Source: Parcubacteria group bacterium
GTDB taxonomy: Bacteria > Patescibacteriota > Minisyncoccia > Phycocordibacterales > WO2-35-19
Length of the DNA stretch: 56,285 nucleotides
Reading direction: 5' to 3'
Assembly (NCBI GenBank): GCA_012514175.1
Contig: JAAZAU010000001.1
Location: forward strand, 1-56,285
Shown here piece after piece: positions 1 through 56,285 of this stretch. Position 1 is the first letter of the stretch, and every line of letters begins with the position of its first letter. A program made the position numbers and the translations under genes. Below the pieces are notes generated by a model. The model did no database searches. It had not been told where the DNA came from and saw nothing but the letters and a program-made list of their open reading frames with translations.

Positions 1-200
1 ATTTTTGAGTTTTTGTTTTGTTCTTTTATGGAGTCAATCAATTCAAAAAGTTCTTTCTTTGTTTCAGAAGAAATACCACCTTCTGGATCAAAACCATCTT
101 TAAAAGCAATACTTCTTTGAAGTAGTATTTGAACACCTTGTTTAGTGTTTTTATATGTTTTTATGGTTGAGGACCCCACATCTATTAAAATTGTGTTCAT
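1..200 (-). CDS. N-terminal fragment of a protein running off the left edge (MNTILIDVGSSTIKTYKNTKQGVQILLQ...), possibly ASKHA/actin-like ATPase
   Basis: Minus-strand ATG at 200..198, open to the window edge; DxGSSTIK resembles the phosphate-1 motif of the ASKHA fold. Not in the supplied ORF track because partial. Confidence 0.6.
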   Translation of the reverse strand, partial: MNTILIDVGSSTIKTYKNTKQGVQILLQRSIAFKDGFDPEGGISSETKKELFELIDSIKEQNKNSK

Positions 201-354
201 GGTTTTGTAAATTAGTTTGGTAAATTTTTATAAACCTTCAATAATAGCGCAAGCGTCTTGTTTATTCCTGTTACTATCCAAATACTTAGCTTATTAATTG
301 TGTCGCGTGTTTAATAATTATCCCTTTGGTTGTCGTTTTTCATTAGGTTGAGTT

Positions 355-428
355 TGGTGCGGGATGGGAGAGTCGAACTCCCCACTACAGTTTGGAAAAC
401 TGTCATTTTACCGATAAACTAATCCCGC
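355..428 (-). tRNA. tRNA-Gly(UCC)
   Basis: Cloverleaf read from the reverse complement, loop TTTCCAA, acceptor GCGGGAT/ATCCCGC, CCA encoded. Confidence 0.85.
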
Positions 429-505
429 TTTCGCAAAGTTCTAAAAATCAACACACTAACTTTGCTTTTATATACTATCATATTTTATGATAGTATCTAG
501 TCAGC

Positions 506-581
506 GCCGCCGTAGTTAAATGGATTATAACAGTCCCGTCCTAAGGGATAGTTGGGGGTTCGATTCCCTCCGGTGGCACCA
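506..581 (+). tRNA. tRNA-Arg(CCU)
   Basis: Acceptor GCCGCCG/CGGTGGC, anticodon loop GTCCTAA, T-loop GGGGGTTCGATTCCCTC, CCA encoded. Confidence 0.88.
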
Positions 582-582
582 C

Positions 583-894
583 TTAAACATCAAAATAACG
601 TCCAGCAGAAATTTTAATAATCTCATCAAAATCGTCTTCTTTTGAGATCCTATTCTTCTGCTCCCTTCCACATTTTTTGCATTTGTGGACAATAAACCAC
701 TCTCCCCCATTTTCACCCGCTGTGATGGGTTCCATTAAACCACCACAACTCTCTGCCCTGTCTCCGGGAAAAATATCCACGTGTTTAGAATAGAGGCATT
801 TTGAACAATGGTTGGTATAACCATCACCACTTATGTTTTCTCCACAGTTTTCACAAACAAAATCCTCTTTTTTTCTTTTAAATTTTGAAGACAT
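583..894 (-). CDS. RNHCP-like zinc-ribbon protein
   Basis: 103 aa with paired CxxC motifs (CENCGENISGDGYTNHCSKC; HKCKKCGREQKNR), as in RNHCP-domain proteins. Confidence 0.7.
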   Translation of the reverse strand: MSSKFKRKKEDFVCENCGENISGDGYTNHCSKCLYSKHVDIFPGDRAESCGGLMEPITAGENGGEWFIVHKCKKCGREQKNRISKEDDFDEIIKISAGRYFDV

Positions 895-940
895 AAAAAT
901 TGGCTAATTGGATTGATTTATAGTATCATCTTTCTTATTG

Positions 941-1014
941 CGGAGTGTAGTATAGTGGTAGTATAAATGCTTTGGGAGCATTAGGTCCGAGTTCGATTCT
1001 CGGCACTCCGACCA
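941..1014 (+). tRNA. tRNA-Pro(UGG)
   Basis: Acceptor CGGAGTG/CACTCCG, loop TTTGGGA, GAGTTCGATTCTC T-arm, CCA encoded. Confidence 0.9.
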
Positions 1015-1055
1015 GCTTAAACTTTTTCAATAAATTTCTTCAATAAAAGTTAAAT

Positions 1056-1451
1056 TTATAAAATTAGGTTTTGCATAAACTTTACTTTAGCCACCTTGGC
1101 TTCTACATCTAAAAAAACGCAAGCTAAATCAAATTGCCATAAAGGTTCCCCGTTTTGGTGTTTCTCCATTAAATAAGTTTGGACAGCTCTTCTTAGTCTT
1201 TGAAGTTTCCAAGGGTGCATATTGTCTTCTGGCTGATAACTATTTATTTCTTGATGAAATTTGCCATTAAAACTTTTTCGGCTAACGGTCTTTACTTCTA
1301 CAAAATGAAGGACTTTGTCTTTTTCAGCTATTATATCTATCTCACCCCACTTCTTCCTATAATTTCTACAAATTACCTCAAAACCCTTTTTTATAAGGAA
1401 ATTAGTCATAATGTTTTCCCCTATTTCTCCGATTTGGTTGTGTTTAGCCAT
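1056..1451 (-). CDS. YraN/UPF0102 family nuclease-like protein
   Basis: GEIGENIMTNFLIKKGFEVICRNYRKKWGEIDIIAEKDKVLHFVEVKT: UPF0102 pattern with GEIDII...VEVK. Confidence 0.85.
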   Translation of the reverse strand: MAKHNQIGEIGENIMTNFLIKKGFEVICRNYRKKWGEIDIIAEKDKVLHFVEVKTVSRKSFNGKFHQEINSYQPEDNMHPWKLQRLRRAVQTYLMEKHQNGEPLWQFDLACVFLDVEAKVAKVKFMQNLIL

Positions 1452-1694
1452 AAAAGACCCGTGTTTTGTTTAAGTCATAAAAAAGCCTTATTTTAAGCCA
1501 CTTGTCTTTTGAAGGAGTTTGACTTATACACTTTGTCCCCTACTTTATCCACAGTTTTGTTGAAAACTAAGGCTGATTAGACCACAAAGACATTATACTA
1601 ATTTGGGGACATTTTTATTAGTTCAAATTGTGTTAATAAAGGCAAAAAGATGACTTTTGTTAAAAAAATTTTTTTGTGGTAAATTAAATAAGTT

Positions 1695-1768
1695 GCGGGT
1701 ATGGTTTAGTGGTAGAACGCGTCCTTGCCAAGGACGAAACGGGAGTTCGATTCTCCCTACCCGCACCA
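1695..1768 (+). tRNA. tRNA-Gly(GCC)
   Basis: Acceptor GCGGGTA/TACCCGC, loop TTGCCAA, CCA encoded. Confidence 0.9.
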
Positions 1769-1845
1769 ACAGTGAGCAAAGCTCACAAACTCATTTTTGT
1801 AACAGTGCGGAGACGGCTCGCCTGATTTATGTTCAACTTTTTAAT

Positions 1846-1920
1846 TGGTGCTCCCGGAGGGATTCGAACCCCCAACAAGTGCTTCGAAGGCACGCATGAT
1901 ATCCATTTCACCACGGGAGC
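1846..1920 (-). tRNA. tRNA-Arg(UCG)
   Basis: Reverse complement GCTCCCG...CGGGAGCACCA, anticodon loop CTTCGAA. Confidence 0.88.
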
Positions 1921-1978
1921 GTTGCCTTATTGTGCCACAAAACTGGTTGTTTTTCAAAAATTATAATAAAATTAAGCA

Positions 1979-3460
1979 ATGAAAGCTAAGATTGAAAAAT
2001 TTAATATCCCAACCGAAGTTTCTCGTGTAACCAAAGCGCTCAAAGAAGCCAATTTTGAGGCTTTTTTGGTTGGAGGTTGTGTCAGAGATTTGTTTATTGG
2101 CAGAAAACCTAAAGATTGGGATGTAACCACCAATGCTAAACCAGAAGAGATTATTGCCCTATTTCCAAAGACTTTTTACGAAAACGAATACGGAACCGTT
2201 GGGGTGGTTAATGAGGATGTTTCTGATGAAACCTTGAAAATAATAGAAGTTACTCCTTATCGCTTAGAAAGTTCTTATTCTGACCACAGAAGGCCTGATG
2301 ATGTGAAATTTAGTGATAATCTTACAGATGATTTAAAAAGACGCGATTTTACTATAAATGCCATAGCTTATGACAATGAGACCGGAGAAATTGTTGATCC
2401 TTTTGGTGGTGTGGCAGATTTGCACAAAGGTGTTATAAAAACAGTTGGAAACCCAAACGAAAGATTTTTTGAAGATGGTTTAAGAATATTAAGAGCCGTC
2501 AGGTTTCATGTGGAACTTGGTTTTGTTCTGGACCCAGAAACCGAAAAATCAATATTAGAAAATAGCGATATTTTGGGAAAAATCTCAAAAGAAAGAACCA
2601 GAGATGAGTTTGTGAAAATAATTATGTCTCAAGAACCAGCGACAGGCGTTTCCCTACTGAAAAAGCTTGGTTTATTAAAATATATTATTCCAGAATTGGA
2701 AGAAAGTGTTGATGTTGAACAGAACCAAGCTCACGCTTTTGATGTTTGGACTCATCTTATGAAAACACTCCAACATTCCGCCGACAAAAATTATCCGTTA
2801 CACGTGAGACTTGGAGCTCTTTTGCACGATGTTTCCAAGCCTTTTACCAGAAGGTGGGATAATGAAGCAAAACAATGGACTTTTTACGGTCACGAAGTGG
2901 TGGGTTCACGTGTAACCAAGAAAATATTAGAAAATCTGAAGTTTTCACGTGAAACAATTGAAAAAGTAACAAATTTGGTGCGTTGGCATATGTTTTTCTC
3001 AGACACCGAAAAAATAACTCCTTCAGCTGTGAGGAGACTTATTGCGAACGTTGGTAAAGACAATATTTGGGATTTAATAAACATGAGAGGCTGTGATCGT
3101 GTGGGCACCGGTAGACCAAAAGAAAACCCTTACCGACTTAGAAAGTATAAAGCTATGATAGAGGAAGTAATGAGAGACCCTATTTCTGTCAGTATGTTGA
3201 AAATTGACGGCAACAAAATTATGGAAATTTTAAATATAACTTCGGGTCCGAAGGTGGGGCAGATACTCAATGCGCTTATGGAGGAAGTATTAGAAAATCC
3301 AGCATTAAATACTGAAGAATATTTAAACAAAAGAACTGTAGAATTATCAAAAATGTCTGATATAGATTTGCAAAAATTAAGCGAAAAAGGTAAAAAAACC
3401 AAGGAAAAACAAGAGGAAATTGAAATCAGTAAAATAAGAGATAAATATTATGTGGAGTAG
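1979..3460 (+). CDS. cca: CCA-adding enzyme / tRNA nucleotidyltransferase with HD domain
   Basis: FEAFLVGGCVRDLFIGRKPKDWDVTT and RRDFTINAIAYD (class II nucleotidyltransferase), HD motif LLHDVSKP. Confidence 0.92.
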   Translation: MKAKIEKFNIPTEVSRVTKALKEANFEAFLVGGCVRDLFIGRKPKDWDVTTNAKPEEIIALFPKTFYENEYGTVGVVNEDVSDETLKIIEVTPYRLESSYSDHRRPDDVKFSDNLTDDLKRRDFTINAIAYDNETGEIVDPFGGVADLHKGVIKTVGNPNERFFEDGLRILRAVRFHVELGFVLDPETEKSILENSDILGKISKERTRDEFVKIIMSQEPATGVSLLKKLGLLKYIIPELEESVDVEQNQAHAFDVWTHLMKTLQHSADKNYPLHVRLGALLHDVSKPFTRRWDNEAKQWTFYGHEVVGSRVTKKILENLKFSRETIEKVTNLVRWHMFFSDTEKITPSAVRRLIANVGKDNIWDLINMRGCDRVGTGRPKENPYRLRKYKAMIEEVMRDPISVSMLKIDGNKIMEILNITSGPKVGQILNALMEEVLENPALNTEEYLNKRTVELSKMSDIDLQKLSEKGKKTKEKQEEIEISKIRDKYYVE

Positions 3461-3639
3461 AAAATATAATTATCCACAGTATTGTCCTTTACACTAAATC
3501 TTAAAAGACATAAAATCTGTATCAGACATAGCTGATAAATTAAAAGACATTTTCAGCATTGGTTCTTTATAAAAGTTGTCGACAAATTTTAAAGAAAGTT
3601 TGGTTGATTATAAGAATAGGTTATATATATCTTCACTCA

Positions 3640-3822
3640 TTATTTTTTAAATGAGATATCATACGATTTCTTATAATATCGCGTTTCAACGAAACTTATC
3701 TTTAATCCTAGCTCTACCTTTGAACATAAAGTTTTGTGTTTAAAAGTGGGGCTAGGAAAGAGTTCTTTATAAACCGCCTTGTCGTGCGAAATTCCTCCAC
3801 CGCATCTTGGCGGTTTTTTTAT
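3640..3822 (+). ncRNA. Putative structured RNA ending in a Rho-independent terminator (unassigned)
   Basis: Serial hairpins: GTTTC-AAC-GAAAC (3683-3695), CCTAGC...GCTAGG (3707-3756), then AACCGCC...GGCGGTT + T run (3772-3820). No ORF. 5' end is approximate. Confidence 0.4.
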
Positions 3823-3854
3823 TGTCTACAATGTCAAAAGTGTTAACGGTGTGG

Positions 3855-4649
3855 TTAAGCTATTTCTAGCAAAACAGGGCAGTGGTCAGAACCAAAAACA
3901 TCTTTTAATATTTCTGATTTTTTAATGTTTGGTAAAAACTCTTTATTTACAAAAAAATAATCAAGTCTCCAACCGACGTTTCTGGCGCGAGAGTTAGCGA
4001 AAGGTGTCCACCAAGTGTAAAAACCTTTACCTTTTGTGAAATGTCTAAAAGTGTCTACAAAACCACTGTTTACAACGTTATCAATACCCTCGCGTTCTTC
4101 TTTAGTAAAACCATGCTCACCTTCGTTTTGTTTTGGGTTGGCTAAATCGTCTTCGGTATGAGCCACATTTAAATCTCCGCAAAAAATTACGTTTTTTTTC
4201 TGTTTTAAAGTTTTAATATATTCAAGAAAAGCTGGGTCCCATTGTTTGTAGCGCAAAGAGAGTCGGCTTAAATCTGCTTTAGAGTTGGGGGTATAAACGG
4301 TTACTACGAAAAAATCTTTAAATTCAGCTGTTAAAACTCGTCCTTCAGCATTTGGGTCTCCGTATTTATCTTCGTTAAATTTGTATTTGTCTAAAATCTC
4401 AACAGGGAAACCAAAGGTGATGCTTAAAGGTTTTTCTTTGCAAAATATAGCTGTTCCGCTATAACCTGGTCTTTCGGCTGGATTCCAATATTCTAAATAA
4501 TCTTCTAAATCTAGCTCATTTTGTTCTTTTCTGGATTTGATTTCTTGCAAACACAAAATATCTGGTTGGTATTCTTTAATAAAAGGTAAAAATTCACCTT
4601 TTCTGTGCACCGCTCTAAGCCCGTTTACGTTCCAAGATATTATTTTCAT
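3855..4649 (-). CDS. xth: Exodeoxyribonuclease III
   Basis: MKIISWNVNGLRA, LCLQEIK, FCGDLNVAH, GSDHCPV: exonuclease-endonuclease-phosphatase family. Confidence 0.95.
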   Translation of the reverse strand: MKIISWNVNGLRAVHRKGEFLPFIKEYQPDILCLQEIKSRKEQNELDLEDYLEYWNPAERPGYSGTAIFCKEKPLSITFGFPVEILDKYKFNEDKYGDPNAEGRVLTAEFKDFFVVTVYTPNSKADLSRLSLRYKQWDPAFLEYIKTLKQKKNVIFCGDLNVAHTEDDLANPKQNEGEHGFTKEEREGIDNVVNSGFVDTFRHFTKGKGFYTWWTPFANSRARNVGWRLDYFFVNKEFLPNIKKSEILKDVFGSDHCPVLLEIA

Positions 4650-4725
4650 AAAAATATATTATCATAATCGTTTGCTTTATTAAGGCGGGGGTAATAAAAT
4701 CAGGTTATTAGTGTTAATTTAAAAT

Positions 4726-5040
4726 GTGATGGAAAAGGAATCAGAATCTAAAAAAGATTTTACCAACATAGAAGATCCCTTAATGTTGTCTGATAAAGAA
4801 AAAGAGTTATTGATAAAGGGAGTGCAGAGTTTTGGCGAACTTTATCAAGTGTTGGAACAAATTGGGGTTTTGGTAGATTCGGATAATACTTTTGAAAGTG
4901 GGGAATTGAAAGACATTATTGAAAAAGCTAAAAAAGAAGAGATAGATACAGACCTTGTTCCTAGAGTGGGGGGTTTGAAAGAAAAAGTGGAAGAATTGAT
5001 GCGAAAGGAAAACGGAGGAGCCGAAAATCTTGAAAAGTAG
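4726..5040 (+). CDS. Hypothetical protein
   Basis: 104 aa acidic/helical ORF in a gap between two minus-strand genes. Confidence 0.55.
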   Translation: MMEKESESKKDFTNIEDPLMLSDKEKELLIKGVQSFGELYQVLEQIGVLVDSDNTFESGELKDIIEKAKKEEIDTDLVPRVGGLKEKVEELMRKENGGAENLEK

Positions 5041-5042
5041 AA

Positions 5043-5972
5043 TCACCCTTTTTTGTTATGAAACTTTTTGTGTATGTCTCGCAAATGTTTGTCGGTGACG
5101 TGGGTGTAAATCTGGGTTGTGCCAATGTTGGCGTGGCCAAGGAGGGCTTGAACAGAACGTAAATCAGCACCATTGCTTAGTAAATCTGTTGCAAAACAAT
5201 GGCGAATCGTGTGCGGAGTGACTCTTTTAGAAATACCAGCTTTAATAGCGGATTGTTTTACTATTCGTTCCACAGAACGTTTGCTTAAGGCCAGGCTTTG
5301 ACCTCTGGCTTTTTGACTTTTGCCATTTTTAGAAAGTTGAATAAAAAGCGCGTCATCTAAATCTGTTCTTTTGGCCAAATAATCTTTTAAGATTTTTTTT
5401 GAATGATCAGAAATAAAAACTACTCGCACTCTGCGACCTTTGCCAATAATAGAAAGTTCGTCCGTTGATAAATCTATGTCGCGGGTAAGAGAGCAAAGTT
5501 CAGAAACACGCAAACCGGTAGAAAATAAGAGTTCTAAAATGGCGCGATCTCTTAAACTGGCAAGATCGTTGCCTTTAGGAGCTTCCAAAAGTCTTTGGAG
5601 TTCTTCTTCAGTGATTAGATCTAATGATCTTTCTGGCACTTTAGCCAGTTCTATTCTTTCGGGAGACAATGATTTAATTCCTTGTCGGGCTAAATATTTA
5701 AGAAAAGCTCTGATTGCAATCAGATAGTAGTTTTGGGTTTTTTTAGACATAGTTTCACCGGTTTTTATATTTTTACCGGTGATCTGACGATTGAGCCATA
5801 ATCTAAATTCCCTAACTACGTCGTCGGTGATATCTTCAGGGTTTTTAACTTGGGTTTGTTTTAAGAAAACATCTAAATAATGTTGATAGTTCTCAACGGT
5901 TTTGAGCGCCCGACCTTTTTCAATTTCCAGATATTCCAAAAATTGCCTTTTGAGTTGTTCTAGATTTTTCAT
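5043..5972 (-). CDS. Tyrosine recombinase, XerC/XerD-like
   Basis: Catalytic residues RVSEL, HTIRHCFATDLLSNGADLRSVQALLGHANIGTTQIYTH. Start taken at internal MKNLEQL. Confidence 0.92.
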   Translation of the reverse strand: MKNLEQLKRQFLEYLEIEKGRALKTVENYQHYLDVFLKQTQVKNPEDITDDVVREFRLWLNRQITGKNIKTGETMSKKTQNYYLIAIRAFLKYLARQGIKSLSPERIELAKVPERSLDLITEEELQRLLEAPKGNDLASLRDRAILELLFSTGLRVSELCSLTRDIDLSTDELSIIGKGRRVRVVFISDHSKKILKDYLAKRTDLDDALFIQLSKNGKSQKARGQSLALSKRSVERIVKQSAIKAGISKRVTPHTIRHCFATDLLSNGADLRSVQALLGHANIGTTQIYTHVTDKHLRDIHKKFHNKKG

Positions 5973-6056
5973 TACACCTTTTTTTAACCTCTCCTTATTT
6001 AGAGGAGGGGAGAAACTATATTGTATCATTTTTATTTTTAAACGTCGCACAATATA

Positions 6057-6087
6057 AAACCGTCTCCTTTCCTAAGGGAGACGGTTT
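6057..6087 (-). terminator. Rho-independent terminator hairpin
   Basis: AAACCGTCTCC-tttcctaa-GGGAGACGGTTT just 3' of the small ORF on the minus strand. Confidence 0.6.
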
Positions 6088-6099
6088 GGGTGAGAGGCA

Positions 6100-6261
6100 T
6101 TATGGACCTACGACATACCGCTCAATGCGCTTTAGCATCTTGACGGTCCAGCGCAAGAACTGGCGATGTCGTCCAAAAATCAAGGAGATAACGAAACCAG
6201 TGGTCCACGGAATCGTTATCGTTCCAAATAATCCAAGATAAAGGTCTTTGGTGGTGATCAT
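6100..6261 (-). CDS. Small membrane protein (53 aa)
   Basis: MITTKDLYLGLFGTITIPWTTGFVISLIFGRHRQFLRWTVKMLKRIERYVVGP; SD-like AAAGGAGAAA before ATG; downstream terminator. Confidence 0.6.
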   Translation of the reverse strand: MITTKDLYLGLFGTITIPWTTGFVISLIFGRHRQFLRWTVKMLKRIERYVVGP

Positions 6262-6412
6262 TTTTCTCCTTTCCTTTTTGTTTAATTTATTAAAAGAACA
6301 GATCAGGACTACATTTATACACTTTTTAAATATTTTGTCAAGGGTGAAATTAGGGAAAATTAACATTTTAAGCGAGATTGCAAAAAATAGAGTAATGTGC
6401 TATTCTTGGGAT

Positions 6413-6685
6413 ATGCTTACAAAAAATAAAAAGCAAAGAATCATAAAAGAAGTAAAGGTGCACGATACTGATACAGGTAGCCCTGAGGTTCAGATCGCGA
6501 TACTTTCGCGTAGGATTAATGATTTAGCATCCCATTTAAAAAAGAACAAAAAAGATAAGCATTCTCGCCGAGGTCTTTTAGGTTTGGTGGCCGATAGAAA
6601 AGCTCATATGAAATATTTGGAGAAGAAAGACAAGAAAAGGTATAATGCTCTTGTTAAGAAGCTTGATCTTAAAAAATCTTCTTAA
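6413..6685 (+). CDS. rpsO: Ribosomal protein uS15
   Basis: DTGSPEVQIAILSRRINDLASHLKKNKKDKHSRRGLLGLVADRKAHMKYLEKKD. Start at internal ATG of ORF 6248..6685. Confidence 0.95.
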   Translation: MLTKNKKQRIIKEVKVHDTDTGSPEVQIAILSRRINDLASHLKKNKKDKHSRRGLLGLVADRKAHMKYLEKKDKKRYNALVKKLDLKKSS

Positions 6686-6818
6686 TTAGTGTTTCAATTA
6701 ACATTTTTGTAATTTTCATTGATTTTTCAATGTCCTATTTTTGCTAGAAGATTGTTTAATTTGGTCTTTATTGAAGATTACAAATTAGAAATTGAAAATT
6801 ATTTTAATATATAAAAAT

Positions 6819-7349
6819 ATGTCAGTTATTAAACATAAAAATCAACGTGTCGGTATATTTATAGACACTCAAAACCTTTATCATAGCGCTAAAAATATTT
6901 ATGGTAGCAAGGTTAATTTTGACCAAGTAGTTAAAGAGGTTCTTGCAGGACGTTCATTAACTAGAGCGGTGGCTTACGTTATTACCACCGAATCTGGTGA
7001 AGAAAAAGGTTTTTTTGAAGCTTTGGGCAAAATAGGGATTGAAACTAAGACTAAAAATTTACAAGTTTTTGCTGGTGGCGCTAAAAAAGGGGATTGGGAT
7101 GTGGGTTTGGCTATTGATGCTATTAAATTATCATCCAAACTTGATGCGATTATTCTTATAACTGGTGATGGCGATTTTGTTCCGTTGGTAGAATATTTAA
7201 AAAATAGTGGTTGCCAAGTAGAAGTAGCTTCTTTTGGTAAATCAACCTCGGCTAAACTTATTGAGGTGGCGGATGATTTTATAGATTTGGACAAAAATCC
7301 TCGCAAGTATCTTATCTCTGGTAATAAAAACCGAAACCGAAACAAATAA
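6819..7349 (+). CDS. NYN/LabA-like (DUF88) PIN-fold protein
   Basis: VGIFIDTQNLYHSAK, DVGLAIDAI, ILITGDGDFVPLVEYL. Confidence 0.85.
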   Translation: MSVIKHKNQRVGIFIDTQNLYHSAKNIYGSKVNFDQVVKEVLAGRSLTRAVAYVITTESGEEKGFFEALGKIGIETKTKNLQVFAGGAKKGDWDVGLAIDAIKLSSKLDAIILITGDGDFVPLVEYLKNSGCQVEVASFGKSTSAKLIEVADDFIDLDKNPRKYLISGNKNRNRNK

Positions 7350-7518
7350 TAAAAAATACTCTCTCGCTTTGCGCAGTTTTTCTGCTGAAATTTTTTTTTA
7401 TTTTCCTCTTGGTTGGGTTTGTGAAGTGTGTTGGAGAAGTATTTTATTTTTTTATTCCCATTTTTTTCTATTGTTTGTTTTATTTTTGATATAATAAATA
7501 TTCGCGGAAGCAATATTT

Positions 7519-9270
7519 ATGCACGTAGAAGATTCACAAATAAAAGATTTTATTATTGATACTGGTCTCATCTCTAAATCAGAAGTAGAAGAGATTGAAA
7601 GCGAGGCTAAATCCAAAAAAAAATCTCTAAGCGACTTGCTTGTTTCTAAAGGCAAATTTTCTGATGATGATTTGCGTCGTGTTCAAGCTTATATCTTAGG
7701 TATTCCTTTCATAAATCTAAAGGGTCAGACTTTAAATCCTGATATTTTAACTTTGATTCCTGAGCCGATTGCTAGAAAGCACAACATAGTTGCGTTCAAT
7801 AAGAAAGAAGATTCGCTGGAAGTGGCGATGCTTGATACTGATGATTTGCAAGCTCTTAACTCCATCAAGAAAAAAGTGGGACTCAAAATTTTGCCACGTC
7901 TGACTGATTCTGAATCAATGAGAAGCGTGCTTATTCAGTATCAAAAAAATCTTAAAGATGAATTTGGTGATCTCATTAAAACCGATTCTGACGAAATTAA
8001 AACAATATCTGAAAAGACGTCCACCGATAATACTTCTTTAGGTGATCTTAAAAAATTAGCTGAAGAGTTGCCGGTGGTGCGCATTGTTGACACCTTGCTC
8101 AAACACTCAATCATTCAAAACGCTTCTGATATTCACGTAGAACCTTTAGAAGAGCAAATTTTGATAAGATACAGAATTGACGGCATATTGCACGACGCTA
8201 TGATTTTGCCGAAACACATCGGTTATTCGTTGGTGGCGCGTATTAAAGTGCTTTCTAATCTAAAGTTAGACGAAAAAAGATTACCGCAAGACGGTAGATT
8301 TAAGATAGATATGAATGGTGAAAGAGTTTCTTTTCGTGTTTCAACTCTTCCGGTTTATTATGGAGAAAAAATTGTAATGAGGCTTTTGCGCGAATCGGTT
8401 TCTGGGTTCACCTTAGAGTCTTTAGGTTTTCACGGTGAAGGTTTAGAGCTTTTACATAAATCTTTGCAACGCACCACTGGTCTTATACTTACTACCGGTC
8501 CTACTGGTTCTGGTAAATCTACTACTCTTTACACAATGCTTGATATTTTAAACACGCCGGATGTAAACATTTCTACAATTGAGGATCCAATTGAGTATCA
8601 AATGAAAAGAGTTAATCAAACTCAAGTTAGAGCGGAAATCGGTTTAACGTTTGCTTCGGGTCTTCGCACCTTGGTTCGTCAAGACCCTGATATTATAATG
8701 GTGGGTGAAATTAGAGACAACGAAACAGCTTCTTTGGCTATCAACGCTGCACTTACTGGTCACTTGGTGCTTTCTACGTTACACACTAATTCAGCTTCGG
8801 GCGCTATTCCTAGACTTGTTGATATGAAAGTAGAACCGTTTCTTATCATTTCCACTATTGACGTTATTATTGCTCAAAGATTAGTTAGAAAACTTTCAGG
8901 CAAAAAAGAAAAATATTATCTTGATGATTCTGAACTTGATTCCTTTGCTAAAGTAATTGATATGGATAGGGTGTTACGAGCTTTGCGGGAAGAAAAAATA
9001 ATCGGTAAACATGATAAGTGGGAAAACATACCTTTTTATAAACCTAGTAAAGACGAGGGAGACAACGCTTTTAAGGGGCGTATTGGTGTCTATGAAGTGC
9101 TTAATGTTTCTAATGCTGTTAGAGATTTGATTATCAAAGGTGCTACCGCTGAAGACATAGAACTTCAAGCTAAAAAGGAGGGTATGCTTTCTATGATGGA
9201 AGATGGAATTTTCAAAGCTGCTCAAGGGCTTACCACTATTGAGGAAGTTTTGAGGGTGGTGTCGGAATAA
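7519..9270 (+). CDS. pilB: Type IV pilus / type II secretion assembly ATPase PilB/GspE
   Basis: MshEN-like N-terminus; Walker A TTGPTGSGKSTTLY; SDIHVEP; MVGEIRDNETA; LVLSTLHTNSA. Confidence 0.94.
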   Translation: MHVEDSQIKDFIIDTGLISKSEVEEIESEAKSKKKSLSDLLVSKGKFSDDDLRRVQAYILGIPFINLKGQTLNPDILTLIPEPIARKHNIVAFNKKEDSLEVAMLDTDDLQALNSIKKKVGLKILPRLTDSESMRSVLIQYQKNLKDEFGDLIKTDSDEIKTISEKTSTDNTSLGDLKKLAEELPVVRIVDTLLKHSIIQNASDIHVEPLEEQILIRYRIDGILHDAMILPKHIGYSLVARIKVLSNLKLDEKRLPQDGRFKIDMNGERVSFRVSTLPVYYGEKIVMRLLRESVSGFTLESLGFHGEGLELLHKSLQRTTGLILTTGPTGSGKSTTLYTMLDILNTPDVNISTIEDPIEYQMKRVNQTQVRAEIGLTFASGLRTLVRQDPDIIMVGEIRDNETASLAINAALTGHLVLSTLHTNSASGAIPRLVDMKVEPFLIISTIDVIIAQRLVRKLSGKKEKYYLDDSELDSFAKVIDMDRVLRALREEKIIGKHDKWENIPFYKPSKDEGDNAFKGRIGVYEVLNVSNAVRDLIIKGATAEDIELQAKKEGMLSMMEDGIFKAAQGLTTIEEVLRVVSE

Positions 9271-9288
9271 TTTTTTATTTGAAATAAA

Positions 9289-10500
9289 ATGCCATTTTAC
9301 AAATATAAATTTATAAAAGACGGAGAGAAACACGAAAAAACCGGAGAGTTTGCTGACAAAGCTGCTCTTTATGCTGCGGTGCGCAATGACGGTGGCTCCA
9401 TAATTTCCGTAGAAGAAACAAAACCCAAAACTTCCGCTTTGAAATTATTTTCTTTTAGAAAAAAAATAAAAACTCAAGAAATAATAACTTTAGCCAGAAA
9501 TCTTTCTGTGATGTTGGACGCGGGACTTTCGGTTTCTAGAGCTTTGACAGTTTTGGCAAAACAATCAAAAAGCCGAAATCTGGTAGAAGTGCTAAATAAA
9601 ATTAATAATTCTGTTGTGTCTGGTGTAACATTATCTAAGTCACTTGAAGCGTATCCAAACATATTTTCAAACCTGTTTGTCTCTATGGTTAGAGCGGGTG
9701 AAGAATCTGGTCAATTATCTAATTCTTTGCGCATTGTGGCTGACCAGTTGGAAAAAACTCATACGCTTTCAAAAAAAATTAAAGGCGCAATGATTTACCC
9801 TTCAGTTATTGTGTGTGTGATGATAGCTATAGGTGTCCTTGCGATGATTTTTATGGTGCCAACGCTTACGGAAACTTTCAAAGGTCTTGAAGTGGAACTT
9901 CCTTTGCCAACTCGCGTTATCATAGCCATCAGTGATTTTCTGAGAATGAATTTTATTCTGACGATTGGTGTGGTTTTGGTTTTGGTCTTTGGCATAATAA
10001 CTATGATCAGAACTCAAAAAGGTAAAAACGTTTTAGATTTTATAATTTTGCGTTTACCTTTAATAAATACTATTAGCAGAGAGGTGAATGCGGCTAGGAC
10101 TTCCAGGACTCTTTCCTCACTCATTTCTTCTGGGGTGGATATTGTTTCCGCTATAAACATAACGAGCGCAGTTTTACAAAATCATTATTTTAAAAATCTT
10201 TTAACTGAATCAGCTAAACAGGTTCAAATGGGCGAACTTCTGTCTTCTTCAATATCAAATTCTAAAGGTAATCTTTTCCCAGTGTTTGTGGGGGAGATGC
10301 TTGCTGTGGGGGAAGAGACGGGTAAAGTGACTGATATGCTTGAAAATATCGCAGACTATTATGAATCCGAGGTTGATCAAAAAACTAAAGATATGTCCAC
10401 CGTTATTGAACCGTTTCTTATGATCCTCATCGGTATTGCAGTTGGTATCTTTGCTGTCGCTATGTTGCTCCCAACCTACTCACTTGTGGATGCAATATAA
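9289..10500 (+). CDS. pilC: Type IV pilus inner-membrane platform protein PilC/GspF
   Basis: ARNLSVMLDAGLSVSRAL, MVRAGEESGQL, VGEETGKVTDMLENIADYYESEVDQ. Confidence 0.92.
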   Translation: MPFYKYKFIKDGEKHEKTGEFADKAALYAAVRNDGGSIISVEETKPKTSALKLFSFRKKIKTQEIITLARNLSVMLDAGLSVSRALTVLAKQSKSRNLVEVLNKINNSVVSGVTLSKSLEAYPNIFSNLFVSMVRAGEESGQLSNSLRIVADQLEKTHTLSKKIKGAMIYPSVIVCVMIAIGVLAMIFMVPTLTETFKGLEVELPLPTRVIIAISDFLRMNFILTIGVVLVLVFGIITMIRTQKGKNVLDFIILRLPLINTISREVNAARTSRTLSSLISSGVDIVSAINITSAVLQNHYFKNLLTESAKQVQMGELLSSSISNSKGNLFPVFVGEMLAVGEETGKVTDMLENIADYYESEVDQKTKDMSTVIEPFLMILIGIAVGIFAVAMLLPTYSLVDAI

Positions 10501-10514
10501 TAGAATTTATAAAA

Positions 10515-10967
10515 ATGAAAATTAATAAAGGTTTTACTTTAATGGAAGTGATGATTGTGATAGGGGTTTTTGTCATTGTGGCAGGTATGACGTTCTATTT
10601 TTTTTCTGGACTTAACAAAAAGGAAATTTTAGAAAAAGATGTTGCTGGAGTTTCTGCTTTTATTCGTGACGCAAGAATGCTTGCGGTAACTTCAAAAGAC
10701 AGTTCTGTTTTTGGTATTCATTTTGAAAACGACAAAGTGGTTTTGTTTAAAGGAAGCTCTTATGTTGCTGGCGGTCCTGATCAAAAAGTTTTTACACTTT
10801 CAAAAGCTGTTTATATGTCTGGTTATTCTTTAAATCTTGGTGTGCCTGACGTAGTTTTTTCTAGGTTTAGTGGGGAAACTGCAAATTTTGGCACAGTTAC
10901 TTTTTCTTTAGATGATGATAGTGCTTCAATTACTATTACAATCTTAGGGACTGGAGTGATACAATAA
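10515..10967 (+). CDS. Prepilin-like protein
   Basis: Type III signal: NKGFTLMEVMIVIGVFVIVAGMTFYFF. Confidence 0.85.
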   Translation: MKINKGFTLMEVMIVIGVFVIVAGMTFYFFSGLNKKEILEKDVAGVSAFIRDARMLAVTSKDSSVFGIHFENDKVVLFKGSSYVAGGPDQKVFTLSKAVYMSGYSLNLGVPDVVFSRFSGETANFGTVTFSLDDDSASITITILGTGVIQ

Positions 10968-10975
10968 TAATAGCT

Positions 10976-11482
10976 ATGAAATTTTTTAAAAAATTTTTAC
11001 CCCAAGAAAAAAAACGGAATAGAGGTTTTAGTTTAGTGGAAGCTTTGATTGCGATCTTTATTATTGCTTTTTGTATTTTAGCTATTTGGAGAATTTACGT
11101 TTTCTTTGTTAAAACCTCTCTCTCAAATGCAAAATTTTTTCAAGGTGCATTTTTAGCTGACGAAGGTGTTGAGGCGGTTAAATTTATGCGCGATGGTGGC
11201 TGGTCTTCAAATATAGCTCCTTTAACTTTAGAAACTCCTTATTCTTTAATTTTTGATGGCACAAAATGGGAAGCCACTCCCGCTATTTCTTATATTGATG
11301 GGGTTTTTGACAGGCGAGCCATTTTTTCAGCAGTTTACAGAGACGCCGATGGCAACATTGCAGATTCTGGCGCCTTAGACGAGGGCACCAGAAAAGTTAA
11401 AATAATCGTATCTTGGTCTAAGGACTCAAGCACTACTACTAGAGAAATAACTACTTATGTTAGCAATCTTTTCAAAAATTAA
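10976..11482 (+). CDS. Prepilin-like protein (PilV-type)
   Basis: NRGFSLVEALIAIFIIAFCILAIW type III signal sequence. Confidence 0.85.
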   Translation: MKFFKKFLPQEKKRNRGFSLVEALIAIFIIAFCILAIWRIYVFFVKTSLSNAKFFQGAFLADEGVEAVKFMRDGGWSSNIAPLTLETPYSLIFDGTKWEATPAISYIDGVFDRRAIFSAVYRDADGNIADSGALDEGTRKVKIIVSWSKDSSTTTREITTYVSNLFKN

Positions 11483-11993
11483 AAATATGGGCAAAACGCG
11501 CGGAGTGACCTTAGTGGAAGCTATTTTGTATTTAACACTTTTTATTGTTGTTTTGGGTGTGGTTATAAATATGCTTTTGGCTATTAACAGCTCTTATAAA
11601 GAAATAAGGTTGAATAGGGAAATTGAGATTTCGGGGACTGTAACTATGGAAAGCTTGCTTAGAGAAATTCGTAACGCCTCTAGTATTGACGTGAGCAACA
11701 GTCAATTTGGCGTAAACCCAAGTAAGATTACTTTAATGGGCGTTGATGAAAGTTCAAATGCCTACACAAAAACATACGATGTTTTGGATGGTGCTTTTAG
11801 GGTTTCTAAAGATGGCGGAACCCCTGAAATACTGACTTCTTCTTTGGGTTCTGTTAGTTCTCTTGTTTTAAAACGCTTAACCACCTCTGCTTCAGAAGCC
11901 ATAAAAATAGAGTTGGAAATTACTGGAACCTTAGGCTCTCTCTCAAAAACTGAGAAGTTTTATGGATTTGCGGTTTTAAGAGGTTCTTATTAA
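11457..11993 (+). CDS. Prepilin-like protein (PilW/GspJ-type)
   Basis: TRGVTLVEAILYLTLFIVVLGVVINM; start overlaps the preceding gene. Confidence 0.8.
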   Translation: MLAIFSKIKNMGKTRGVTLVEAILYLTLFIVVLGVVINMLLAINSSYKEIRLNREIEISGTVTMESLLREIRNASSIDVSNSQFGVNPSKITLMGVDESSNAYTKTYDVLDGAFRVSKDGGTPEILTSSLGSVSSLVLKRLTTSASEAIKIELEITGTLGSLSKTEKFYGFAVLRGSY

Positions 11994-12001
11994 TTGGTTT
12001 T

Positions 12002-13729
12002 ATGTCTTTATTTTCTAAGAAACAAAGCAAAAAAAGAGGTCAAGTGATGATAATTATCGTGCTGTTTTTTGTTTCTATATCAATGGTTATTATTTTTGGT
12101 GTTGTAAATCCTTTAGTCAGACATATTTCAATGGCTAGATCGGTTTCAATTTCCGAAAAAAGTTTTTATACAGCTGAAGCTGCTATTGAAGATGTGATAT
12201 ATCGTTATAAGTTTGGATTGCCGGTTGTTTCTTCTAATACTTTTGAAATTGACGGAAGCAGTGTGTCAGTGACTGTGACCGACGGTCTGAACAATAAAGT
12301 TGTGGTGGCGACAGGGGACACCAATAATTATTTTAGAAAGATTGAAGCTCATTTAACGGCCGGCGCTGGAGTTTCGTTTTTTTACGGATTACAAACAGGA
12401 ACCGGAGGTATTTTTATGAGCAACAATTCTATTGTTAAGGGTAATGTTTATGCTAATGGAAATATTAGCGGAAACAATGGCGCTCGGATTACCGGTTCAG
12501 CTTATGCTGCCAATTCAGCGAGTTTAAACACAAACCAATCCAACGAGTTGCCTCTTCCGCCCACTGAGAGTATTCAATTTGGGTCTAGTTACAATGCTCA
12601 AGATGTAGCGCAAAGTTTTATGGTTACGGAGACTGCGCCAATAAATAAAATTGCTGTCTATTTAAAAAAAGTAGGCACTCCAGGCAATTTAACTGTAAGG
12701 ATTGTAAACAATAATGGTGATAAACCCGGAACAGCGACTTTGGCCCAAGGCACTATGTCGGCCTCTTTAGTGACTACTTCTTTTGGTTGGGTGGAAATAC
12801 CTTTATCTTCAAACCCTGAACTGGTTCCGGGACAAGTTTATTGGTTGGTTTTAGATGGAGGAAACAACACTAGTAAATACTATATTATCGGAGCCAACAG
12901 TGATTATTCTAATGGGGTTGCTAAAATTGGTAACCAAAGCACTTCCGTTTGGAACAACACTTCGCCTTCGGGTCTTGATTTTTACTTTAAAATATTTTTA
13001 GGGGGGTTGACTGGCACCATTAACAAAGTTTTGATTGGTTCAGATGCTCACGCCCATACTGTTACTAACAGCACTGTTACCGCCAACCTTTATTGTCAAA
13101 CAGGTAGCGGCAACAATAAATCTTGTAACACTTCTTTACCAGACCCTTCACCAGAAGCTTTTCCGATATCAGATGCTAATATTGCTGAATGGAAAAGTGC
13201 GGCCGAAAGCGGTGGGACCGTGGGCAGTCTTAATTTAAGTGGCACCTCCTCTTCTTTGGGTCCTAAAAAAATTAACGGCAATCTTAATGTCTCCAATGGT
13301 TATGTTTTAAATGTTACAGGCACGGTTTACGTGACCGGTGATATAAATATTTCAAATAACGCTACTGTAAAATTGTCTTCTTCGTATGGTTCAAATAGTG
13401 GAGTTGTTATAGCTGATGGGAATATTTATGTTTCCAACAATGCTGTTTTTGCAGGTTCAGGACAAACCGGTAGTTATATTTTACTTGTGAGCACCAACAA
13501 CAGTAGTAATGCGATCAATGTTTACAACAACGCGGGCACTGTTATTCTTAACGCTCAAAAAGGCACTATTAATTTTGCTAACAATGCTGGCGCTAAATCA
13601 GCGGTAGCGAATCGCATCAATTTAAGTAACGGCGCTACTATTACTTACGAAAGCGGACTTATCAATGTTAATTTTTCCTCTGGTCCTTCCGGAGGTTACG
13701 ATATCGTCAAGTGGAAAGAGGTTGAATAA
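12002..13729 (+). CDS. PilX-like minor pilin with large exported domains (putative adhesin)
   Basis: KKRGQVMIIIVLFFVSISMVIIFGVV...YTAEAAIEDVIYR N-terminus, then an insert and an Asn/Gly/Ser-rich repetitive C-terminal half. Confidence 0.75.
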   Translation: MSLFSKKQSKKRGQVMIIIVLFFVSISMVIIFGVVNPLVRHISMARSVSISEKSFYTAEAAIEDVIYRYKFGLPVVSSNTFEIDGSSVSVTVTDGLNNKVVVATGDTNNYFRKIEAHLTAGAGVSFFYGLQTGTGGIFMSNNSIVKGNVYANGNISGNNGARITGSAYAANSASLNTNQSNELPLPPTESIQFGSSYNAQDVAQSFMVTETAPINKIAVYLKKVGTPGNLTVRIVNNNGDKPGTATLAQGTMSASLVTTSFGWVEIPLSSNPELVPGQVYWLVLDGGNNTSKYYIIGANSDYSNGVAKIGNQSTSVWNNTSPSGLDFYFKIFLGGLTGTINKVLIGSDAHAHTVTNSTVTANLYCQTGSGNNKSCNTSLPDPSPEAFPISDANIAEWKSAAESGGTVGSLNLSGTSSSLGPKKINGNLNVSNGYVLNVTGTVYVTGDINISNNATVKLSSSYGSNSGVVIADGNIYVSNNAVFAGSGQTGSYILLVSTNNSSNAINVYNNAGTVILNAQKGTINFANNAGAKSAVANRINLSNGATITYESGLINVNFSSGPSGGYDIVKWKEVE

Positions 13730-13746
13730 ATTGCTACAATGGTGTA

Positions 13747-14517
13747 ATGAAAAAACGCAATTTGGTAGTGGCTAATTGGAAAATGAATCCAGAAACCTTA
13801 ACTGAAGCTAAGGAAATTTTTAACCCACCAAGAAACTTTGCTAAAAATCTTAAAAATACCGATGTGGTGGTGTGCCCACCGTTTCCGTTTATTCAACCTC
13901 TTTCCAAATTAAAATTACCTAAAAATATATTTTTTGGCGCTCAAAATGTTTCTAGTGAAATTAAAGGTGCTTGGACTGGAGAAATTAGTGCTGAAATGTT
14001 GAAAGGTTTGGGAGTAAAGTTTGTTTTGGTGGGGCATTCCGAAAGACGAACACTGGGTGAAAGTGGTGAAATCTTTTCCAAAAAACTCCAAAGAGCTTTT
14101 GATGCTGGTCTAACTCCAATATTTTGCATCGGAGAAAAAGAAAGAAACAAAGACGGTCGTCATTTGGAAGTAATCAAAAATCAAATTAAAGAAGGTCTTT
14201 CTGGGCTACCTAAAAAACATTTGGTCGGCATTATGATTGCTTATGAGCCGGTTTGGGCAATAGGGAAGTCATATAAAGATGCTATGACTCCGACTGATAT
14301 CCACGAAACAGTTTTGTTTATTAAAAAAATAATAAGCGAAAGTTTTGGTCGCGATATCGCGGGTGGTTGCAAAATTTTTTATGGCGCAGCCGTTGAAGCG
14401 GAAAATGTGGCTCTGATAGTGGAACAAGGTAATGTGGATGGACTTTTGGTTGGTCATGCTTCCCTTAAACCCGAAGAATTTTTAAAAATTTTAAAAGCAA
14501 TTGATATTAAAAAATGA
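13747..14517 (+). CDS. tpiA: Triosephosphate isomerase
   Basis: VVANWKMNP, VLVGHSERR, IAYEPVWAIG, YGAAVEAEN, GLLVGHASL. Confidence 0.95.
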   Translation: MKKRNLVVANWKMNPETLTEAKEIFNPPRNFAKNLKNTDVVVCPPFPFIQPLSKLKLPKNIFFGAQNVSSEIKGAWTGEISAEMLKGLGVKFVLVGHSERRTLGESGEIFSKKLQRAFDAGLTPIFCIGEKERNKDGRHLEVIKNQIKEGLSGLPKKHLVGIMIAYEPVWAIGKSYKDAMTPTDIHETVLFIKKIISESFGRDIAGGCKIFYGAAVEAENVALIVEQGNVDGLLVGHASLKPEEFLKILKAIDIKK

Positions 14518-15506
14518 AATCAATTGAAGAAGCAGAAATAAAAGCGGGGACAAAAGTTTTAGTGAGAGTGGATTGGAATGTGCCAGTTGATGAAGCAGGT
14601 TTACCTACTGACAGTTCGCGCATAGAAGCTACGCTTTTAACTATTGAATATATAAAAAATAAAGGCGGTTTGCCGATAATAGCTAGTCATTTTGGGCGTG
14701 AAGGAGATTCTATTGAAACGGTTATAAATTTTGCCAAACAAAAATATTCAGTTTTAACTGCGGGGGTGGAATTTTTAGAAAATTTACGCATAGATAAAAG
14801 AGAAGAAAACAATGATGAAAGTTTTGCTAAAGATTTGGCAAGTAAGGCTGATATTTATGTAAATGAGGCTTTTTCTGTTTCTCACAGAGAGCACGCTTCT
14901 ATTGTAGGTGTTCCAAAATTTTTGCCTGCTTTTGCTGGTTTTCATTTTATGAAAGAATTTCAAAATCTTTCCAAAGCTTTTAATCCTGAACGTCCTTTTC
15001 TTTTTATACTTGGTGGCGCCAAATTTGAAACCAAACTTCCTTTACTAGAAAAGTTTTTGGAACTTGCTGATGATGTGTTCATTGGGGGAGCTTTGGCTGT
15101 GAAAGCGTTGGAGATGTCAGATAAAAATGGTGTGCCTATTGCTGATAACCCTAAAGTAATTTTTCCAGAGGGAGACATTGTGGCGCCTGATATTAATCCA
15201 GAAACTTTAGCTATTATAAAAGAAAAAATTGATCAAGCTCAATTTATTCTTTGGAATGGACCTTTGGGTAATTATGAAAAAGGTTTTATTGCTGGAACCG
15301 TGGCTTTAGCCAGAATGCTTTCTGAAAGTTCTGCTAAAGTTGTGGTGGGCGGGGGAGATACATTGGCTGTTGTTAATAAAGATGTGCAAAAAGTTATTAC
15401 TCAACACGGTTTTATCTCAACTGCTGGTGGTGCAATGCTTGATTTTTTGGCTAAAGGCACTTTGCCGGGAATTGAAGCGCTTCAAAACCAAATCAGTTTA
15501 GAATAA
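14514..15506 (+). CDS. pgk: Phosphoglycerate kinase (short, 330 aa)
   Basis: VLVRVDWNVPVD, ENLRIDKRE, VGVPKFLPAFAGF, LGGAKFETKLP, WNGPLGNYE, VVGGGDT, STAGGAMLDFL. Confidence 0.94.
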   Translation: MKSIEEAEIKAGTKVLVRVDWNVPVDEAGLPTDSSRIEATLLTIEYIKNKGGLPIIASHFGREGDSIETVINFAKQKYSVLTAGVEFLENLRIDKREENNDESFAKDLASKADIYVNEAFSVSHREHASIVGVPKFLPAFAGFHFMKEFQNLSKAFNPERPFLFILGGAKFETKLPLLEKFLELADDVFIGGALAVKALEMSDKNGVPIADNPKVIFPEGDIVAPDINPETLAIIKEKIDQAQFILWNGPLGNYEKGFIAGTVALARMLSESSAKVVVGGGDTLAVVNKDVQKVITQHGFISTAGGAMLDFLAKGTLPGIEALQNQISLE

Positions 15507-15538
15507 TTCTGGCGCACCGAGTGCACCAGAATTATTCT
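15500..15538. terminator. Bidirectional terminator/palindrome between convergent genes
   Basis: AGAATAATTCTGG-cgcaccgagtgca-CCAGAATTATTCT, perfect 13-bp arms, overlapping the 3' ends of pgk and the HIT gene. Confidence 0.75.
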
Positions 15539-15894
15539 AAATTAGCTGTTATTTTTTGGGCGTTTTCTTTAAAATCTTTTTTGTCACCAGAGACTTTGTT
15601 GTTTGGATAAACCCAAATGTGGGCGTGCTCAACCTCATCACCAACAATTTTAGACAATATCCAATCGGTATTAAAAGCTTTCCTTTGGGCTTTGGCAATT
15701 TTTCGAGCAACTTCAAAATATTCACCGACGTTTGGTACATCCCAAACCCACCTGTGATGCTCTTTAGGAATAATTTGGCAATGGCCGGGAGATTGAGGGT
15801 TGATGTCAAGAAAAGCCAAAAAATTGTCGTTTTCGTAAACAATATGAGATGGCACCTCTTTTTTTATGATTTTACAAAAAATACAATTTTCCAT
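15532..15894 (-). CDS. HIT-family (histidine triad) protein
   Basis: CIFCKIIKKEVPSHIVYEND, GHCQIIPKEH, EVEHAHIWVYP. Confidence 0.88.
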   Translation of the reverse strand: MENCIFCKIIKKEVPSHIVYENDNFLAFLDINPQSPGHCQIIPKEHHRWVWDVPNVGEYFEVARKIAKAQRKAFNTDWILSKIVGDEVEHAHIWVYPNNKVSGDKKDFKENAQKITANLE

Positions 15895-15964
15895 AACCTA
15901 ATTATAACACGTTTTTTCTTTCTTTTTTAATGTCAGAGGGGGCTAGGAGTGTTATTATTTTTCT

Positions 15965-17683
15965 ATGGCTAAAAAATATTCTGTAAAACCTAAAATTACT
16001 GATGATTTAATTGAACAGTTACTTCACAATAGAGGTATTGAAACTCCAGAAGAAAAAGAGGCCTTTTTAAACCCTGATTTTGAAAAGCATTCTTGGGATC
16101 CGTTTTTGTTGTCTGATATGAAAAAAGCGGTTAATAGGATTTTGCAAGCAATAGACAAAAAAGAGCACATTGGGGTTTGGGGTGATTATGATGTTGATGG
16201 AGTTTCTGGGGTGGCTTTGTTTTATGATTTTTTTAAAAAAATCAATTTTGATAATTTTGTTTATTATATTCCTAGCAGACAAGAAGAGGGTTACGGTTTA
16301 AATCAAGACGGATTAGATGAATTAGCTAAAGAAAAAGTAAGTCTCCTTATAACAGTTGATTGTGGAATTAGAGATTTTAAAAATGTTGAATACGCCAAAA
16401 GTTTGGGTATGGAAGTGATAATCACTGACCACCACGAACCATCTTCCTCAATTGATGCGATCAGCGAAGAATTACCTAAAGCTTTTGCGGTAATAAATCC
16501 AAAAAGAGCAGATTCTCAATATCCTGAAAAAATACTTTGTGGCACTGGTGTGGTTTGGAAAATAATTCAAGCTATTTTACAAACTAGAAGAGATTTGATT
16601 TCAGAAGGTCAAGAAAAATGGTTCCTGGACTTAGTTGGGCTAGCCACTTTGGCAGATATGGTGCCTCTTACCGGAGAAAATCGTATGCTCGCTTTTTTTG
16701 GTTTGAAAGTTATACAACGTAGTAGACGTTTGGGTTTGCTGAAACTTTTTTCAATGTTGAGAATGGATAGAGAAAATTTAAACGAGGATGATGTCTCTTT
16801 TATGATCGCTCCGCGTCTTAATGCCGCTTCACGTATGGGTCATCCTGTTGAAGCCCTCAATCTTTTGATTGCTGACAACGAAGTGGATGCTGACACTTAC
16901 GCTAAACACTTAAGCAGTATCAACGATGATAGAAAAATTTTGGTTGCTAATATTGTTAAAGAAGCCAAGAAAAAAGTTAGAGAGAAATTTAACAATGGGG
17001 GAGAGAAGCCTGTTATTGTGATCGGTAACCCTGAATGGCACCCGTCTATTTTAGGATTGGTTGCGAACTCTATTGTAGAGGAATATGAACGACCGGTTTT
17101 TCTTTGGGGTAGAAACGGAGGAGATGAAGAAAGGTTGCTCAAAGGTTCGTGTCGTTCAGATGGAGCAACTGATTTAGTGGCTGTGATGGAGAGGAGGCGA
17201 GAAGTTTTTATTGAGTTTGGTGGTCATAAAATGTCCGGAGGATTTTCGGTTAGTTTTGAAAAAATTCATACCCTTGAAGAGGTGTTAATAGAATCATTTT
17301 TGTCTCTGAAAGAAGAATTAAAAATTGATAACGAAAATGAAATTTTGGTTGACGCCGAACTTGGTTTGGAAAATGTTTCTCCAAAATTTGTTTCGGAAAT
17401 TTTAAAACTGGCGCCGTTTGGGGTGTCTAACGAAAAACCCATTTTTATTTTCCGTGACGTTATCCCAGAAAAAATAAATCGTTTTGGAAAAAACAAAGAG
17501 CACCTCTCCATAAATTTTCGCGACGGCAGTAGAAGTGTCAGAGCGATATCTTTTTTCACTTCGCCAGACCAATTTGGTGATCTGCTTAAAGAGGGGATTA
17601 AAACCAATTTGGTCGCTAATATTGAAAAATCTTTTTATGGTGGACGCTCTGAGATTCGTTTGAGGATTGTAGATTTTTTTTAA
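15965..17683 (+). CDS. recJ: Single-stranded-DNA-specific exonuclease RecJ
   Basis: GVWGDYDVDGVSGVAL, TVDCGI, ITDHHEP, LVGLATLADMVPL, GGHKMSGGFSV. Confidence 0.93.
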   Translation: MAKKYSVKPKITDDLIEQLLHNRGIETPEEKEAFLNPDFEKHSWDPFLLSDMKKAVNRILQAIDKKEHIGVWGDYDVDGVSGVALFYDFFKKINFDNFVYYIPSRQEEGYGLNQDGLDELAKEKVSLLITVDCGIRDFKNVEYAKSLGMEVIITDHHEPSSSIDAISEELPKAFAVINPKRADSQYPEKILCGTGVVWKIIQAILQTRRDLISEGQEKWFLDLVGLATLADMVPLTGENRMLAFFGLKVIQRSRRLGLLKLFSMLRMDRENLNEDDVSFMIAPRLNAASRMGHPVEALNLLIADNEVDADTYAKHLSSINDDRKILVANIVKEAKKKVREKFNNGGEKPVIVIGNPEWHPSILGLVANSIVEEYERPVFLWGRNGGDEERLLKGSCRSDGATDLVAVMERRREVFIEFGGHKMSGGFSVSFEKIHTLEEVLIESFLSLKEELKIDNENEILVDAELGLENVSPKFVSEILKLAPFGVSNEKPIFIFRDVIPEKINRFGKNKEHLSINFRDGSRSVRAISFFTSPDQFGDLLKEGIKTNLVANIEKSFYGGRSEIRLRIVDFF

Positions 17684-17704
17684 CATTAAATATAAAATGT
17701 TTTT

Positions 17705-18181
17705 ATGATTACAATTTATACAGACGGTTCATCGCGTGGCAATCCGGGTCCGGGAGGATATGGAGCTATTATTTTTGATGAGGAGCAAGTTAGAGAAATT
17801 GGCGGTCGGGAAGATAGAACCACAAATAACAGAATGGAAATGATGGCCACAATAGTGGCGTTAGAAAATGTTCCAGCAAATTCTGATGTGGAAATTTACG
17901 CGGACTCAGAATATGTGATTAAAGGCATCACTAGTTGGATAAAAAATTGGCAAATAAATAATTGGCGCACCAAAGACAGGAAAGAAGTTTTGAATAGAGA
18001 TTTGTGGGAAAAACTTTTGGCAGTTACTAAAGATAAAAATGTTGAATGGAAAAAAGTAGCAGGTCATTCTGGTCACAGTTTAAATGATAGATGTGATGAA
18101 ATAGCTACTGGATTTGCTGATAATATAGAAGTGAATCTTTTTAAGGGCTCAAAACAAGAATATAATATGTTTCACCAATGA
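17705..18181 (+). CDS. rnhA: Ribonuclease HI
   Basis: ITIYTDGSSRGNPGPGGYGAI, TTNNRMEMMA, IYADSEYVIKGI, KVAGHSGHSLNDRCDEIA. Confidence 0.94.
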   Translation: MITIYTDGSSRGNPGPGGYGAIIFDEEQVREIGGREDRTTNNRMEMMATIVALENVPANSDVEIYADSEYVIKGITSWIKNWQINNWRTKDRKEVLNRDLWEKLLAVTKDKNVEWKKVAGHSGHSLNDRCDEIATGFADNIEVNLFKGSKQEYNMFHQ

Positions 18182-19773
18182 TTTATTGGCTCGTTGTTTC
18201 ATTTGTTCTTGGAATTATATTTGAACAAGTTTTTAATTTTGGTTGGAACTTTGCTTTATTGTCAGTTACAGTTTTCTTTTTCATCTTTTTAATTTTACGT
18301 TCAGAAAAAGGACGTCTCTGGTTTTTGTGTTCAATCTTTTTTGCCATTGGAATTTTGAGAATGAGTTTTGTTGATACTTCTTTTGATAAAAATTTATTAA
18401 AACTAGTTGGCGAAAAAATTTATTTTGAAGCTACCATCACAGAGGAACCAGATGTGAGAGACAGCTCGGTGCGTTACATTGTTGAACCAGATTTTTCTTC
18501 AGAATATATTTCTGGATGCACGAACGTTTCCGCGCTCAAAAATTCTTCGTGCTCTGCTCAGTCAATCTCACAAGACGTGCAAAAATTTGTTCCAGAAAAA
18601 AATCGCGTGTTGCTGATTGCTGACCCCTACCCTAAGCTTCGGTATGGAGATCGGGTCTCAGTTTCAGGTAAATTAGATTTACCAAAAAATTTTCAAAGTG
18701 ATAGTGGTTTGGAATTTGATTACATTTCGTTTCTTGCTAAAGATAACATTTATTTTTTAATGTATCGTCCCGAAATAAATCTAGTTTCATCTAGCTCAGC
18801 AAGATTGCACACCACAGAAAAAATAGTTTCGGTTCTTTATTCATTAAAAAATATTTTTATAGAAAAAATAGGAGATGTGGTGCCCGAACCCAACTCTTCT
18901 TTTTTGGCGGGTGTGATTTTTGGCGCTAAGCAAAGTTTGGGACAGGAGTTGCTTGATGATTTTAAAAAAGTCGGACTTATACATATTGTGGTGCTCTCGG
19001 GATACAACATTACTATCATTGCGACGGGCATTTTTTATGCGCTATCTTATTTTGGCAAGAGAAATTTGAGTTTTGTTTTAAGTGTAATTTTTATGTTTTT
19101 GTTTGCGCTTATGGTTGGCTTTGGAGCAACAGTGATGCGCGCTTGCATTATGGCAACTTTAGCAATCTTGGCTAGGTTTTTAGGTCGGCCAGCTGACGCT
19201 TTGCGTTGGCTTTTTATTGCTGGTTTTTTAATGCTTCTTTGGAAACCGATGAATCTTTTTTATGATCCTTCTTTCCAACTTTCTTTTATGGCAACTCTAG
19301 GTTTGATTTTATTTTCACAACCTATTTTTTCTTTTATTACTAATAGCAAAATTTCAAAATACATTCCTATTAAATATGGTGTTCGTGAAATAGTTTCTTC
19401 CACTCTAGCTGTTCAAGTTTTTGTCTTACCTCTTCTTATTAAAATGTCTGGTTTTGTTTCAATAGTCTCTCTTTTAATCAACCCCTTGGTTTTGCCGTTT
19501 ATACCTTGGGTTATGGCCCTCGGCGCTCTTACTGGTTTGCTGGGTTTGCTTCCTTTTGTGGGTGGATTTTTATCTTGGCCTATTGGCGCTCTGGCATATT
19601 TACTTACTCAGTTTGTAATAATTGTAACGAAGTTTTTTGCAAACGTTCCATTCGCCACTTTGCAAATAGGAAATATTTCTGTTTTTGCAATTTTGGTCTG
19701 TTATCTTTTTTACGGATTTATTTATTGGAAACTGAAAAAAGGCGACTTGTTTCTTTATCAACCTTTGTCTTAA
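18178..19773 (+). CDS. comEC: ComEC/Rec2 membrane channel domain protein
   Basis: GLIHIVVLSGYNITIIATG, GFGATVMRACIMATLAILARFLGRPADALRWL; multiple TM segments. Confidence 0.88.
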   Translation: MIYWLVVSFVLGIIFEQVFNFGWNFALLSVTVFFFIFLILRSEKGRLWFLCSIFFAIGILRMSFVDTSFDKNLLKLVGEKIYFEATITEEPDVRDSSVRYIVEPDFSSEYISGCTNVSALKNSSCSAQSISQDVQKFVPEKNRVLLIADPYPKLRYGDRVSVSGKLDLPKNFQSDSGLEFDYISFLAKDNIYFLMYRPEINLVSSSSARLHTTEKIVSVLYSLKNIFIEKIGDVVPEPNSSFLAGVIFGAKQSLGQELLDDFKKVGLIHIVVLSGYNITIIATGIFYALSYFGKRNLSFVLSVIFMFLFALMVGFGATVMRACIMATLAILARFLGRPADALRWLFIAGFLMLLWKPMNLFYDPSFQLSFMATLGLILFSQPIFSFITNSKISKYIPIKYGVREIVSSTLAVQVFVLPLLIKMSGFVSIVSLLINPLVLPFIPWVMALGALTGLLGLLPFVGGFLSWPIGALAYLLTQFVIIVTKFFANVPFATLQIGNISVFAILVCYLFYGFIYWKLKKGDLFLYQPLS

Positions 19774-19794
19774 GTTTGAGGTATTATATTTATA

Positions 19795-20661
19795 ATGAAG
19801 TCTTCTAAACTCAAATTAATTACGCTTGGGATTTTATTTTTTGGTGCTGTTTTTTCTGTTTATGTTTTTTGGTGTGAGGAAAATAATGGAATCTTGAAAG
19901 TGACTTTTCTTGATGTTGGTCAAGGTGATGCGATATTTATTGAATCACCTAGCGGTAATCAGATTCTTATTGACGCTGGTCCAGATAAAAAAATATTACG
20001 AGAATTATCAAAGGTGATGCCTTTTTATGATCGTTCCATTAATGTAGTATTGGCTACTCACGCCGATCAAGATCATATTGGCGGACTGCCAGAAGTTTTA
20101 AAAAATTACAAAGTAAATATTTTTATGGAATCTGGTGTTCCCGGAGAATCTTCTACTTATAAAGAATTGGAAAAATTAGTCAATGATGGAGAAACGGAAA
20201 AAAACGTTAAAAAAATATTAGCGAGAAGAAATATGATTGTAGATTTGGGAGATGGGGCGGTTTTACAAATTCTTTTTCCTGATAGAGACCCGACTGGTAT
20301 GGAAACCAACACAGCGTCTGTGGTAACAAAATTAGTTTATGGAGAAAATGAATTTTTACTCACCGGAGATTCGCCAATCGCGATTGAAAACTATTTAGTT
20401 TCTGTAAGTGATCTTTCAAGTAATGTTTTGAAAGTTGGTCATCATGGCTCTAAGACTTCTACGGGGCAAACTTTTGTCTCGGCTGTTTCTCCGGAGTATG
20501 CTGTTATTTCTGTTGGCGAAGATAATAGATACAATCACCCCAATCAAGCAACTTTAGATACTTTAACTAATTTTGGTGCTGAAGTTTTACGAACCGATAA
20601 ATCGGGACGTATTATGTTTAAAAGTGATGGACTTAATTTAAGCGTAAAAACCACCAAATAG
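19795..20661 (+). CDS. ComEC C-terminal-type metallo-beta-lactamase domain protein
   Basis: LKVTFLDVGQGDAIFIESPSGNQILIDAGPD, ATHADQDHIGGL, LLTGDS, VGHHGSKTST. Confidence 0.88.
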   Translation: MKSSKLKLITLGILFFGAVFSVYVFWCEENNGILKVTFLDVGQGDAIFIESPSGNQILIDAGPDKKILRELSKVMPFYDRSINVVLATHADQDHIGGLPEVLKNYKVNIFMESGVPGESSTYKELEKLVNDGETEKNVKKILARRNMIVDLGDGAVLQILFPDRDPTGMETNTASVVTKLVYGENEFLLTGDSPIAIENYLVSVSDLSSNVLKVGHHGSKTSTGQTFVSAVSPEYAVISVGEDNRYNHPNQATLDTLTNFGAEVLRTDKSGRIMFKSDGLNLSVKTTK

Positions 20662-20677
20662 CTTTTAATATTATTGC

Positions 20678-20706
20678 TTGACAAAAAATATCAGTTGGTG
20701 TATAAT
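20678..20706 (+). promoter_or_regulatory. Sigma70-like promoter (TTGACA-N17-TATAAT)
   Basis: TTGACA aaaaatatcagttggtg TATAAT, consensus hexamers with 17-bp spacer. Confidence 0.8.
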
Positions 20707-20711
20707 TAGGG

Positions 20712-20822
20712 GTAGGTAGTAGTTTTTATCTTAAATAAGAAAGGAGGGTATTTTATTGGATTGGTAAACAAACCGGCATCGCCGGGGTGAGCTCAGCAGA
20801 ACATCGCTGAGCTCTTTTTTAT
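20712..20822 (+). ncRNA. Short promoter-to-terminator transcript (sRNA or micropeptide gene)
   Basis: Consensus promoter upstream; hairpins CCGGC-ATC-GCCGG and GAGCTCAGC-agaacatc-GCTGAGCTC + T6; SD AAGGAGG at 20741. Confidence 0.6.
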
Positions 20823-20879
20823 TCTAAAAATTCCAAAATAATTTAAGAAAATTATTTTGGGGTTTTGTGGCTTAGGTTT

Positions 20880-21122
20880 TTAAATTATACCAGCGTCTTT
20901 GAGGGTGGCATAAGCACCTTTCTTTTGGATGGTTTTGATAGCTTTAGCAGAAAGAGTGAGAGTGAAAGATTTATTTAATTCAGGCACAAAAATTTTCTTT
21001 TTTTGGAGATTGGCAAACTTCCTTGATTTACCACAAGGGTTGAATTGAGTAGCACGGGTCCTGTTTGAATAGGATCCGCCTATTTTTGATGATTTACCTG
21101 TGACTGCGCATACTTTAGCCAT
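20880..21122 (-). CDS. rpmB: Ribosomal protein bL28
   Basis: MAKVCAVTGKSSKIGGSYSNRTRATQFNPCGKSRKFANLQKKKIFVPELN. Confidence 0.9.
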   Translation of the reverse strand: MAKVCAVTGKSSKIGGSYSNRTRATQFNPCGKSRKFANLQKKKIFVPELNKSFTLTLSAKAIKTIQKKGAYATLKDAGII

Positions 21123-21187
21123 AATGAGAAATATGCTAACATATCGTTATATTGAAAGTCAAATCTTAAACTTTTAGATCTAAAATT

Positions 21188-21805
21188 ATGGAATTTGTTA
21201 TCATGATATTTATTCTCATAATGTCTGTGGTTGTTCACGAAGTGGCTCACGGTTATGCGGCTTTAGCTTTAGGTGATCCGACCGCCAAATACGCAGGCAG
21301 ATTAACTTTAAATCCTCTTAAGCATTTAGATTTTGTCGGTTCGTTTTTGGTGCCATTCATTAGTTATCAAATTGGTGGTTTTATAGTAGGTTGGGCAAAA
21401 CCAGTGCCTTTTAATCCTTACAATCTTAGAAATCAAAAATGGGGTGAAGCAATAGTAGCTATATCTGGGCCGCTTTCTAACTTAATTTTAGCGTTAATAT
21501 TTGGATTGGCTATAAGAATAACATCTGATTATTGGTGGGATTCGGCTATTTATCAAAGTTTTTTTGGTATGGCGGGATTTGTGGTTTTGATAAATATCAC
21601 TTTGGCAATTTTTAATCTTATACCTATCCCACCACTTGATGGTTCCAAAATACTTTTTACGTTTTTGCCTTATAATAAATGGCAAGCTTTGCGTGAATTT
21701 TTTGAAAAATACGGATTAATTTTAGTTTTTTTCTTAGTCTTTTTCTTTTGGAGGTTTGTTATTCAAATAGTGGTATTTTTATTTAGAATTTTTGTTGGGG
21801 GTTAA
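21188..21805 (+). CDS. Site-2 protease family (M50) metalloprotease
   Basis: VVHEVAHGYAALALGDPTAKYAGRLTLNPLKHLD (HExxH) and NLIPIPPLDGSKI. Confidence 0.92.
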   Translation: MEFVIMIFILIMSVVVHEVAHGYAALALGDPTAKYAGRLTLNPLKHLDFVGSFLVPFISYQIGGFIVGWAKPVPFNPYNLRNQKWGEAIVAISGPLSNLILALIFGLAIRITSDYWWDSAIYQSFFGMAGFVVLINITLAIFNLIPIPPLDGSKILFTFLPYNKWQALREFFEKYGLILVFFLVFFFWRFVIQIVVFLFRIFVGG

Positions 21806-21807
21806 AT

Positions 21808-23139
21808 ATGTCTAATAAGAAAAGCACGTTTATAGGAGAACATTTGATCATTGCCGGAGCTTCTTTGTTTATTTTGCTTGGGCTTCTTTATCTTTCATCT
21901 TTATTTATGGAAGATTTTTCCACAGACTCCATTACCATTTTTGGGACTGAGTTTTTGATTGCTGATATTCAACCTCATATAATTCAAATACTTTTTATTG
22001 TCGTTAGTGTCTTAGTTTCATATTTAATATACCTTTTGCTTTCTTTGCGCACTCGCGCCGAACTTACAGCCGCAATTGCCACGAGATCATTATCTAATTC
22101 TCTGGCCCACTTTGAAAAACTCTACGAAGAAGCACCAGTTCCTTATGTTATTTTGAATGAAAAAGGAGAAATTATTAAACCCAACAAAGCCACTTTACGT
22201 TTTTTTGGTGTGGTTTTAGAGGAGATAGAGGGCAAAAATCTTTTCTCTCTTTGTTTTGAAGAAGATCAAGAAAAAGCGGAAAAATTATTTAGATATTACA
22301 AATCTAATCTACCGATAAACAGTGAAGAAATTAGGTTGATTACAAAAAAAGGGGCTGTTAAGTGGGTGCTTTTGTCTGTTTTTGGCGAAACGAGTTTTAA
22401 TAATTTAAAAAAAGCGAGACTAGGTGTCATTTTTGATATCACAGAACGTAAACAACTTGATCAAGCTAAAACCGAATTCGTTTCTTTAGCTTCACACCAA
22501 TTACGCACCCCTGTTTCTACTATTAGGTGGTATACCGATATGCTTTTATCTAATAGTTTTGGAGAACTTTCTGGCGAACAAAAGGAGTATGTGGAGACTA
22601 TTCACAAAGTAAATCAAGGTATGATAGAGCTCATAGACACTTTACTTAATGTTTCTAGGATTGAGATGGGTTCTTTGAAGATTGATTTGAAGCCCACCAA
22701 CGTTTCAGATTTGGTGGAAAGTGTTTTGGTAGAACTATCTTCACAAATAGAAGAAAAAAATATAAATATAGAAAAAAATTACGGAGGCAATCTTGAAAAT
22801 ATAGAAAGCGATCCTAAGCTTTTACGCATAGTGATACAAAATCTTATTTCTAACGCCGTTAAATACACTCAGCCAAACGGTACGGTCAGCATAACCCTCA
22901 AAGATTCTTTTAAAGAAAAAGCGATTGTGGTGACAGACACAGGTGTTGGTATTCCAGAAAAAGATCAAGAAAAAATATTTACCAAACTCTTTAGAGCTGG
23001 CAATGTTGACGTTTTATCTAGCAGTCAAGGTACCGGACTCGGTTTGTATTTGGTAAAATCAATAATGGAAACCATGGGTGGTAGCATTTCTTTTGTTTCT
23101 GAAGAAAATAAAGGTAGCACTTTTACCATCACAATTTAA
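21808..23139 (+). CDS. PAS-domain sensor histidine kinase
   Basis: Two N-terminal TM segments, PAS region, HisKA SLASHQLRTPVSTIRWY, HATPase N/G boxes QNLISNAVKYT, DTGVGIPEKD, GTGLGLYLVKSIME. Confidence 0.93.
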   Translation: MSNKKSTFIGEHLIIAGASLFILLGLLYLSSLFMEDFSTDSITIFGTEFLIADIQPHIIQILFIVVSVLVSYLIYLLLSLRTRAELTAAIATRSLSNSLAHFEKLYEEAPVPYVILNEKGEIIKPNKATLRFFGVVLEEIEGKNLFSLCFEEDQEKAEKLFRYYKSNLPINSEEIRLITKKGAVKWVLLSVFGETSFNNLKKARLGVIFDITERKQLDQAKTEFVSLASHQLRTPVSTIRWYTDMLLSNSFGELSGEQKEYVETIHKVNQGMIELIDTLLNVSRIEMGSLKIDLKPTNVSDLVESVLVELSSQIEEKNINIEKNYGGNLENIESDPKLLRIVIQNLISNAVKYTQPNGTVSITLKDSFKEKAIVVTDTGVGIPEKDQEKIFTKLFRAGNVDVLSSSQGTGLGLYLVKSIMETMGGSISFVSEENKGSTFTITI

Positions 23140-23162
23140 AAATTTATTAATAAATAAAAATT

Positions 23163-23549
23163 ATGGAAGAAGAACAAAACAAAAAGAAAGTACTTGTCGT
23201 AGACGACGATGACAATTTAAGAAGGGTTTTAACAGATAAACTTAAAGCTTCAGGTTTTGAAGTTATTAACGCTTCAAACGGGGAAGAAGGTTTAGAGAAA
23301 GCTTTGGCGCATCATCCAGATATAATATTACTTGATGTTATGATGCCAATAATGAATGGTCAAGTAATGCTTAGCAAACTTAGAGAAGATGAGTGGGGTG
23401 AAAAAGCTAAAGTGATTATGCTTTCAGTGATTGAAGATTCTGAAGTTATTGCTCAAGCGGTAGTTGATCGCAGTTTAGCTTATTTTATAAAGACAGACCA
23501 AAGTATGGATGATATAGTTAAACGGGTTAAAGCTATGCTGGAGGATTAG
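23163..23549 (+). CDS. Response regulator receiver protein
   Basis: KVLVVDDDDNLRRVL, IILLDVMMPIMNG; adjacent to the kinase. Confidence 0.92.
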   Translation: MEEEQNKKKVLVVDDDDNLRRVLTDKLKASGFEVINASNGEEGLEKALAHHPDIILLDVMMPIMNGQVMLSKLREDEWGEKAKVIMLSVIEDSEVIAQAVVDRSLAYFIKTDQSMDDIVKRVKAMLED

Positions 23550-23626
23550 TTTGAAAAAACACCAAGCATTTGCATTTTTTATCAGAATGTATTAAATTGG
23601 TGTTTCAGCCGGTTAGGCTGATTTTT

Positions 23627-24043
23627 ATGCCAACGATAAACCAATTAAAAAGAAAGAAAAGAAAAACTCTCCGCTCAAAATCTAAAGCGGTGGCTTTAGC
23701 TCGTGGTTTTAATACTAATAAAAATAAGCCTGTTTTTTATGCTTCACCGTTTAAGAGAGGGGTTTGTGCTAAGGTGACTACCAAGACACCAAGAAAACCT
23801 AACTCCGCTATCAGAAAGATTGCTAGAGTTCGTTTGACCAATGGTATGGAAGTTACAGCTTACATTCCAGGTATCGGGCACAATTTGCAAGAACACTCAG
23901 TTGTTATGCTTAGAGGTGGTAGAGTTAAAGATATTGGTGTTAGATACACTATTGTTAGAGGTCGCTTGGATGCAGGAGGAGTAGAAAAAAGAAGAACTTC
24001 ACGATCGGTTTATGGTGTTAAAAAACCTAAAGATTCAAAATAA
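23627..24043 (+). CDS. rpsL: Ribosomal protein uS12
   Basis: [63 protein letters not shown]. Start at internal ATG. Confidence 0.95.
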
Positions 24044-24046
24044 TAT

Positions 24047-24517
24047 ATGAGAAGAGCGGTAAAAAACAGAAATATAACTAAACCAGACATCAAATTTAAT
24101 TCTCAAAAAGTTGAGAAGTTCATAAATTATGTAATGGAAAGAGGAAAGAAGAACACGGCTAGAAGTATAGTTTACAAGGCTTTTGATCTTGTTAAAGATC
24201 AAGCTAAAGTAGAAGATCCGATGGAGGTTTTTGATACTGCTCTCAAAAACGCTGGACCAACTATGGAAGTGCGCTCTCGTCGTGTTGGTGGCGCTAACTA
24301 TCAAGTGCCTAGAGAAGTGAGGCCAGAAAGAAGAACTTATCTTGCTATGAATTGGATTATTGATGCCGCAAAAGCTAGAAAAGGCAAACCAATGGCTGAA
24401 AAGCTTTCTGAAGAAATTATTGCTGCTAGTAAAAACGAAGGGGAAGCTATCAAAAAGCGTGAAAATGTTCACAAGATGGCTGAATCTAACAAAGCTTTTG
24501 CTCACTTTGCGTGGTAA
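24047..24517 (+). CDS. rpsG: Ribosomal protein uS7
   Basis: KFINYVMERGKKNTARSIVYKAFD, GPTMEVRSRRVGGANYQVPREVRPERR. Confidence 0.95.
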   Translation: MRRAVKNRNITKPDIKFNSQKVEKFINYVMERGKKNTARSIVYKAFDLVKDQAKVEDPMEVFDTALKNAGPTMEVRSRRVGGANYQVPREVRPERRTYLAMNWIIDAAKARKGKPMAEKLSEEIIAASKNEGEAIKKRENVHKMAESNKAFAHFAW

Positions 24518-24541
24518 AAACTCTTAAAAATAGCGTGTAGT

Positions 24542-25252
24542 TTATTCTGTTTTTCTGGTATAGACTTCAAAAGCGCTATATTTTAAGCATTGTAAGTCAA
24601 CAGGATGAATATCTGAACTGGTTGAAATAAAAGCGCCTCGGTCAGAAAGAACTCTGCTGATTTCTTTTGCTACATTTCTTAAATATTCTTTGTTTACAAT
24701 AATATCTTCTGAAATTCCTCCAGCAAAAACACTGACTGATTTATTTGGCAATCTTTTCAAAAAAGAAAGCATATCTTCTGGCACGATAGTGTAGGGCAAC
24801 AAGGTTTCGTCGGCCCTTTCTTTGGTGCGAAAATAAGTCAAAATGTCTTTTAGATCGTCAAAATATATGGGTTCTACTGCTACATAAGATTCTGCTTTGC
24901 CTAATTCGGCGATTCTGTAACCGTCTGTGTTTTTACCAGCCCCTAAATCAATTACAATCTCGCCATCAAATCTTTTTAGAGCTTCTTTGGCTTGCGTGTA
25001 TAGTTCTTTTTCTTTTATATCACCCAAACCTTCTTTGAAGTCTCTATAAACAAACTTACCAAAACTGGTAGCGTAATTACTACCAATGAAAGCATAATTC
25101 AAATCTCGGCCTTTTCCGAATAAGTGTTGCTTAGTTTTTTCTTGCACCCTGTTTTGTGATTGAGTGTCCTCAGCAATTTCTGCTATGTTAAGCAAACCTT
25201 CTTGGTTTATGTTGGGAATGAGGTCTTCAACTCTAGAAATGTCTAAACTCAT
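24542..25252 (-). CDS. Class I SAM methyltransferase-like protein
   Basis: GEIVIDLGAGKNTDGYRIAELGKAESYVAVEPIYFDDL; VSVFAGGISEDIIVN...EISRVLSDRGAFI. Confidence 0.6.
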   Translation of the reverse strand: MSLDISRVEDLIPNINQEGLLNIAEIAEDTQSQNRVQEKTKQHLFGKGRDLNYAFIGSNYATSFGKFVYRDFKEGLGDIKEKELYTQAKEALKRFDGEIVIDLGAGKNTDGYRIAELGKAESYVAVEPIYFDDLKDILTYFRTKERADETLLPYTIVPEDMLSFLKRLPNKSVSVFAGGISEDIIVNKEYLRNVAKEISRVLSDRGAFISTSSDIHPVDLQCLKYSAFEVYTRKTE

Positions 25253-25384
25253 ACCTTATTTATATCATTTTGTAAAACAAAAAGCTAACCAGTATAAACC
25301 AATTGTTTTTGCAATTATTTTCTATATAGTGTATATTTTTTCTAAGTCCCTAAGGGTTTTTTTATTATCAATTATTTATTATTT

Positions 25385-27538
25385 ATGAACCGCGATTATC
25401 CATTAGAAAGAGTTAGAAACTTTGGCATTATTGCTCACATTGATGCTGGGAAAACTACAACTTCCGAGCGCATTTTGTTCTATACTGGTTCTCAACACAA
25501 AGTTGGGGAAGTGCATGAAGGTGAAACTACAACTGACTGGATGGAACAAGAAAGAGAGCGCGGTATTACTATTACTGCTGCCGCTATTACTTGTTTTTGG
25601 TGTCCAACTTATTTGTCTCAGGAGGAAAGAACAAAACTGGAAAATAAATGTCGTTTTAATGTTATTGACACTCCAGGACACATTGACTTTACTGTAGAAG
25701 TTATTAGATCAATGCGTGTTTTGGATGGCGCGGTTATTGTTTTTGATGGTGTGGCTGGGGTAGAACCTCAATCTGAGACTAACTGGCGTTATGCTGAAGA
25801 TGAAAAAGTGCCTAGACTTTGTTTTATTAATAAACTGGACCGAACTGGAGCTAATTTTGAAAGATCCTATCAATCCATATTGGATCGTTTGACTAAAAAA
25901 GCTATTAGAATGCAAATTCCAATCGGTGAAGAAGATCAGCATGAGGGTGTTGTGGATTTGCTTACTATGAAAGCTTTCAAATTTGAAGGTCAACTTGGTA
26001 GTAACATTGTAGAAGTTCCTATTCCCGAAAACCTTAAAGCTGATGCCGAAAAATATCACGCTGAACTTATTGAAAGAATTGTAGAAAACGATGAAACTGC
26101 TATGAATAAATATTTGGGTGGAGAAGAAATTCCTGTTGCAGAGCTTAAAAAGATTTTAAGAAAAGCTGTTATTGCCAACCAAGTTTTCCCAGTGTTTACG
26201 GGTTCTGCTTTGAAAAACAAGGGTATCCAATTAATATTGGATGCGGTGGTAGATTACCTCCCTTCTCCTTTGGATATTCCTCCAGTTAAAGGCACCGATC
26301 CAGAAACAGGTGAAGAAATAGAGAGAAAAGCTTCTGACGAAGAACCTTTTGCCGCTTTAGCTTTTAAATTGCAAACCGATCCGTTTGTTGGACAACTCAC
26401 TTTCTTCCGTGTTTATTCGGGCACTATTGAAGCGGGTTCTTATATCTACAATGCTTCAACTGGTGAAAAAGAAAGACTGGGTCGCATTGTGCGCCTTCAG
26501 GCCGATAAAAGAGAAGAAGTAAAGAAGGTTTTTGCTGGTGAAATTGCGGCGGCTGTTGGTCTTAAAAGCGCTAAAACTTCTCACACTTTTTGTGATGAAA
26601 ACCACCCAATTATTTTGGAATCCATTAAATCTCCGGAACCGGTTATTTCTCTTCGTATAGAACCAAAAACTAAAGCGGACCAAGAAAAAATGGGTATGGC
26701 TCTGCACCGTTTAGCCGATGAAGATTCCACTTTTAGAATTACTTCTGATCAAGAAACTGGCGAAACTGTTATTTCAGGTATGGGGGAACTTCACTTGGAA
26801 GTTTTAGTTGATCGTTTGAAACGAGAATTTAACGTAGAAGCCAATGTGGGCGCTCCTCAGGTGGCTTATAAAGAAACTATTACCGGTTCTGCTGAAGCCG
26901 AAAGCAAATATATCAAACAAACAGGAGGTAAGGGTCAATACGGTCACGTTAAAATTACTTTGAAACCTTTAGAGCCAGAAAAAGAGGGAGTTAAAAGACC
27001 AAAAAATGTTCATCGTGATGACATTTTTGAATTCATTGATTCCATTAAAGGCGGTATTATTCCTCAAGAATTTATTCCGGCCGTTGAAAAAGGTGTCAGG
27101 GAAGCTATGGAAAGAGGTATTGTTGCCGGCTACAAAATGGTTAATATTTCTTGCGAACTGACATTCGGTTCTTATCACGACGTGGACTCATCGGAAATTG
27201 CTTACAAAATTGCTGCTTCTCAAGCTTTTCAAGAGGCTGCCAAGAAAGCCAAACCTGTTATTCTTGAACCAATTATGAAAGTTGAAGTATCTATACCTGA
27301 GAAGTTTATGGGTGATATTACTGGTCATCTTTCTTCTAAGAGAGGTATTGTTGAAGGAGTGGATGATAGGGTGGGACTCAAAGTGGTTCGCGCTAAAGTG
27401 CCTCTTTCAGAACTTTTTGGTTACGTTACTACTTTGCGCTCTATGACTGAAGGTCGCGGTAATGCCAATATTGAGTTTGATCATTATGCTATTGTTCCTC
27501 CTAATGTGGCCACCACGATTGTTGAAGCCAGAAAATAA
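25385..27538 (+). CDS. fusA: Elongation factor G
   Basis: [49 protein letters not shown]; full-length EF-G. Confidence 0.96.
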
Positions 27539-27564
27539 TTACAACCTTAAAAATCAATACAAAA

Positions 27565-27596
27565 ACGCCCCAGATTTTGTTTGGGGTGTTTTTTGT
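27565..27596 (+). terminator. Rho-independent terminator after fusA
   Basis: ACGCCCCA-gattttgt-TTGGGGTGTTTTTT. Confidence 0.8.
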
Positions 27597-27723
27597 TATG
27601 CATTTTGAAATTATTATGATACATTTTAATTATTATTATAATTGCGAGACGTCAGATTTGAATATTTTTGAGCCTAATTTGGTTTGGGCGTAAAAACATT
27701 CAAAACTCTCTCGCACAAAATAA

Positions 27724-29844
27724 ATGACATCTAAAAAATTTGAAATTGAAATTGGTGGTGAGAAAATGGTAGCCGAATTTAATGATTTAGCAGAAAATGC
27801 TCATGGTTCGGTAATTTTGCGATGCGGTGACACGGTGGTGCTTGCCACCGCGGTGATTTCTAAAAACGAAAAAGATTCTAACTTTTTCCCTTTAACTGTT
27901 GAATACGAAGAGAGGTTTTATGCTACCGGTCAAATCTTAGGTTCTCGTTTTATAAGAAGAGAAGGTAGACCTTCTGATGAAGCCATTCTCTCGGGCAGAA
28001 TTGTAGACAGAACCATTCGTCCACTTTTTGATCAGACTATACGCAATGAAGTCCAAGTGATAGTTACTGTGCTTTCGCTTGATAAATATGATCCAGATGT
28101 TTTGGGGGTTATTGCCTCTTCTTTAGCTTTAGGTATTTCTAAAATACCTTGGAACGGTCCAGTTTCAGCAGTAAGAATTGGCAAACTTAAAGGAAAAAAT
28201 GAATTTTTAATCAATCCTTCTTATGAAGCTAGAAATCTTTTAACTCCTGAAAAAAATACTAATGAGGAATATGAATTAGACCTTCTTGCTTGCGGTAAAG
28301 ATGGTGTGATAAATATGATTGAAGTGGCTTCCAATGAAGTTTCTGAGGAAGTTTTGATGAAGGCGCTTGATAAAGCTAAAGAAGAAATTGAAAAAATCCA
28401 AAAATTTCAAGAAACTATCATTAAAGAATTGGGAGTCGCCAAAATGGAAGTTAAAAAAGTGGAAATACCTACTGATTTGAAAGAAGCTTTTGAAAAAGTG
28501 GTAGTTACAAAAATTGATACGATTGTGGGTGAAGCTGGTAAAGACAAGATTTATGCGTTAGAAGAAGAATGGTTACAGTATTTAAATGAAAATATGCCAG
28601 AAGCTGATCAAAAGTTGGCCAAAGTGCTTTTTGATGAAGCGATAAATGATTTTATTCACAAAAAAGCCATTGAGGATGGTGTAAGGTTTGATGGCCGAGG
28701 TTTTGATGAATTGCGTCCACTTTATGCCAAAGCCGGAGGCGTTTCTTCTGTTCTTCATGGTTCGGGTATTTTCTATCGTGGTGGAACTCATATTTTTTCT
28801 GCTCTGACTCTTGGTGGCCCAAGTGATTCTCAAGTGATAAATGGTATGGAATCTCAGATTAATAAAAGATTTATGCATCATTATAATTTTCCACCATTTT
28901 CTTCTGGTGAAGTTGGTCGGGTGGGTGTGACTAACAGAAGAGCTACTGGTCATGGTGCTTTGGCAGAAAAAGCTTTGGTGCCTATTTTGCCAGACAAAGA
29001 AATTTTTCCTTATACTATTCGCATTGTTTCTGAAGCTCTGGCTTCAAACGGCTCTACTTCAATGGGTTCAGTTTGTGGTTCTACTTTAGCGCTTATGGAT
29101 GCTGGAGTGCCGATCAAAAGGCCAGTAGCTGGTATTGCTTCAGGTCTTATGATGTCTGGTGATAAATATAAAGTTCTCACTGATATTCAAGGTCCAGAAG
29201 ATGAACATGGCGATATGGATTTTAAAGTGGCGGGCACCAGAGAAGGTGTAACAGCCGTGCAAATGGATGTGAAAGTAAACGGTATTCCTTTACCTATTCT
29301 TAAAGAAGCCTTTGAAAAAGCCAAATTAGCACGAATAAAAATTTTGGATGTGATTGAAGCTGAAATTAAGGAACCAAGAAAAGAAATATCACCAAGAGCT
29401 CCAAGAATTATTTCTATGAAAATACGTCCAGATCAAATTGGAATGGTTATTGGTGGAGGTGGTAAAGTTATCAATGAAATTAAAGATAACACTGGAGTAG
29501 AAATTAATATTGAAGAAGATGGCACAATTTATATTACTGGTGAAGCGGAGGGTGCCAAAAAAGCCCAAGCGATTATTGAAAGCATTGTTAGAGAGTTTAA
29601 GGTGGGGGATAGAACTACGGGGGTTGTGACGAGAGTGGCTGATTTTGGAGTGATTGTAGAACTTGGACCGAAAACTGATGGTATGGTGCACATTTCAGAA
29701 ATGGCTAATTTCCGAATAGATAAAGTAGAAAATTATATAAAAGTAGGTATGAGTGTGCCGATACTTATTAAGGGTCTTGATGATAAGGGTCGTCTCAAAC
29801 TTTCTATTAAAGATGCTGATCCTAACTTTATTCAGAAAAAATAG
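27724..29844 (+). CDS. pnp: Polyribonucleotide nucleotidyltransferase (PNPase)
   Basis: RNase PH domains, IGMVIGGGGKVINEIKDNTGVEI (KH), C-terminal S1 domain. Confidence 0.96.
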   Translation: MTSKKFEIEIGGEKMVAEFNDLAENAHGSVILRCGDTVVLATAVISKNEKDSNFFPLTVEYEERFYATGQILGSRFIRREGRPSDEAILSGRIVDRTIRPLFDQTIRNEVQVIVTVLSLDKYDPDVLGVIASSLALGISKIPWNGPVSAVRIGKLKGKNEFLINPSYEARNLLTPEKNTNEEYELDLLACGKDGVINMIEVASNEVSEEVLMKALDKAKEEIEKIQKFQETIIKELGVAKMEVKKVEIPTDLKEAFEKVVVTKIDTIVGEAGKDKIYALEEEWLQYLNENMPEADQKLAKVLFDEAINDFIHKKAIEDGVRFDGRGFDELRPLYAKAGGVSSVLHGSGIFYRGGTHIFSALTLGGPSDSQVINGMESQINKRFMHHYNFPPFSSGEVGRVGVTNRRATGHGALAEKALVPILPDKEIFPYTIRIVSEALASNGSTSMGSVCGSTLALMDAGVPIKRPVAGIASGLMMSGDKYKVLTDIQGPEDEHGDMDFKVAGTREGVTAVQMDVKVNGIPLPILKEAFEKAKLARIKILDVIEAEIKEPRKEISPRAPRIISMKIRPDQIGMVIGGGGKVINEIKDNTGVEINIEEDGTIYITGEAEGAKKAQAIIESIVREFKVGDRTTGVVTRVADFGVIVELGPKTDGMVHISEMANFRIDKVENYIKVGMSVPILIKGLDDKGRLKLSIKDADPNFIQKK

Positions 29845-29884
29845 ATTACTTCATTATTTTTTAGTGTATAATTAGATTGAATTA

Positions 29885-31021
29885 TTGTTTAATCTAATGA
29901 GTGAAGAAAACACAAAAAACAATTCTAATAACTTTAAAAAAGTTGTAGAGAATTTACACAACAAAACTAAACTTCCTGCTCTACGCACCTATCAAGGTGA
30001 TATGGCTGAATTCATAAAAGAGAAAAACGAATCAGTTTTTTCTATTGCCGCTAAAGAAAAACTTAGAAAAGAAAATGAAGAAAAAGCAGAAAAAGAAAGA
30101 TTGAAAAAATTACAAGAAGAAACCGAAGCAGAGAAAAAACGAATAGAGGAGGAGAAAAAAAAGAAAAAAGAACAAAAAGCCAAAGAAAGAAAAGAGGTTG
30201 AGGAACACAAGATAGTTAAAGAAGTTAAGGAAGTCAAAGAGTCAGAAGTAATGTTTCCGCGACCAGAACCAAAATTACCGAAAAAGAACAATTTTAAGAC
30301 TAATTTAGTGGTTGGCGCAGTCAGTTTGTTGCTTATCGCAGGTGGAGTTTTTATCTCTCTTTACGTTTTTAGGTATGTAAATACTGAACCTGTGGTTAGT
30401 GTGCCGATTGATACGGAAATTATTCCTTACAATGACACTATTACCTTGACCGGTGTAACTAAGGAATCTTTAGATGAAGAAATTGCCAGGTTGTCAGCTA
30501 AAAGCGGAGTGAGTTTGGTAAAAATCATAAATAGTGATGGTTTACCATTTGAAAAGTCAATGGACTTTTTTAACGCTATGAAAATTCCGGTGCCGAGAAT
30601 TTTAGAAAGAACTTTGAGTGGTAAATATATGATAGGTATATTTTCTCAAAATGAAGAAATGTATCCTTTCATTTCATTATCTGTTAATGATTTTGGTAAT
30701 GCTTTTTCTGCTATGTTAGATTGGGAAAAAACTATTACTCAAGATTTATCTTTTTTGACAAAACAAATTCAAAATACGGTTCCGGTTGATCCTACTTCTA
30801 CTACAACTAACACTAATTCAAATCCAAATTCAAAATCAGATTCATTTGTTTGGCGAGATATAATTATCAAAAACAAAGATATTAGAGGCTTGGTTAATAA
30901 AAGAAATCAAGCTCAAATCGCCTATACTTTTTTGGATAAAAACACGGTTTTGATCTCTAACAATGTCTTTATTTTAGGTGATATTTCGGCTATTTATGTT
31001 TCTCGCTCAATTGTCAGATAA
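29885..31021 (+). CDS. Membrane protein with long charged coiled coil
   Basis: Lys/Glu-rich segment, one TM (LVVGAVSLLLIAGGVFISLYVF), extracytoplasmic domain. Confidence 0.6.
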   Translation: MFNLMSEENTKNNSNNFKKVVENLHNKTKLPALRTYQGDMAEFIKEKNESVFSIAAKEKLRKENEEKAEKERLKKLQEETEAEKKRIEEEKKKKKEQKAKERKEVEEHKIVKEVKEVKESEVMFPRPEPKLPKKNNFKTNLVVGAVSLLLIAGGVFISLYVFRYVNTEPVVSVPIDTEIIPYNDTITLTGVTKESLDEEIARLSAKSGVSLVKIINSDGLPFEKSMDFFNAMKIPVPRILERTLSGKYMIGIFSQNEEMYPFISLSVNDFGNAFSAMLDWEKTITQDLSFLTKQIQNTVPVDPTSTTTNTNSNPNSKSDSFVWRDIIIKNKDIRGLVNKRNQAQIAYTFLDKNTVLISNNVFILGDISAIYVSRSIVR

Positions 31022-31045
31022 ATGGGTTATGATACAATTAAATAT

Positions 31046-31414
31046 ATGAGAGAAGATATAGATATAAATTATTTTAAAGAAAAATTAGAAGAAGATTTGC
31101 TCCAAATTGAAAGAGAGTTGGATGATGTTGGTCGTAAAAATCCAGATAATGAATTAGATTGGGAAGCCGAACCAGCTGATATGGATGTAAGTAGAGCGGA
31201 TCCAAACGAAGTGGCTGACAGTATTGAAGAATTTGAAGGCAACACAGCTGTTCTCAAAGAGCTTGAGATTAGATACAACGATATTAAAGATGCGCTTGAT
31301 AGAATTGAAAAAGGAAATTATGGTATTTGTGAAGTGTCGGGTGAACCCATAGAAGAGGACAGATTGATCGCTAACCCAGCTGCTCGCACTTGCAAGAAAC
31401 ATATGAATCAATAG
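31046..31414 (+). CDS. DksA/TraR-family protein with reduced zinc-finger cysteines
   Basis: DIKDALDRIEKGNYGICEVSGEPIEEDRLIANPAARTCKKH. Confidence 0.8.
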   Translation: MREDIDINYFKEKLEEDLLQIERELDDVGRKNPDNELDWEAEPADMDVSRADPNEVADSIEEFEGNTAVLKELEIRYNDIKDALDRIEKGNYGICEVSGEPIEEDRLIANPAARTCKKHMNQ

Positions 31415-31415
31415 A

Positions 31416-32954
31416 ATGAGTTACGCCAAAGTTCACAGTGCTCAAGCTAATCTTTTAAAACCTTATATTGTTGATGTTGAATCGGACCTTTCTAGAGGTC
31501 TGAATTCTTTTTCCATTGTTGGTTTGCCGGATAAAGCCGTTGAAGAAGCAAAAGACAGAATAAGCGCGGCTGTCAGAAATAGCGGTTTTGAATCTCCCAA
31601 AGCTAAGAATCATAAAATAATTATTTCTTTAGCGCCCGCTGAAGTTAAAAAAGAAGGTTCGGGTCTTGATGTTGCTATTGCACTTTCGTATTTGCTGGCC
31701 AGTGGGGATATTATTTTTGATGCTAAAGATAAAATATTTTTAGGAGAGCTTTCGCTTGACGGTTCTTTGCGTCCTGTTAAAGGTGCTCTAGCTTTTACCA
31801 GAAAAGCCAAAGAGGCGGGGTTTAAAGAAATTTTTTTGCCAATTCAAAATGCTCTAGAAGCTGCCTTAGTAGATGGTATGGTTATTTATGGAGCTGAAAC
31901 TTTGAAAGAAATAATAAATCATCTCTCTGGTGATACTGATTTAAACCAAAGACTAAAATCATTTAAAAACGAAAAAGCTACTAATTGGCGAGCGCAAGAA
32001 ATATCTTCCGATTTGGCTGATATCAAAGGTCAAGAAGCAGCAAAGAGAGCGCTTGAAATCGCAGCGGCTGGTGGTCACAACATTGCTCTTTATGGTCCAC
32101 CGGGCACCGGTAAAAGTATGCTCGCTAAAGCAATGCCTGGCATATTACCACCTCTTTCGTTTGATGAAGTTTTAGAAGTGACGGAAATACATTCTATGAC
32201 TGGCGCCTTAGGAGGCAATTTGGTGGCGGAAAGACCTTTTCGCAGCCCTCACCATACTGCTTCGCATGTAGCCATTATTGGCGGTGGTTCCAATCCTCGG
32301 CCGGGAGAAGTAACTTTAGCTCATAAAGGTGTCTTGTTTCTTGATGAATTTCCAGAATTTGAAAATAAAGCGATTGAATCTTTGCGCGAGCCACTTGAAG
32401 AAAGAGTGGTTTCGGTCTCTCGAGCTAAAGGCACAGTTAAATTCCCGGCGCATTTTATTTTAGTTGCCGCGATGAATCCTTGTCCTTGTGGTAATTTTGG
32501 TATAAAAGGGAAACCTTGCACTTGTAGTCCAATGCAGATTGAAAGATATAAAAGGAAAATTTCAGGACCTATTATTGATCGTATTGATATTTGGACCGAA
32601 GTTTCTAAAGTGGATCATGATAAACTGACTGAAAAAGCCGAAAAAAGCGAAAGCTTACCAGCAAGAGAAAGAATAATTAAAGCTCGTGGCATTCAAGCTA
32701 AAAGATTTCGTGATGTTGGGCGTAGAATTGCCACTAATTCTGAGATGAGCGCTCGTGATATTACTACAATTTTAAAAATTTCTGATGAGGTTAAAGAAAT
32801 TTTAAACAGATCGGCTCGCACTTTAGATTTGTCCGCTAGGAGTTATCATAAAATTATTAAACTAGCTCGCACTATTGCTGATTTAGATTCCGCTTTTGAA
32901 ATCTCTCCTTCCCATATTCTTGAAGCTATATCTTATCGTCCTAAACAAAAATAA
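31416..32954 (+). CDS. YifB/ComM-family Mg-chelatase-like AAA+ ATPase
   Basis: FSIVGLPDKAVEEAKDRISAAVRNSGF, GPPGTGKSMLAKAMPGILPPL, RPFRSPHHTASHVAIIGGG, MNPCPCGNFG. Confidence 0.93.
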   Translation: MSYAKVHSAQANLLKPYIVDVESDLSRGLNSFSIVGLPDKAVEEAKDRISAAVRNSGFESPKAKNHKIIISLAPAEVKKEGSGLDVAIALSYLLASGDIIFDAKDKIFLGELSLDGSLRPVKGALAFTRKAKEAGFKEIFLPIQNALEAALVDGMVIYGAETLKEIINHLSGDTDLNQRLKSFKNEKATNWRAQEISSDLADIKGQEAAKRALEIAAAGGHNIALYGPPGTGKSMLAKAMPGILPPLSFDEVLEVTEIHSMTGALGGNLVAERPFRSPHHTASHVAIIGGGSNPRPGEVTLAHKGVLFLDEFPEFENKAIESLREPLEERVVSVSRAKGTVKFPAHFILVAAMNPCPCGNFGIKGKPCTCSPMQIERYKRKISGPIIDRIDIWTEVSKVDHDKLTEKAEKSESLPARERIIKARGIQAKRFRDVGRRIATNSEMSARDITTILKISDEVKEILNRSARTLDLSARSYHKIIKLARTIADLDSAFEISPSHILEAISYRPKQK

Positions 32955-32955
32955 T

Positions 32956-33912
32956 ATGAAAAAAATTTACACAATAATACTGCTTTTGATTCTGATACTG
33001 CTAGCCGGGTTAGTTTTTCCGTGGCGCCAAGAAAGTCAAGAGGGGGGTAAAATTGAAAATCAAAAAGAAAGCAAAAAAGTTATAAAAAAAGATGACAAGG
33101 AGGCTAAAATTTTGTTTGTGGGAGATATGATGTTTGATAGATACATAAGACAAGTGGGGAACAACAAAGGCGAGGATTTTGTTTTTTCTTGCATTGGAGA
33201 TTTTTTGCGCGATTCCGATCTGGTAGTGGGTAATTTGGAAGGTCCAATTACTGAAAATGCTTCAATTAGTATGTTTACAACCCCGGGAGGAGAAGGTAAT
33301 TATACTTTCACTTTTCCTACCAATACAGCCAAATTATTAGCGAAGAATAATATAAGGCTGGTAAGTTTGGGCAATAACCACATTTATAATTTTGGTGAGG
33401 CGGGGGTTGCTTCAACTAAAAGATATTTGACAGAAGCGGGCGTTGATTATTTTGGTTTGCCGGCCAACAGAGAAAGTTTAGTCAGTCAAATTGAGATAAA
33501 GGGTAATAAAATTTCTTTTATAAACTATAACGAGTTTGGAAACATTGCCGTAAACGATGTAGTGCAAAAAATAGAAGAAGAAAAACAAAAAGACCGAATA
33601 ATAATAGTTTATACTCACTGGGGAGATGAATATGTGGCTCCACCACAAAGAGTTAAAAATATTGCTAAAAAATTTGCCGACAATGGAGCCGATTTTATTA
33701 TTGGTTCACATCCGCACGTAATTTTAGAAAGTGAAAATATTAATGGTGCGCCAGTTTATTATTCTCTAGGTAACTTTATTTTTGATCAATATTTTAATGA
33801 AGAGGTTTCTACTGGTTTGGTTTTGGAGCTGAATATAAAAAATGGAAAAATTAAAACTTTTGAACACAAAGTTTTAATTTCTCGTGATGGCAGAACCTGC
33901 TTAGCGGATTAA
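32956..33912 (+). CDS. CapA/PgsA-family protein (metallophosphatase fold)
   Basis: ILFVGDMMFDRYIRQ, VVGNLEGPITEN, VSLGNNHIYNFGEAG, YTHWGDEY, IIGSHPHVI. Start at internal ATG. Confidence 0.85.
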   Translation: MKKIYTIILLLILILLAGLVFPWRQESQEGGKIENQKESKKVIKKDDKEAKILFVGDMMFDRYIRQVGNNKGEDFVFSCIGDFLRDSDLVVGNLEGPITENASISMFTTPGGEGNYTFTFPTNTAKLLAKNNIRLVSLGNNHIYNFGEAGVASTKRYLTEAGVDYFGLPANRESLVSQIEIKGNKISFINYNEFGNIAVNDVVQKIEEEKQKDRIIIVYTHWGDEYVAPPQRVKNIAKKFADNGADFIIGSHPHVILESENINGAPVYYSLGNFIFDQYFNEEVSTGLVLELNIKNGKIKTFEHKVLISRDGRTCLAD

Positions 33913-33925
33913 TTTAAAATTATTT

Positions 33926-34351
33926 TGGTGGAGAAGGGGGCATTGAAGCCCCATGCAAACAAGTTTTGATAATGCTTCTACGTGATTTAGTTAATTTTAT
34001 CCACCTAGGTGGAGTTCAATGTTTATTCTATAAAATTAACAAAATAAACAAACATCTAGTTTCTTGATTTCAAAAATAAAACGAAACAATTTTTATTTTC
34101 TAAGTCCGAAGTTATTACAATTCCTTTCCTGAACAGACTTGAGGAGGGAACCGTCGCTTAGGCGAGAGTCTTGAAATTAAGCTCTAACGTAAGCGAAAGC
34201 AAAATCATTGACTCCAAAATATGGAGAAACAACTGACTTAGCTTTTGCAACTATATTTTTTGCATTTGTGTTTCGGAAACTTTTTTAGAGTTTTTCCAGC
34301 TCTATCACGCACATTGTCAAAGAATCTTATTTGTCTAAACCTTTCATCCCC
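33926..34351 (-). ncRNA. ssrA: Transfer-messenger RNA (tmRNA)
   Basis: Minus strand begins GGGGATGAAAGGTTTAGAC and ends TTCAATGCCCCCTTCTCCACCA; TGCAAAAAATATAGTTGCAAAAGCT matches the resume region; adjacent to smpB; about 426 nt. Confidence 0.92.
34177..34248 (-). other. tmRNA tag reading frame: AKAKSVVSPYFGVNDFAFAYVRA-stop
   Basis: GCA resume codon at 34248..34246, TAA at 34179..34177; 23 codons. Confidence 0.8.
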
Positions 34352-34408
34352 GCCAAATTTATTTGTTAGCTGTGAAAAAGAAACAGGCAAACTTGGCGCG
34401 GACGATGT

Positions 34409-34846
34409 TTATTTTAAATTTCTGCGGAGTTCTCTTTCGGTATCTCTCTTTTTGATAGTTTCGCGCTTATCAAATTGTTTTTTACCGCGAACTACCGCAA
34501 TCTCTAATTTAACCTTCCTACCCTTATTATACACCGAAATAGGCACAATTGTCAACCCCTTTTGGCTCTCCATTTTAGTCAATTCGGCTATTTCTTTTTT
34601 AGTGATTAATAACCTGCGGTTTCGCAAAGAGTCGTATTCTTTTGGGGTATTTGCTGGTTGATAGGGTGGAATATGCATATTTATAACAAAAGCTTCGCCT
34701 CCACGCAGAGTGACATAACTACCCTCTAGAGAACCTTGGCCTTTTTTGAGGGATTTTACTTCAAAACCAAACAATTCAATACCAGCCTCTATTTTTTCTA
34801 GAATTTCATAATTAAAAAATATTTTTTTGTTTTGTATTAACGCCAT
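34409..34846 (-). CDS. smpB: SsrA-binding protein SmpB
   Basis: NKKIFFNYEILEKIEAGIELFGFEVKSLKKGQGSLEGSYVTLRGGEAFVINMHIPPYQ. Confidence 0.95.
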   Translation of the reverse strand: MALIQNKKIFFNYEILEKIEAGIELFGFEVKSLKKGQGSLEGSYVTLRGGEAFVINMHIPPYQPANTPKEYDSLRNRRLLITKKEIAELTKMESQKGLTIVPISVYNKGRKVKLEIAVVRGKKQFDKRETIKKRDTERELRRNLK

Positions 34847-34915
34847 TATGCAACTTGTTTAGTTTCGTAATTTTAGCATTTTTATGATATTATTGCCTTA
34901 TAATTTATAACCAAG

Positions 34916-36829
34916 ATGACAAAAACTAACAAAAAAGACAAGAACAAGAAAAAACCTGCCGGTAAGATGCCTCCTAATATCAAAGGTTCTTTTTTGGGTA
35001 ATTTTATAGCTAGTGTATTAATTTTATTCTTAACTATTTCTATTTATTCTTATCTTGGTGGTAGTAGGGTAAACGAAAAAATAAGTATTTCTGAATTAGC
35101 AAAGGCAGTAGAATTTGGAGATGTTAAGTCCATTACTGTTAAAAGCGGTTCCATTGAAGCGGTTTTTGTTGATGATACAACCAAAATTTCTACCAAAGAA
35201 GAAACTTCTGGTATAGAAGAAGTTTTGTCAGCTTATGGAGTTACCACCGAACAGTTAAGTAAAGTTGATATAAGTGTTGACCGAGAAGGGGGTTTTCTTT
35301 ATTGGCTTATCAGTCTTTCGCCAATACTTTTCCCAATACTTTTTATTGTAGTTTTTCTTTGGATTATGACTCGTCAAGTAAAAGGTGCTGGTATGCAAGC
35401 ATTTTCTTTTGGGCAATCTAGAGCGCGATTGACGGCGCCGGATGATCAAAAACAAAGAGTTACTTTCAAAGATGTGGCGGGTTGTAAAGAAGCTAAAGAA
35501 GAGCTTTCTGAAATTGTAGATTTTCTTAAAAATCCAAAGAAGTTTTTTGAAGTTGGAGCCAGGATTCCCAAAGGGATTTTACTTATGGGCGCCCCAGGCA
35601 CCGGTAAAACTCTTTTAGCTAGGGCAGTTGCCGGAGAAGCGGGTGTGGCTTTCTTTTCAATTTCTGGTTCAGAATTCGTAGAAATGTTTGTTGGAGTCGG
35701 AGCTTCTCGGGTGCGTGATTTGTTCCAAACAGCTAAAAAAGCAGCTCCAGCTATTATCTTTATGGATGAGATTGATGCGGTTGGTAGAGTGAGAGGTGGT
35801 GGTCTAGGTGGTGGCAATGATGAAAGAGAACAAACCTTAAACCAAATTTTAGTGGAAATGGATGGATTTGAACCAACGGAAAAAGTTGTTGTGATGGCTG
35901 CCACCAACCGTCCAGATGTTTTAGACCCAGCTCTTTTGCGTCCGGGTAGGTTTGACCGTAGAGTAACCATTGATTTACCAGATCGCTCAGATAGAGAAGA
36001 AATTTTGAAAATACACTCTAAATCCAAACCTTTTGCTGAAGATGTTGATTTGACAGTGGTGGCTGAAAGGACACCAGGTTTTTCTGGAGCAGATTTGTAT
36101 TCTCTTATGAATGAAGGCGCCATTTTAGCTGCGAGAGAGAATCGCACCAAGATTGCTCAATTTGATTTGATTCGTTCTATTGAAAAAGTTATGCTTGGTC
36201 CAGAACGTCGTAGTCATGTGCTTTCTAAAAAGGAAAAAGAAATTACTGCATACCATGAAGCGGGGCACGCTTTGGTGGCTAGTGTTTTGCCTTATACTGA
36301 TCCAGTTCATAAAATTTCAATTATTAGTCGCGGTAGAGCTGCTGGTTATACTTTGAAACTGCCAATAGAAGATAAAAAATTACAATCAAAGAATGAATTT
36401 TTGGATGATATCGCTATGTCTCTTGGGGGTTATGTGGCAGAAAAAATAATTTTTGGAGATTTAACTACTGGCCCATCAAACGATTTACAAGTGGCAACTG
36501 CTTTGGCTAGAGATATGGTGACTAAATATGGTATGTCTGAAAATGTGGGGCCGATGGCTCTTGAAGGTTCTAATGGTAAAACAATTTTTGGCCGAGGATT
36601 AAATGAAAAAGAATATTCAGAACAAGTTAGTTCGGTTATAGACAAAGAAGTCTCAAGAATAATGAAAGAGGCTCATGATAAAGCTGAAAAAATTATTAAC
36701 GAACACAGGCCACTTTTAGATACTATTGCTAAAAGACTTATAGAAAAAGAATCTATAGAACGTGATGAATTTGATTCTATACTTGTTGCAAATGGTATTC
36801 AGCCAAAAATAAGCGAAGCTTCGTCCTAG
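34916..36829 (+). CDS. ftsH: ATP-dependent zinc metalloprotease FtsH
   Basis: [53 protein letters not shown]. Confidence 0.96.
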
Positions 36830-36866
36830 TTTTAAACTGCGGTGGTTTGTGATATATTTCCCCTAT

Positions 36867-36940
36867 GCGCGCGTAGCTCAGTTGGTAGTAGCACCGAGCT
36901 TATACCTCGGGGGTCGTAGGTTCAAATCCTACCGCGCGCA
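36867..36940 (+). tRNA. tRNA-Ile(UAU)
   Basis: GCGCGCG/CGCGCGC acceptor, anticodon arm CCGAG-CTTATAC-CTCGG, GTAGG-TTCAAAT-CCTAC T-arm; discriminator A then CC-T (full CCA not encoded). Confidence 0.85.
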
Positions 36941-36985
36941 CCTATTTATTCCTTAAAATGTGCCTGAAACAATGATGTTACACGC

Positions 36986-39160
36986 TTATTCTAGGTGGAT
37001 TACTTGTTTTTCGGCTAAATGTTTAGCAAGGAGGGGGTATTTTTTTAATTCAAAATCTTTTTCAATCAAAGTTTGAGCTTCAGTTCGGGCAGCTTCAACC
37101 ATTTTGATATTTTGAAGAGCTTCCATAGCTAAATCAGAAATGCCCCATTGTTTAATACCAGAAAGGTCTCCAGCACCACGCTGTTTCAAATCGGCTTCGG
37201 CTAGCTCAAAACCATTTTTGGCGTTGACGAAAGATTTAAGTCGGGAAATGGTTTTTGTTGATTTACTTTCAGTGAAAACAAAACAATAAGGTTTAAAAGA
37301 ACTTCTGAGAACCCGGCCACGCAGTTGATGAAGTTGAGCTAAACCAAATCTTTCTGCGTTTTCAATTATGATAACTGTGGCGTTAGGGATATTAACTCCA
37401 ACTTCTACGACTGAAGTAGCTACTAAAATATCAGCTTTTTTATTTTTAAAATCTAACATAACCTGCTCTTTTTCAGCGGGTTTTAATTTTCCAGTTATGG
37501 CAGAAACTTTAAATTCTGGAAAAATTTTCTTTTGAAGTCTTTCGGTTTCTGATTTGACAGATCTTGCGTTTATGGCGGTTTCTTTTTCTGGATCAGGGTC
37601 ATTAATACGCGGACACACAACAAAAGCTTGTCGTCCGTTTCGTAATTCATTTCTTACTTTTTCATAAACTTTTTCTCTTTCGTGAGGTAGAGCTATTTTG
37701 GTTTCTGGTAATTGTCTACCGGCTGGCAATTCGTCTAAGATTGATAAATCTAAGTCGCCAAAAATTGTTAGAGCTAAAGTGCGAGGGATAGGGGTTGCGG
37801 TCATAGAAAGTAAATGGGGCGCTATATCGTGTTTGCGACGCAATTGCATCCTTTGTTTAACTCCAAAGCGGTGCTGTTCATCTATGATGATAAGCGCTAA
37901 ATTTTTAAATTTAACAGTTTTTTGGATGAGGGCGTGGGTGCCAATCAGAATTGGGATCTCACCGTTTGCTACCCACTTCAAAAGTTGCGGTTTAGAAATT
38001 TTCGTCCATTTATTTTTATCTGTTTTGGAAGGAAATTTTTTAGCGCCACTGCCCGTGATTAGTCCGATTGCAAGTTTGTGTTTGGAAAAATATTCTATGA
38101 AAGATTCAAATTGTTGTTCGGCTAAAATTTCGGTTGGTGCCATGTAGGCGATTTGTAAGTTGCCCGCTTCTGCTGGCAGGTCGGTTTTGGAATTTATCGG
38201 AGTGGTTTTAGCGGTTGCGAAAGCGATAGTAGCCGCTACTGCTGTTTTGCCCGAACCAACATCTCCTTCCAAAAGACGCGACATCGGATGCCCGCTTTGC
38301 AAATCTTTAAAGATGGTTTTTATAGATTTAGATTGAGCTGAAGTTAGGGGAAAAGAAAAATCTTTTGTGAATTTTTTTACTTCTAAGTTTTTTTCCGGTA
38401 TAACGAAAGATTTTTCTTTTCTAGCCAAATATCTTTCTTTTTGGCGATCAAGTTGCACAAGAAATATTTCTTCAAAAGCAAATCTTTTTCTAGCTATTTC
38501 GGCGTCTTCTTTTTTTCTAGGGGAATGAATCCAGATGATTGCTGTTTTAAGAGAGGGAAGGTGATATTTTTCCAAAATATTTTTTGGAATAGGGTCTTTT
38601 AAATTTTCCAAAATTCCATTTCTAAATACTTTTTGTAAAGCATGATAAATCCAATTTGAGGAAATACCTCGGCTTTCTGGATAGATTGGAGATAAGTTAA
38701 GATTGTTTTCGCCAGAAAATAATGAACCGCTAATTTCTTCGGGGATTTTGTTTACCTTTTCTATTTTGGGATTAAGAATGCTTAGTTCGCCATTTTTTTC
38801 TGAAATCTTGCCTTCTAGTCTTACCAAATTTCCTTCAGAAAACATTTTGGCGATATAGGGTTGACTAAACCAAATTAATTTTATTTTACCAGTTTGATCT
38901 TCAACTTCAGCGGTGGAAATAGCCACTTTTGATTTAAAAGTTTTACCTAATTTAAGTTTGGAAATTTTGCCAAATATAACCGCTTTCTCGCCGGCTGTTA
39001 AAAATTCTATGGATTTTACCAAACCAGCTTCTCCATAACGAGTTGGAAAATGTCGGATTAGATCAGAAACTTTTAACAGACGCATTTTAGCGAGCGCTTT
39101 TTTTTGGAATGGTGATAACCGAAATATTTTTTCAAGAGGGGTTTCTGGTTGGATAATCAT
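36986..39160 (-). CDS. recG: ATP-dependent DNA helicase RecG
   Basis: LLEGDVGSGKTAVAA, IIDEQHRFGVKQR, ATPIPRTLALTIFGDLDLS, QLRGRVLRS. Confidence 0.94.
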   Translation of the reverse strand: MIIQPETPLEKIFRLSPFQKKALAKMRLLKVSDLIRHFPTRYGEAGLVKSIEFLTAGEKAVIFGKISKLKLGKTFKSKVAISTAEVEDQTGKIKLIWFSQPYIAKMFSEGNLVRLEGKISEKNGELSILNPKIEKVNKIPEEISGSLFSGENNLNLSPIYPESRGISSNWIYHALQKVFRNGILENLKDPIPKNILEKYHLPSLKTAIIWIHSPRKKEDAEIARKRFAFEEIFLVQLDRQKERYLARKEKSFVIPEKNLEVKKFTKDFSFPLTSAQSKSIKTIFKDLQSGHPMSRLLEGDVGSGKTAVAATIAFATAKTTPINSKTDLPAEAGNLQIAYMAPTEILAEQQFESFIEYFSKHKLAIGLITGSGAKKFPSKTDKNKWTKISKPQLLKWVANGEIPILIGTHALIQKTVKFKNLALIIIDEQHRFGVKQRMQLRRKHDIAPHLLSMTATPIPRTLALTIFGDLDLSILDELPAGRQLPETKIALPHEREKVYEKVRNELRNGRQAFVVCPRINDPDPEKETAINARSVKSETERLQKKIFPEFKVSAITGKLKPAEKEQVMLDFKNKKADILVATSVVEVGVNIPNATVIIIENAERFGLAQLHQLRGRVLRSSFKPYCFVFTESKSTKTISRLKSFVNAKNGFELAEADLKQRGAGDLSGIKQWGISDLAMEALQNIKMVEAARTEAQTLIEKDFELKKYPLLAKHLAEKQVIHLE

Positions 39161-39165
39161 TGTGG

Positions 39166-39423
39166 TTATTGAGGAAGGAGAGTGCCATCTTCAAAAATGG
39201 GAGCGGTGCTACTAGCGGTGGGACAAGGATCAAACTCGCAGTTTGGACCGCTTCGCCCTACATAAGAACCGTCAGGACATAATTTAGCATCGGCGGTGCA
39301 GACTACCGGCTCTAGTTCGTTAGGATTTTTATATTCAACAGGTTTGGAATTATAGATATAAAGCAGGCCTCCAGAAATAAAAACTATGGCTACAAAAGTT
39401 AAAACAAAAATTTTATTATCCAT
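39166..39423 (-). CDS. Small membrane-anchored Cys-rich exported protein
   Basis: N-terminal TM; VVCTADAKLCPDGSYVGRSGPNCEFDPCP. Confidence 0.65.
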   Translation of the reverse strand: MDNKIFVLTFVAIVFISGGLLYIYNSKPVEYKNPNELEPVVCTADAKLCPDGSYVGRSGPNCEFDPCPTASSTAPIFEDGTLLPQ

Positions 39424-39435
39424 ATTTTAATACTA

Positions 39436-40365
39436 TTATTTATTAACAAAAAATTCCACTAACACAAAAATTACCCAAAACACAAACAACACAAAAGCCT
39501 CTTTTTTTGTTAAAGTTTTGCCACTTCTCATAAAATGCAAAAGCATAAAAGCTGCTACTACCATAAATACACCAGTTACATAAACGATTCTAGGAGGAAA
39601 AGAAAAAGGGTTGATAAGTGCTAATATACCAACTAGGATTGTGGCGTCAGCAAGGACTGTGCCGAGCAAATCGCCGATAGCCAGAGAATCATCATTTCTT
39701 TTCAGTGATTCTAAAGAGAAAAATAATTCTGGCATAGTGGTGCCGAGACCAACAATGAGCATCCCAATAAGCACAGGATTTATACCAATCTTTTCAGCTA
39801 AGAGAGTGGCTGAATTTACAGTGAAATAAGAACCAGCAAGGAGTATTGCCATACTACCAAACAAAAAAATAAAATTTTTCCACCTGTTTTTGGGTTTGTA
39901 TGCAATTATAGGTTCGCCCGCCTCTCTTTTTATGGTTGTGTAATAAAATATAGCCCCGATGATTACTAGAACTAATCCTTCAATGCGTGAAAAATGTCCG
40001 TTTAAACCAAAAATTAAAGGTATAAGTAATATAAAGGGATAAATCGTGTGGTTTTTTATAATCTTACTTTCTACTTTTAAGTTTCTTCCAGTGAAAAATA
40101 CGAGAATAGCAAAAATCAAAGTGAGGTCTGCGATGTTGGAACCAAACAAAGTGCCAAGACCAAAATCGGGAACACCTTGTAAGCTTGAATTGATGGAAAC
40201 AAACGCTTCAGGCAAAATTGAAATAATGGCTATTATGATAAAACCAACTGTATATTTTGAAAGGTGGTAACTTTTTGCCAACTTGTCGGCATATCTGGTT
40301 GATAAAGTGGCGCCTTTGATAACCAAAAACAGCGAAAAACAAAAAATTAAAAATGCTTGAATCAT
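39436..40365 (-). CDS. Na+/Ca2+ exchanger-family transporter (YrbG-like)
   Basis: Internal duplication: LPEAFVSINSSLQGVPDFGLGTLFGSNIADL and GLGTTMPELFFSLESLKRNDDSLAIGDLLGTVLADA. Confidence 0.85.
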   Translation of the reverse strand: MIQAFLIFCFSLFLVIKGATLSTRYADKLAKSYHLSKYTVGFIIIAIISILPEAFVSINSSLQGVPDFGLGTLFGSNIADLTLIFAILVFFTGRNLKVESKIIKNHTIYPFILLIPLIFGLNGHFSRIEGLVLVIIGAIFYYTTIKREAGEPIIAYKPKNRWKNFIFLFGSMAILLAGSYFTVNSATLLAEKIGINPVLIGMLIVGLGTTMPELFFSLESLKRNDDSLAIGDLLGTVLADATILVGILALINPFSFPPRIVYVTGVFMVVAAFMLLHFMRSGKTLTKKEAFVLFVFWVIFVLVEFFVNK

Positions 40366-40542
40366 TTTTCAATTGTCTCATCTTTTATCTTAAAATCCAA
40401 ATATTTATAATAGTGTTAATAATTACGATGTTACCAAGTCTTTAATTTAAAAATACGCCTTTTTTACTTTGTGTTTTAGTTTTTCATCTTTGTGGAATTC
40501 GTTGGTTATTTTTTTGATACAATTTGATACAATAAAAGCGTC

Positions 40543-41085
40543 ATGATTAGAAATTTTAATTTTAAATTACTGACAATTGTTGTCGGGGTTGTTGTTTTGA
40601 TTTTAGGACCATCAATTTTCGGAGGTGATGTTCCTGTTGTATCAGCGTCATACGATCCTGGCTTGTTTGTTACCACATGGCAAACTAATGTAGATGGGGC
40701 GACTGAACCAACTACAGTTACTCTAAATTTTCAATTATCTGGGGCGACGGGATATTATTATGTTGATTGGAGATGTAATGGTGATTTTCGGGTTGTTGAT
40801 AAAAATAAAGTTGTTTATGACTACGAAGAAGAAGGCACTTTTGATATTTGTATAAAGTCACCAGTTACCTCCTTGGCTTTTTCTGCTCCCGGTCTTGCAA
40901 CTGACGAAAGGGCCAAACTTCAAGAAATTAAACAATGGGGCAATATTAAGTGGTCAAGTTTTGCCAAAGCTTTTCAAAGTATGCCAAATATGCAACTTAC
41001 CGCGGATGACGTGCCAGATTTGTCACAAGTCAAAGATATGTCTTTTGCTTTTGAAAAACAAATTTTGATGGCAATGAGTCTATGA
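40543..41085 (+). CDS. N-terminal part of BspA-like surface protein (frame 1)
   Basis: Signal/TM segment then AKAFQSMPNMQL...DVPDLSQVKDMSFAFE leading into DUF285-type repeats; ends at a frameshift. Confidence 0.75.
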   Translation: MIRNFNFKLLTIVVGVVVLILGPSIFGGDVPVVSASYDPGLFVTTWQTNVDGATEPTTVTLNFQLSGATGYYYVDWRCNGDFRVVDKNKVVYDYEEEGTFDICIKSPVTSLAFSAPGLATDERAKLQEIKQWGNIKWSSFAKAFQSMPNMQLTADDVPDLSQVKDMSFAFEKQILMAMSL

Positions 41086-44000
41086 ACCGTTGGAATACTG
41101 GCAATGTAACTAATATGGCGGGTATGTTTAGAGATACTCCTAACTTCAACGCTCCTATTGGCAGTTGGGATACTAGCAAGGTTACTAGTATGCACGCTAT
41201 GTTTAATAATGCCACTATTTTTAATCAAGATATTGGAAACTGGCAGACTGGGAATGTTATCAATATGTCAAATATGTTTAGTGGGGCTACAAAATTCAAT
41301 CAGGATATTAAGAAGTGGCAAACAGGCAAAGTTATAAATACCGCCGGTATGTTTATGAACACTTCATTCAATCAAGATATCTCAAATTGGAACACCAACA
41401 GCTTTACTAATATGGGATATATGTTTAAGGGTGCTGTAACCTTCAACCAGCCAATTGGTTCTTGGAATGTTTCAAAGGTATACAATATGGACCGATTGTT
41501 TGAAAATGCCGCAGCTTTTAACCAGCCGCTTGGCAGTTGGAATTTATCAAGCACTACCAATATGGCAGGTATGTTTAGAGGCGCTGTTCTGTTTAACCAA
41601 CCAATTGGTAATTGGGATACTTCAAATGTGAGCAATATGGGCGCGGTGTTTAGTGGCGCTAAAGCTTTTAATCAAGATATTTCAAATTGGAATGTTGAGA
41701 AAGTTACCACTTTTCATCAAGTACTCAACAACTCTAATATGAATCCGGATAACTACGATAAATTGTTAAACCGCTGGAGTTCACAGAACGTTTGGTCCGA
41801 TGTGTTATTTGGTGCAACCGGTGTTTATTACTGTGGTGCGGGACAAGCTAGAAGCACCTTGGCTAGCACTTATAGATGGGAAATCACTGATGGTGGTAAA
41901 AATTGTCCGCCATGGGATTTGACTTTATCTGACGATGAAATTTTTGAAAATACTACTGAAGTCGGTACGGTTTCGGCGCTTGACGAAGCAGCTACTATTA
42001 GATATTCCTTAGTTCCAGGTGAGGGAAGTGAAGATAATACAAAATTCTCTCTTGATCTAACTAGTGGAAAGTTAGTTTTTATCAAAGCCCCAGATTTTGA
42101 AAAACCAACTGATATTGGCGATCCAGACAAAGAAAACACCTATTCTATCCGAGTGCGAGCGACTGACGCGACAGATTTGTATTCCGAAGAAGTTTTCATA
42201 ATTACCGTGCTTGATGTTGATGATGTCGCGCCAGTTATTACAATTGATGCTCCCACCAAAATGAACGAAAACAGTATTACCAATACCACCTTTACTGTTT
42301 CTGATCGTTTCTCAATTAGAGATGTTGTGGTTGATACTTCTAGTGTGGCTGCTGCTACGGGTATTAATTGTAAACCAGCCCCTAATGCGTCTACAACAGA
42401 CATAAATTTTCCGTTTGTAAACACTAACCCTAGCCCAACTAATCATTTGGTGCTTGAATGCACAATTGAAATTATTAGTTCGGGTAAACTAGTTCTGAGA
42501 GCCATTGATAAGGCTGGTTATAGCTCTACGAAGACGGAAGAAGGTTATGTGATTGACTCTTTGGGTCCAACCTTTACGGTGGCCAATGTTGATATCACGT
42601 CTCCGGGAAATAGTTTATTTTCACCAACGGTTAGATTCAATGCTGTGGCTCCAGTTGGAGTTAAAGAATACGAAATTATTTATACCGAAAACAATGGCGT
42701 GGAAGGAACGTGGGATCTGGAGAAAACTACTCAAAAGGTGGGTCATACTGGACAGTTGCAACAATGGAAACTTGATCTTGATCCTGATAAGGATTCACAC
42801 GTAGTGGAAATCAAAGCTTACAGTAATGCTAATAAAGCTACTACTAGGAGAATTACTTTTCCGTTAGAGGTGACTATGACCGCTCCAACAATTATTAGTA
42901 ACAAAACTATCAATGACACCAAAGTCACGATTACTACACCTAATGTCGGTAACGAAATTGGTAATATAGAATTTACTGGTTCGGCTTCGTCTAGCGTGAG
43001 TTTAGGGGAGTGTAGAGATTCCGATGGTAACATTGTCACTTCTTCATACACCACAAGTGTAACTTGTGAAGTTTTAGGTATTCATAATACCGGTATGTTG
43101 GAGATTAAAGCTACGGATCTTGGCACTAATATGACTGGTAGCAACCAACAAAAATATTTTTATGATACAGAAGCCCCAACCACTACTGTGAGTGCGCCAA
43201 CCAAAATTAAAAAAGATGATATTGACGACATCTCAATTACTGTAACCGACAATGTTGAAATGTATGCTAGTAGCACTTCGCTTGTGACAGATTCAACCAC
43301 TGCCTCGGTTACAAATTGGGACTGTCAAATTTGTGATATTGATCGCCGAAAATTAAATTGTGCTGCTACGGTTGCTAGCTCGGGTGATATAGTTTTTCGG
43401 TCAACTGATCAGGCGGGCAATACTTCTACTACCACTATAGCCGGTTTTGTTGTTGACCGTGTGGCGCCAGTTGTGGTCATTAGCACTTCAACTTCTATTA
43501 TTAATAATAACAATCACACTAACTACACTTTGTCGGGTGAATGCACAGCAGGTGACGATAATTTGTTGGTAACAATCGGTGAGCAACCTTATGTCACAGC
43601 TTGTGACGCTTATGGTCAGTGGACTTTGTCGGCCGATTTATCTAGTTATGATGATGGTGCAATTGCTGTTACTGCTCAACAAGCTGACGCTGTTGGCAAC
43701 GAAACGACAACCAATGGCAGTCTCCTCAAAGACACGATAGCTCCGACCATAAGTTTTATCAATAAAATTACTAATGTTACTTCACCGCAACTAATCGGTC
43801 TGGTTAATGAAGCAACGACAACAATCACAATTACAATTGATGGCAATGATTATTTTGCTGACAACAAAGGTGACGGCACTTGGGAATTGTCGGCAGGACA
43901 AATCAACGCTTTAGCTGATGGGGTTTATGCGGTTAGCATCACTGTTTTGGGTCAATCCGGTAATACTAGAAATTACTATTATCCCAGCGGTTTAACAATT

Positions 44001-45104
44001 GATACTGTTCTTCCGGATGTGACTATTGAGCAAGCTCCTACTCAAGCCGATCCGACTAACGTCAATCGTGCTGAATTTATTGTTGAGTTTTCAAAAGAAA
44101 TCCACGGAGAGCTTCTCTTGGCGAGCGATTTTACAATCACGGGCTCAAGCGGGGTGGTTGGGTTGGAAAAAATTGATAACCGTAAATTTAAAGCAGTAGT
44201 AACCAATATGACAAGCGGAGAAACAGTCACTTTAAGTCTTCAAGCTAACAAGGTTCAAGATGTGGCTGGCAACTTTAATACCGCCTCGGTTTCAGTTGAT
44301 AATCAGGTTACCTACAGAGCGGACAATATAACTGTTTCTGAAAATAAACCTTCTGGGTCTGGATTTAGAACCCGAACCAAAACTGATCTTTGGTTTGATG
44401 ATTTGGTTCATAACGTTAATACAGTTGCTAAAAATTTCAATTTCAGTCTTCCTACTTTTTCAACTGACTCCATTTGGTCACCTAACAAATCAATCACAGC
44501 ATCAGGTTCTTCTTTATTCTCTTCGCCAAAAAAGTTTTATCTAAAAGATCAATATGGTAACCAGGGTAAATCAAATATTGTTAATCGGGCGATTATTGTG
44601 GTTTTGGATGGTTCTTGCCAAGCCAATGTTATAAAAGCTAACAGCTTAAAGGGTAACATTAAAGCTCCCGAACAAGGTGTTGAAATTATTGGTGGTCTGA
44701 CTTACAAGTTGGACTGTGAAAAACTTGGTGGTGATGCTACTGTTGGTGTTGTTTTAGGAGAGTATTACCCAAATCTTGATATCTTACGTATTTACAAGAA
44801 GCAAGATGGCGAACTGGTTGATATTACAAAAGTTGTTAATTTATATAACGAGAACAAGGAAACCAGAATGACTTTAACTCTCATTGATGGCGCTGATTAT
44901 GACGAAGACGGCAAGCCAAACTATGAAATTCTTGATCCGCTTTATGTTGGTGTTTACAAGGAGTCAGCGACAACCACATCTACTGATATCGCTGAAAACG
45001 AAGGTTGTTCTTGGAAATTTATCGTTACCATTTTGGTTGTCTTAATGGTTGTAGTTATAATATTTTTAGTAGCCAAAAAGGAAAGACAAAACAAACGCAG
45101 GTAA
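41082..45104 (+). CDS. BspA-like (DUF285) surface protein with cadherin-like and Ig-like modules and C-terminal TM (frame 2)
   Basis: Repeated WNTGNVTNMAGMF..FNxxIGSWDTSKV; cadherin-like ENTTEVGTVSA...ITVLDVDD; C-terminal FIVTILVVLMVVVIIFLVAKKERQNKRR. Confidence 0.85.
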   Translation: MNRWNTGNVTNMAGMFRDTPNFNAPIGSWDTSKVTSMHAMFNNATIFNQDIGNWQTGNVINMSNMFSGATKFNQDIKKWQTGKVINTAGMFMNTSFNQDISNWNTNSFTNMGYMFKGAVTFNQPIGSWNVSKVYNMDRLFENAAAFNQPLGSWNLSSTTNMAGMFRGAVLFNQPIGNWDTSNVSNMGAVFSGAKAFNQDISNWNVEKVTTFHQVLNNSNMNPDNYDKLLNRWSSQNVWSDVLFGATGVYYCGAGQARSTLASTYRWEITDGGKNCPPWDLTLSDDEIFENTTEVGTVSALDEAATIRYSLVPGEGSEDNTKFSLDLTSGKLVFIKAPDFEKPTDIGDPDKENTYSIRVRATDATDLYSEEVFIITVLDVDDVAPVITIDAPTKMNENSITNTTFTVSDRFSIRDVVVDTSSVAAATGINCKPAPNASTTDINFPFVNTNPSPTNHLVLECTIEIISSGKLVLRAIDKAGYSSTKTEEGYVIDSLGPTFTVANVDITSPGNSLFSPTVRFNAVAPVGVKEYEIIYTENNGVEGTWDLEKTTQKVGHTGQLQQWKLDLDPDKDSHVVEIKAYSNANKATTRRITFPLEVTMTAPTIISNKTINDTKVTITTPNVGNEIGNIEFTGSASSSVSLGECRDSDGNIVTSSYTTSVTCEVLGIHNTGMLEIKATDLGTNMTGSNQQKYFYDTEAPTTTVSAPTKIKKDDIDDISITVTDNVEMYASSTSLVTDSTTASVTNWDCQICDIDRRKLNCAATVASSGDIVFRSTDQAGNTSTTTIAGFVVDRVAPVVVISTSTSIINNNNHTNYTLSGECTAGDDNLLVTIGEQPYVTACDAYGQWTLSADLSSYDDGAIAVTAQQADAVGNETTTNGSLLKDTIAPTISFINKITNVTSPQLIGLVNEATTTITITIDGNDYFADNKGDGTWELSAGQINALADGVYAVSITVLGQSGNTRNYYYPSGLTIDTVLPDVTIEQAPTQADPTNVNRAEFIVEFSKEIHGELLLASDFTITGSSGVVGLEKIDNRKFKAVVTNMTSGETVTLSLQANKVQDVAGNFNTASVSVDNQVTYRADNITVSENKPSGSGFRTRTKTDLWFDDLVHNVNTVAKNFNFSLPTFSTDSIWSPNKSITASGSSLFSSPKKFYLKDQYGNQGKSNIVNRAIIVVLDGSCQANVIKANSLKGNIKAPEQGVEIIGGLTYKLDCEKLGGDATVGVVLGEYYPNLDILRIYKKQDGELVDITKVVNLYNENKETRMTLTLIDGADYDEDGKPNYEILDPLYVGVYKESATTTSTDIAENEGCSWKFIVTILVVLMVVVIIFLVAKKERQNKRR

Positions 45105-45150
45105 ACTTTTAAGGAGTAACAAGCAAGTTTCTAAGTGTGTGAATAGTAAA

Positions 45151-46557
45151 TTATTTTTCTTTAACTAATTCGTCAGCTATTTCAAAGATATCTCCAGCTC
45201 CCATTATCAGCACTACATCATCAGAACAAACTTTTTCTTTAATAAGTTGCATCGTTTCAGACAAATTTTCGGTATATGCGACTTTTCCTGCAAGTTTTGG
45301 ATTATGTTTTTCAATATCGCGTGCTAAATCACAAGAACTAATATTTTGATCTTCTTTTTCTTCGCGTCCAGTGACATCATAAATTTCTGAAAGAATAATT
45401 TGATCAGCAAAATCAAAAGCGCAAACAAAATCGTTGTAAAGTCCGCGTAGGCGATTGTGTTGATGCGGTTGAAAAATCGCGACAATGCGTTTGTTTGGAT
45501 AAAATTCTTTGGCGGCTTTTAGTGTTTCCTTAACGGCGGTTGGGTGGTGAGCATAATCAGAAATAATCAAGGCTCCGCGATACTCTCCTTTAACTTCAAA
45601 TCTTCGCCAAATTCCTGAGAAATTTTCAAGCGACATTTTGATTTTTTGGATATCAATACCAAAATAAACACCGATTGCGACAGCAACAAGCGCGTTTAAA
45701 GCGTTAATTTCACCAGGAACCTTCAAGACAAATTTTCCCAGATTTTTTTCTTGATGAAAAACATCAAAAATGGTCTTTCCTTTTTCTGTCTCAAAATTTT
45801 GGAAATAAAAATCATTTTGGTTGTTTTTGCCAAAATAAAAAATTTGTACGTTTGGTTTTTGGGTCTGTATTCTTTGAGCAACTTCTCGTGTTTCTTTACT
45901 GTCGCCATTTGCAAACAAAACTCCGTTTGTCGGCAGGTGTTCACAGAACTCCGCAAAAGCGTCTTTCATTTTTTCTACATTTTCATAATAATCGGTATGA
46001 TCCAACTCAATATTATTAAGCGCGATTATTTGCGGATAAAGACTTATAAAATTCTTGCGATATTCGCAAGCCTCAGCCACAAAAATTTCTCCTTTACCTA
46101 CACGTAAATTACCTTGATAGCGGGGGACAATACTACCCACCAAAACCGACGGATCCAAATCTCCATCTTCAAGAACAGCTCCTGTCATTGCGGTAACGGT
46201 TGACTTCCCGTGTGTTCCACAGATTGCTATACCTTTTTTCACATTAAAAATCATCCCCAATGCCTCACCGTAAGTGGCGGTTTTAATACCTTTTTCTTTG
46301 GCGACACACAACTCCGGATTACTTACTGGAACGGAGGCAGAATAAACAATTAAATCAATGTCATCGGTTATATTTTCGGCAACTTGCGAATAATTTATTT
46401 TAATACCTTCTTTTTCCAATTGTTTCGTTACTGCTGACGATTTAAGGTCAGACCCAGCTACTTCTTTTCCTGTTGTCAGTGTATAACGAGCGATTGCGCT
46501 CATCCCAATTCCACCCACACCCACAAAATATATTTTTTTTGCTTTGGTTATGCTCAT
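45151..46557 (-). CDS. murC: UDP-N-acetylmuramate--L-alanine ligase
   Basis: KIYFVGVGGIGMSAIARY, CGTHGKSTVTAM, IISDYAHHPTAVKETL, FQPHQHNRL. Confidence 0.94.
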   Translation of the reverse strand: MSITKAKKIYFVGVGGIGMSAIARYTLTTGKEVAGSDLKSSAVTKQLEKEGIKINYSQVAENITDDIDLIVYSASVPVSNPELCVAKEKGIKTATYGEALGMIFNVKKGIAICGTHGKSTVTAMTGAVLEDGDLDPSVLVGSIVPRYQGNLRVGKGEIFVAEACEYRKNFISLYPQIIALNNIELDHTDYYENVEKMKDAFAEFCEHLPTNGVLFANGDSKETREVAQRIQTQKPNVQIFYFGKNNQNDFYFQNFETEKGKTIFDVFHQEKNLGKFVLKVPGEINALNALVAVAIGVYFGIDIQKIKMSLENFSGIWRRFEVKGEYRGALIISDYAHHPTAVKETLKAAKEFYPNKRIVAIFQPHQHNRLRGLYNDFVCAFDFADQIILSEIYDVTGREEKEDQNISSCDLARDIEKHNPKLAGKVAYTENLSETMQLIKEKVCSDDVVLIMGAGDIFEIADELVKEK

Positions 46558-46684
46558 CCTCTTTTCTTTGATGATTTGATTATACCACCATAAAGGTGTT
46601 TCATTTATAGCCAAAGAATTATATCCCTTTGATTTATAAAATGTGTGTGTTAAATTATACTGTGAAGTTATAACAACAACGTCT

Positions 46685-47194
46685 ATGAGTTTTGAAAAGC
46701 CGAAACCGGCACAAATAGAAAAAAGTCAAGAAAAGGAGCTTATTTTACAGCGTATTGAGAAAATAAAAGACTTGTGGTCGGTTTTGCAAAAACATTGGGA
46801 AGATAGTGGTGTGGCGGATCCGCTTGCTGAAATTTCCTCAGAAGTAACGCAAGCTGAAGAATTATTCAAGAGTGAAATTGTCAAAATGCTTGCTTGTTCT
46901 CCAGAGGAAGCGGAGGTGCTTTACGAAGAAGCAAGGAGGATCAAGGCTGATACTATTGGCGAACCAATTCATCTGAGGGCAGCGATATATGTTACAAATG
47001 TATGTAGACAAAATTGCCGTTGTTGCACGATGAGGAGTGATAATCTCAAAGAGGGAACAGTTGAAAGAAAAAGAATGAATAAGGATGAAATTGTGGAAGC
47101 GATTGTGCAAGCGCGTGAGGGGGGGGAATTAAAGACATATTTATTCAAGGAGGAGAGGATGTGGAAATCATCTCGACAGTTATTGAGGCGGTGA
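46685..47194 (+). CDS. Radical SAM protein (BioB/HydE-like), 5' part, interrupted at G8 tract
   Basis: HLRAAIYVTNVCRQNCRCCTMRSDN (CX3CX2C); reading frame broken at 47119-47126. Confidence 0.75.
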   Translation: MSFEKPKPAQIEKSQEKELILQRIEKIKDLWSVLQKHWEDSGVADPLAEISSEVTQAEELFKSEIVKMLACSPEEAEVLYEEARRIKADTIGEPIHLRAAIYVTNVCRQNCRCCTMRSDNLKEGTVERKRMNKDEIVEAIVQAREGGELKTYLFKEERMWKSSRQLLRR

Positions 47195-47856
47195 AAAAGG
47201 CCAAAGAAGACTACCACGACATTGATATAACTCTTAGTTTCGGAAATTTGTCACAGGAACAGTATAAGGAAATTTATGATGCAGGCGTAAGAAAGTATGT
47301 TATTAAAATTGAAACTGCTAACTCAAGAATTCATGAGGAGCTTAGAAGCCGAACTATTCAAGATCGTATCAATTATATGGTGTCCGCCAAAGAAGCGGGG
47401 CTTGCAATTGGTTCAGGGAACATTATAGGATTACCAGGTCAAACAGATGATGATCTTGCGTCCGATCTCATTTTTCTTGGTCGGTTTGGGGTTGACGAAA
47501 TGATAAGTAGCACGACCTACACACCATCCGAAGTTTTGCCGGAACCATACAATAGACAACCGGCTGGTGATTGGGAAAAGACCAAAAGATTCATTGCATT
47601 ATTGCGCTACCTTTTTCCGAAAGCATATATTGAAGTTCCAAGTAATGTTGACGGGCAGGGAATAATAAGAAAAAACCAAGAAATACTAGGTCAAACCGAA
47701 CTGATTATGGCGGGCGCTAATGACATGCTGGTTGAGTTTACTCCTCAAGAAATGGCTAAGAGTTATGGCGCAACTGCTACTCCAGAAAATCGCCATGTGG
47801 TAAATATGGAAGTCGCGCAAAGAGTGGTTGCGGAGGTGGAAAAACTCTCCAAATAA
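47161..47856 (+). CDS. Radical SAM protein (BioB/HydE-like), 3' part
   Basis: Continues the TIM-barrel: KIETANSRIHEELRSRTIQDRINYMVSAKEAGLAIGSGNIIGLPGQTDDDLASD. Confidence 0.75.
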   Translation: MEIISTVIEAVKKAKEDYHDIDITLSFGNLSQEQYKEIYDAGVRKYVIKIETANSRIHEELRSRTIQDRINYMVSAKEAGLAIGSGNIIGLPGQTDDDLASDLIFLGRFGVDEMISSTTYTPSEVLPEPYNRQPAGDWEKTKRFIALLRYLFPKAYIEVPSNVDGQGIIRKNQEILGQTELIMAGANDMLVEFTPQEMAKSYGATATPENRHVVNMEVAQRVVAEVEKLSK

Positions 47857-47883
47857 ATCTTTTTGTCTTTTTGCACCTTGTTA

Positions 47884-48582
47884 TTACCCTTTTTTGATAA
47901 TTTTAAAAATTGAAGCCTTTTTCCTGGAAACCAAAATCTTCAGTTTCTTTTGACCTTCAAAAAAATTTTTGAATTGAAGTATTGCTCCCTCAAATTTTTC
48001 AACAGAGCCGGTTAAGATAACAGCAATTCCTTTATTAACGAGCATTCGTTTGAATGCTTTCAACATATCAATATAGAAAGCAACCAGATTGTCAATTTTT
48101 TGATATTCTCCCCACGGAGGATCTGTAATAATCTTGTCCATGGTTTCATCCTTGATCTCTTTTAAGTTCAAGGCGTTAGCGCACAAAATTTCTATATTCC
48201 TATGTTTACTTAGATTGTTTTTTAATTTTAAAGTTAGGCTTTTATCTTGATCTACTGCAATTAAAAATTTGTATGGAAAACTATGGATTCTTTCTTTGGG
48301 AATAGCGCCATAACCAGCAAACGGATCTAGAATAATGTCTTTAGGAGAAGGGGCTGACAAAAAAGATAAAAGGTGAGCCAATTCTGTTTTGAGTTTGCCT
48401 TTTTGTTTTGATTTAATTTTGTCATAGTTATATGAAATTCTGGTGCCAAAAAAATCAATTCCTTCGGACCTCAAAATAAACCAAAATTCCAAATCAGGGT
48501 TCTTTACGCTTAGTTTGAGATCTTCTATAAAACACAACTTCTCTTCTAATTTTTTTACTAAACCGCGATCAACTGAAATCAT
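47884..48582 (-). CDS. TRM11/UPF0020-like nucleic-acid methyltransferase, catalytic part
   Basis: ILDPFAGYGAIPKERI (motif I) and KIITDPPWGEY (motif IV). Confidence 0.75.
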   Translation of the reverse strand: MISVDRGLVKKLEEKLCFIEDLKLSVKNPDLEFWFILRSEGIDFFGTRISYNYDKIKSKQKGKLKTELAHLLSFLSAPSPKDIILDPFAGYGAIPKERIHSFPYKFLIAVDQDKSLTLKLKNNLSKHRNIEILCANALNLKEIKDETMDKIITDPPWGEYQKIDNLVAFYIDMLKAFKRMLVNKGIAVILTGSVEKFEGAILQFKNFFEGQKKLKILVSRKKASIFKIIKKG

Positions 48583-48913
48583 TTGATTTGCTAAAGAAAA
48601 AACAATCTTAAACCTTCTTCTTTTAGGGGGGGGGCAGACTACTCTTGATTAGGGGAATAAAGTTTTTAACCCCCAAAACTTTTTTTACCATTAGAACAAA
48701 ATATTCACTCGTTGGGTTTGCATCTTTAAACTCGTATAGCAATCTAAAAACATTATTTAGAAAACGATAATTTCTTACGTCTCTTTCGGTTGCCTTAGTC
48801 TCAAATACAACTAAACCATCAAAGATTTTAATATCTTAGCTTTTCCTTTTTTTGAGCAAAATCTCAATTATTTCTTGAGTCCCACTAATAAATGTTGAAA
48901 AATAAACTTTCAT
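48583..48913 (-). pseudogene. Disrupted N-terminal part of the same methyltransferase
   Basis: MKVYFSTFISGTQEIIEILLKKRKS*DIKIFDGLVVFETKATERDVRNYRFLNNVFRLLYEFKD...IPLIKSSLPPP; in-frame TAA (48836-48838) and a frame change at the 9-nt G/C tract 48626-48634. Confidence 0.7.
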
Positions 48914-49105
48914 ATGTTTTTTGTAAATACTTTGTTGAATTTATCATGGGTCACAAGTTTGGGTTCTTCTTAAACTTTATTAAAATACTCGCAATTTGTT
49001 TTGCTTTAGTTTACACTTCCTGCAACTTTACGTCTAATCCGAACTCTTGTTTGTCCTATCAAATGTTTTTGACGGAATCTCCTCCGCACATCCTTCCGCC
49101 TCGCC

Positions 49106-49127
49106 CTCGCTCGTTCAAAAAATTTCA
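49106..49127 (+). repeat. 22-bp direct repeat, copy 1 (CTCGCTCGTTCAAAAAATTTCA)
   Basis: Identical 22-mer at 56123-56144. Confidence 0.8.
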
Positions 49128-49257
49128 GGGCAAAACTGAAACGCTCGGGCGAGCAAAAAGGAAGGGATTAGGGGAAAGGAATTTTTACCCACCCTCGCTT
49201 TCCACCATCGCCGAATTTCGTGCCAACGAAGTTGACACGTTGCTATTTGTTTTCTTC

Positions 49258-51057
49258 TCACTTTTTCACAAGCGATAAGCATGTCATAATATGAAAAAGT
49301 CGGTCTGACACATCTCTTGTAAAAAATTTCTTTTTGCCAAAACCATGAGCGAAATCATTTCTCAAATTCATTCCTAATTTTTCCGTCAGCACCAATCTGA
49401 AGTAAAAAGCCATATTTTGCCCCGTTCCAGCAAAAACTCTTTCAATAATTTCACCTTGTTTGTTCAATAATTGGCGAAGGGTAAGGCGATCGTATCCGCC
49501 AAGATTATTTGGCCTCAAAACAATACCACCGCAATTTTTTACCAATTCCCTGATTGCGCTTTCGATCAACGGACTGAACAAGTGTGAAGAAACAAGATAA
49601 TCATTATCCCAATATACTGAGATTGCTCGCTCTAAATACTCTTTATTTTCATTCTCAAAAAGTGTTGAGTTTCTAAAATAATCCGTAATGTTTTGTTTAG
49701 AAACTCGCTTTTTCAGTTCATCGATCACAAGAGTTAGAAAAAACGAACCAAATTGAATATACTGCGAAGCGTATCGCTGGAAATGATTGTCGTAATCTTC
49801 CCCAAGCGTGGAAAGTTTAGCTATTGGTATTCCGTCATCGGAAATAATTTGTGTCGTGCATAAAAACTGGATCGGGTGTTTTCCGGAAACATCTTTTAAT
49901 TGCTTTTCTACCGCTTCTTTTTTCGGTAAAAAATTGATTGCTATTTTAGCGATAATCGCTTCTAATTTACTTTGCTCTTTCTCGCCAAAAATTGCTTTCA
50001 AAAAATCGTCAATATCTTTCTGTTTTATTTCCGTTGTTACGGAAATTTCTTTGAGGGATTTATTCCAATCCAAGTCCAGCTGCCCCATTTCCTGCGAAAT
50101 TCTGTTGCTGGCGGCTGTTGCCTTTGAAAATCCTTTGTCTCTGTATTTTTGATATATCTCGTGTACTTTTTCGTATGCGTGTACTTTCAATAATGCGTCA
50201 GAATTTGTGCGGTCGTTTGTTTTTAATAATTTTTCCAAAACATCTAAAACACGCATTAAATTATCTTCGTCTTTTTCGTTTGCGTAATATTCAGCAAGCA
50301 AGGAAACGGCGTTTTCCGCCAGCCACACATCTTTTTCAACCCTTTTCAACCTATCTTCTAACGCTTTAATCAATTCCGATTTTTCTGTTTCCGTAATCGT
50401 AATTTTTTTTTCAAAATCCAAAATGAGCCACTTAAAAGCAAAGCCCCACAGCCCCGGCTTATCGTCTGTCGCCACTTTTTTCTCAAGATTGATTATTGCT
50501 TCTTTTGCTTTGGCGATTTTTTCTTGATTGTTAATTTGAATTGCCAAAACTAACGCTCTTTTGATTTTTGTTTTGCAATCAAGAGGGTCGGCTAATGATT
50601 TTTCGCAAATTGCGATATTTGAATCTATAACTATCTGAAACAAATCAATATCGGCACTTTTGTTTATAACTTTCGGTGAAAAATCAACAACCAAATCGGC
50701 GTAGCGTGATGATAAAATAGGGTTTTTGCTTTCCTTTGCTCTTTTTGTCCAATATTCCAACATTTCTTGATCCACTTGCCTAATACTTGGATATTCCACC
50801 ATTTGTTCTTTGTTGTCTGGTAAAACAAACATTGGTCCATGATAAGTTTCCCAGTCATTATTATCATTCGGATAATCTGCCATGAAATCAAAAGCTATTT
50901 GCTCCGCAATGTCTTCTTTTGTTGGCTCATATTGTTTATCTTTTTTGAGAAGATCTTTTATTTTTTGTGCAATATTATGCTCTCTACAAAAAGACGTAGG
51001 AGTTATTTGTTCTCGTTCTAAACTTTCAAGATATTTTTTTACCTCATTATTGAGCAT
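49258..51057 (-). CDS. DUF4209-like protein with C-terminal HEPN-type RX4H motif
   Basis: GGIVLRPNNLGGYDRLTLRQLL...NMAFYFRLVLTEKLGMNLRNDFAHGFGKKKFF; RNDFAH fits RX4H. Confidence 0.7.
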   Translation of the reverse strand: MLNNEVKKYLESLEREQITPTSFCREHNIAQKIKDLLKKDKQYEPTKEDIAEQIAFDFMADYPNDNNDWETYHGPMFVLPDNKEQMVEYPSIRQVDQEMLEYWTKRAKESKNPILSSRYADLVVDFSPKVINKSADIDLFQIVIDSNIAICEKSLADPLDCKTKIKRALVLAIQINNQEKIAKAKEAIINLEKKVATDDKPGLWGFAFKWLILDFEKKITITETEKSELIKALEDRLKRVEKDVWLAENAVSLLAEYYANEKDEDNLMRVLDVLEKLLKTNDRTNSDALLKVHAYEKVHEIYQKYRDKGFSKATAASNRISQEMGQLDLDWNKSLKEISVTTEIKQKDIDDFLKAIFGEKEQSKLEAIIAKIAINFLPKKEAVEKQLKDVSGKHPIQFLCTTQIISDDGIPIAKLSTLGEDYDNHFQRYASQYIQFGSFFLTLVIDELKKRVSKQNITDYFRNSTLFENENKEYLERAISVYWDNDYLVSSHLFSPLIESAIRELVKNCGGIVLRPNNLGGYDRLTLRQLLNKQGEIIERVFAGTGQNMAFYFRLVLTEKLGMNLRNDFAHGFGKKKFFTRDVSDRLFHIMTCLSLVKK

Positions 51058-51114
51058 ATTTTTGATAGAATTTGCTGTGGATAATTGACTACGGACTTTC
51101 TATTTTCTTTCTAT

Positions 51115-51132
51115 TATACTATAAGAAGTATA
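51115..51132. promoter_or_regulatory. Inverted repeat TATACT-N6-AGTATA, candidate LexA operator
   Basis: Perfect 6-bp arms in the 104-bp divergent intergenic region, 30 bp before the LexA-methyltransferase start. Confidence 0.45.
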
Positions 51133-51161
51133 GATTTAACAAAAGATAAAGTGAAATATTT

Positions 51162-52694
51162 ATGCTTACAAAAAAACAGAAACAAGTTTTAGATTTTATA
51201 TCCTCCTATCACAAGAAAAAGGGATATGCCCCTTCTTTGGAAGAGATACGCAAAAAACTTAAAGTTGCCTCTGTTTCAACCGCCCATTTCCATGTAAAAA
51301 ATTTGCAGAATTTGGGATTTATCGGGAAGCAAGATAATAGACCAAGGTCAATTGATATTTATGAAAAGGAAAAAATGGTAAATGTTCCATTACTTGGATT
51401 AATTGCGGCTGGTCAACCTATTGAAGCGATACAAAGTCAAAACAGAGAAACAATCGCCGTTCCAAGAAGTAAAATATCTCGCAATGGTGAATTTTACGCT
51501 TTAAGAGTAGTTGGTGACAGTATGATTGATGAAAATATAAATGACGGCGATTTAGTTTTAGTTAAACAACAAGATACCGCTAAGAATGGACAAAAAATAG
51601 TTGCCCTTGTGGACAACTATGAAGCTACTTTGAAAAAATTTTATAAAGAAAAAAATTATATAAGATTACAACCTGCGAACAAAACAATTGAGCCGATTAT
51701 TATAAAAAGAAATAGAGAGTTAACAATACAAGGTATTGTTATTGATGTAATAAAAAATGAAGAAGAGATACAAGCTGAAACACTTTTAGAAAATAAAGAA
51801 ATAAAAAGAAGTCAAACACTTCCTTTGAATAAAATTATTTTAGGCGATGCCGTAGAAGAATTAAAAAAATTACCAAATGAAAGTTGTGATGTTGTTATTA
51901 TTGATCCACCATATAATATCGGAAAGGATTTTGGAAATAACTTAGATAAGCGCGAATTAAAAGAATATGTCGCTTGGTGTAAAGAATGGATAAATGAATC
52001 AATTCGGGTTATGAAGCCCACGGGAACAATGTTTATTTATGGGTTTAGTGAAATACTCGCCTATCTTTCAGTTGAAATTTCGATCAATAAACGCTGGCTT
52101 ATTTGGCATTACACAAACAAAAATGTTGCCTCGTTAAATTTTTGGCAAAGAAGCCACGAGGCTATAATTTGCGCTTGGAAAGATATCCCAATTTTTAATA
52201 AAGATGATGTTAGAGAGCCATACACTGAAGGTTTTTTAAATGGAGCCGCGGGAAAAGTTAGAAAAGGAACCGCTGGGAGATTTAGCCGTAATGGAAAAGA
52301 AACAATTTATAATGCTCATGCTGGCGGGGCTTTACCTCGCGATGTAATAAAAATACCAGCTTTAGCTGGTGGAGCGGGAATGAATGAAAGATGGTTTATT
52401 TGTAAAACTTGTAAAAATCAAGTTTTTGAGCCAAGAGAATTAAAAAACCATGCAAAGCATGATATAGTCAAGCACCCTACGCAAAAACCTCTTGAATTAT
52501 CAAAAAAATTAGTGATGTCCGCAATGCCCAAAAAAGACGGGGTTGTGTTGGTGCCATTTGTTGGAACCGGTTCTGAGTGTGTAGCAGCTAAAAAGTTGGG
52601 TCAATCTTATATAGGGTTTGAAATAAATCCCGACTATATAAAATTGGCTGAAAAATATCTGGAAAAAAGCAAATACACTCCAAAATTATTTTAA
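51162..52694 (+). CDS. LexA repressor (wHTH + S24 autoprotease) fused to a DPPY-type beta-class DNA methyltransferase
   Basis: LTKKQKQVLDFISSYHKKKGYAPSLEEIRKKLKVASVSTAHFHVKNLQNLGFI; LGLIAAGQP (Ala-Gly); VVGDSM (Ser); EATLKKF (Lys); then VVIIDPPYNIGKDF (motif IV) and HPTQKPLELSKKL...VPFVGTGSECVAA (motif I). Confidence 0.9.
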   Translation: MLTKKQKQVLDFISSYHKKKGYAPSLEEIRKKLKVASVSTAHFHVKNLQNLGFIGKQDNRPRSIDIYEKEKMVNVPLLGLIAAGQPIEAIQSQNRETIAVPRSKISRNGEFYALRVVGDSMIDENINDGDLVLVKQQDTAKNGQKIVALVDNYEATLKKFYKEKNYIRLQPANKTIEPIIIKRNRELTIQGIVIDVIKNEEEIQAETLLENKEIKRSQTLPLNKIILGDAVEELKKLPNESCDVVIIDPPYNIGKDFGNNLDKRELKEYVAWCKEWINESIRVMKPTGTMFIYGFSEILAYLSVEISINKRWLIWHYTNKNVASLNFWQRSHEAIICAWKDIPIFNKDDVREPYTEGFLNGAAGKVRKGTAGRFSRNGKETIYNAHAGGALPRDVIKIPALAGGAGMNERWFICKTCKNQVFEPRELKNHAKHDIVKHPTQKPLELSKKLVMSAMPKKDGVVLVPFVGTGSECVAAKKLGQSYIGFEINPDYIKLAEKYLEKSKYTPKLF

Positions 52695-53375
52695 AGAATT
52701 ATCTATTTCTTTTTTCTTCGGCAAAAAAGTATCTGGTGTAAAAACAACAAAACCATTATCAAAAGCCTTTGTTCGTTTGTCTTCCAAAAATCTTAAGTAA
52801 GGCAATCTAAATTCGCCACTCTTTGTTTTTGGATCAGACAAACAAGTCGGCACTTCATATTTTATATCTATATTTTCGCCGTTATTTTTCTTTTTTCTCG
52901 GCAAAGGAACTCTGCTCATCACTCCACTAAAACTTGTTTTCTTGACTTGATAATTTAAAATACGATTTTTATAATTAACTCTTATATCTGCGCCTAAAGA
53001 ATCAAGCTCACGAGACATATCCACTGTTCCATTTCCAAAAACGGATTCGGCAACATAACCGCCGTGAATTTGAGTTATTAACCCCGCCCAAGTTCTGTAA
53101 ATTCGGGCTTCTATTCCGCGATAAAAACAATCTTTACACATTGTTGTTTTCTGTCTAAACTTTTCAAGTAAATCTCCTTTCTCTTTCGTATATCTTTTAT
53201 AAAATTTTTCAAAAGTAATAAATTTTTTCTCTTCCCAATATACTTTATATAAAAGTTCAATGGCTTGAATTCCTTTTGGCAAATCCATTTCAACAATTTT
53301 AATAGTGCTATATTTTTTTCTATAGTCTTTTAAGGGAACAGTTTGTAGAAATTTATCAAATTTTTCTAAATACAT
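52686..53375 (-). CDS. Type II restriction endonuclease, tentatively MjaI-like
   Basis: CKDCFYRGIEARIYRTWAGLITQIHGGYVAESVFG...SLGADIRVNYKNRILNYQVKKTS (D-x(n)-QxK core); convergent with and overlapping the methyltransferase 3' end. Confidence 0.65.
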   Translation of the reverse strand: MYLEKFDKFLQTVPLKDYRKKYSTIKIVEMDLPKGIQAIELLYKVYWEEKKFITFEKFYKRYTKEKGDLLEKFRQKTTMCKDCFYRGIEARIYRTWAGLITQIHGGYVAESVFGNGTVDMSRELDSLGADIRVNYKNRILNYQVKKTSFSGVMSRVPLPRKKKNNGENIDIKYEVPTCLSDPKTKSGEFRLPYLRFLEDKRTKAFDNGFVVFTPDTFLPKKKEIDNSLK

Positions 53376-53376
53376 A

Positions 53377-53595
53377 TTAAATAAAATAATTTATTTCTTT
53401 TTTATATATTTTTGCGAGTTCTTGTAATTCTGCTACATCAATTCTGCGTTCGCCTCTTTCAATTTTTGATAAATAAGATTGAGGTTTTTTTAATTTTTTA
53501 GCAACTTCTTCCTGTTTTAAACCAATTTCAAACCTAGCTTTTTTAAGCCTTTCAATAGTTTTTTTATATTCTTTTGAATAAATTGACTTGTTCAT
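53377..53595 (-). CDS. XRE-family HTH regulator (possible C protein)
   Basis: IERLKKARFEIGLKQEEVAKKLKKPQSYLSKIERGERRIDVAELQELAKIY; 72 aa, directly upstream of the endonuclease on the same strand. Confidence 0.88.
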   Translation of the reverse strand: MNKSIYSKEYKKTIERLKKARFEIGLKQEEVAKKLKKPQSYLSKIERGERRIDVAELQELAKIYKKEINYFI

Positions 53596-53609
53596 ATTAC
53601 TTTTAGTAT

Positions 53610-53628
53610 ATATCCTATTGTAGGATAT
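53610..53628. promoter_or_regulatory. Perfect inverted repeat ATATCCTA-TTG-TAGGATAT, candidate XRE operator
   Basis: 8-bp perfect arms starting 15 bp upstream of the XRE gene start codon. Confidence 0.55.
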
Positions 53629-53711
53629 CCCAAAATAGGTTATACTAATTTAGGGAGCTTCTCTCTGTTGCTCGCGCATGGGTGGGCGAGGCAAATACAG
53701 CTCAATTAATT

Positions 53712-53720
53712 TGCTATACT
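53712..53720 (+). promoter_or_regulatory. Extended -10 promoter (TGCTATACT)
   Basis: TGC + TATACT upstream of the structured leader and receiver gene. Confidence 0.5.
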
Positions 53721-53736
53721 ACATAAGTATTCAGCT

Positions 53737-53849
53737 AAGGTGTTCTTATAAATAAACACCTTATGGACTCTCAGGATTAGACTTTGGTCTAATCTTACTT
53801 TCTTTACTGGGTTCACAAGCATGGTGCTTGCGGATTCCGAGAGGTTCGG
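53737..53849 (+). promoter_or_regulatory. Structured 5' leader with four consecutive hairpins
   Basis: AAGGTGTT/AACACCTT; GATTAGAC-TTTG-GTCTAATC; CAAGCA-TGG-TGCTTG; CCGA/TCGG; then AAAAAGGAGAGAATATG. Confidence 0.55.
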
Positions 53850-53882
53850 CTCTTTGCAAACCACAAACAAAAAGGAGAGAAT

Positions 53883-54722
53883 ATGACTCATTCAAAACCA
53901 ATTAGAATTCTTTTGGTGATGGGAGACTCGCTTCTGAGAGCAGTCAAGCAGGTTTTGTTGACTGTTGGAAACAAGTCCTTGTACACTTTTGTGGAGGATG
54001 TTAGTCAGGCAGATCTTGTCATCTTCACAGAAGTTCGAGATGTTGAGCGCGGGTACGACAGGAATAAAATCTACGCGTATCTGCAGGCAGGATCAAGGGT
54101 AACAACAAAGCTACCCGAAAACTGTCTGATTATAAACACTCTTGCTGGAAATGCTGTGGAGGTTATTATCGAGGCAATTGAAAAGGCCAGAAAGCTTCTT
54201 AAACCGACCACTGAAAAGTCGGTTATTCGAAAAGAAAAATCGGTCCCGCTTCTGCCAGACGCTCTGCGGATTCTCATCATTGATGATGAGCCAATGAATA
54301 TCGCCAGTGCTAAGAAAACTCTGGCTGGGCACCGACTCTCGACAGTAACAGGCTACGAAGACGCGATGAATATTCTTGAAAAAGAAAAATTCAACGTTGT
54401 TCTCACCGACTTGCATCTGCCGATGAGTTCAAAAATGCTCAGCGACAAAGCTTTCAAGCTCGGTGAGCTCATTCCTTACGGAATTCTGCTCATGGTCGAG
54501 GCAGCGCGACGGGGTGCAAAACATGTGGCCGTCGTTACTGACCTCAATCACCATGATGACCCTTTCTCGGCAGCGTTTGATCACTACTCTAATTTTCCCG
54601 TGAAAATTGAAGGAGCGAAAGTGGTTATGATGCACGCGCCGATGATTGAAATCAAGAAAAACAAATGGGTTAAAGATTGGGCAATGGTTCTTGATTTCTT
54701 GGTTGGGGGAAACGAGTCATAA
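53883..54722 (+). CDS. Receiver-domain protein with N-terminal pseudo-receiver-like Rossmann domain, no output domain
   Basis: IRILLVMGDSLLRAVKQVLL...; LRILIIDDEPMNIASAKKTLAGH...VVLTDLHLPMSS...VAVVTDLNHHDD. Confidence 0.75.
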   Translation: MTHSKPIRILLVMGDSLLRAVKQVLLTVGNKSLYTFVEDVSQADLVIFTEVRDVERGYDRNKIYAYLQAGSRVTTKLPENCLIINTLAGNAVEVIIEAIEKARKLLKPTTEKSVIRKEKSVPLLPDALRILIIDDEPMNIASAKKTLAGHRLSTVTGYEDAMNILEKEKFNVVLTDLHLPMSSKMLSDKAFKLGELIPYGILLMVEAARRGAKHVAVVTDLNHHDDPFSAAFDHYSNFPVKIEGAKVVMMHAPMIEIKKNKWVKDWAMVLDFLVGGNES

Positions 54723-54773
54723 ATATCCCAGTTAAACAGTTCTTTTGTTCACCCGAAGGGAGGTGATAAATTG

Positions 54774-54800
54774 GGAGGATAGCATTATCCTCCTCCCATT
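54774..54800 (+). terminator. Stem-loop GGGAGGATA-GCAT-TATCCTCCTCCC, probable terminator
   Basis: Strong hairpin 3' of the receiver gene, though without a long T run. Confidence 0.5.
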
Positions 54801-54855
54801 AAAATTTTTAACACGTTTGAAGATTTTAGTGGGAGAATTTTCTCTTAAAAATCGC

Positions 54856-54884
54856 TTGACATAAAAAGTGGAATATGCTATACT
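54856..54884 (+). promoter_or_regulatory. Sigma70-like promoter (TTGACA-N17-TATACT)
   Basis: TTGACA taaaaagtggaatatgc TATACT with TGC extended -10. Confidence 0.75.
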
Positions 54885-54890
54885 TGAAGA

Positions 54891-55238
54891 GTATTGAGTT
54901 CTTTGGCATGACAGCTTCGTTTCTCCCCATAAATCCGCTAAAACGTTGGTTTATGGGGGGAGAGGAAAAAGAGCTAGCAGGCTACACACTCTAACCAAGC
55001 TTTCATAATCCCGATATCGGTGTTGAATCAAACCATACCGATATAAAAGGATAAGTTTGAAGGCCAATCAGAGGCGTGTGGGCGTTCGACTGGCGATGAC
55101 ATTTCTTCTTCCCTTTTGTTCTGTGAGCGCAGGTTGGGACAGCCTTGGCGCCGGCAAGTTCTTGTGGGGACCCAACTATAGCAGCAAACCGCTGGAGATT
55201 TCTTTTTTTTGTGAGATTTCCAGCGGTTATTTTTATTT
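54891..55238 (+). ncRNA. Structured ~350-nt transcript of unknown class with strong terminator
   Basis: Promoter at 54856; hairpin TCTCCCCATAAA/TTTATGGGG(G)GAGA (54922-54963); ATATCGGT/ACCGATAT; terminator AACCGCTGGAgAT...ATTTCCAGCGGTT at 55187-55227 followed by a T-rich run. Confidence 0.55.
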
Positions 55239-55542
55239 CAATTTTTAAAAATTAAATTCCTCCGGTTTCTGTCTTATTGCTTACTCTTTAATCTGTGCTT
55301 CCAATCTCCATTTACGATTAACAAAAGCATCAACATCTTTTTGAGTTATTTTTACATCCACTCCAGAATCTCGTGTGGCGCTATACAGTTTCCTTTTTAA
55401 GGTATATAAGATTGACTAATTTCTGTTTAGGTTTAGAGTGTAGCTACCTATGAGTTCCATTGATTATAGTCAGTTTCTAGAATTGATTTCCCCTAACAAC
55501 TTTTTTTGTTCTGGTATTTGTTGGTGTTGTATTACTTGTTAA

Positions 55543-55970
55543 TAATGTTCAAGAAAGATCAAAGGTTTTTAATTGTCGAACCAATTTTATACCTAAACCT
55601 CGATAAGAAGACCGATGCCTTTATGTCTTTCTGTGCTCGCTATACAGGTGTTGGAATCTTGCCGATCATTCTCTTTTATTTTGGAACACTTGAGTACTTA
55701 TCTGGAAATATATATCTGATAACTTTTTCCTTCTCACTCATATTCCTTATTTTTACCTGGTCGGCATATGGATACTCGCTTAAAAAACTCAAGGATATTG
55801 TGCCGGTTGATGTATATTTTACAGATGAAAAGAACGAGCCATTGCAAGGAGTTAGAATTCTTAAAATAAACGATGACAATATACGTATTCGTTCAAATAA
55901 CAAGACTTTGATAATAAACAAAGGTGAAGTTCTCAAAATAGAAATGAAGACACCTGAGCATCTTCAGTAG
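55543..55970 (+). CDS. Hypothetical two-TM membrane protein
   Basis: MFKKDQRFLIVEPILYLNLDKKTDAFMSFCARYTGVGILPIILFYFGTLEYLSG...; start at an internal ATG of ORF 55506..55970. Confidence 0.5.
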
Positions 55971-56122
55971 AATTCATTTTTCTGTGCGGTAACTTTTAAA
56001 TGGTCCATTATCTTATACTCTTTTGTGTGTTCATGAGGATTAACAAATCTATACCAAAGTTCGGAATGATACCAATCTTTACCACTTTATTTTCTTTTTT
56101 CGTATTTCGGCTTCGCCGAGCT

Positions 56123-56144
56123 CTCGCTCGTTCAAAAAATTTCA
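56123..56144 (+). repeat. 22-bp direct repeat, copy 2
   Basis: Identical to 49106-49127. Confidence 0.8.
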
Positions 56145-56285
56145 ATTTCGCTGAATGTAAATTGGCGGTACCTTTTGGTTAAAATCCGAACTTTTTTTGA
56201 TGAAAATCCCGATTTTGACTTTTAGACCCGCCCCAGCGTTTCCGCCCGCCGAAATTCGGCGAGCAAAGCAAAACAATTTTCTTTC

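Follow-up and report, generated by a model that had tools for sequence, protein, structure and literature searches.

How type II restriction-modification (R-M) systems avoid killing the hosts that carry them is a long-standing question, to which C proteins, autorepression by the methyltransferase (MTase), promoter competition and antisense RNA have all been given as answers. The locus described here raises it in a particular form: what control would result when the MTase carries LexA within the same polypeptide, and the nuclease gene beside it has a regulator of its own? The window, that is, the whole stretch of DNA analysed (56,285 nucleotides), is one contig (C8) of a patescibacterial genome of 635,603 bases, whose completeness is rated at 100%. 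From comparison of domain make-up, cleavage residues, operators and genetic linkage, we consider it likely that this is a type II R-M system in which the MTase is its own SOS-type repressor and the nuclease is separately controlled by an XRE protein.

Genes of the locus and domains of the fusion protein

Reading and translating positions 50000–55500 gives four genes, encoding a DUF4209 protein, the LexA-MTase fusion, an endonuclease and an XRE regulator, and the features discussed here are listed in Table 1. The gene coordinates confirm that the MTase and endonuclease genes lie tail to tail with a 9-nt overlap of their 3′ ends (52686–52694), as the original prediction had stated, and a single nucleotide separates the end of the XRE gene from the start of the endonuclease gene downstream. 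The locus contains adjacent MTase and restriction endonuclease genes, the arrangement expected of a type II system, and PADLOC labels the fusion a type II MTase and the nuclease a type II REase. The reading of the locus as an R-M system is supported, with predicted MTase and nuclease activities and a putative common recognition site.

Table 1. Features of the locus, with positions in the window.
Feature	Positions	Strand	Basis
DUF4209 protein, divergent; R-x4-H motif; PADLOC defence candidate PDC-S39	49258-51057	-	Profile, PADLOC
DnaA box TTATCCACA, just upstream of MTase promoter	51076-51084	-	Promoter enrichment
Predicted LexA operator, direct repeat TTTCTAT-TTTC-TTTCTAT, period 11	51097-51114	+	Comparative; between -35 and -10
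Palindrome TATACTATAAGAAGTATA (TATACT-N6-AGTATA) at MTase promoter	51115-51132	+	Likely -10 box in its first six bases; not conserved
LexA-MTase fusion, 510 aa	51162-52694	+	Pfam/NCBIfam profiles, AlphaFold model, Foldseek
Phe43, in the recognition helix (position of Glu45 in E. coli LexA)	51288-51290	+	Best covariation with repeat core
Scissile Ala83-Gly84, LexA self-cleavage site	51408-51413	+	Invariant in 84/84 fusions, partly by search-motif construction
Catalytic Ser120 (E. coli LexA Ser119)	51519-51521	+	Invariant in the 84 fusions, in part through the search motifs
Catalytic Lys158 (E. coli LexA Lys156)	51633-51635	+	Invariant in 84/84 fusions; in no search motif
TaqI-family restriction endonuclease, 229 aa; invariant E110, D130, Q143-x-K145	52686-53375	-	Profile, PADLOC
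XRE regulator, 72 aa, C-protein-like in size, position and fold	53377-53595	-	HTH_3 profile
XRE operator site 2, palindrome ATATCCTATTGTAGGATAT (ATATCCTACAATAGGATAT), 8-nt arms	53610-53628	-	Conserved tandem operator
XRE operator site 1 CCTATTTTGGG, in tandem with site 2	53629-53639	-	Conserved tandem operator

The fusion protein has a LexA part (residues 1–199), a flexible linker (about 200–214) and a beta-class DPPY methyltransferase (about 220–505), the last matched by the N6_N4_Mtase profile. The claim that the MTase carries its own repressor holds: the LexA domain is complete, with both the DNA-binding domain and the S24 peptidase (TIGR00498; score 183.6 bits, family cut-off 110.95), and it is potentially damage-sensitive, the scissile Ala-Gly and the catalytic Ser and Lys by which LexA is recognised all being present. 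In the AlphaFold model two parts are folded, whereas the cleavage loop (84–94) and the linker are flexible. The model's Foldseek matches are LexA structures, including RecA-bound LexA (8trg, 8gms), and N6-adenine MTases such as M.BceJIV; because its overall confidence is moderate (mean pLDDT 73.5), the model supports the domain folds only.

The nuclease matches RE_TaqI (9.6e-28, 97.6 bits against a gathering cut-off of 26.1) and has the invariant D...QxK pattern in common with the TaqI endonuclease family; among solved structures it has no counterpart by sequence and no significant one by fold search. Its partner MTase belongs to the beta class (YhdJ/M.BceJIV-like), in contrast to that of the TaqI system, where M.TaqI is a gamma-class enzyme.

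The divergent gene, which had been proposed as a HEPN component of the system, was rejected as such, since the divergent neighbours differ between loci and, of the orthologues inspected, L052 alone has an evident homologue next to it. It probably lies outside the system, as a mostly unrelated neighbour.

Recurrence of the fusion and linkage to its partners

We collected 84 LexA-MTase fusions, almost all of them patescibacterial. A survey of 192 genomes of the phylum, made without a motif search, found 13 with a fusion, the window's own genome included, and the other long LexA reading frames checked there (L180–L182 and L046) proved to be ordinary LexA; 80 fusion loci were kept from a scan of 85,462 genomes. 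A few loci are assigned to other phyla (Ignavibacteria, Legionellaceae, Elusimicrobia and others); the metagenome contigs on which they lie are mostly short, and errors of binning may account for them. At 80% or more protein coverage no fusion was found in 72,556 plasmids or 50,697 phages, and the open-access papers searched, a scope that leaves REBASE and most subscription journals outside, do not describe one. The S24 peptidase profile matches all 84 fusions and the LexA DNA-binding domain 83 of them, and the MTase parts fall into several classes: N6_N4_Mtase in 77, C5 methylase in four, and D12, Eco57I or N6_Mtase in the others.

Several patterns emerge from these loci. First, of the 77 distinct fusions whose downstream sequence exceeds 1 kb, 63 have a convergent neighbour within 150 bp; 53 of these neighbours overlap the fusion gene, 4 and 9 nt being the commonest overlaps, and an XRE gene stands directly behind the neighbour at 32 loci. 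Secondly, the nuclease partners are diverse, with at least a dozen Pfam families and 31 BLAST clusters, and include MvaI/BcnI (11), TaqI (9), endonuclease VII (6), MamI (4), MutH (4), BsaWI (3) and BglII (2), as well as AlwI, ScaI, MunI and Bsp6I among others, assignments with which PADLOC agrees. Thirdly, the LexA, MTase and nuclease parts are mixed and matched between loci: the fusions L052 and L067 share 84% of LexA and about 30% of the MTase, while L081 and L097 share 87% of the MTase and 50% of LexA. That one phylum combines this control logic with MTases of several classes and with nucleases of a dozen families or more suggests that it is strongly selected in very small genomes.

Linkage of the window's own pair was examined by comparing the synteny of homologous loci, and is strongly favoured. 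In the genome scan a TaqI-family nuclease adjoins nine of the 13 orthologous MTases, one more being cut by the contig end and three having another neighbour. The window's nuclease itself is rare (two of 380 genomes), and the second case, L156, of the same order and 58% identical, also lies tail to tail with the orthologous MTase. The L156 MTase has kept the LexA-type DNA-binding domain and lacks the peptidase domain, so that damage sensing is dispensable there; autorepression thus seems to be the core function, and damage sensing an extra that a system can do without.

The patchy distribution and the shuffling of domains, together with the rarity of the nuclease and the C-protein-like XRE gene, are also what might be expected of a mobile defence cassette in which LexA is mainly an entry switch, the MTase being made immediately in a cell with no resident LexA and then shutting itself down as the XRE-nuclease pair comes on. 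This account, which leaves unexplained why a cleavable LexA should be used rather than any repressor, strikes us as rather improbable. It is compatible with, and not opposed to, an MTase that is its own SOS-type repressor.

Residues Ala83, Gly84, Ser120 and Lys158 are invariant across the 84 fusions, although for Ala-Gly and Ser this conservation is partly biased in the larger set because the genome-scan motifs contained one or the other; Lys158 was in neither motif. They bear on another reading, in which the LexA domain is a constitutive autorepressor only, blind to damage, and the peptidase domain is kept for dimerisation. Autorepression by N-terminal HTH domains of MTases is established (PMC3874152), and L156 manages with the DNA-binding part only; however, Ala-Gly and the Ser/Lys pair are unneeded for dimerisation, and the full set is nonetheless found in 13 of the 13 fusions from the motif-free survey, with Lys158 in every one of the 84. 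We regard a damage-blind repressor as unlikely, and favour a cleavable one.

Predicted operators and reach of the two regulators

The predicted operator of the LexA part is a direct repeat that immediately precedes the likely -10 box TATACT (51115–51120). The pattern TTC[TG][AG]-N6-TTC[TG][AG] occurs in 70 of 83 fusion promoters, compared to 3.6 in random windows from the same loci, and in most of the remaining promoters the two halves repeat a different core (CTCGG, TTTAGG, ATCGGG and others). At a spacing of 11 bp, identical 6-mers occur in 62 of the 83, whereas the other spacings between 7 and 19 give 0–6, and the half-sites agree in 67 of 75 cases, where 30.6 would be expected. The best predictor of the repeat core within LexA is Phe43, a DNA-contact position in the recognition helix, which was aligned by hand to E. 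coli LexA Glu45: F, Y or H at this position pairs with TTCTA or TTCGA, and Q or E with TTCGG, a covariation that partly reflects shared ancestry and is inflated to that extent. A repeat of this type is also found at several standalone lexA genes of Patescibacteria, and the fusion operator resembles the alphaproteobacterial LexA box, GTTC-N7-GTTC. On comparative evidence, then, this LexA has an operator at its own promoter.

The original prediction had assigned this role to a palindrome at the MTase promoter. The palindrome exists and is unique in the window's genome, but as an operator it was rejected: part of it coincides with the -10 box, and it is not conserved, not even in L052, whose fusion is 95% identical to that of the window.

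Does the fusion act beyond its own gene? It is the only LexA found in its 635-kb genome, which also has one RecA, and could on that account be the organism's general SOS repressor, with the MTase incidental. The exact operator repeat, however, occurs once in the genome, at the fusion gene itself; a relaxed pattern fits two other sites, and weaker matches are no commoner than with a reversed-pattern control. At least eight other fusion-bearing genomes have an additional, separate LexA-like gene, and in a tree the fused LexAs fall apart from 28 standalone patescibacterial LexAs (98/86 support, the bootstrap being not fully settled), with six changes between fused and standalone labels in all. 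A role as global SOS regulator was rejected, no regulon being seen in the window's genome, and we consider the general-repressor reading highly improbable. The regulon of this SOS-type repressor is apparently its own gene alone.

At the nuclease gene, the palindrome predicted at the XRE promoter is real, and forms one half of a conserved tandem operator. XRE relatives of the window's protein (55–86% identical) accompany nucleases from four or more unrelated clusters, and the majority of these XREs have a common tandem operator resembling CCYATTTTGGGAT...CACAATAGGATATA. Seven other XREs resemble classical C proteins; XREs of that kind are found at L037, L087 and L119. In the window, site 2 lies between a plausible -35 (TTGGGA) and an equally plausible -10 (TATACT), which suggests repression, and the window's XRE therefore probably represses rather than activates. 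Judged by these comparisons, conserved regulators evidently bracket an interchangeable MTase/nuclease core and are reused with many unrelated pairs.

Known systems and a possible self-damage feedback

Three kinds of known system share parts of this organisation. In M.EcoRII, M.SsoII/Ecl18kI and M.MspI, an MTase likewise carries an N-terminal DNA-binding domain that represses its own promoter, whereas the fusions have a complete LexA with its self-cleavage residues, common to several unrelated MTase classes. LexA of the SOS system has the same DNA-binding and S24 peptidase domains and the same Ala-Gly, Ser and Lys; here a C-terminal DNA methyltransferase is added. The C.PvuII, C.AhdI and C.Esp1396I systems have a small XRE gene that immediately precedes the gene for the nuclease, as is found in the window, and a tandem palindromic operator. 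The window's XRE, in contrast, belongs to another subgroup, with a conserved tandem palindromic operator of different sequence, and the MTase is under an independent regulator of its own. The proposal of two independent autoregulators in a circuit unlike that of C proteins consequently stands in part: the nuclease gene has its separate XRE, but only the LexA half seems new, the arrangement of XRE and nuclease looking like that of an ordinary C-protein system. N-terminal-repressor MTases and C-protein systems are known; a complete LexA in the repressor's place, across several MTase classes and with exchange of parts, is what the open-access papers searched do not describe.

The conservation of cleavage residues and operator leads us to predict operator binding, self-cleavage, derepression and SOS wiring of the fusion. 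The LexA domain would dimerise and bind the 11-bp direct repeat in the MTase promoter, holding the MTase at a set level. DNA breaks, whether from outside damage or from the companion nuclease cutting under-methylated self DNA, would give rise to RecA filaments, and these to cleavage at Ala83-Gly84, which would cut the DNA-binding domain from the rest; repression would fall and more MTase would be made, the cut protein keeping its methyltransferase part. The XRE protein would meanwhile limit the nuclease through a tandem operator whose position suits an autorepressor. R-M imbalance and post-segregational killing have been reported to induce SOS (PMC3874152), so that a self-cutting nuclease would send a signal that a LexA-MTase could read.

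It is quite possible, though we would stop short of calling it probable, that the fusions mark a class of patescibacterial R-M systems in which the fusion serves as a self-damage alarm, turning RecA-stimulated LexA self-cleavage into more methylation, with LexA and XRE as fixed bookends between which specificities are swapped. If true, a cleavable LexA in the antitoxin (the MTase) would provide direct feedback from self-damage to self-protection, and such feedback predicts RecA-dependent cleavage and damage-induced methylation.

A further element of the MTase promoter is the DnaA box. In the 170 nt upstream, 47 of the 83 fusion promoters have an exact TTATCCACA, where 1.2 would be expected, and 66 have one if a single mismatch is allowed; it usually starts 21–25 nt ahead of the direct repeat. 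As a guess, we speculate that it may couple the supply of MTase to replication.

Methyltransferases and LexA proteins outside the full fusion

The methyltransferase at L156, a same-order relative, is orthologous to that of the window and carries a LexA-type winged-helix DNA-binding domain only, with no S24 peptidase; it is a natural form without damage sensing. The CxxC...H segment of the window methyltransferase, CKTCKNQVFEPRELKNHAKH, is mostly retained in it, and this segment could bind zinc. A further relative, about 50% identical to the window methyltransferase domain, is encoded in an unannotated stretch of a Spiroplasma citri plasmid, and the LexA part is not included in the match.

LexA proteins of the R-M type or of the fused clade also occur unfused. 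At locus L041 (G145:C12), the gene for a 197-aa LexA of the R-M type converges on a pair of genes forming one unit; the 662-aa product of this unit has a DPPY motif and its 603-aa product is similar to the AlwI-type nuclease of L044. The one at L116, which belongs to the fused clade and near which no methyltransferase was seen, faces a gene whose 293-aa product looks Mrr-like by eye.

A fusion locus on a viral-classed contig

In L132, an IMG/VR contig classed as viral, a LexA-methyltransferase fusion is accompanied by a convergent partner and a C-like XRE gene, which suggests that the fusion locus is mobile.

Upstream region of the window fusion gene

A perfect DnaA box lies 5′ of the promoter, and such boxes are strongly enriched at a comparable position in other fusion promoters, possibly tying methyltransferase supply to replication. 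The intergenic region is shared with a DUF4209 gene, a candidate separate defence gene, whose product has an R-x4-H motif (HEPN-type) and matches PADLOC PDC-S39.

Positions of features in the window and comparison records
Record	Feature	Position
Window	DUF4209 gene	49258-51057
Window	DnaA box	51076-51084
Window	CxxC...H segment	about 52400-52460
L156	Methyltransferase	5619-6788
L176 (CP047444.1)	Unannotated methyltransferase stretch	20322-21066
L116	Unfused LexA facing a 293-aa gene	4501-6024

Follow-up and report, generated by a model that had tools for sequence, protein, structure and literature searches.

The window, that is, the whole stretch of 56,285 nucleotides that was analysed (contig JAAZAU010000001.1 of a Parcubacteria group bacterium), carries a gene that encodes a LexA repressor and a DNA methyltransferase in one polypeptide. 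The genes of the locus and one associated repeat are as follows.

49258–51057 (−): DUF4209 gene, divergent from the fusion (PADLOC candidate defence family PDC-S39)
51162–52694 (+): LexA–methyltransferase fusion, 510 aa (Pfam, NCBIfam and PDB sequence matches, fold model, Foldseek)
52686–53375 (−): TaqI-family restriction endonuclease, convergent with the fusion and overlapping its 3′ end by 9 nt (Pfam RE_TaqI, 9.6e-28; PADLOC REase_II)
53377–53595 (−): XRE-type C-protein-like regulator, 72 aa, directly upstream of the endonuclease gene (HTH_3; PADLOC Control_protein; PDB matches)
53605–53635 (−): conserved repeat (TTTTGGGATAT..CAATAGGATATATACT) on the predicted C–R promoter (upstream-region comparison; promoter scan)

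The fusion occupies a single open frame without stops or frameshifts, in which LexA (aa 1–199) is followed by a linker and by the DNA methyltransferase (aa ~215–510). Its parts are given below.

51165–51347 (+): winged HTH (wHTH), aa 2–62 (Pfam PF01726 LexA_DNA_bind, 5.7e-15; E. coli LexA alignment)
51387–51743 (+): S24/LexA autoprotease domain, aa 76–194 (Pfam PF00717 Peptidase_S24, 1.9e-31)
51408–51413 (+): scissile Ala83–Gly84 (LIAAGQP), invariant in 72/72 S24-bearing fusions
51519–51521 (+): catalytic Ser120 (GDSM), aligned with E. coli LexA and invariant in 72/72
51633–51635 (+): catalytic Lys158 (ATLKKF), invariant in 72/72 S24-bearing fusions
51762–51800 (+): inter-domain linker, aa 201–213, predicted to be disordered (pLDDT ~32)
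51888–52655 (+): beta-class DNA methyltransferase domain, aa 243–498 (Pfam PF01555 N6_N4_Mtase, 2.5e-35; PADLOC MTase_II; Foldseek)

All three Pfam domains scored above their cut-offs, and the NCBIfam lexA equivalog TIGR00498 gave 183.6 bits (cut-off 110.95). The wHTH and S24 domains together were thus recognised as LexA at the equivalog level, as they were by Foldseek, whose top matches for this half were LexA structures, LexA–RecA entries among them. The PDB sequence matches comprised Thermotoga LexA, E. coli LexA and beta-class methyltransferases. The AlphaFold model (mean pLDDT 77, pTM 0.54) consisted of two domains separated by the disordered linker, with a floppy loop at 84–94, past the scissile site. 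Foldseek matched the methyltransferase half to M.BceJIV, MboIIA, RsrI and CcrM. Its DPPY motif (aa 248–251, 51903–51914) precedes motif I, FVGTG (near aa 466–470), and this order of DPPY before FxGxG, combined with the N6_N4_Mtase profile, places the enzyme in the beta class. P250, Y251 and G468 are invariant in the family alignment A1. An initial annotation had proposed a beta-class DPPY methyltransferase with a C2H2-like insert; Pfam bore out the class, whereas the insert amounts to a Cys/His motif (CKTC...HAKH) that is also found in the family consensus and has a weak Pfam zinc-finger match (E=0.08).

A83, G84, S120 and K158 match the scissile site and the Ser/Lys dyad of E. coli LexA, and the set of 72 in which the scissile and catalytic residues are invariant spans several methyltransferase classes. 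The profiles and the E. coli LexA alignment agree with the LexA wHTH, Ala–Gly site and dyad contexts described initially. The claim that both parts belong to one polypeptide also held, in that no stop or indel lies between them and the homologues are full-length. An assembly artefact or a frameshift was ruled out by full-length homologues of 69–94% identity in ~25 independent assemblies and by the recurrence of the same LexA-fusion architecture with other methyltransferases.

Pairing with a TaqI-family endonuclease is conserved among the relatives of the fusion, and the adjacent endonuclease gene marks the locus as a type II restriction–modification (R-M) system. TCGA is presumably the recognition sequence, a guess from the TaqI family only. 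The PDB relatives of the XRE regulator were C.BclI, the R-M controller protein 3clc and C.AhdI. As in C-protein R-M systems, this small protein lies upstream of the endonuclease gene, and the repeat on its own promoter (TTTTGGGATAT..CAATAGGATATATACT) is unlike the LexA operator described below. Since the convergent endonuclease is accompanied by the upstream XRE regulator, the locus appears to be a complete R-M system in which LexA-M faces C-R. The DUF4209 gene was not counted as a part of the system because it is common to one relative only, L033. This 5085-bp contig, titled Ignavibacteria, carries a near-identical locus including DUF4209, and is probably a CPR contig in a wrong bin. Elsewhere in the window, at 46643–47856 (+), two overlapping ORFs jointly resemble a single radical-SAM (HydE/BioB-like) gene interrupted by a frameshift around 47160–47195.

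Operator and promoter of the fusion gene

Comparison of the upstream regions revealed three elements in front of the fusion.

51076–51084 (+): DnaA-box consensus TGTGGATAA, a perfect match, upstream of the operator
51097–51113 (+): putative LexA-type operator, direct repeat TTTCTA-N5-TTTCTA with a period of 11 (upstream-region comparison)
51115–51120 (+): putative −10 TATACT (sequence comparison; a consensus reading only, which a simple promoter scan did not call)

The operator repeat immediately precedes TATACT in the window, and in the relative L035 it occupies the 17-nt spacer between a −35 TTGACT and a −10 TATAGT. Exact 6-mer direct repeats with a period of 11 were found in 33/56 fusion upstream regions, compared with 0–2 for other periods and ~0.15 in all for shuffled sequences. 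Within 525 kb of loci, 58 of the 63 operator matches lay at fusion starts, and the other 5 corresponded to shuffled counts (3–6). These results place a LexA-type operator on the fusion's own promoter, and from its position we infer that the fusion protein represses transcription of the methyltransferase gene. LexA control of the endonuclease was ruled out, as operator matches away from fusion starts were at the chance level. A palindromic operator was also rejected: the window does have an inverted repeat of 6 bp at the −10, but it is not conserved, while the 11-bp direct repeat is. The predicted promoter of the DUF4209 gene overlaps the LexA operator in the promoter scan. According to a passage in one source, which cites a Patescibacteria study, direct-repeat LexA motifs are already known as a repeatedly observed deviation from the palindromic box (PMC7739468).

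The half-site tracks the recognition-helix residue aligned with E45 of E. coli LexA (F43 in the window), with 61 of 63 concordant. Phe, Tyr or His at this position goes with TTTCTA or TTTCGA, and Glu or Gln goes with TTTCGG. On well-supported branches the phylogeny offered only three independent pairs; all of them agreed with this covariation, a number that is not significant alone. The host SOS LexAs of fusion-bearing genomes also have 11-bp repeats, with different half-sites that are mostly (T/A)(C/T)GG-like. Because of this difference, several fusions look insulated from the host SOS response.

The DnaA box TGTGGATAA was present in 46/73 fusion upstream regions against an expectation of 0.18, and in 25/323 control ORFs, part of which share the intergenic region of the fusion. 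It usually lies 22–23 bp, sometimes 11 bp, before the operator, and may perhaps couple methyltransferase synthesis to replication.

Distribution of the fusions and origin of their LexA domain

The fusion is a widespread CPR module and not a single oddity. After dereplication, 76 distinct fusion ORFs of LexA domain and methyltransferase were obtained from CPR bacteria, which answers the suggestion that the co-occurrence of the two domains be sought across this group. Scanning of GTDB genome contigs yielded 34 loci with a match spanning both LexA and methyltransferase, with a close group at 69–94% identity; almost all were labelled CPR or simply bacterium, although the patterns covered only the window fusion's subfamily, so that the search outside CPR was narrow. 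According to the open-frame column of the survey, LexA lies inside a long ORF in at least 20 of 380 genomes surveyed in the phylum and in ~26 of 197 genomes of the order. With the patterns of this subfamily no fusion was found in viral contigs, and no match covering 80% was found in phages or plasmids.

At least five kinds of methyltransferase are joined to the LexA domain in CPR: N6_N4 beta-class, a second N6_N4 type whose profile match is permuted, D12, C5, and a gamma-type enzyme that carries TaqI_C (L141). The partner endonucleases identified by Pfam belong to the TaqI, NgoFVII, MamI, HindIII, BglII, ScaI, BsaWI, MvaI/BcnI, EcoRV and HNH families, with AlwI and MutH-like partners in co-directional arrangements. 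Among fusions with a downstream gene, 61/70 are convergent with it, and the overlaps are mostly 3–20 nt. The convergent partners at L089, L095, L106, L107, L038, L061b, L154, L156 and L160 gave no match in Pfam, nor in NCBIfam where scanned; judged by position only, they are presumed to be endonucleases. In one elaborate form (L036:6001-9390, 1129 aa) the LexA–methyltransferase is further fused to a second N6 methyltransferase with a TaqI_C specificity domain. At L040:2916-8429 and L061:3889-8201, two tandem LexA- (or wHTH-) methyltransferase cassettes with convergent partners share one locus.

In a tree of LexA domains (104 rows), all S24-bearing fusions fell into one branch with an SH-aLRT of 99, irrespective of the methyltransferase. 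The unfused LexAs of fusion-bearing genomes (L110–L118) branched elsewhere. Three unfused LexAs belong to the R-M branch: L020/L105 adjoins R.AlwI, L026 is a decayed fusion, and L024/L084 has no R-M neighbours. At L105:5961-6554 (−), the unfused LexA stands tail-to-tail with the AlwI-type endonuclease gene and the D12 methyltransferase is a separate gene, so that LexA is provided in trans. The topology fits an R-M LexA that arose once and later exchanged its methyltransferases; since this was a quick tree with many weak inner forks, it does not fix the number of exchanges.

A candidate damage-sensitive circuit and its rivals

The architecture of the fusion and the position of its operator were established in silico, and we consider it probable that they form a private one-gene SOS circuit: a methyltransferase that represses its own synthesis, is derepressed by RecA-stimulated self-cleavage, and would thereby provide more methylation in response to cuts in the chromosome. 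The fusion would supply the modifying enzyme of a mobile type II R-M system (LexA-M, an R.TaqI-like endonuclease and a C-like HTH protein), and its LexA part a damage-sensitive autorepressor private to the methyltransferase gene. By binding the direct repeat that lies between the −35 and −10 elements in the fusion promoter, the wHTH would cap the synthesis of the methyltransferase. Unmethylated sites might appear through dilution, hemimethylation, loss of M or damage of another kind, and the partner endonuclease would cut them. RecA filaments would then stimulate cleavage at Ala83–Gly84, by which the wHTH (ending ...LIAA) would be lost and an S24-methyltransferase fragment, presumably still an enzyme, would remain. 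The derepressed promoter would raise the methyltransferase until the breaks stop and fresh intact repressor builds up, while the endonuclease would be separately governed by the C-like protein. Since the LexA switch appears to control only the fusion gene, self-inflicted breaks could automatically raise protection. Imbalance of a type II R-M system induces SOS (PMC3874152), which makes DNA breaks a plausible trigger. A RecA gene is present in the genome of the window, where the fusion is the sole LexA. Cleavage may bring little gain if the methyltransferase is fully active even in the uncleaved protein. The initial proposal that methylation or expression of the locus is tied to damage thus stands in part: the operator lies on the methyltransferase promoter and a TaqI-family endonuclease is adjacent, but the endonuclease lacks such an operator and has a C-protein-like regulator of its own.

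The chief rival is plain autorepression: for the homeostasis of the methyltransferase, LexA would contribute just its DNA binding and dimerisation, like the repressor part of the SsoII and EcoRII methyltransferases, and cleavage would be idle. Confinement of the operator to the fusion's own promoter is compatible with such a role, and so are three wHTH-methyltransferases of the same R-M family that lack S24 (L005:1498-2667, L062:5977-7146 and L061:3889-5064). These retain an 11-bp TTTAGG repeat at the usual place upstream, and their existence shows that the system is able to do without the cleavage domain. We nevertheless regard this rival as rather unlikely, because the strict conservation of the cleavage residues (Ala–Gly, Ser and Lys in 72/72) argues against idle cleavage. 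The variant L143:4207-5505 points in the same direction: this S24-methyltransferase, still paired with a TaqI-family endonuclease, has lost the wHTH and also lacks the Ala–Gly site and the upstream repeat, the pattern expected, in this one case, if cleavage is selected only alongside an attached repressor. The same variant speaks against a scheme in which damage abolishes protection, with cleavage exposing degrons, the methyltransferase being destroyed and the endonuclease killing the infected cell (altruistic suicide or an attack on phage), because it keeps the S24-methyltransferase without a wHTH next to an endonuclease. That cleaved E. coli LexA fragments are protease substrates favours this scheme, as does the divergent candidate defence gene PDC-S39 adjoining the fusion; however, the latter is common to one relative only, and cleavage would derepress the M promoter as well, the opposite effect, which leaves the scheme quite improbable.

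The confinement of the operator weighs on two further readings. The wHTH might bring the methyltransferase to LexA-type boxes for epigenetic marking instead of repression, for which a DNA-binding domain in cis and the flexible linker of the fold model would be suitable. An operator restricted to the fusion's own promoter does not suit such targeting, and a type II endonuclease partner requires methylation genome-wide; we consider targeting very improbable. The genome of the window (635 kb, estimated complete) encodes RecA, and no LexA other than the fusion was found in it, which could make the fusion the general SOS repressor of a LexA-less host. However, the three exact operator matches in this genome, just one of them at the fusion promoter, compare with two for the reversed control pattern, and the fusion occurs patchily and has spread horizontally, so that this role is hardly credible. 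With the exact pattern a single promoter matched genome-wide and no multi-gene SOS regulon was seen under the fusion, so it was not classified as a master LexA of the SOS response.

Relation to known systems

Repressor–methyltransferase fusions have been described. M.Ecl18kI, M.SsoII and M.EcoRII likewise carry an N-terminal repressor domain on a type II methyltransferase with an operator at the M promoter, and in them, as proposed here, expression is tied to the amount of the methyltransferase (PMC12707154, PMC3978073). With a DNA-binding domain fused to a methyltransferase and a putative operator at the M promoter, the present fusion belongs among such dual-function repressors, and, as in EcoRII, the fused repressor does not act on the endonuclease. 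The SsoII-kind repressors, however, are short HTH domains (~70 aa in SsoII, for which the 434 repressor served as the model) without an autoprotease, whereas the fusion has a complete LexA of the cleavable type, on several methyltransferase classes. With LexA SOS repressors (TIGR00498), including CPR LexAs with direct-repeat boxes, it shares the wHTH, S24, the Ala–Gly, Ser and Lys residues and an 11-bp repeat on its own promoter; it differs from them in its C-terminal methyltransferase, its separate clade, an apparently one-gene regulon and a half-site that is often CTA or CGA instead of CGG. As in the C.AhdI, C.Esp1396I and C.BclI systems, a small XRE regulator lies directly upstream of the endonuclease gene, but here the methyltransferase would be under its own fused LexA and not under C or its own methylation alone. 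CapH–CapP and CapK–CapS resemble the fusion in placing defence genes under a damage-sensitive repressor; there a separate repressor acts over immune operons, whereas in the fusion LexA belongs, in cis, to the protective enzyme itself.

No description of a LexA–methyltransferase fusion was found in open PMC texts, and a review of repressor–methyltransferase fusions (PMC12707154) does not mention LexA. The initial statement that no characterised R-M system has this architecture accordingly needs narrowing: methyltransferase–repressor fusions are known (Ecl18kI, SsoII, EcoRII), and it is for a LexA-bearing member that none was found. What is new here is the LexA of the damage-cleavable type, its range over methyltransferase and endonuclease families, and its apparent restriction to one operator. 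As a broader and more tentative reading, to which we give somewhat less than even credence, one co-opted LexA lineage may have turned into a transferable regulatory plug-in, taken up in CPR by five or more kinds of methyltransferase and by systems with more than 10 endonuclease families. In a closed loop, breaks from self-restriction would, through RecA, set the methyltransferase dose, often where host SOS is absent, with the DnaA box as a replication-linked input.

How R-M systems spare their hosts once methylation lags is a long-standing question. If the loop works, it would be a minimal homeostat in which breaks lead to more methylation. An SOS repressor would have been turned into a private switch for one gene, spread in CPR bacteria and swapped among unrelated methyltransferases.
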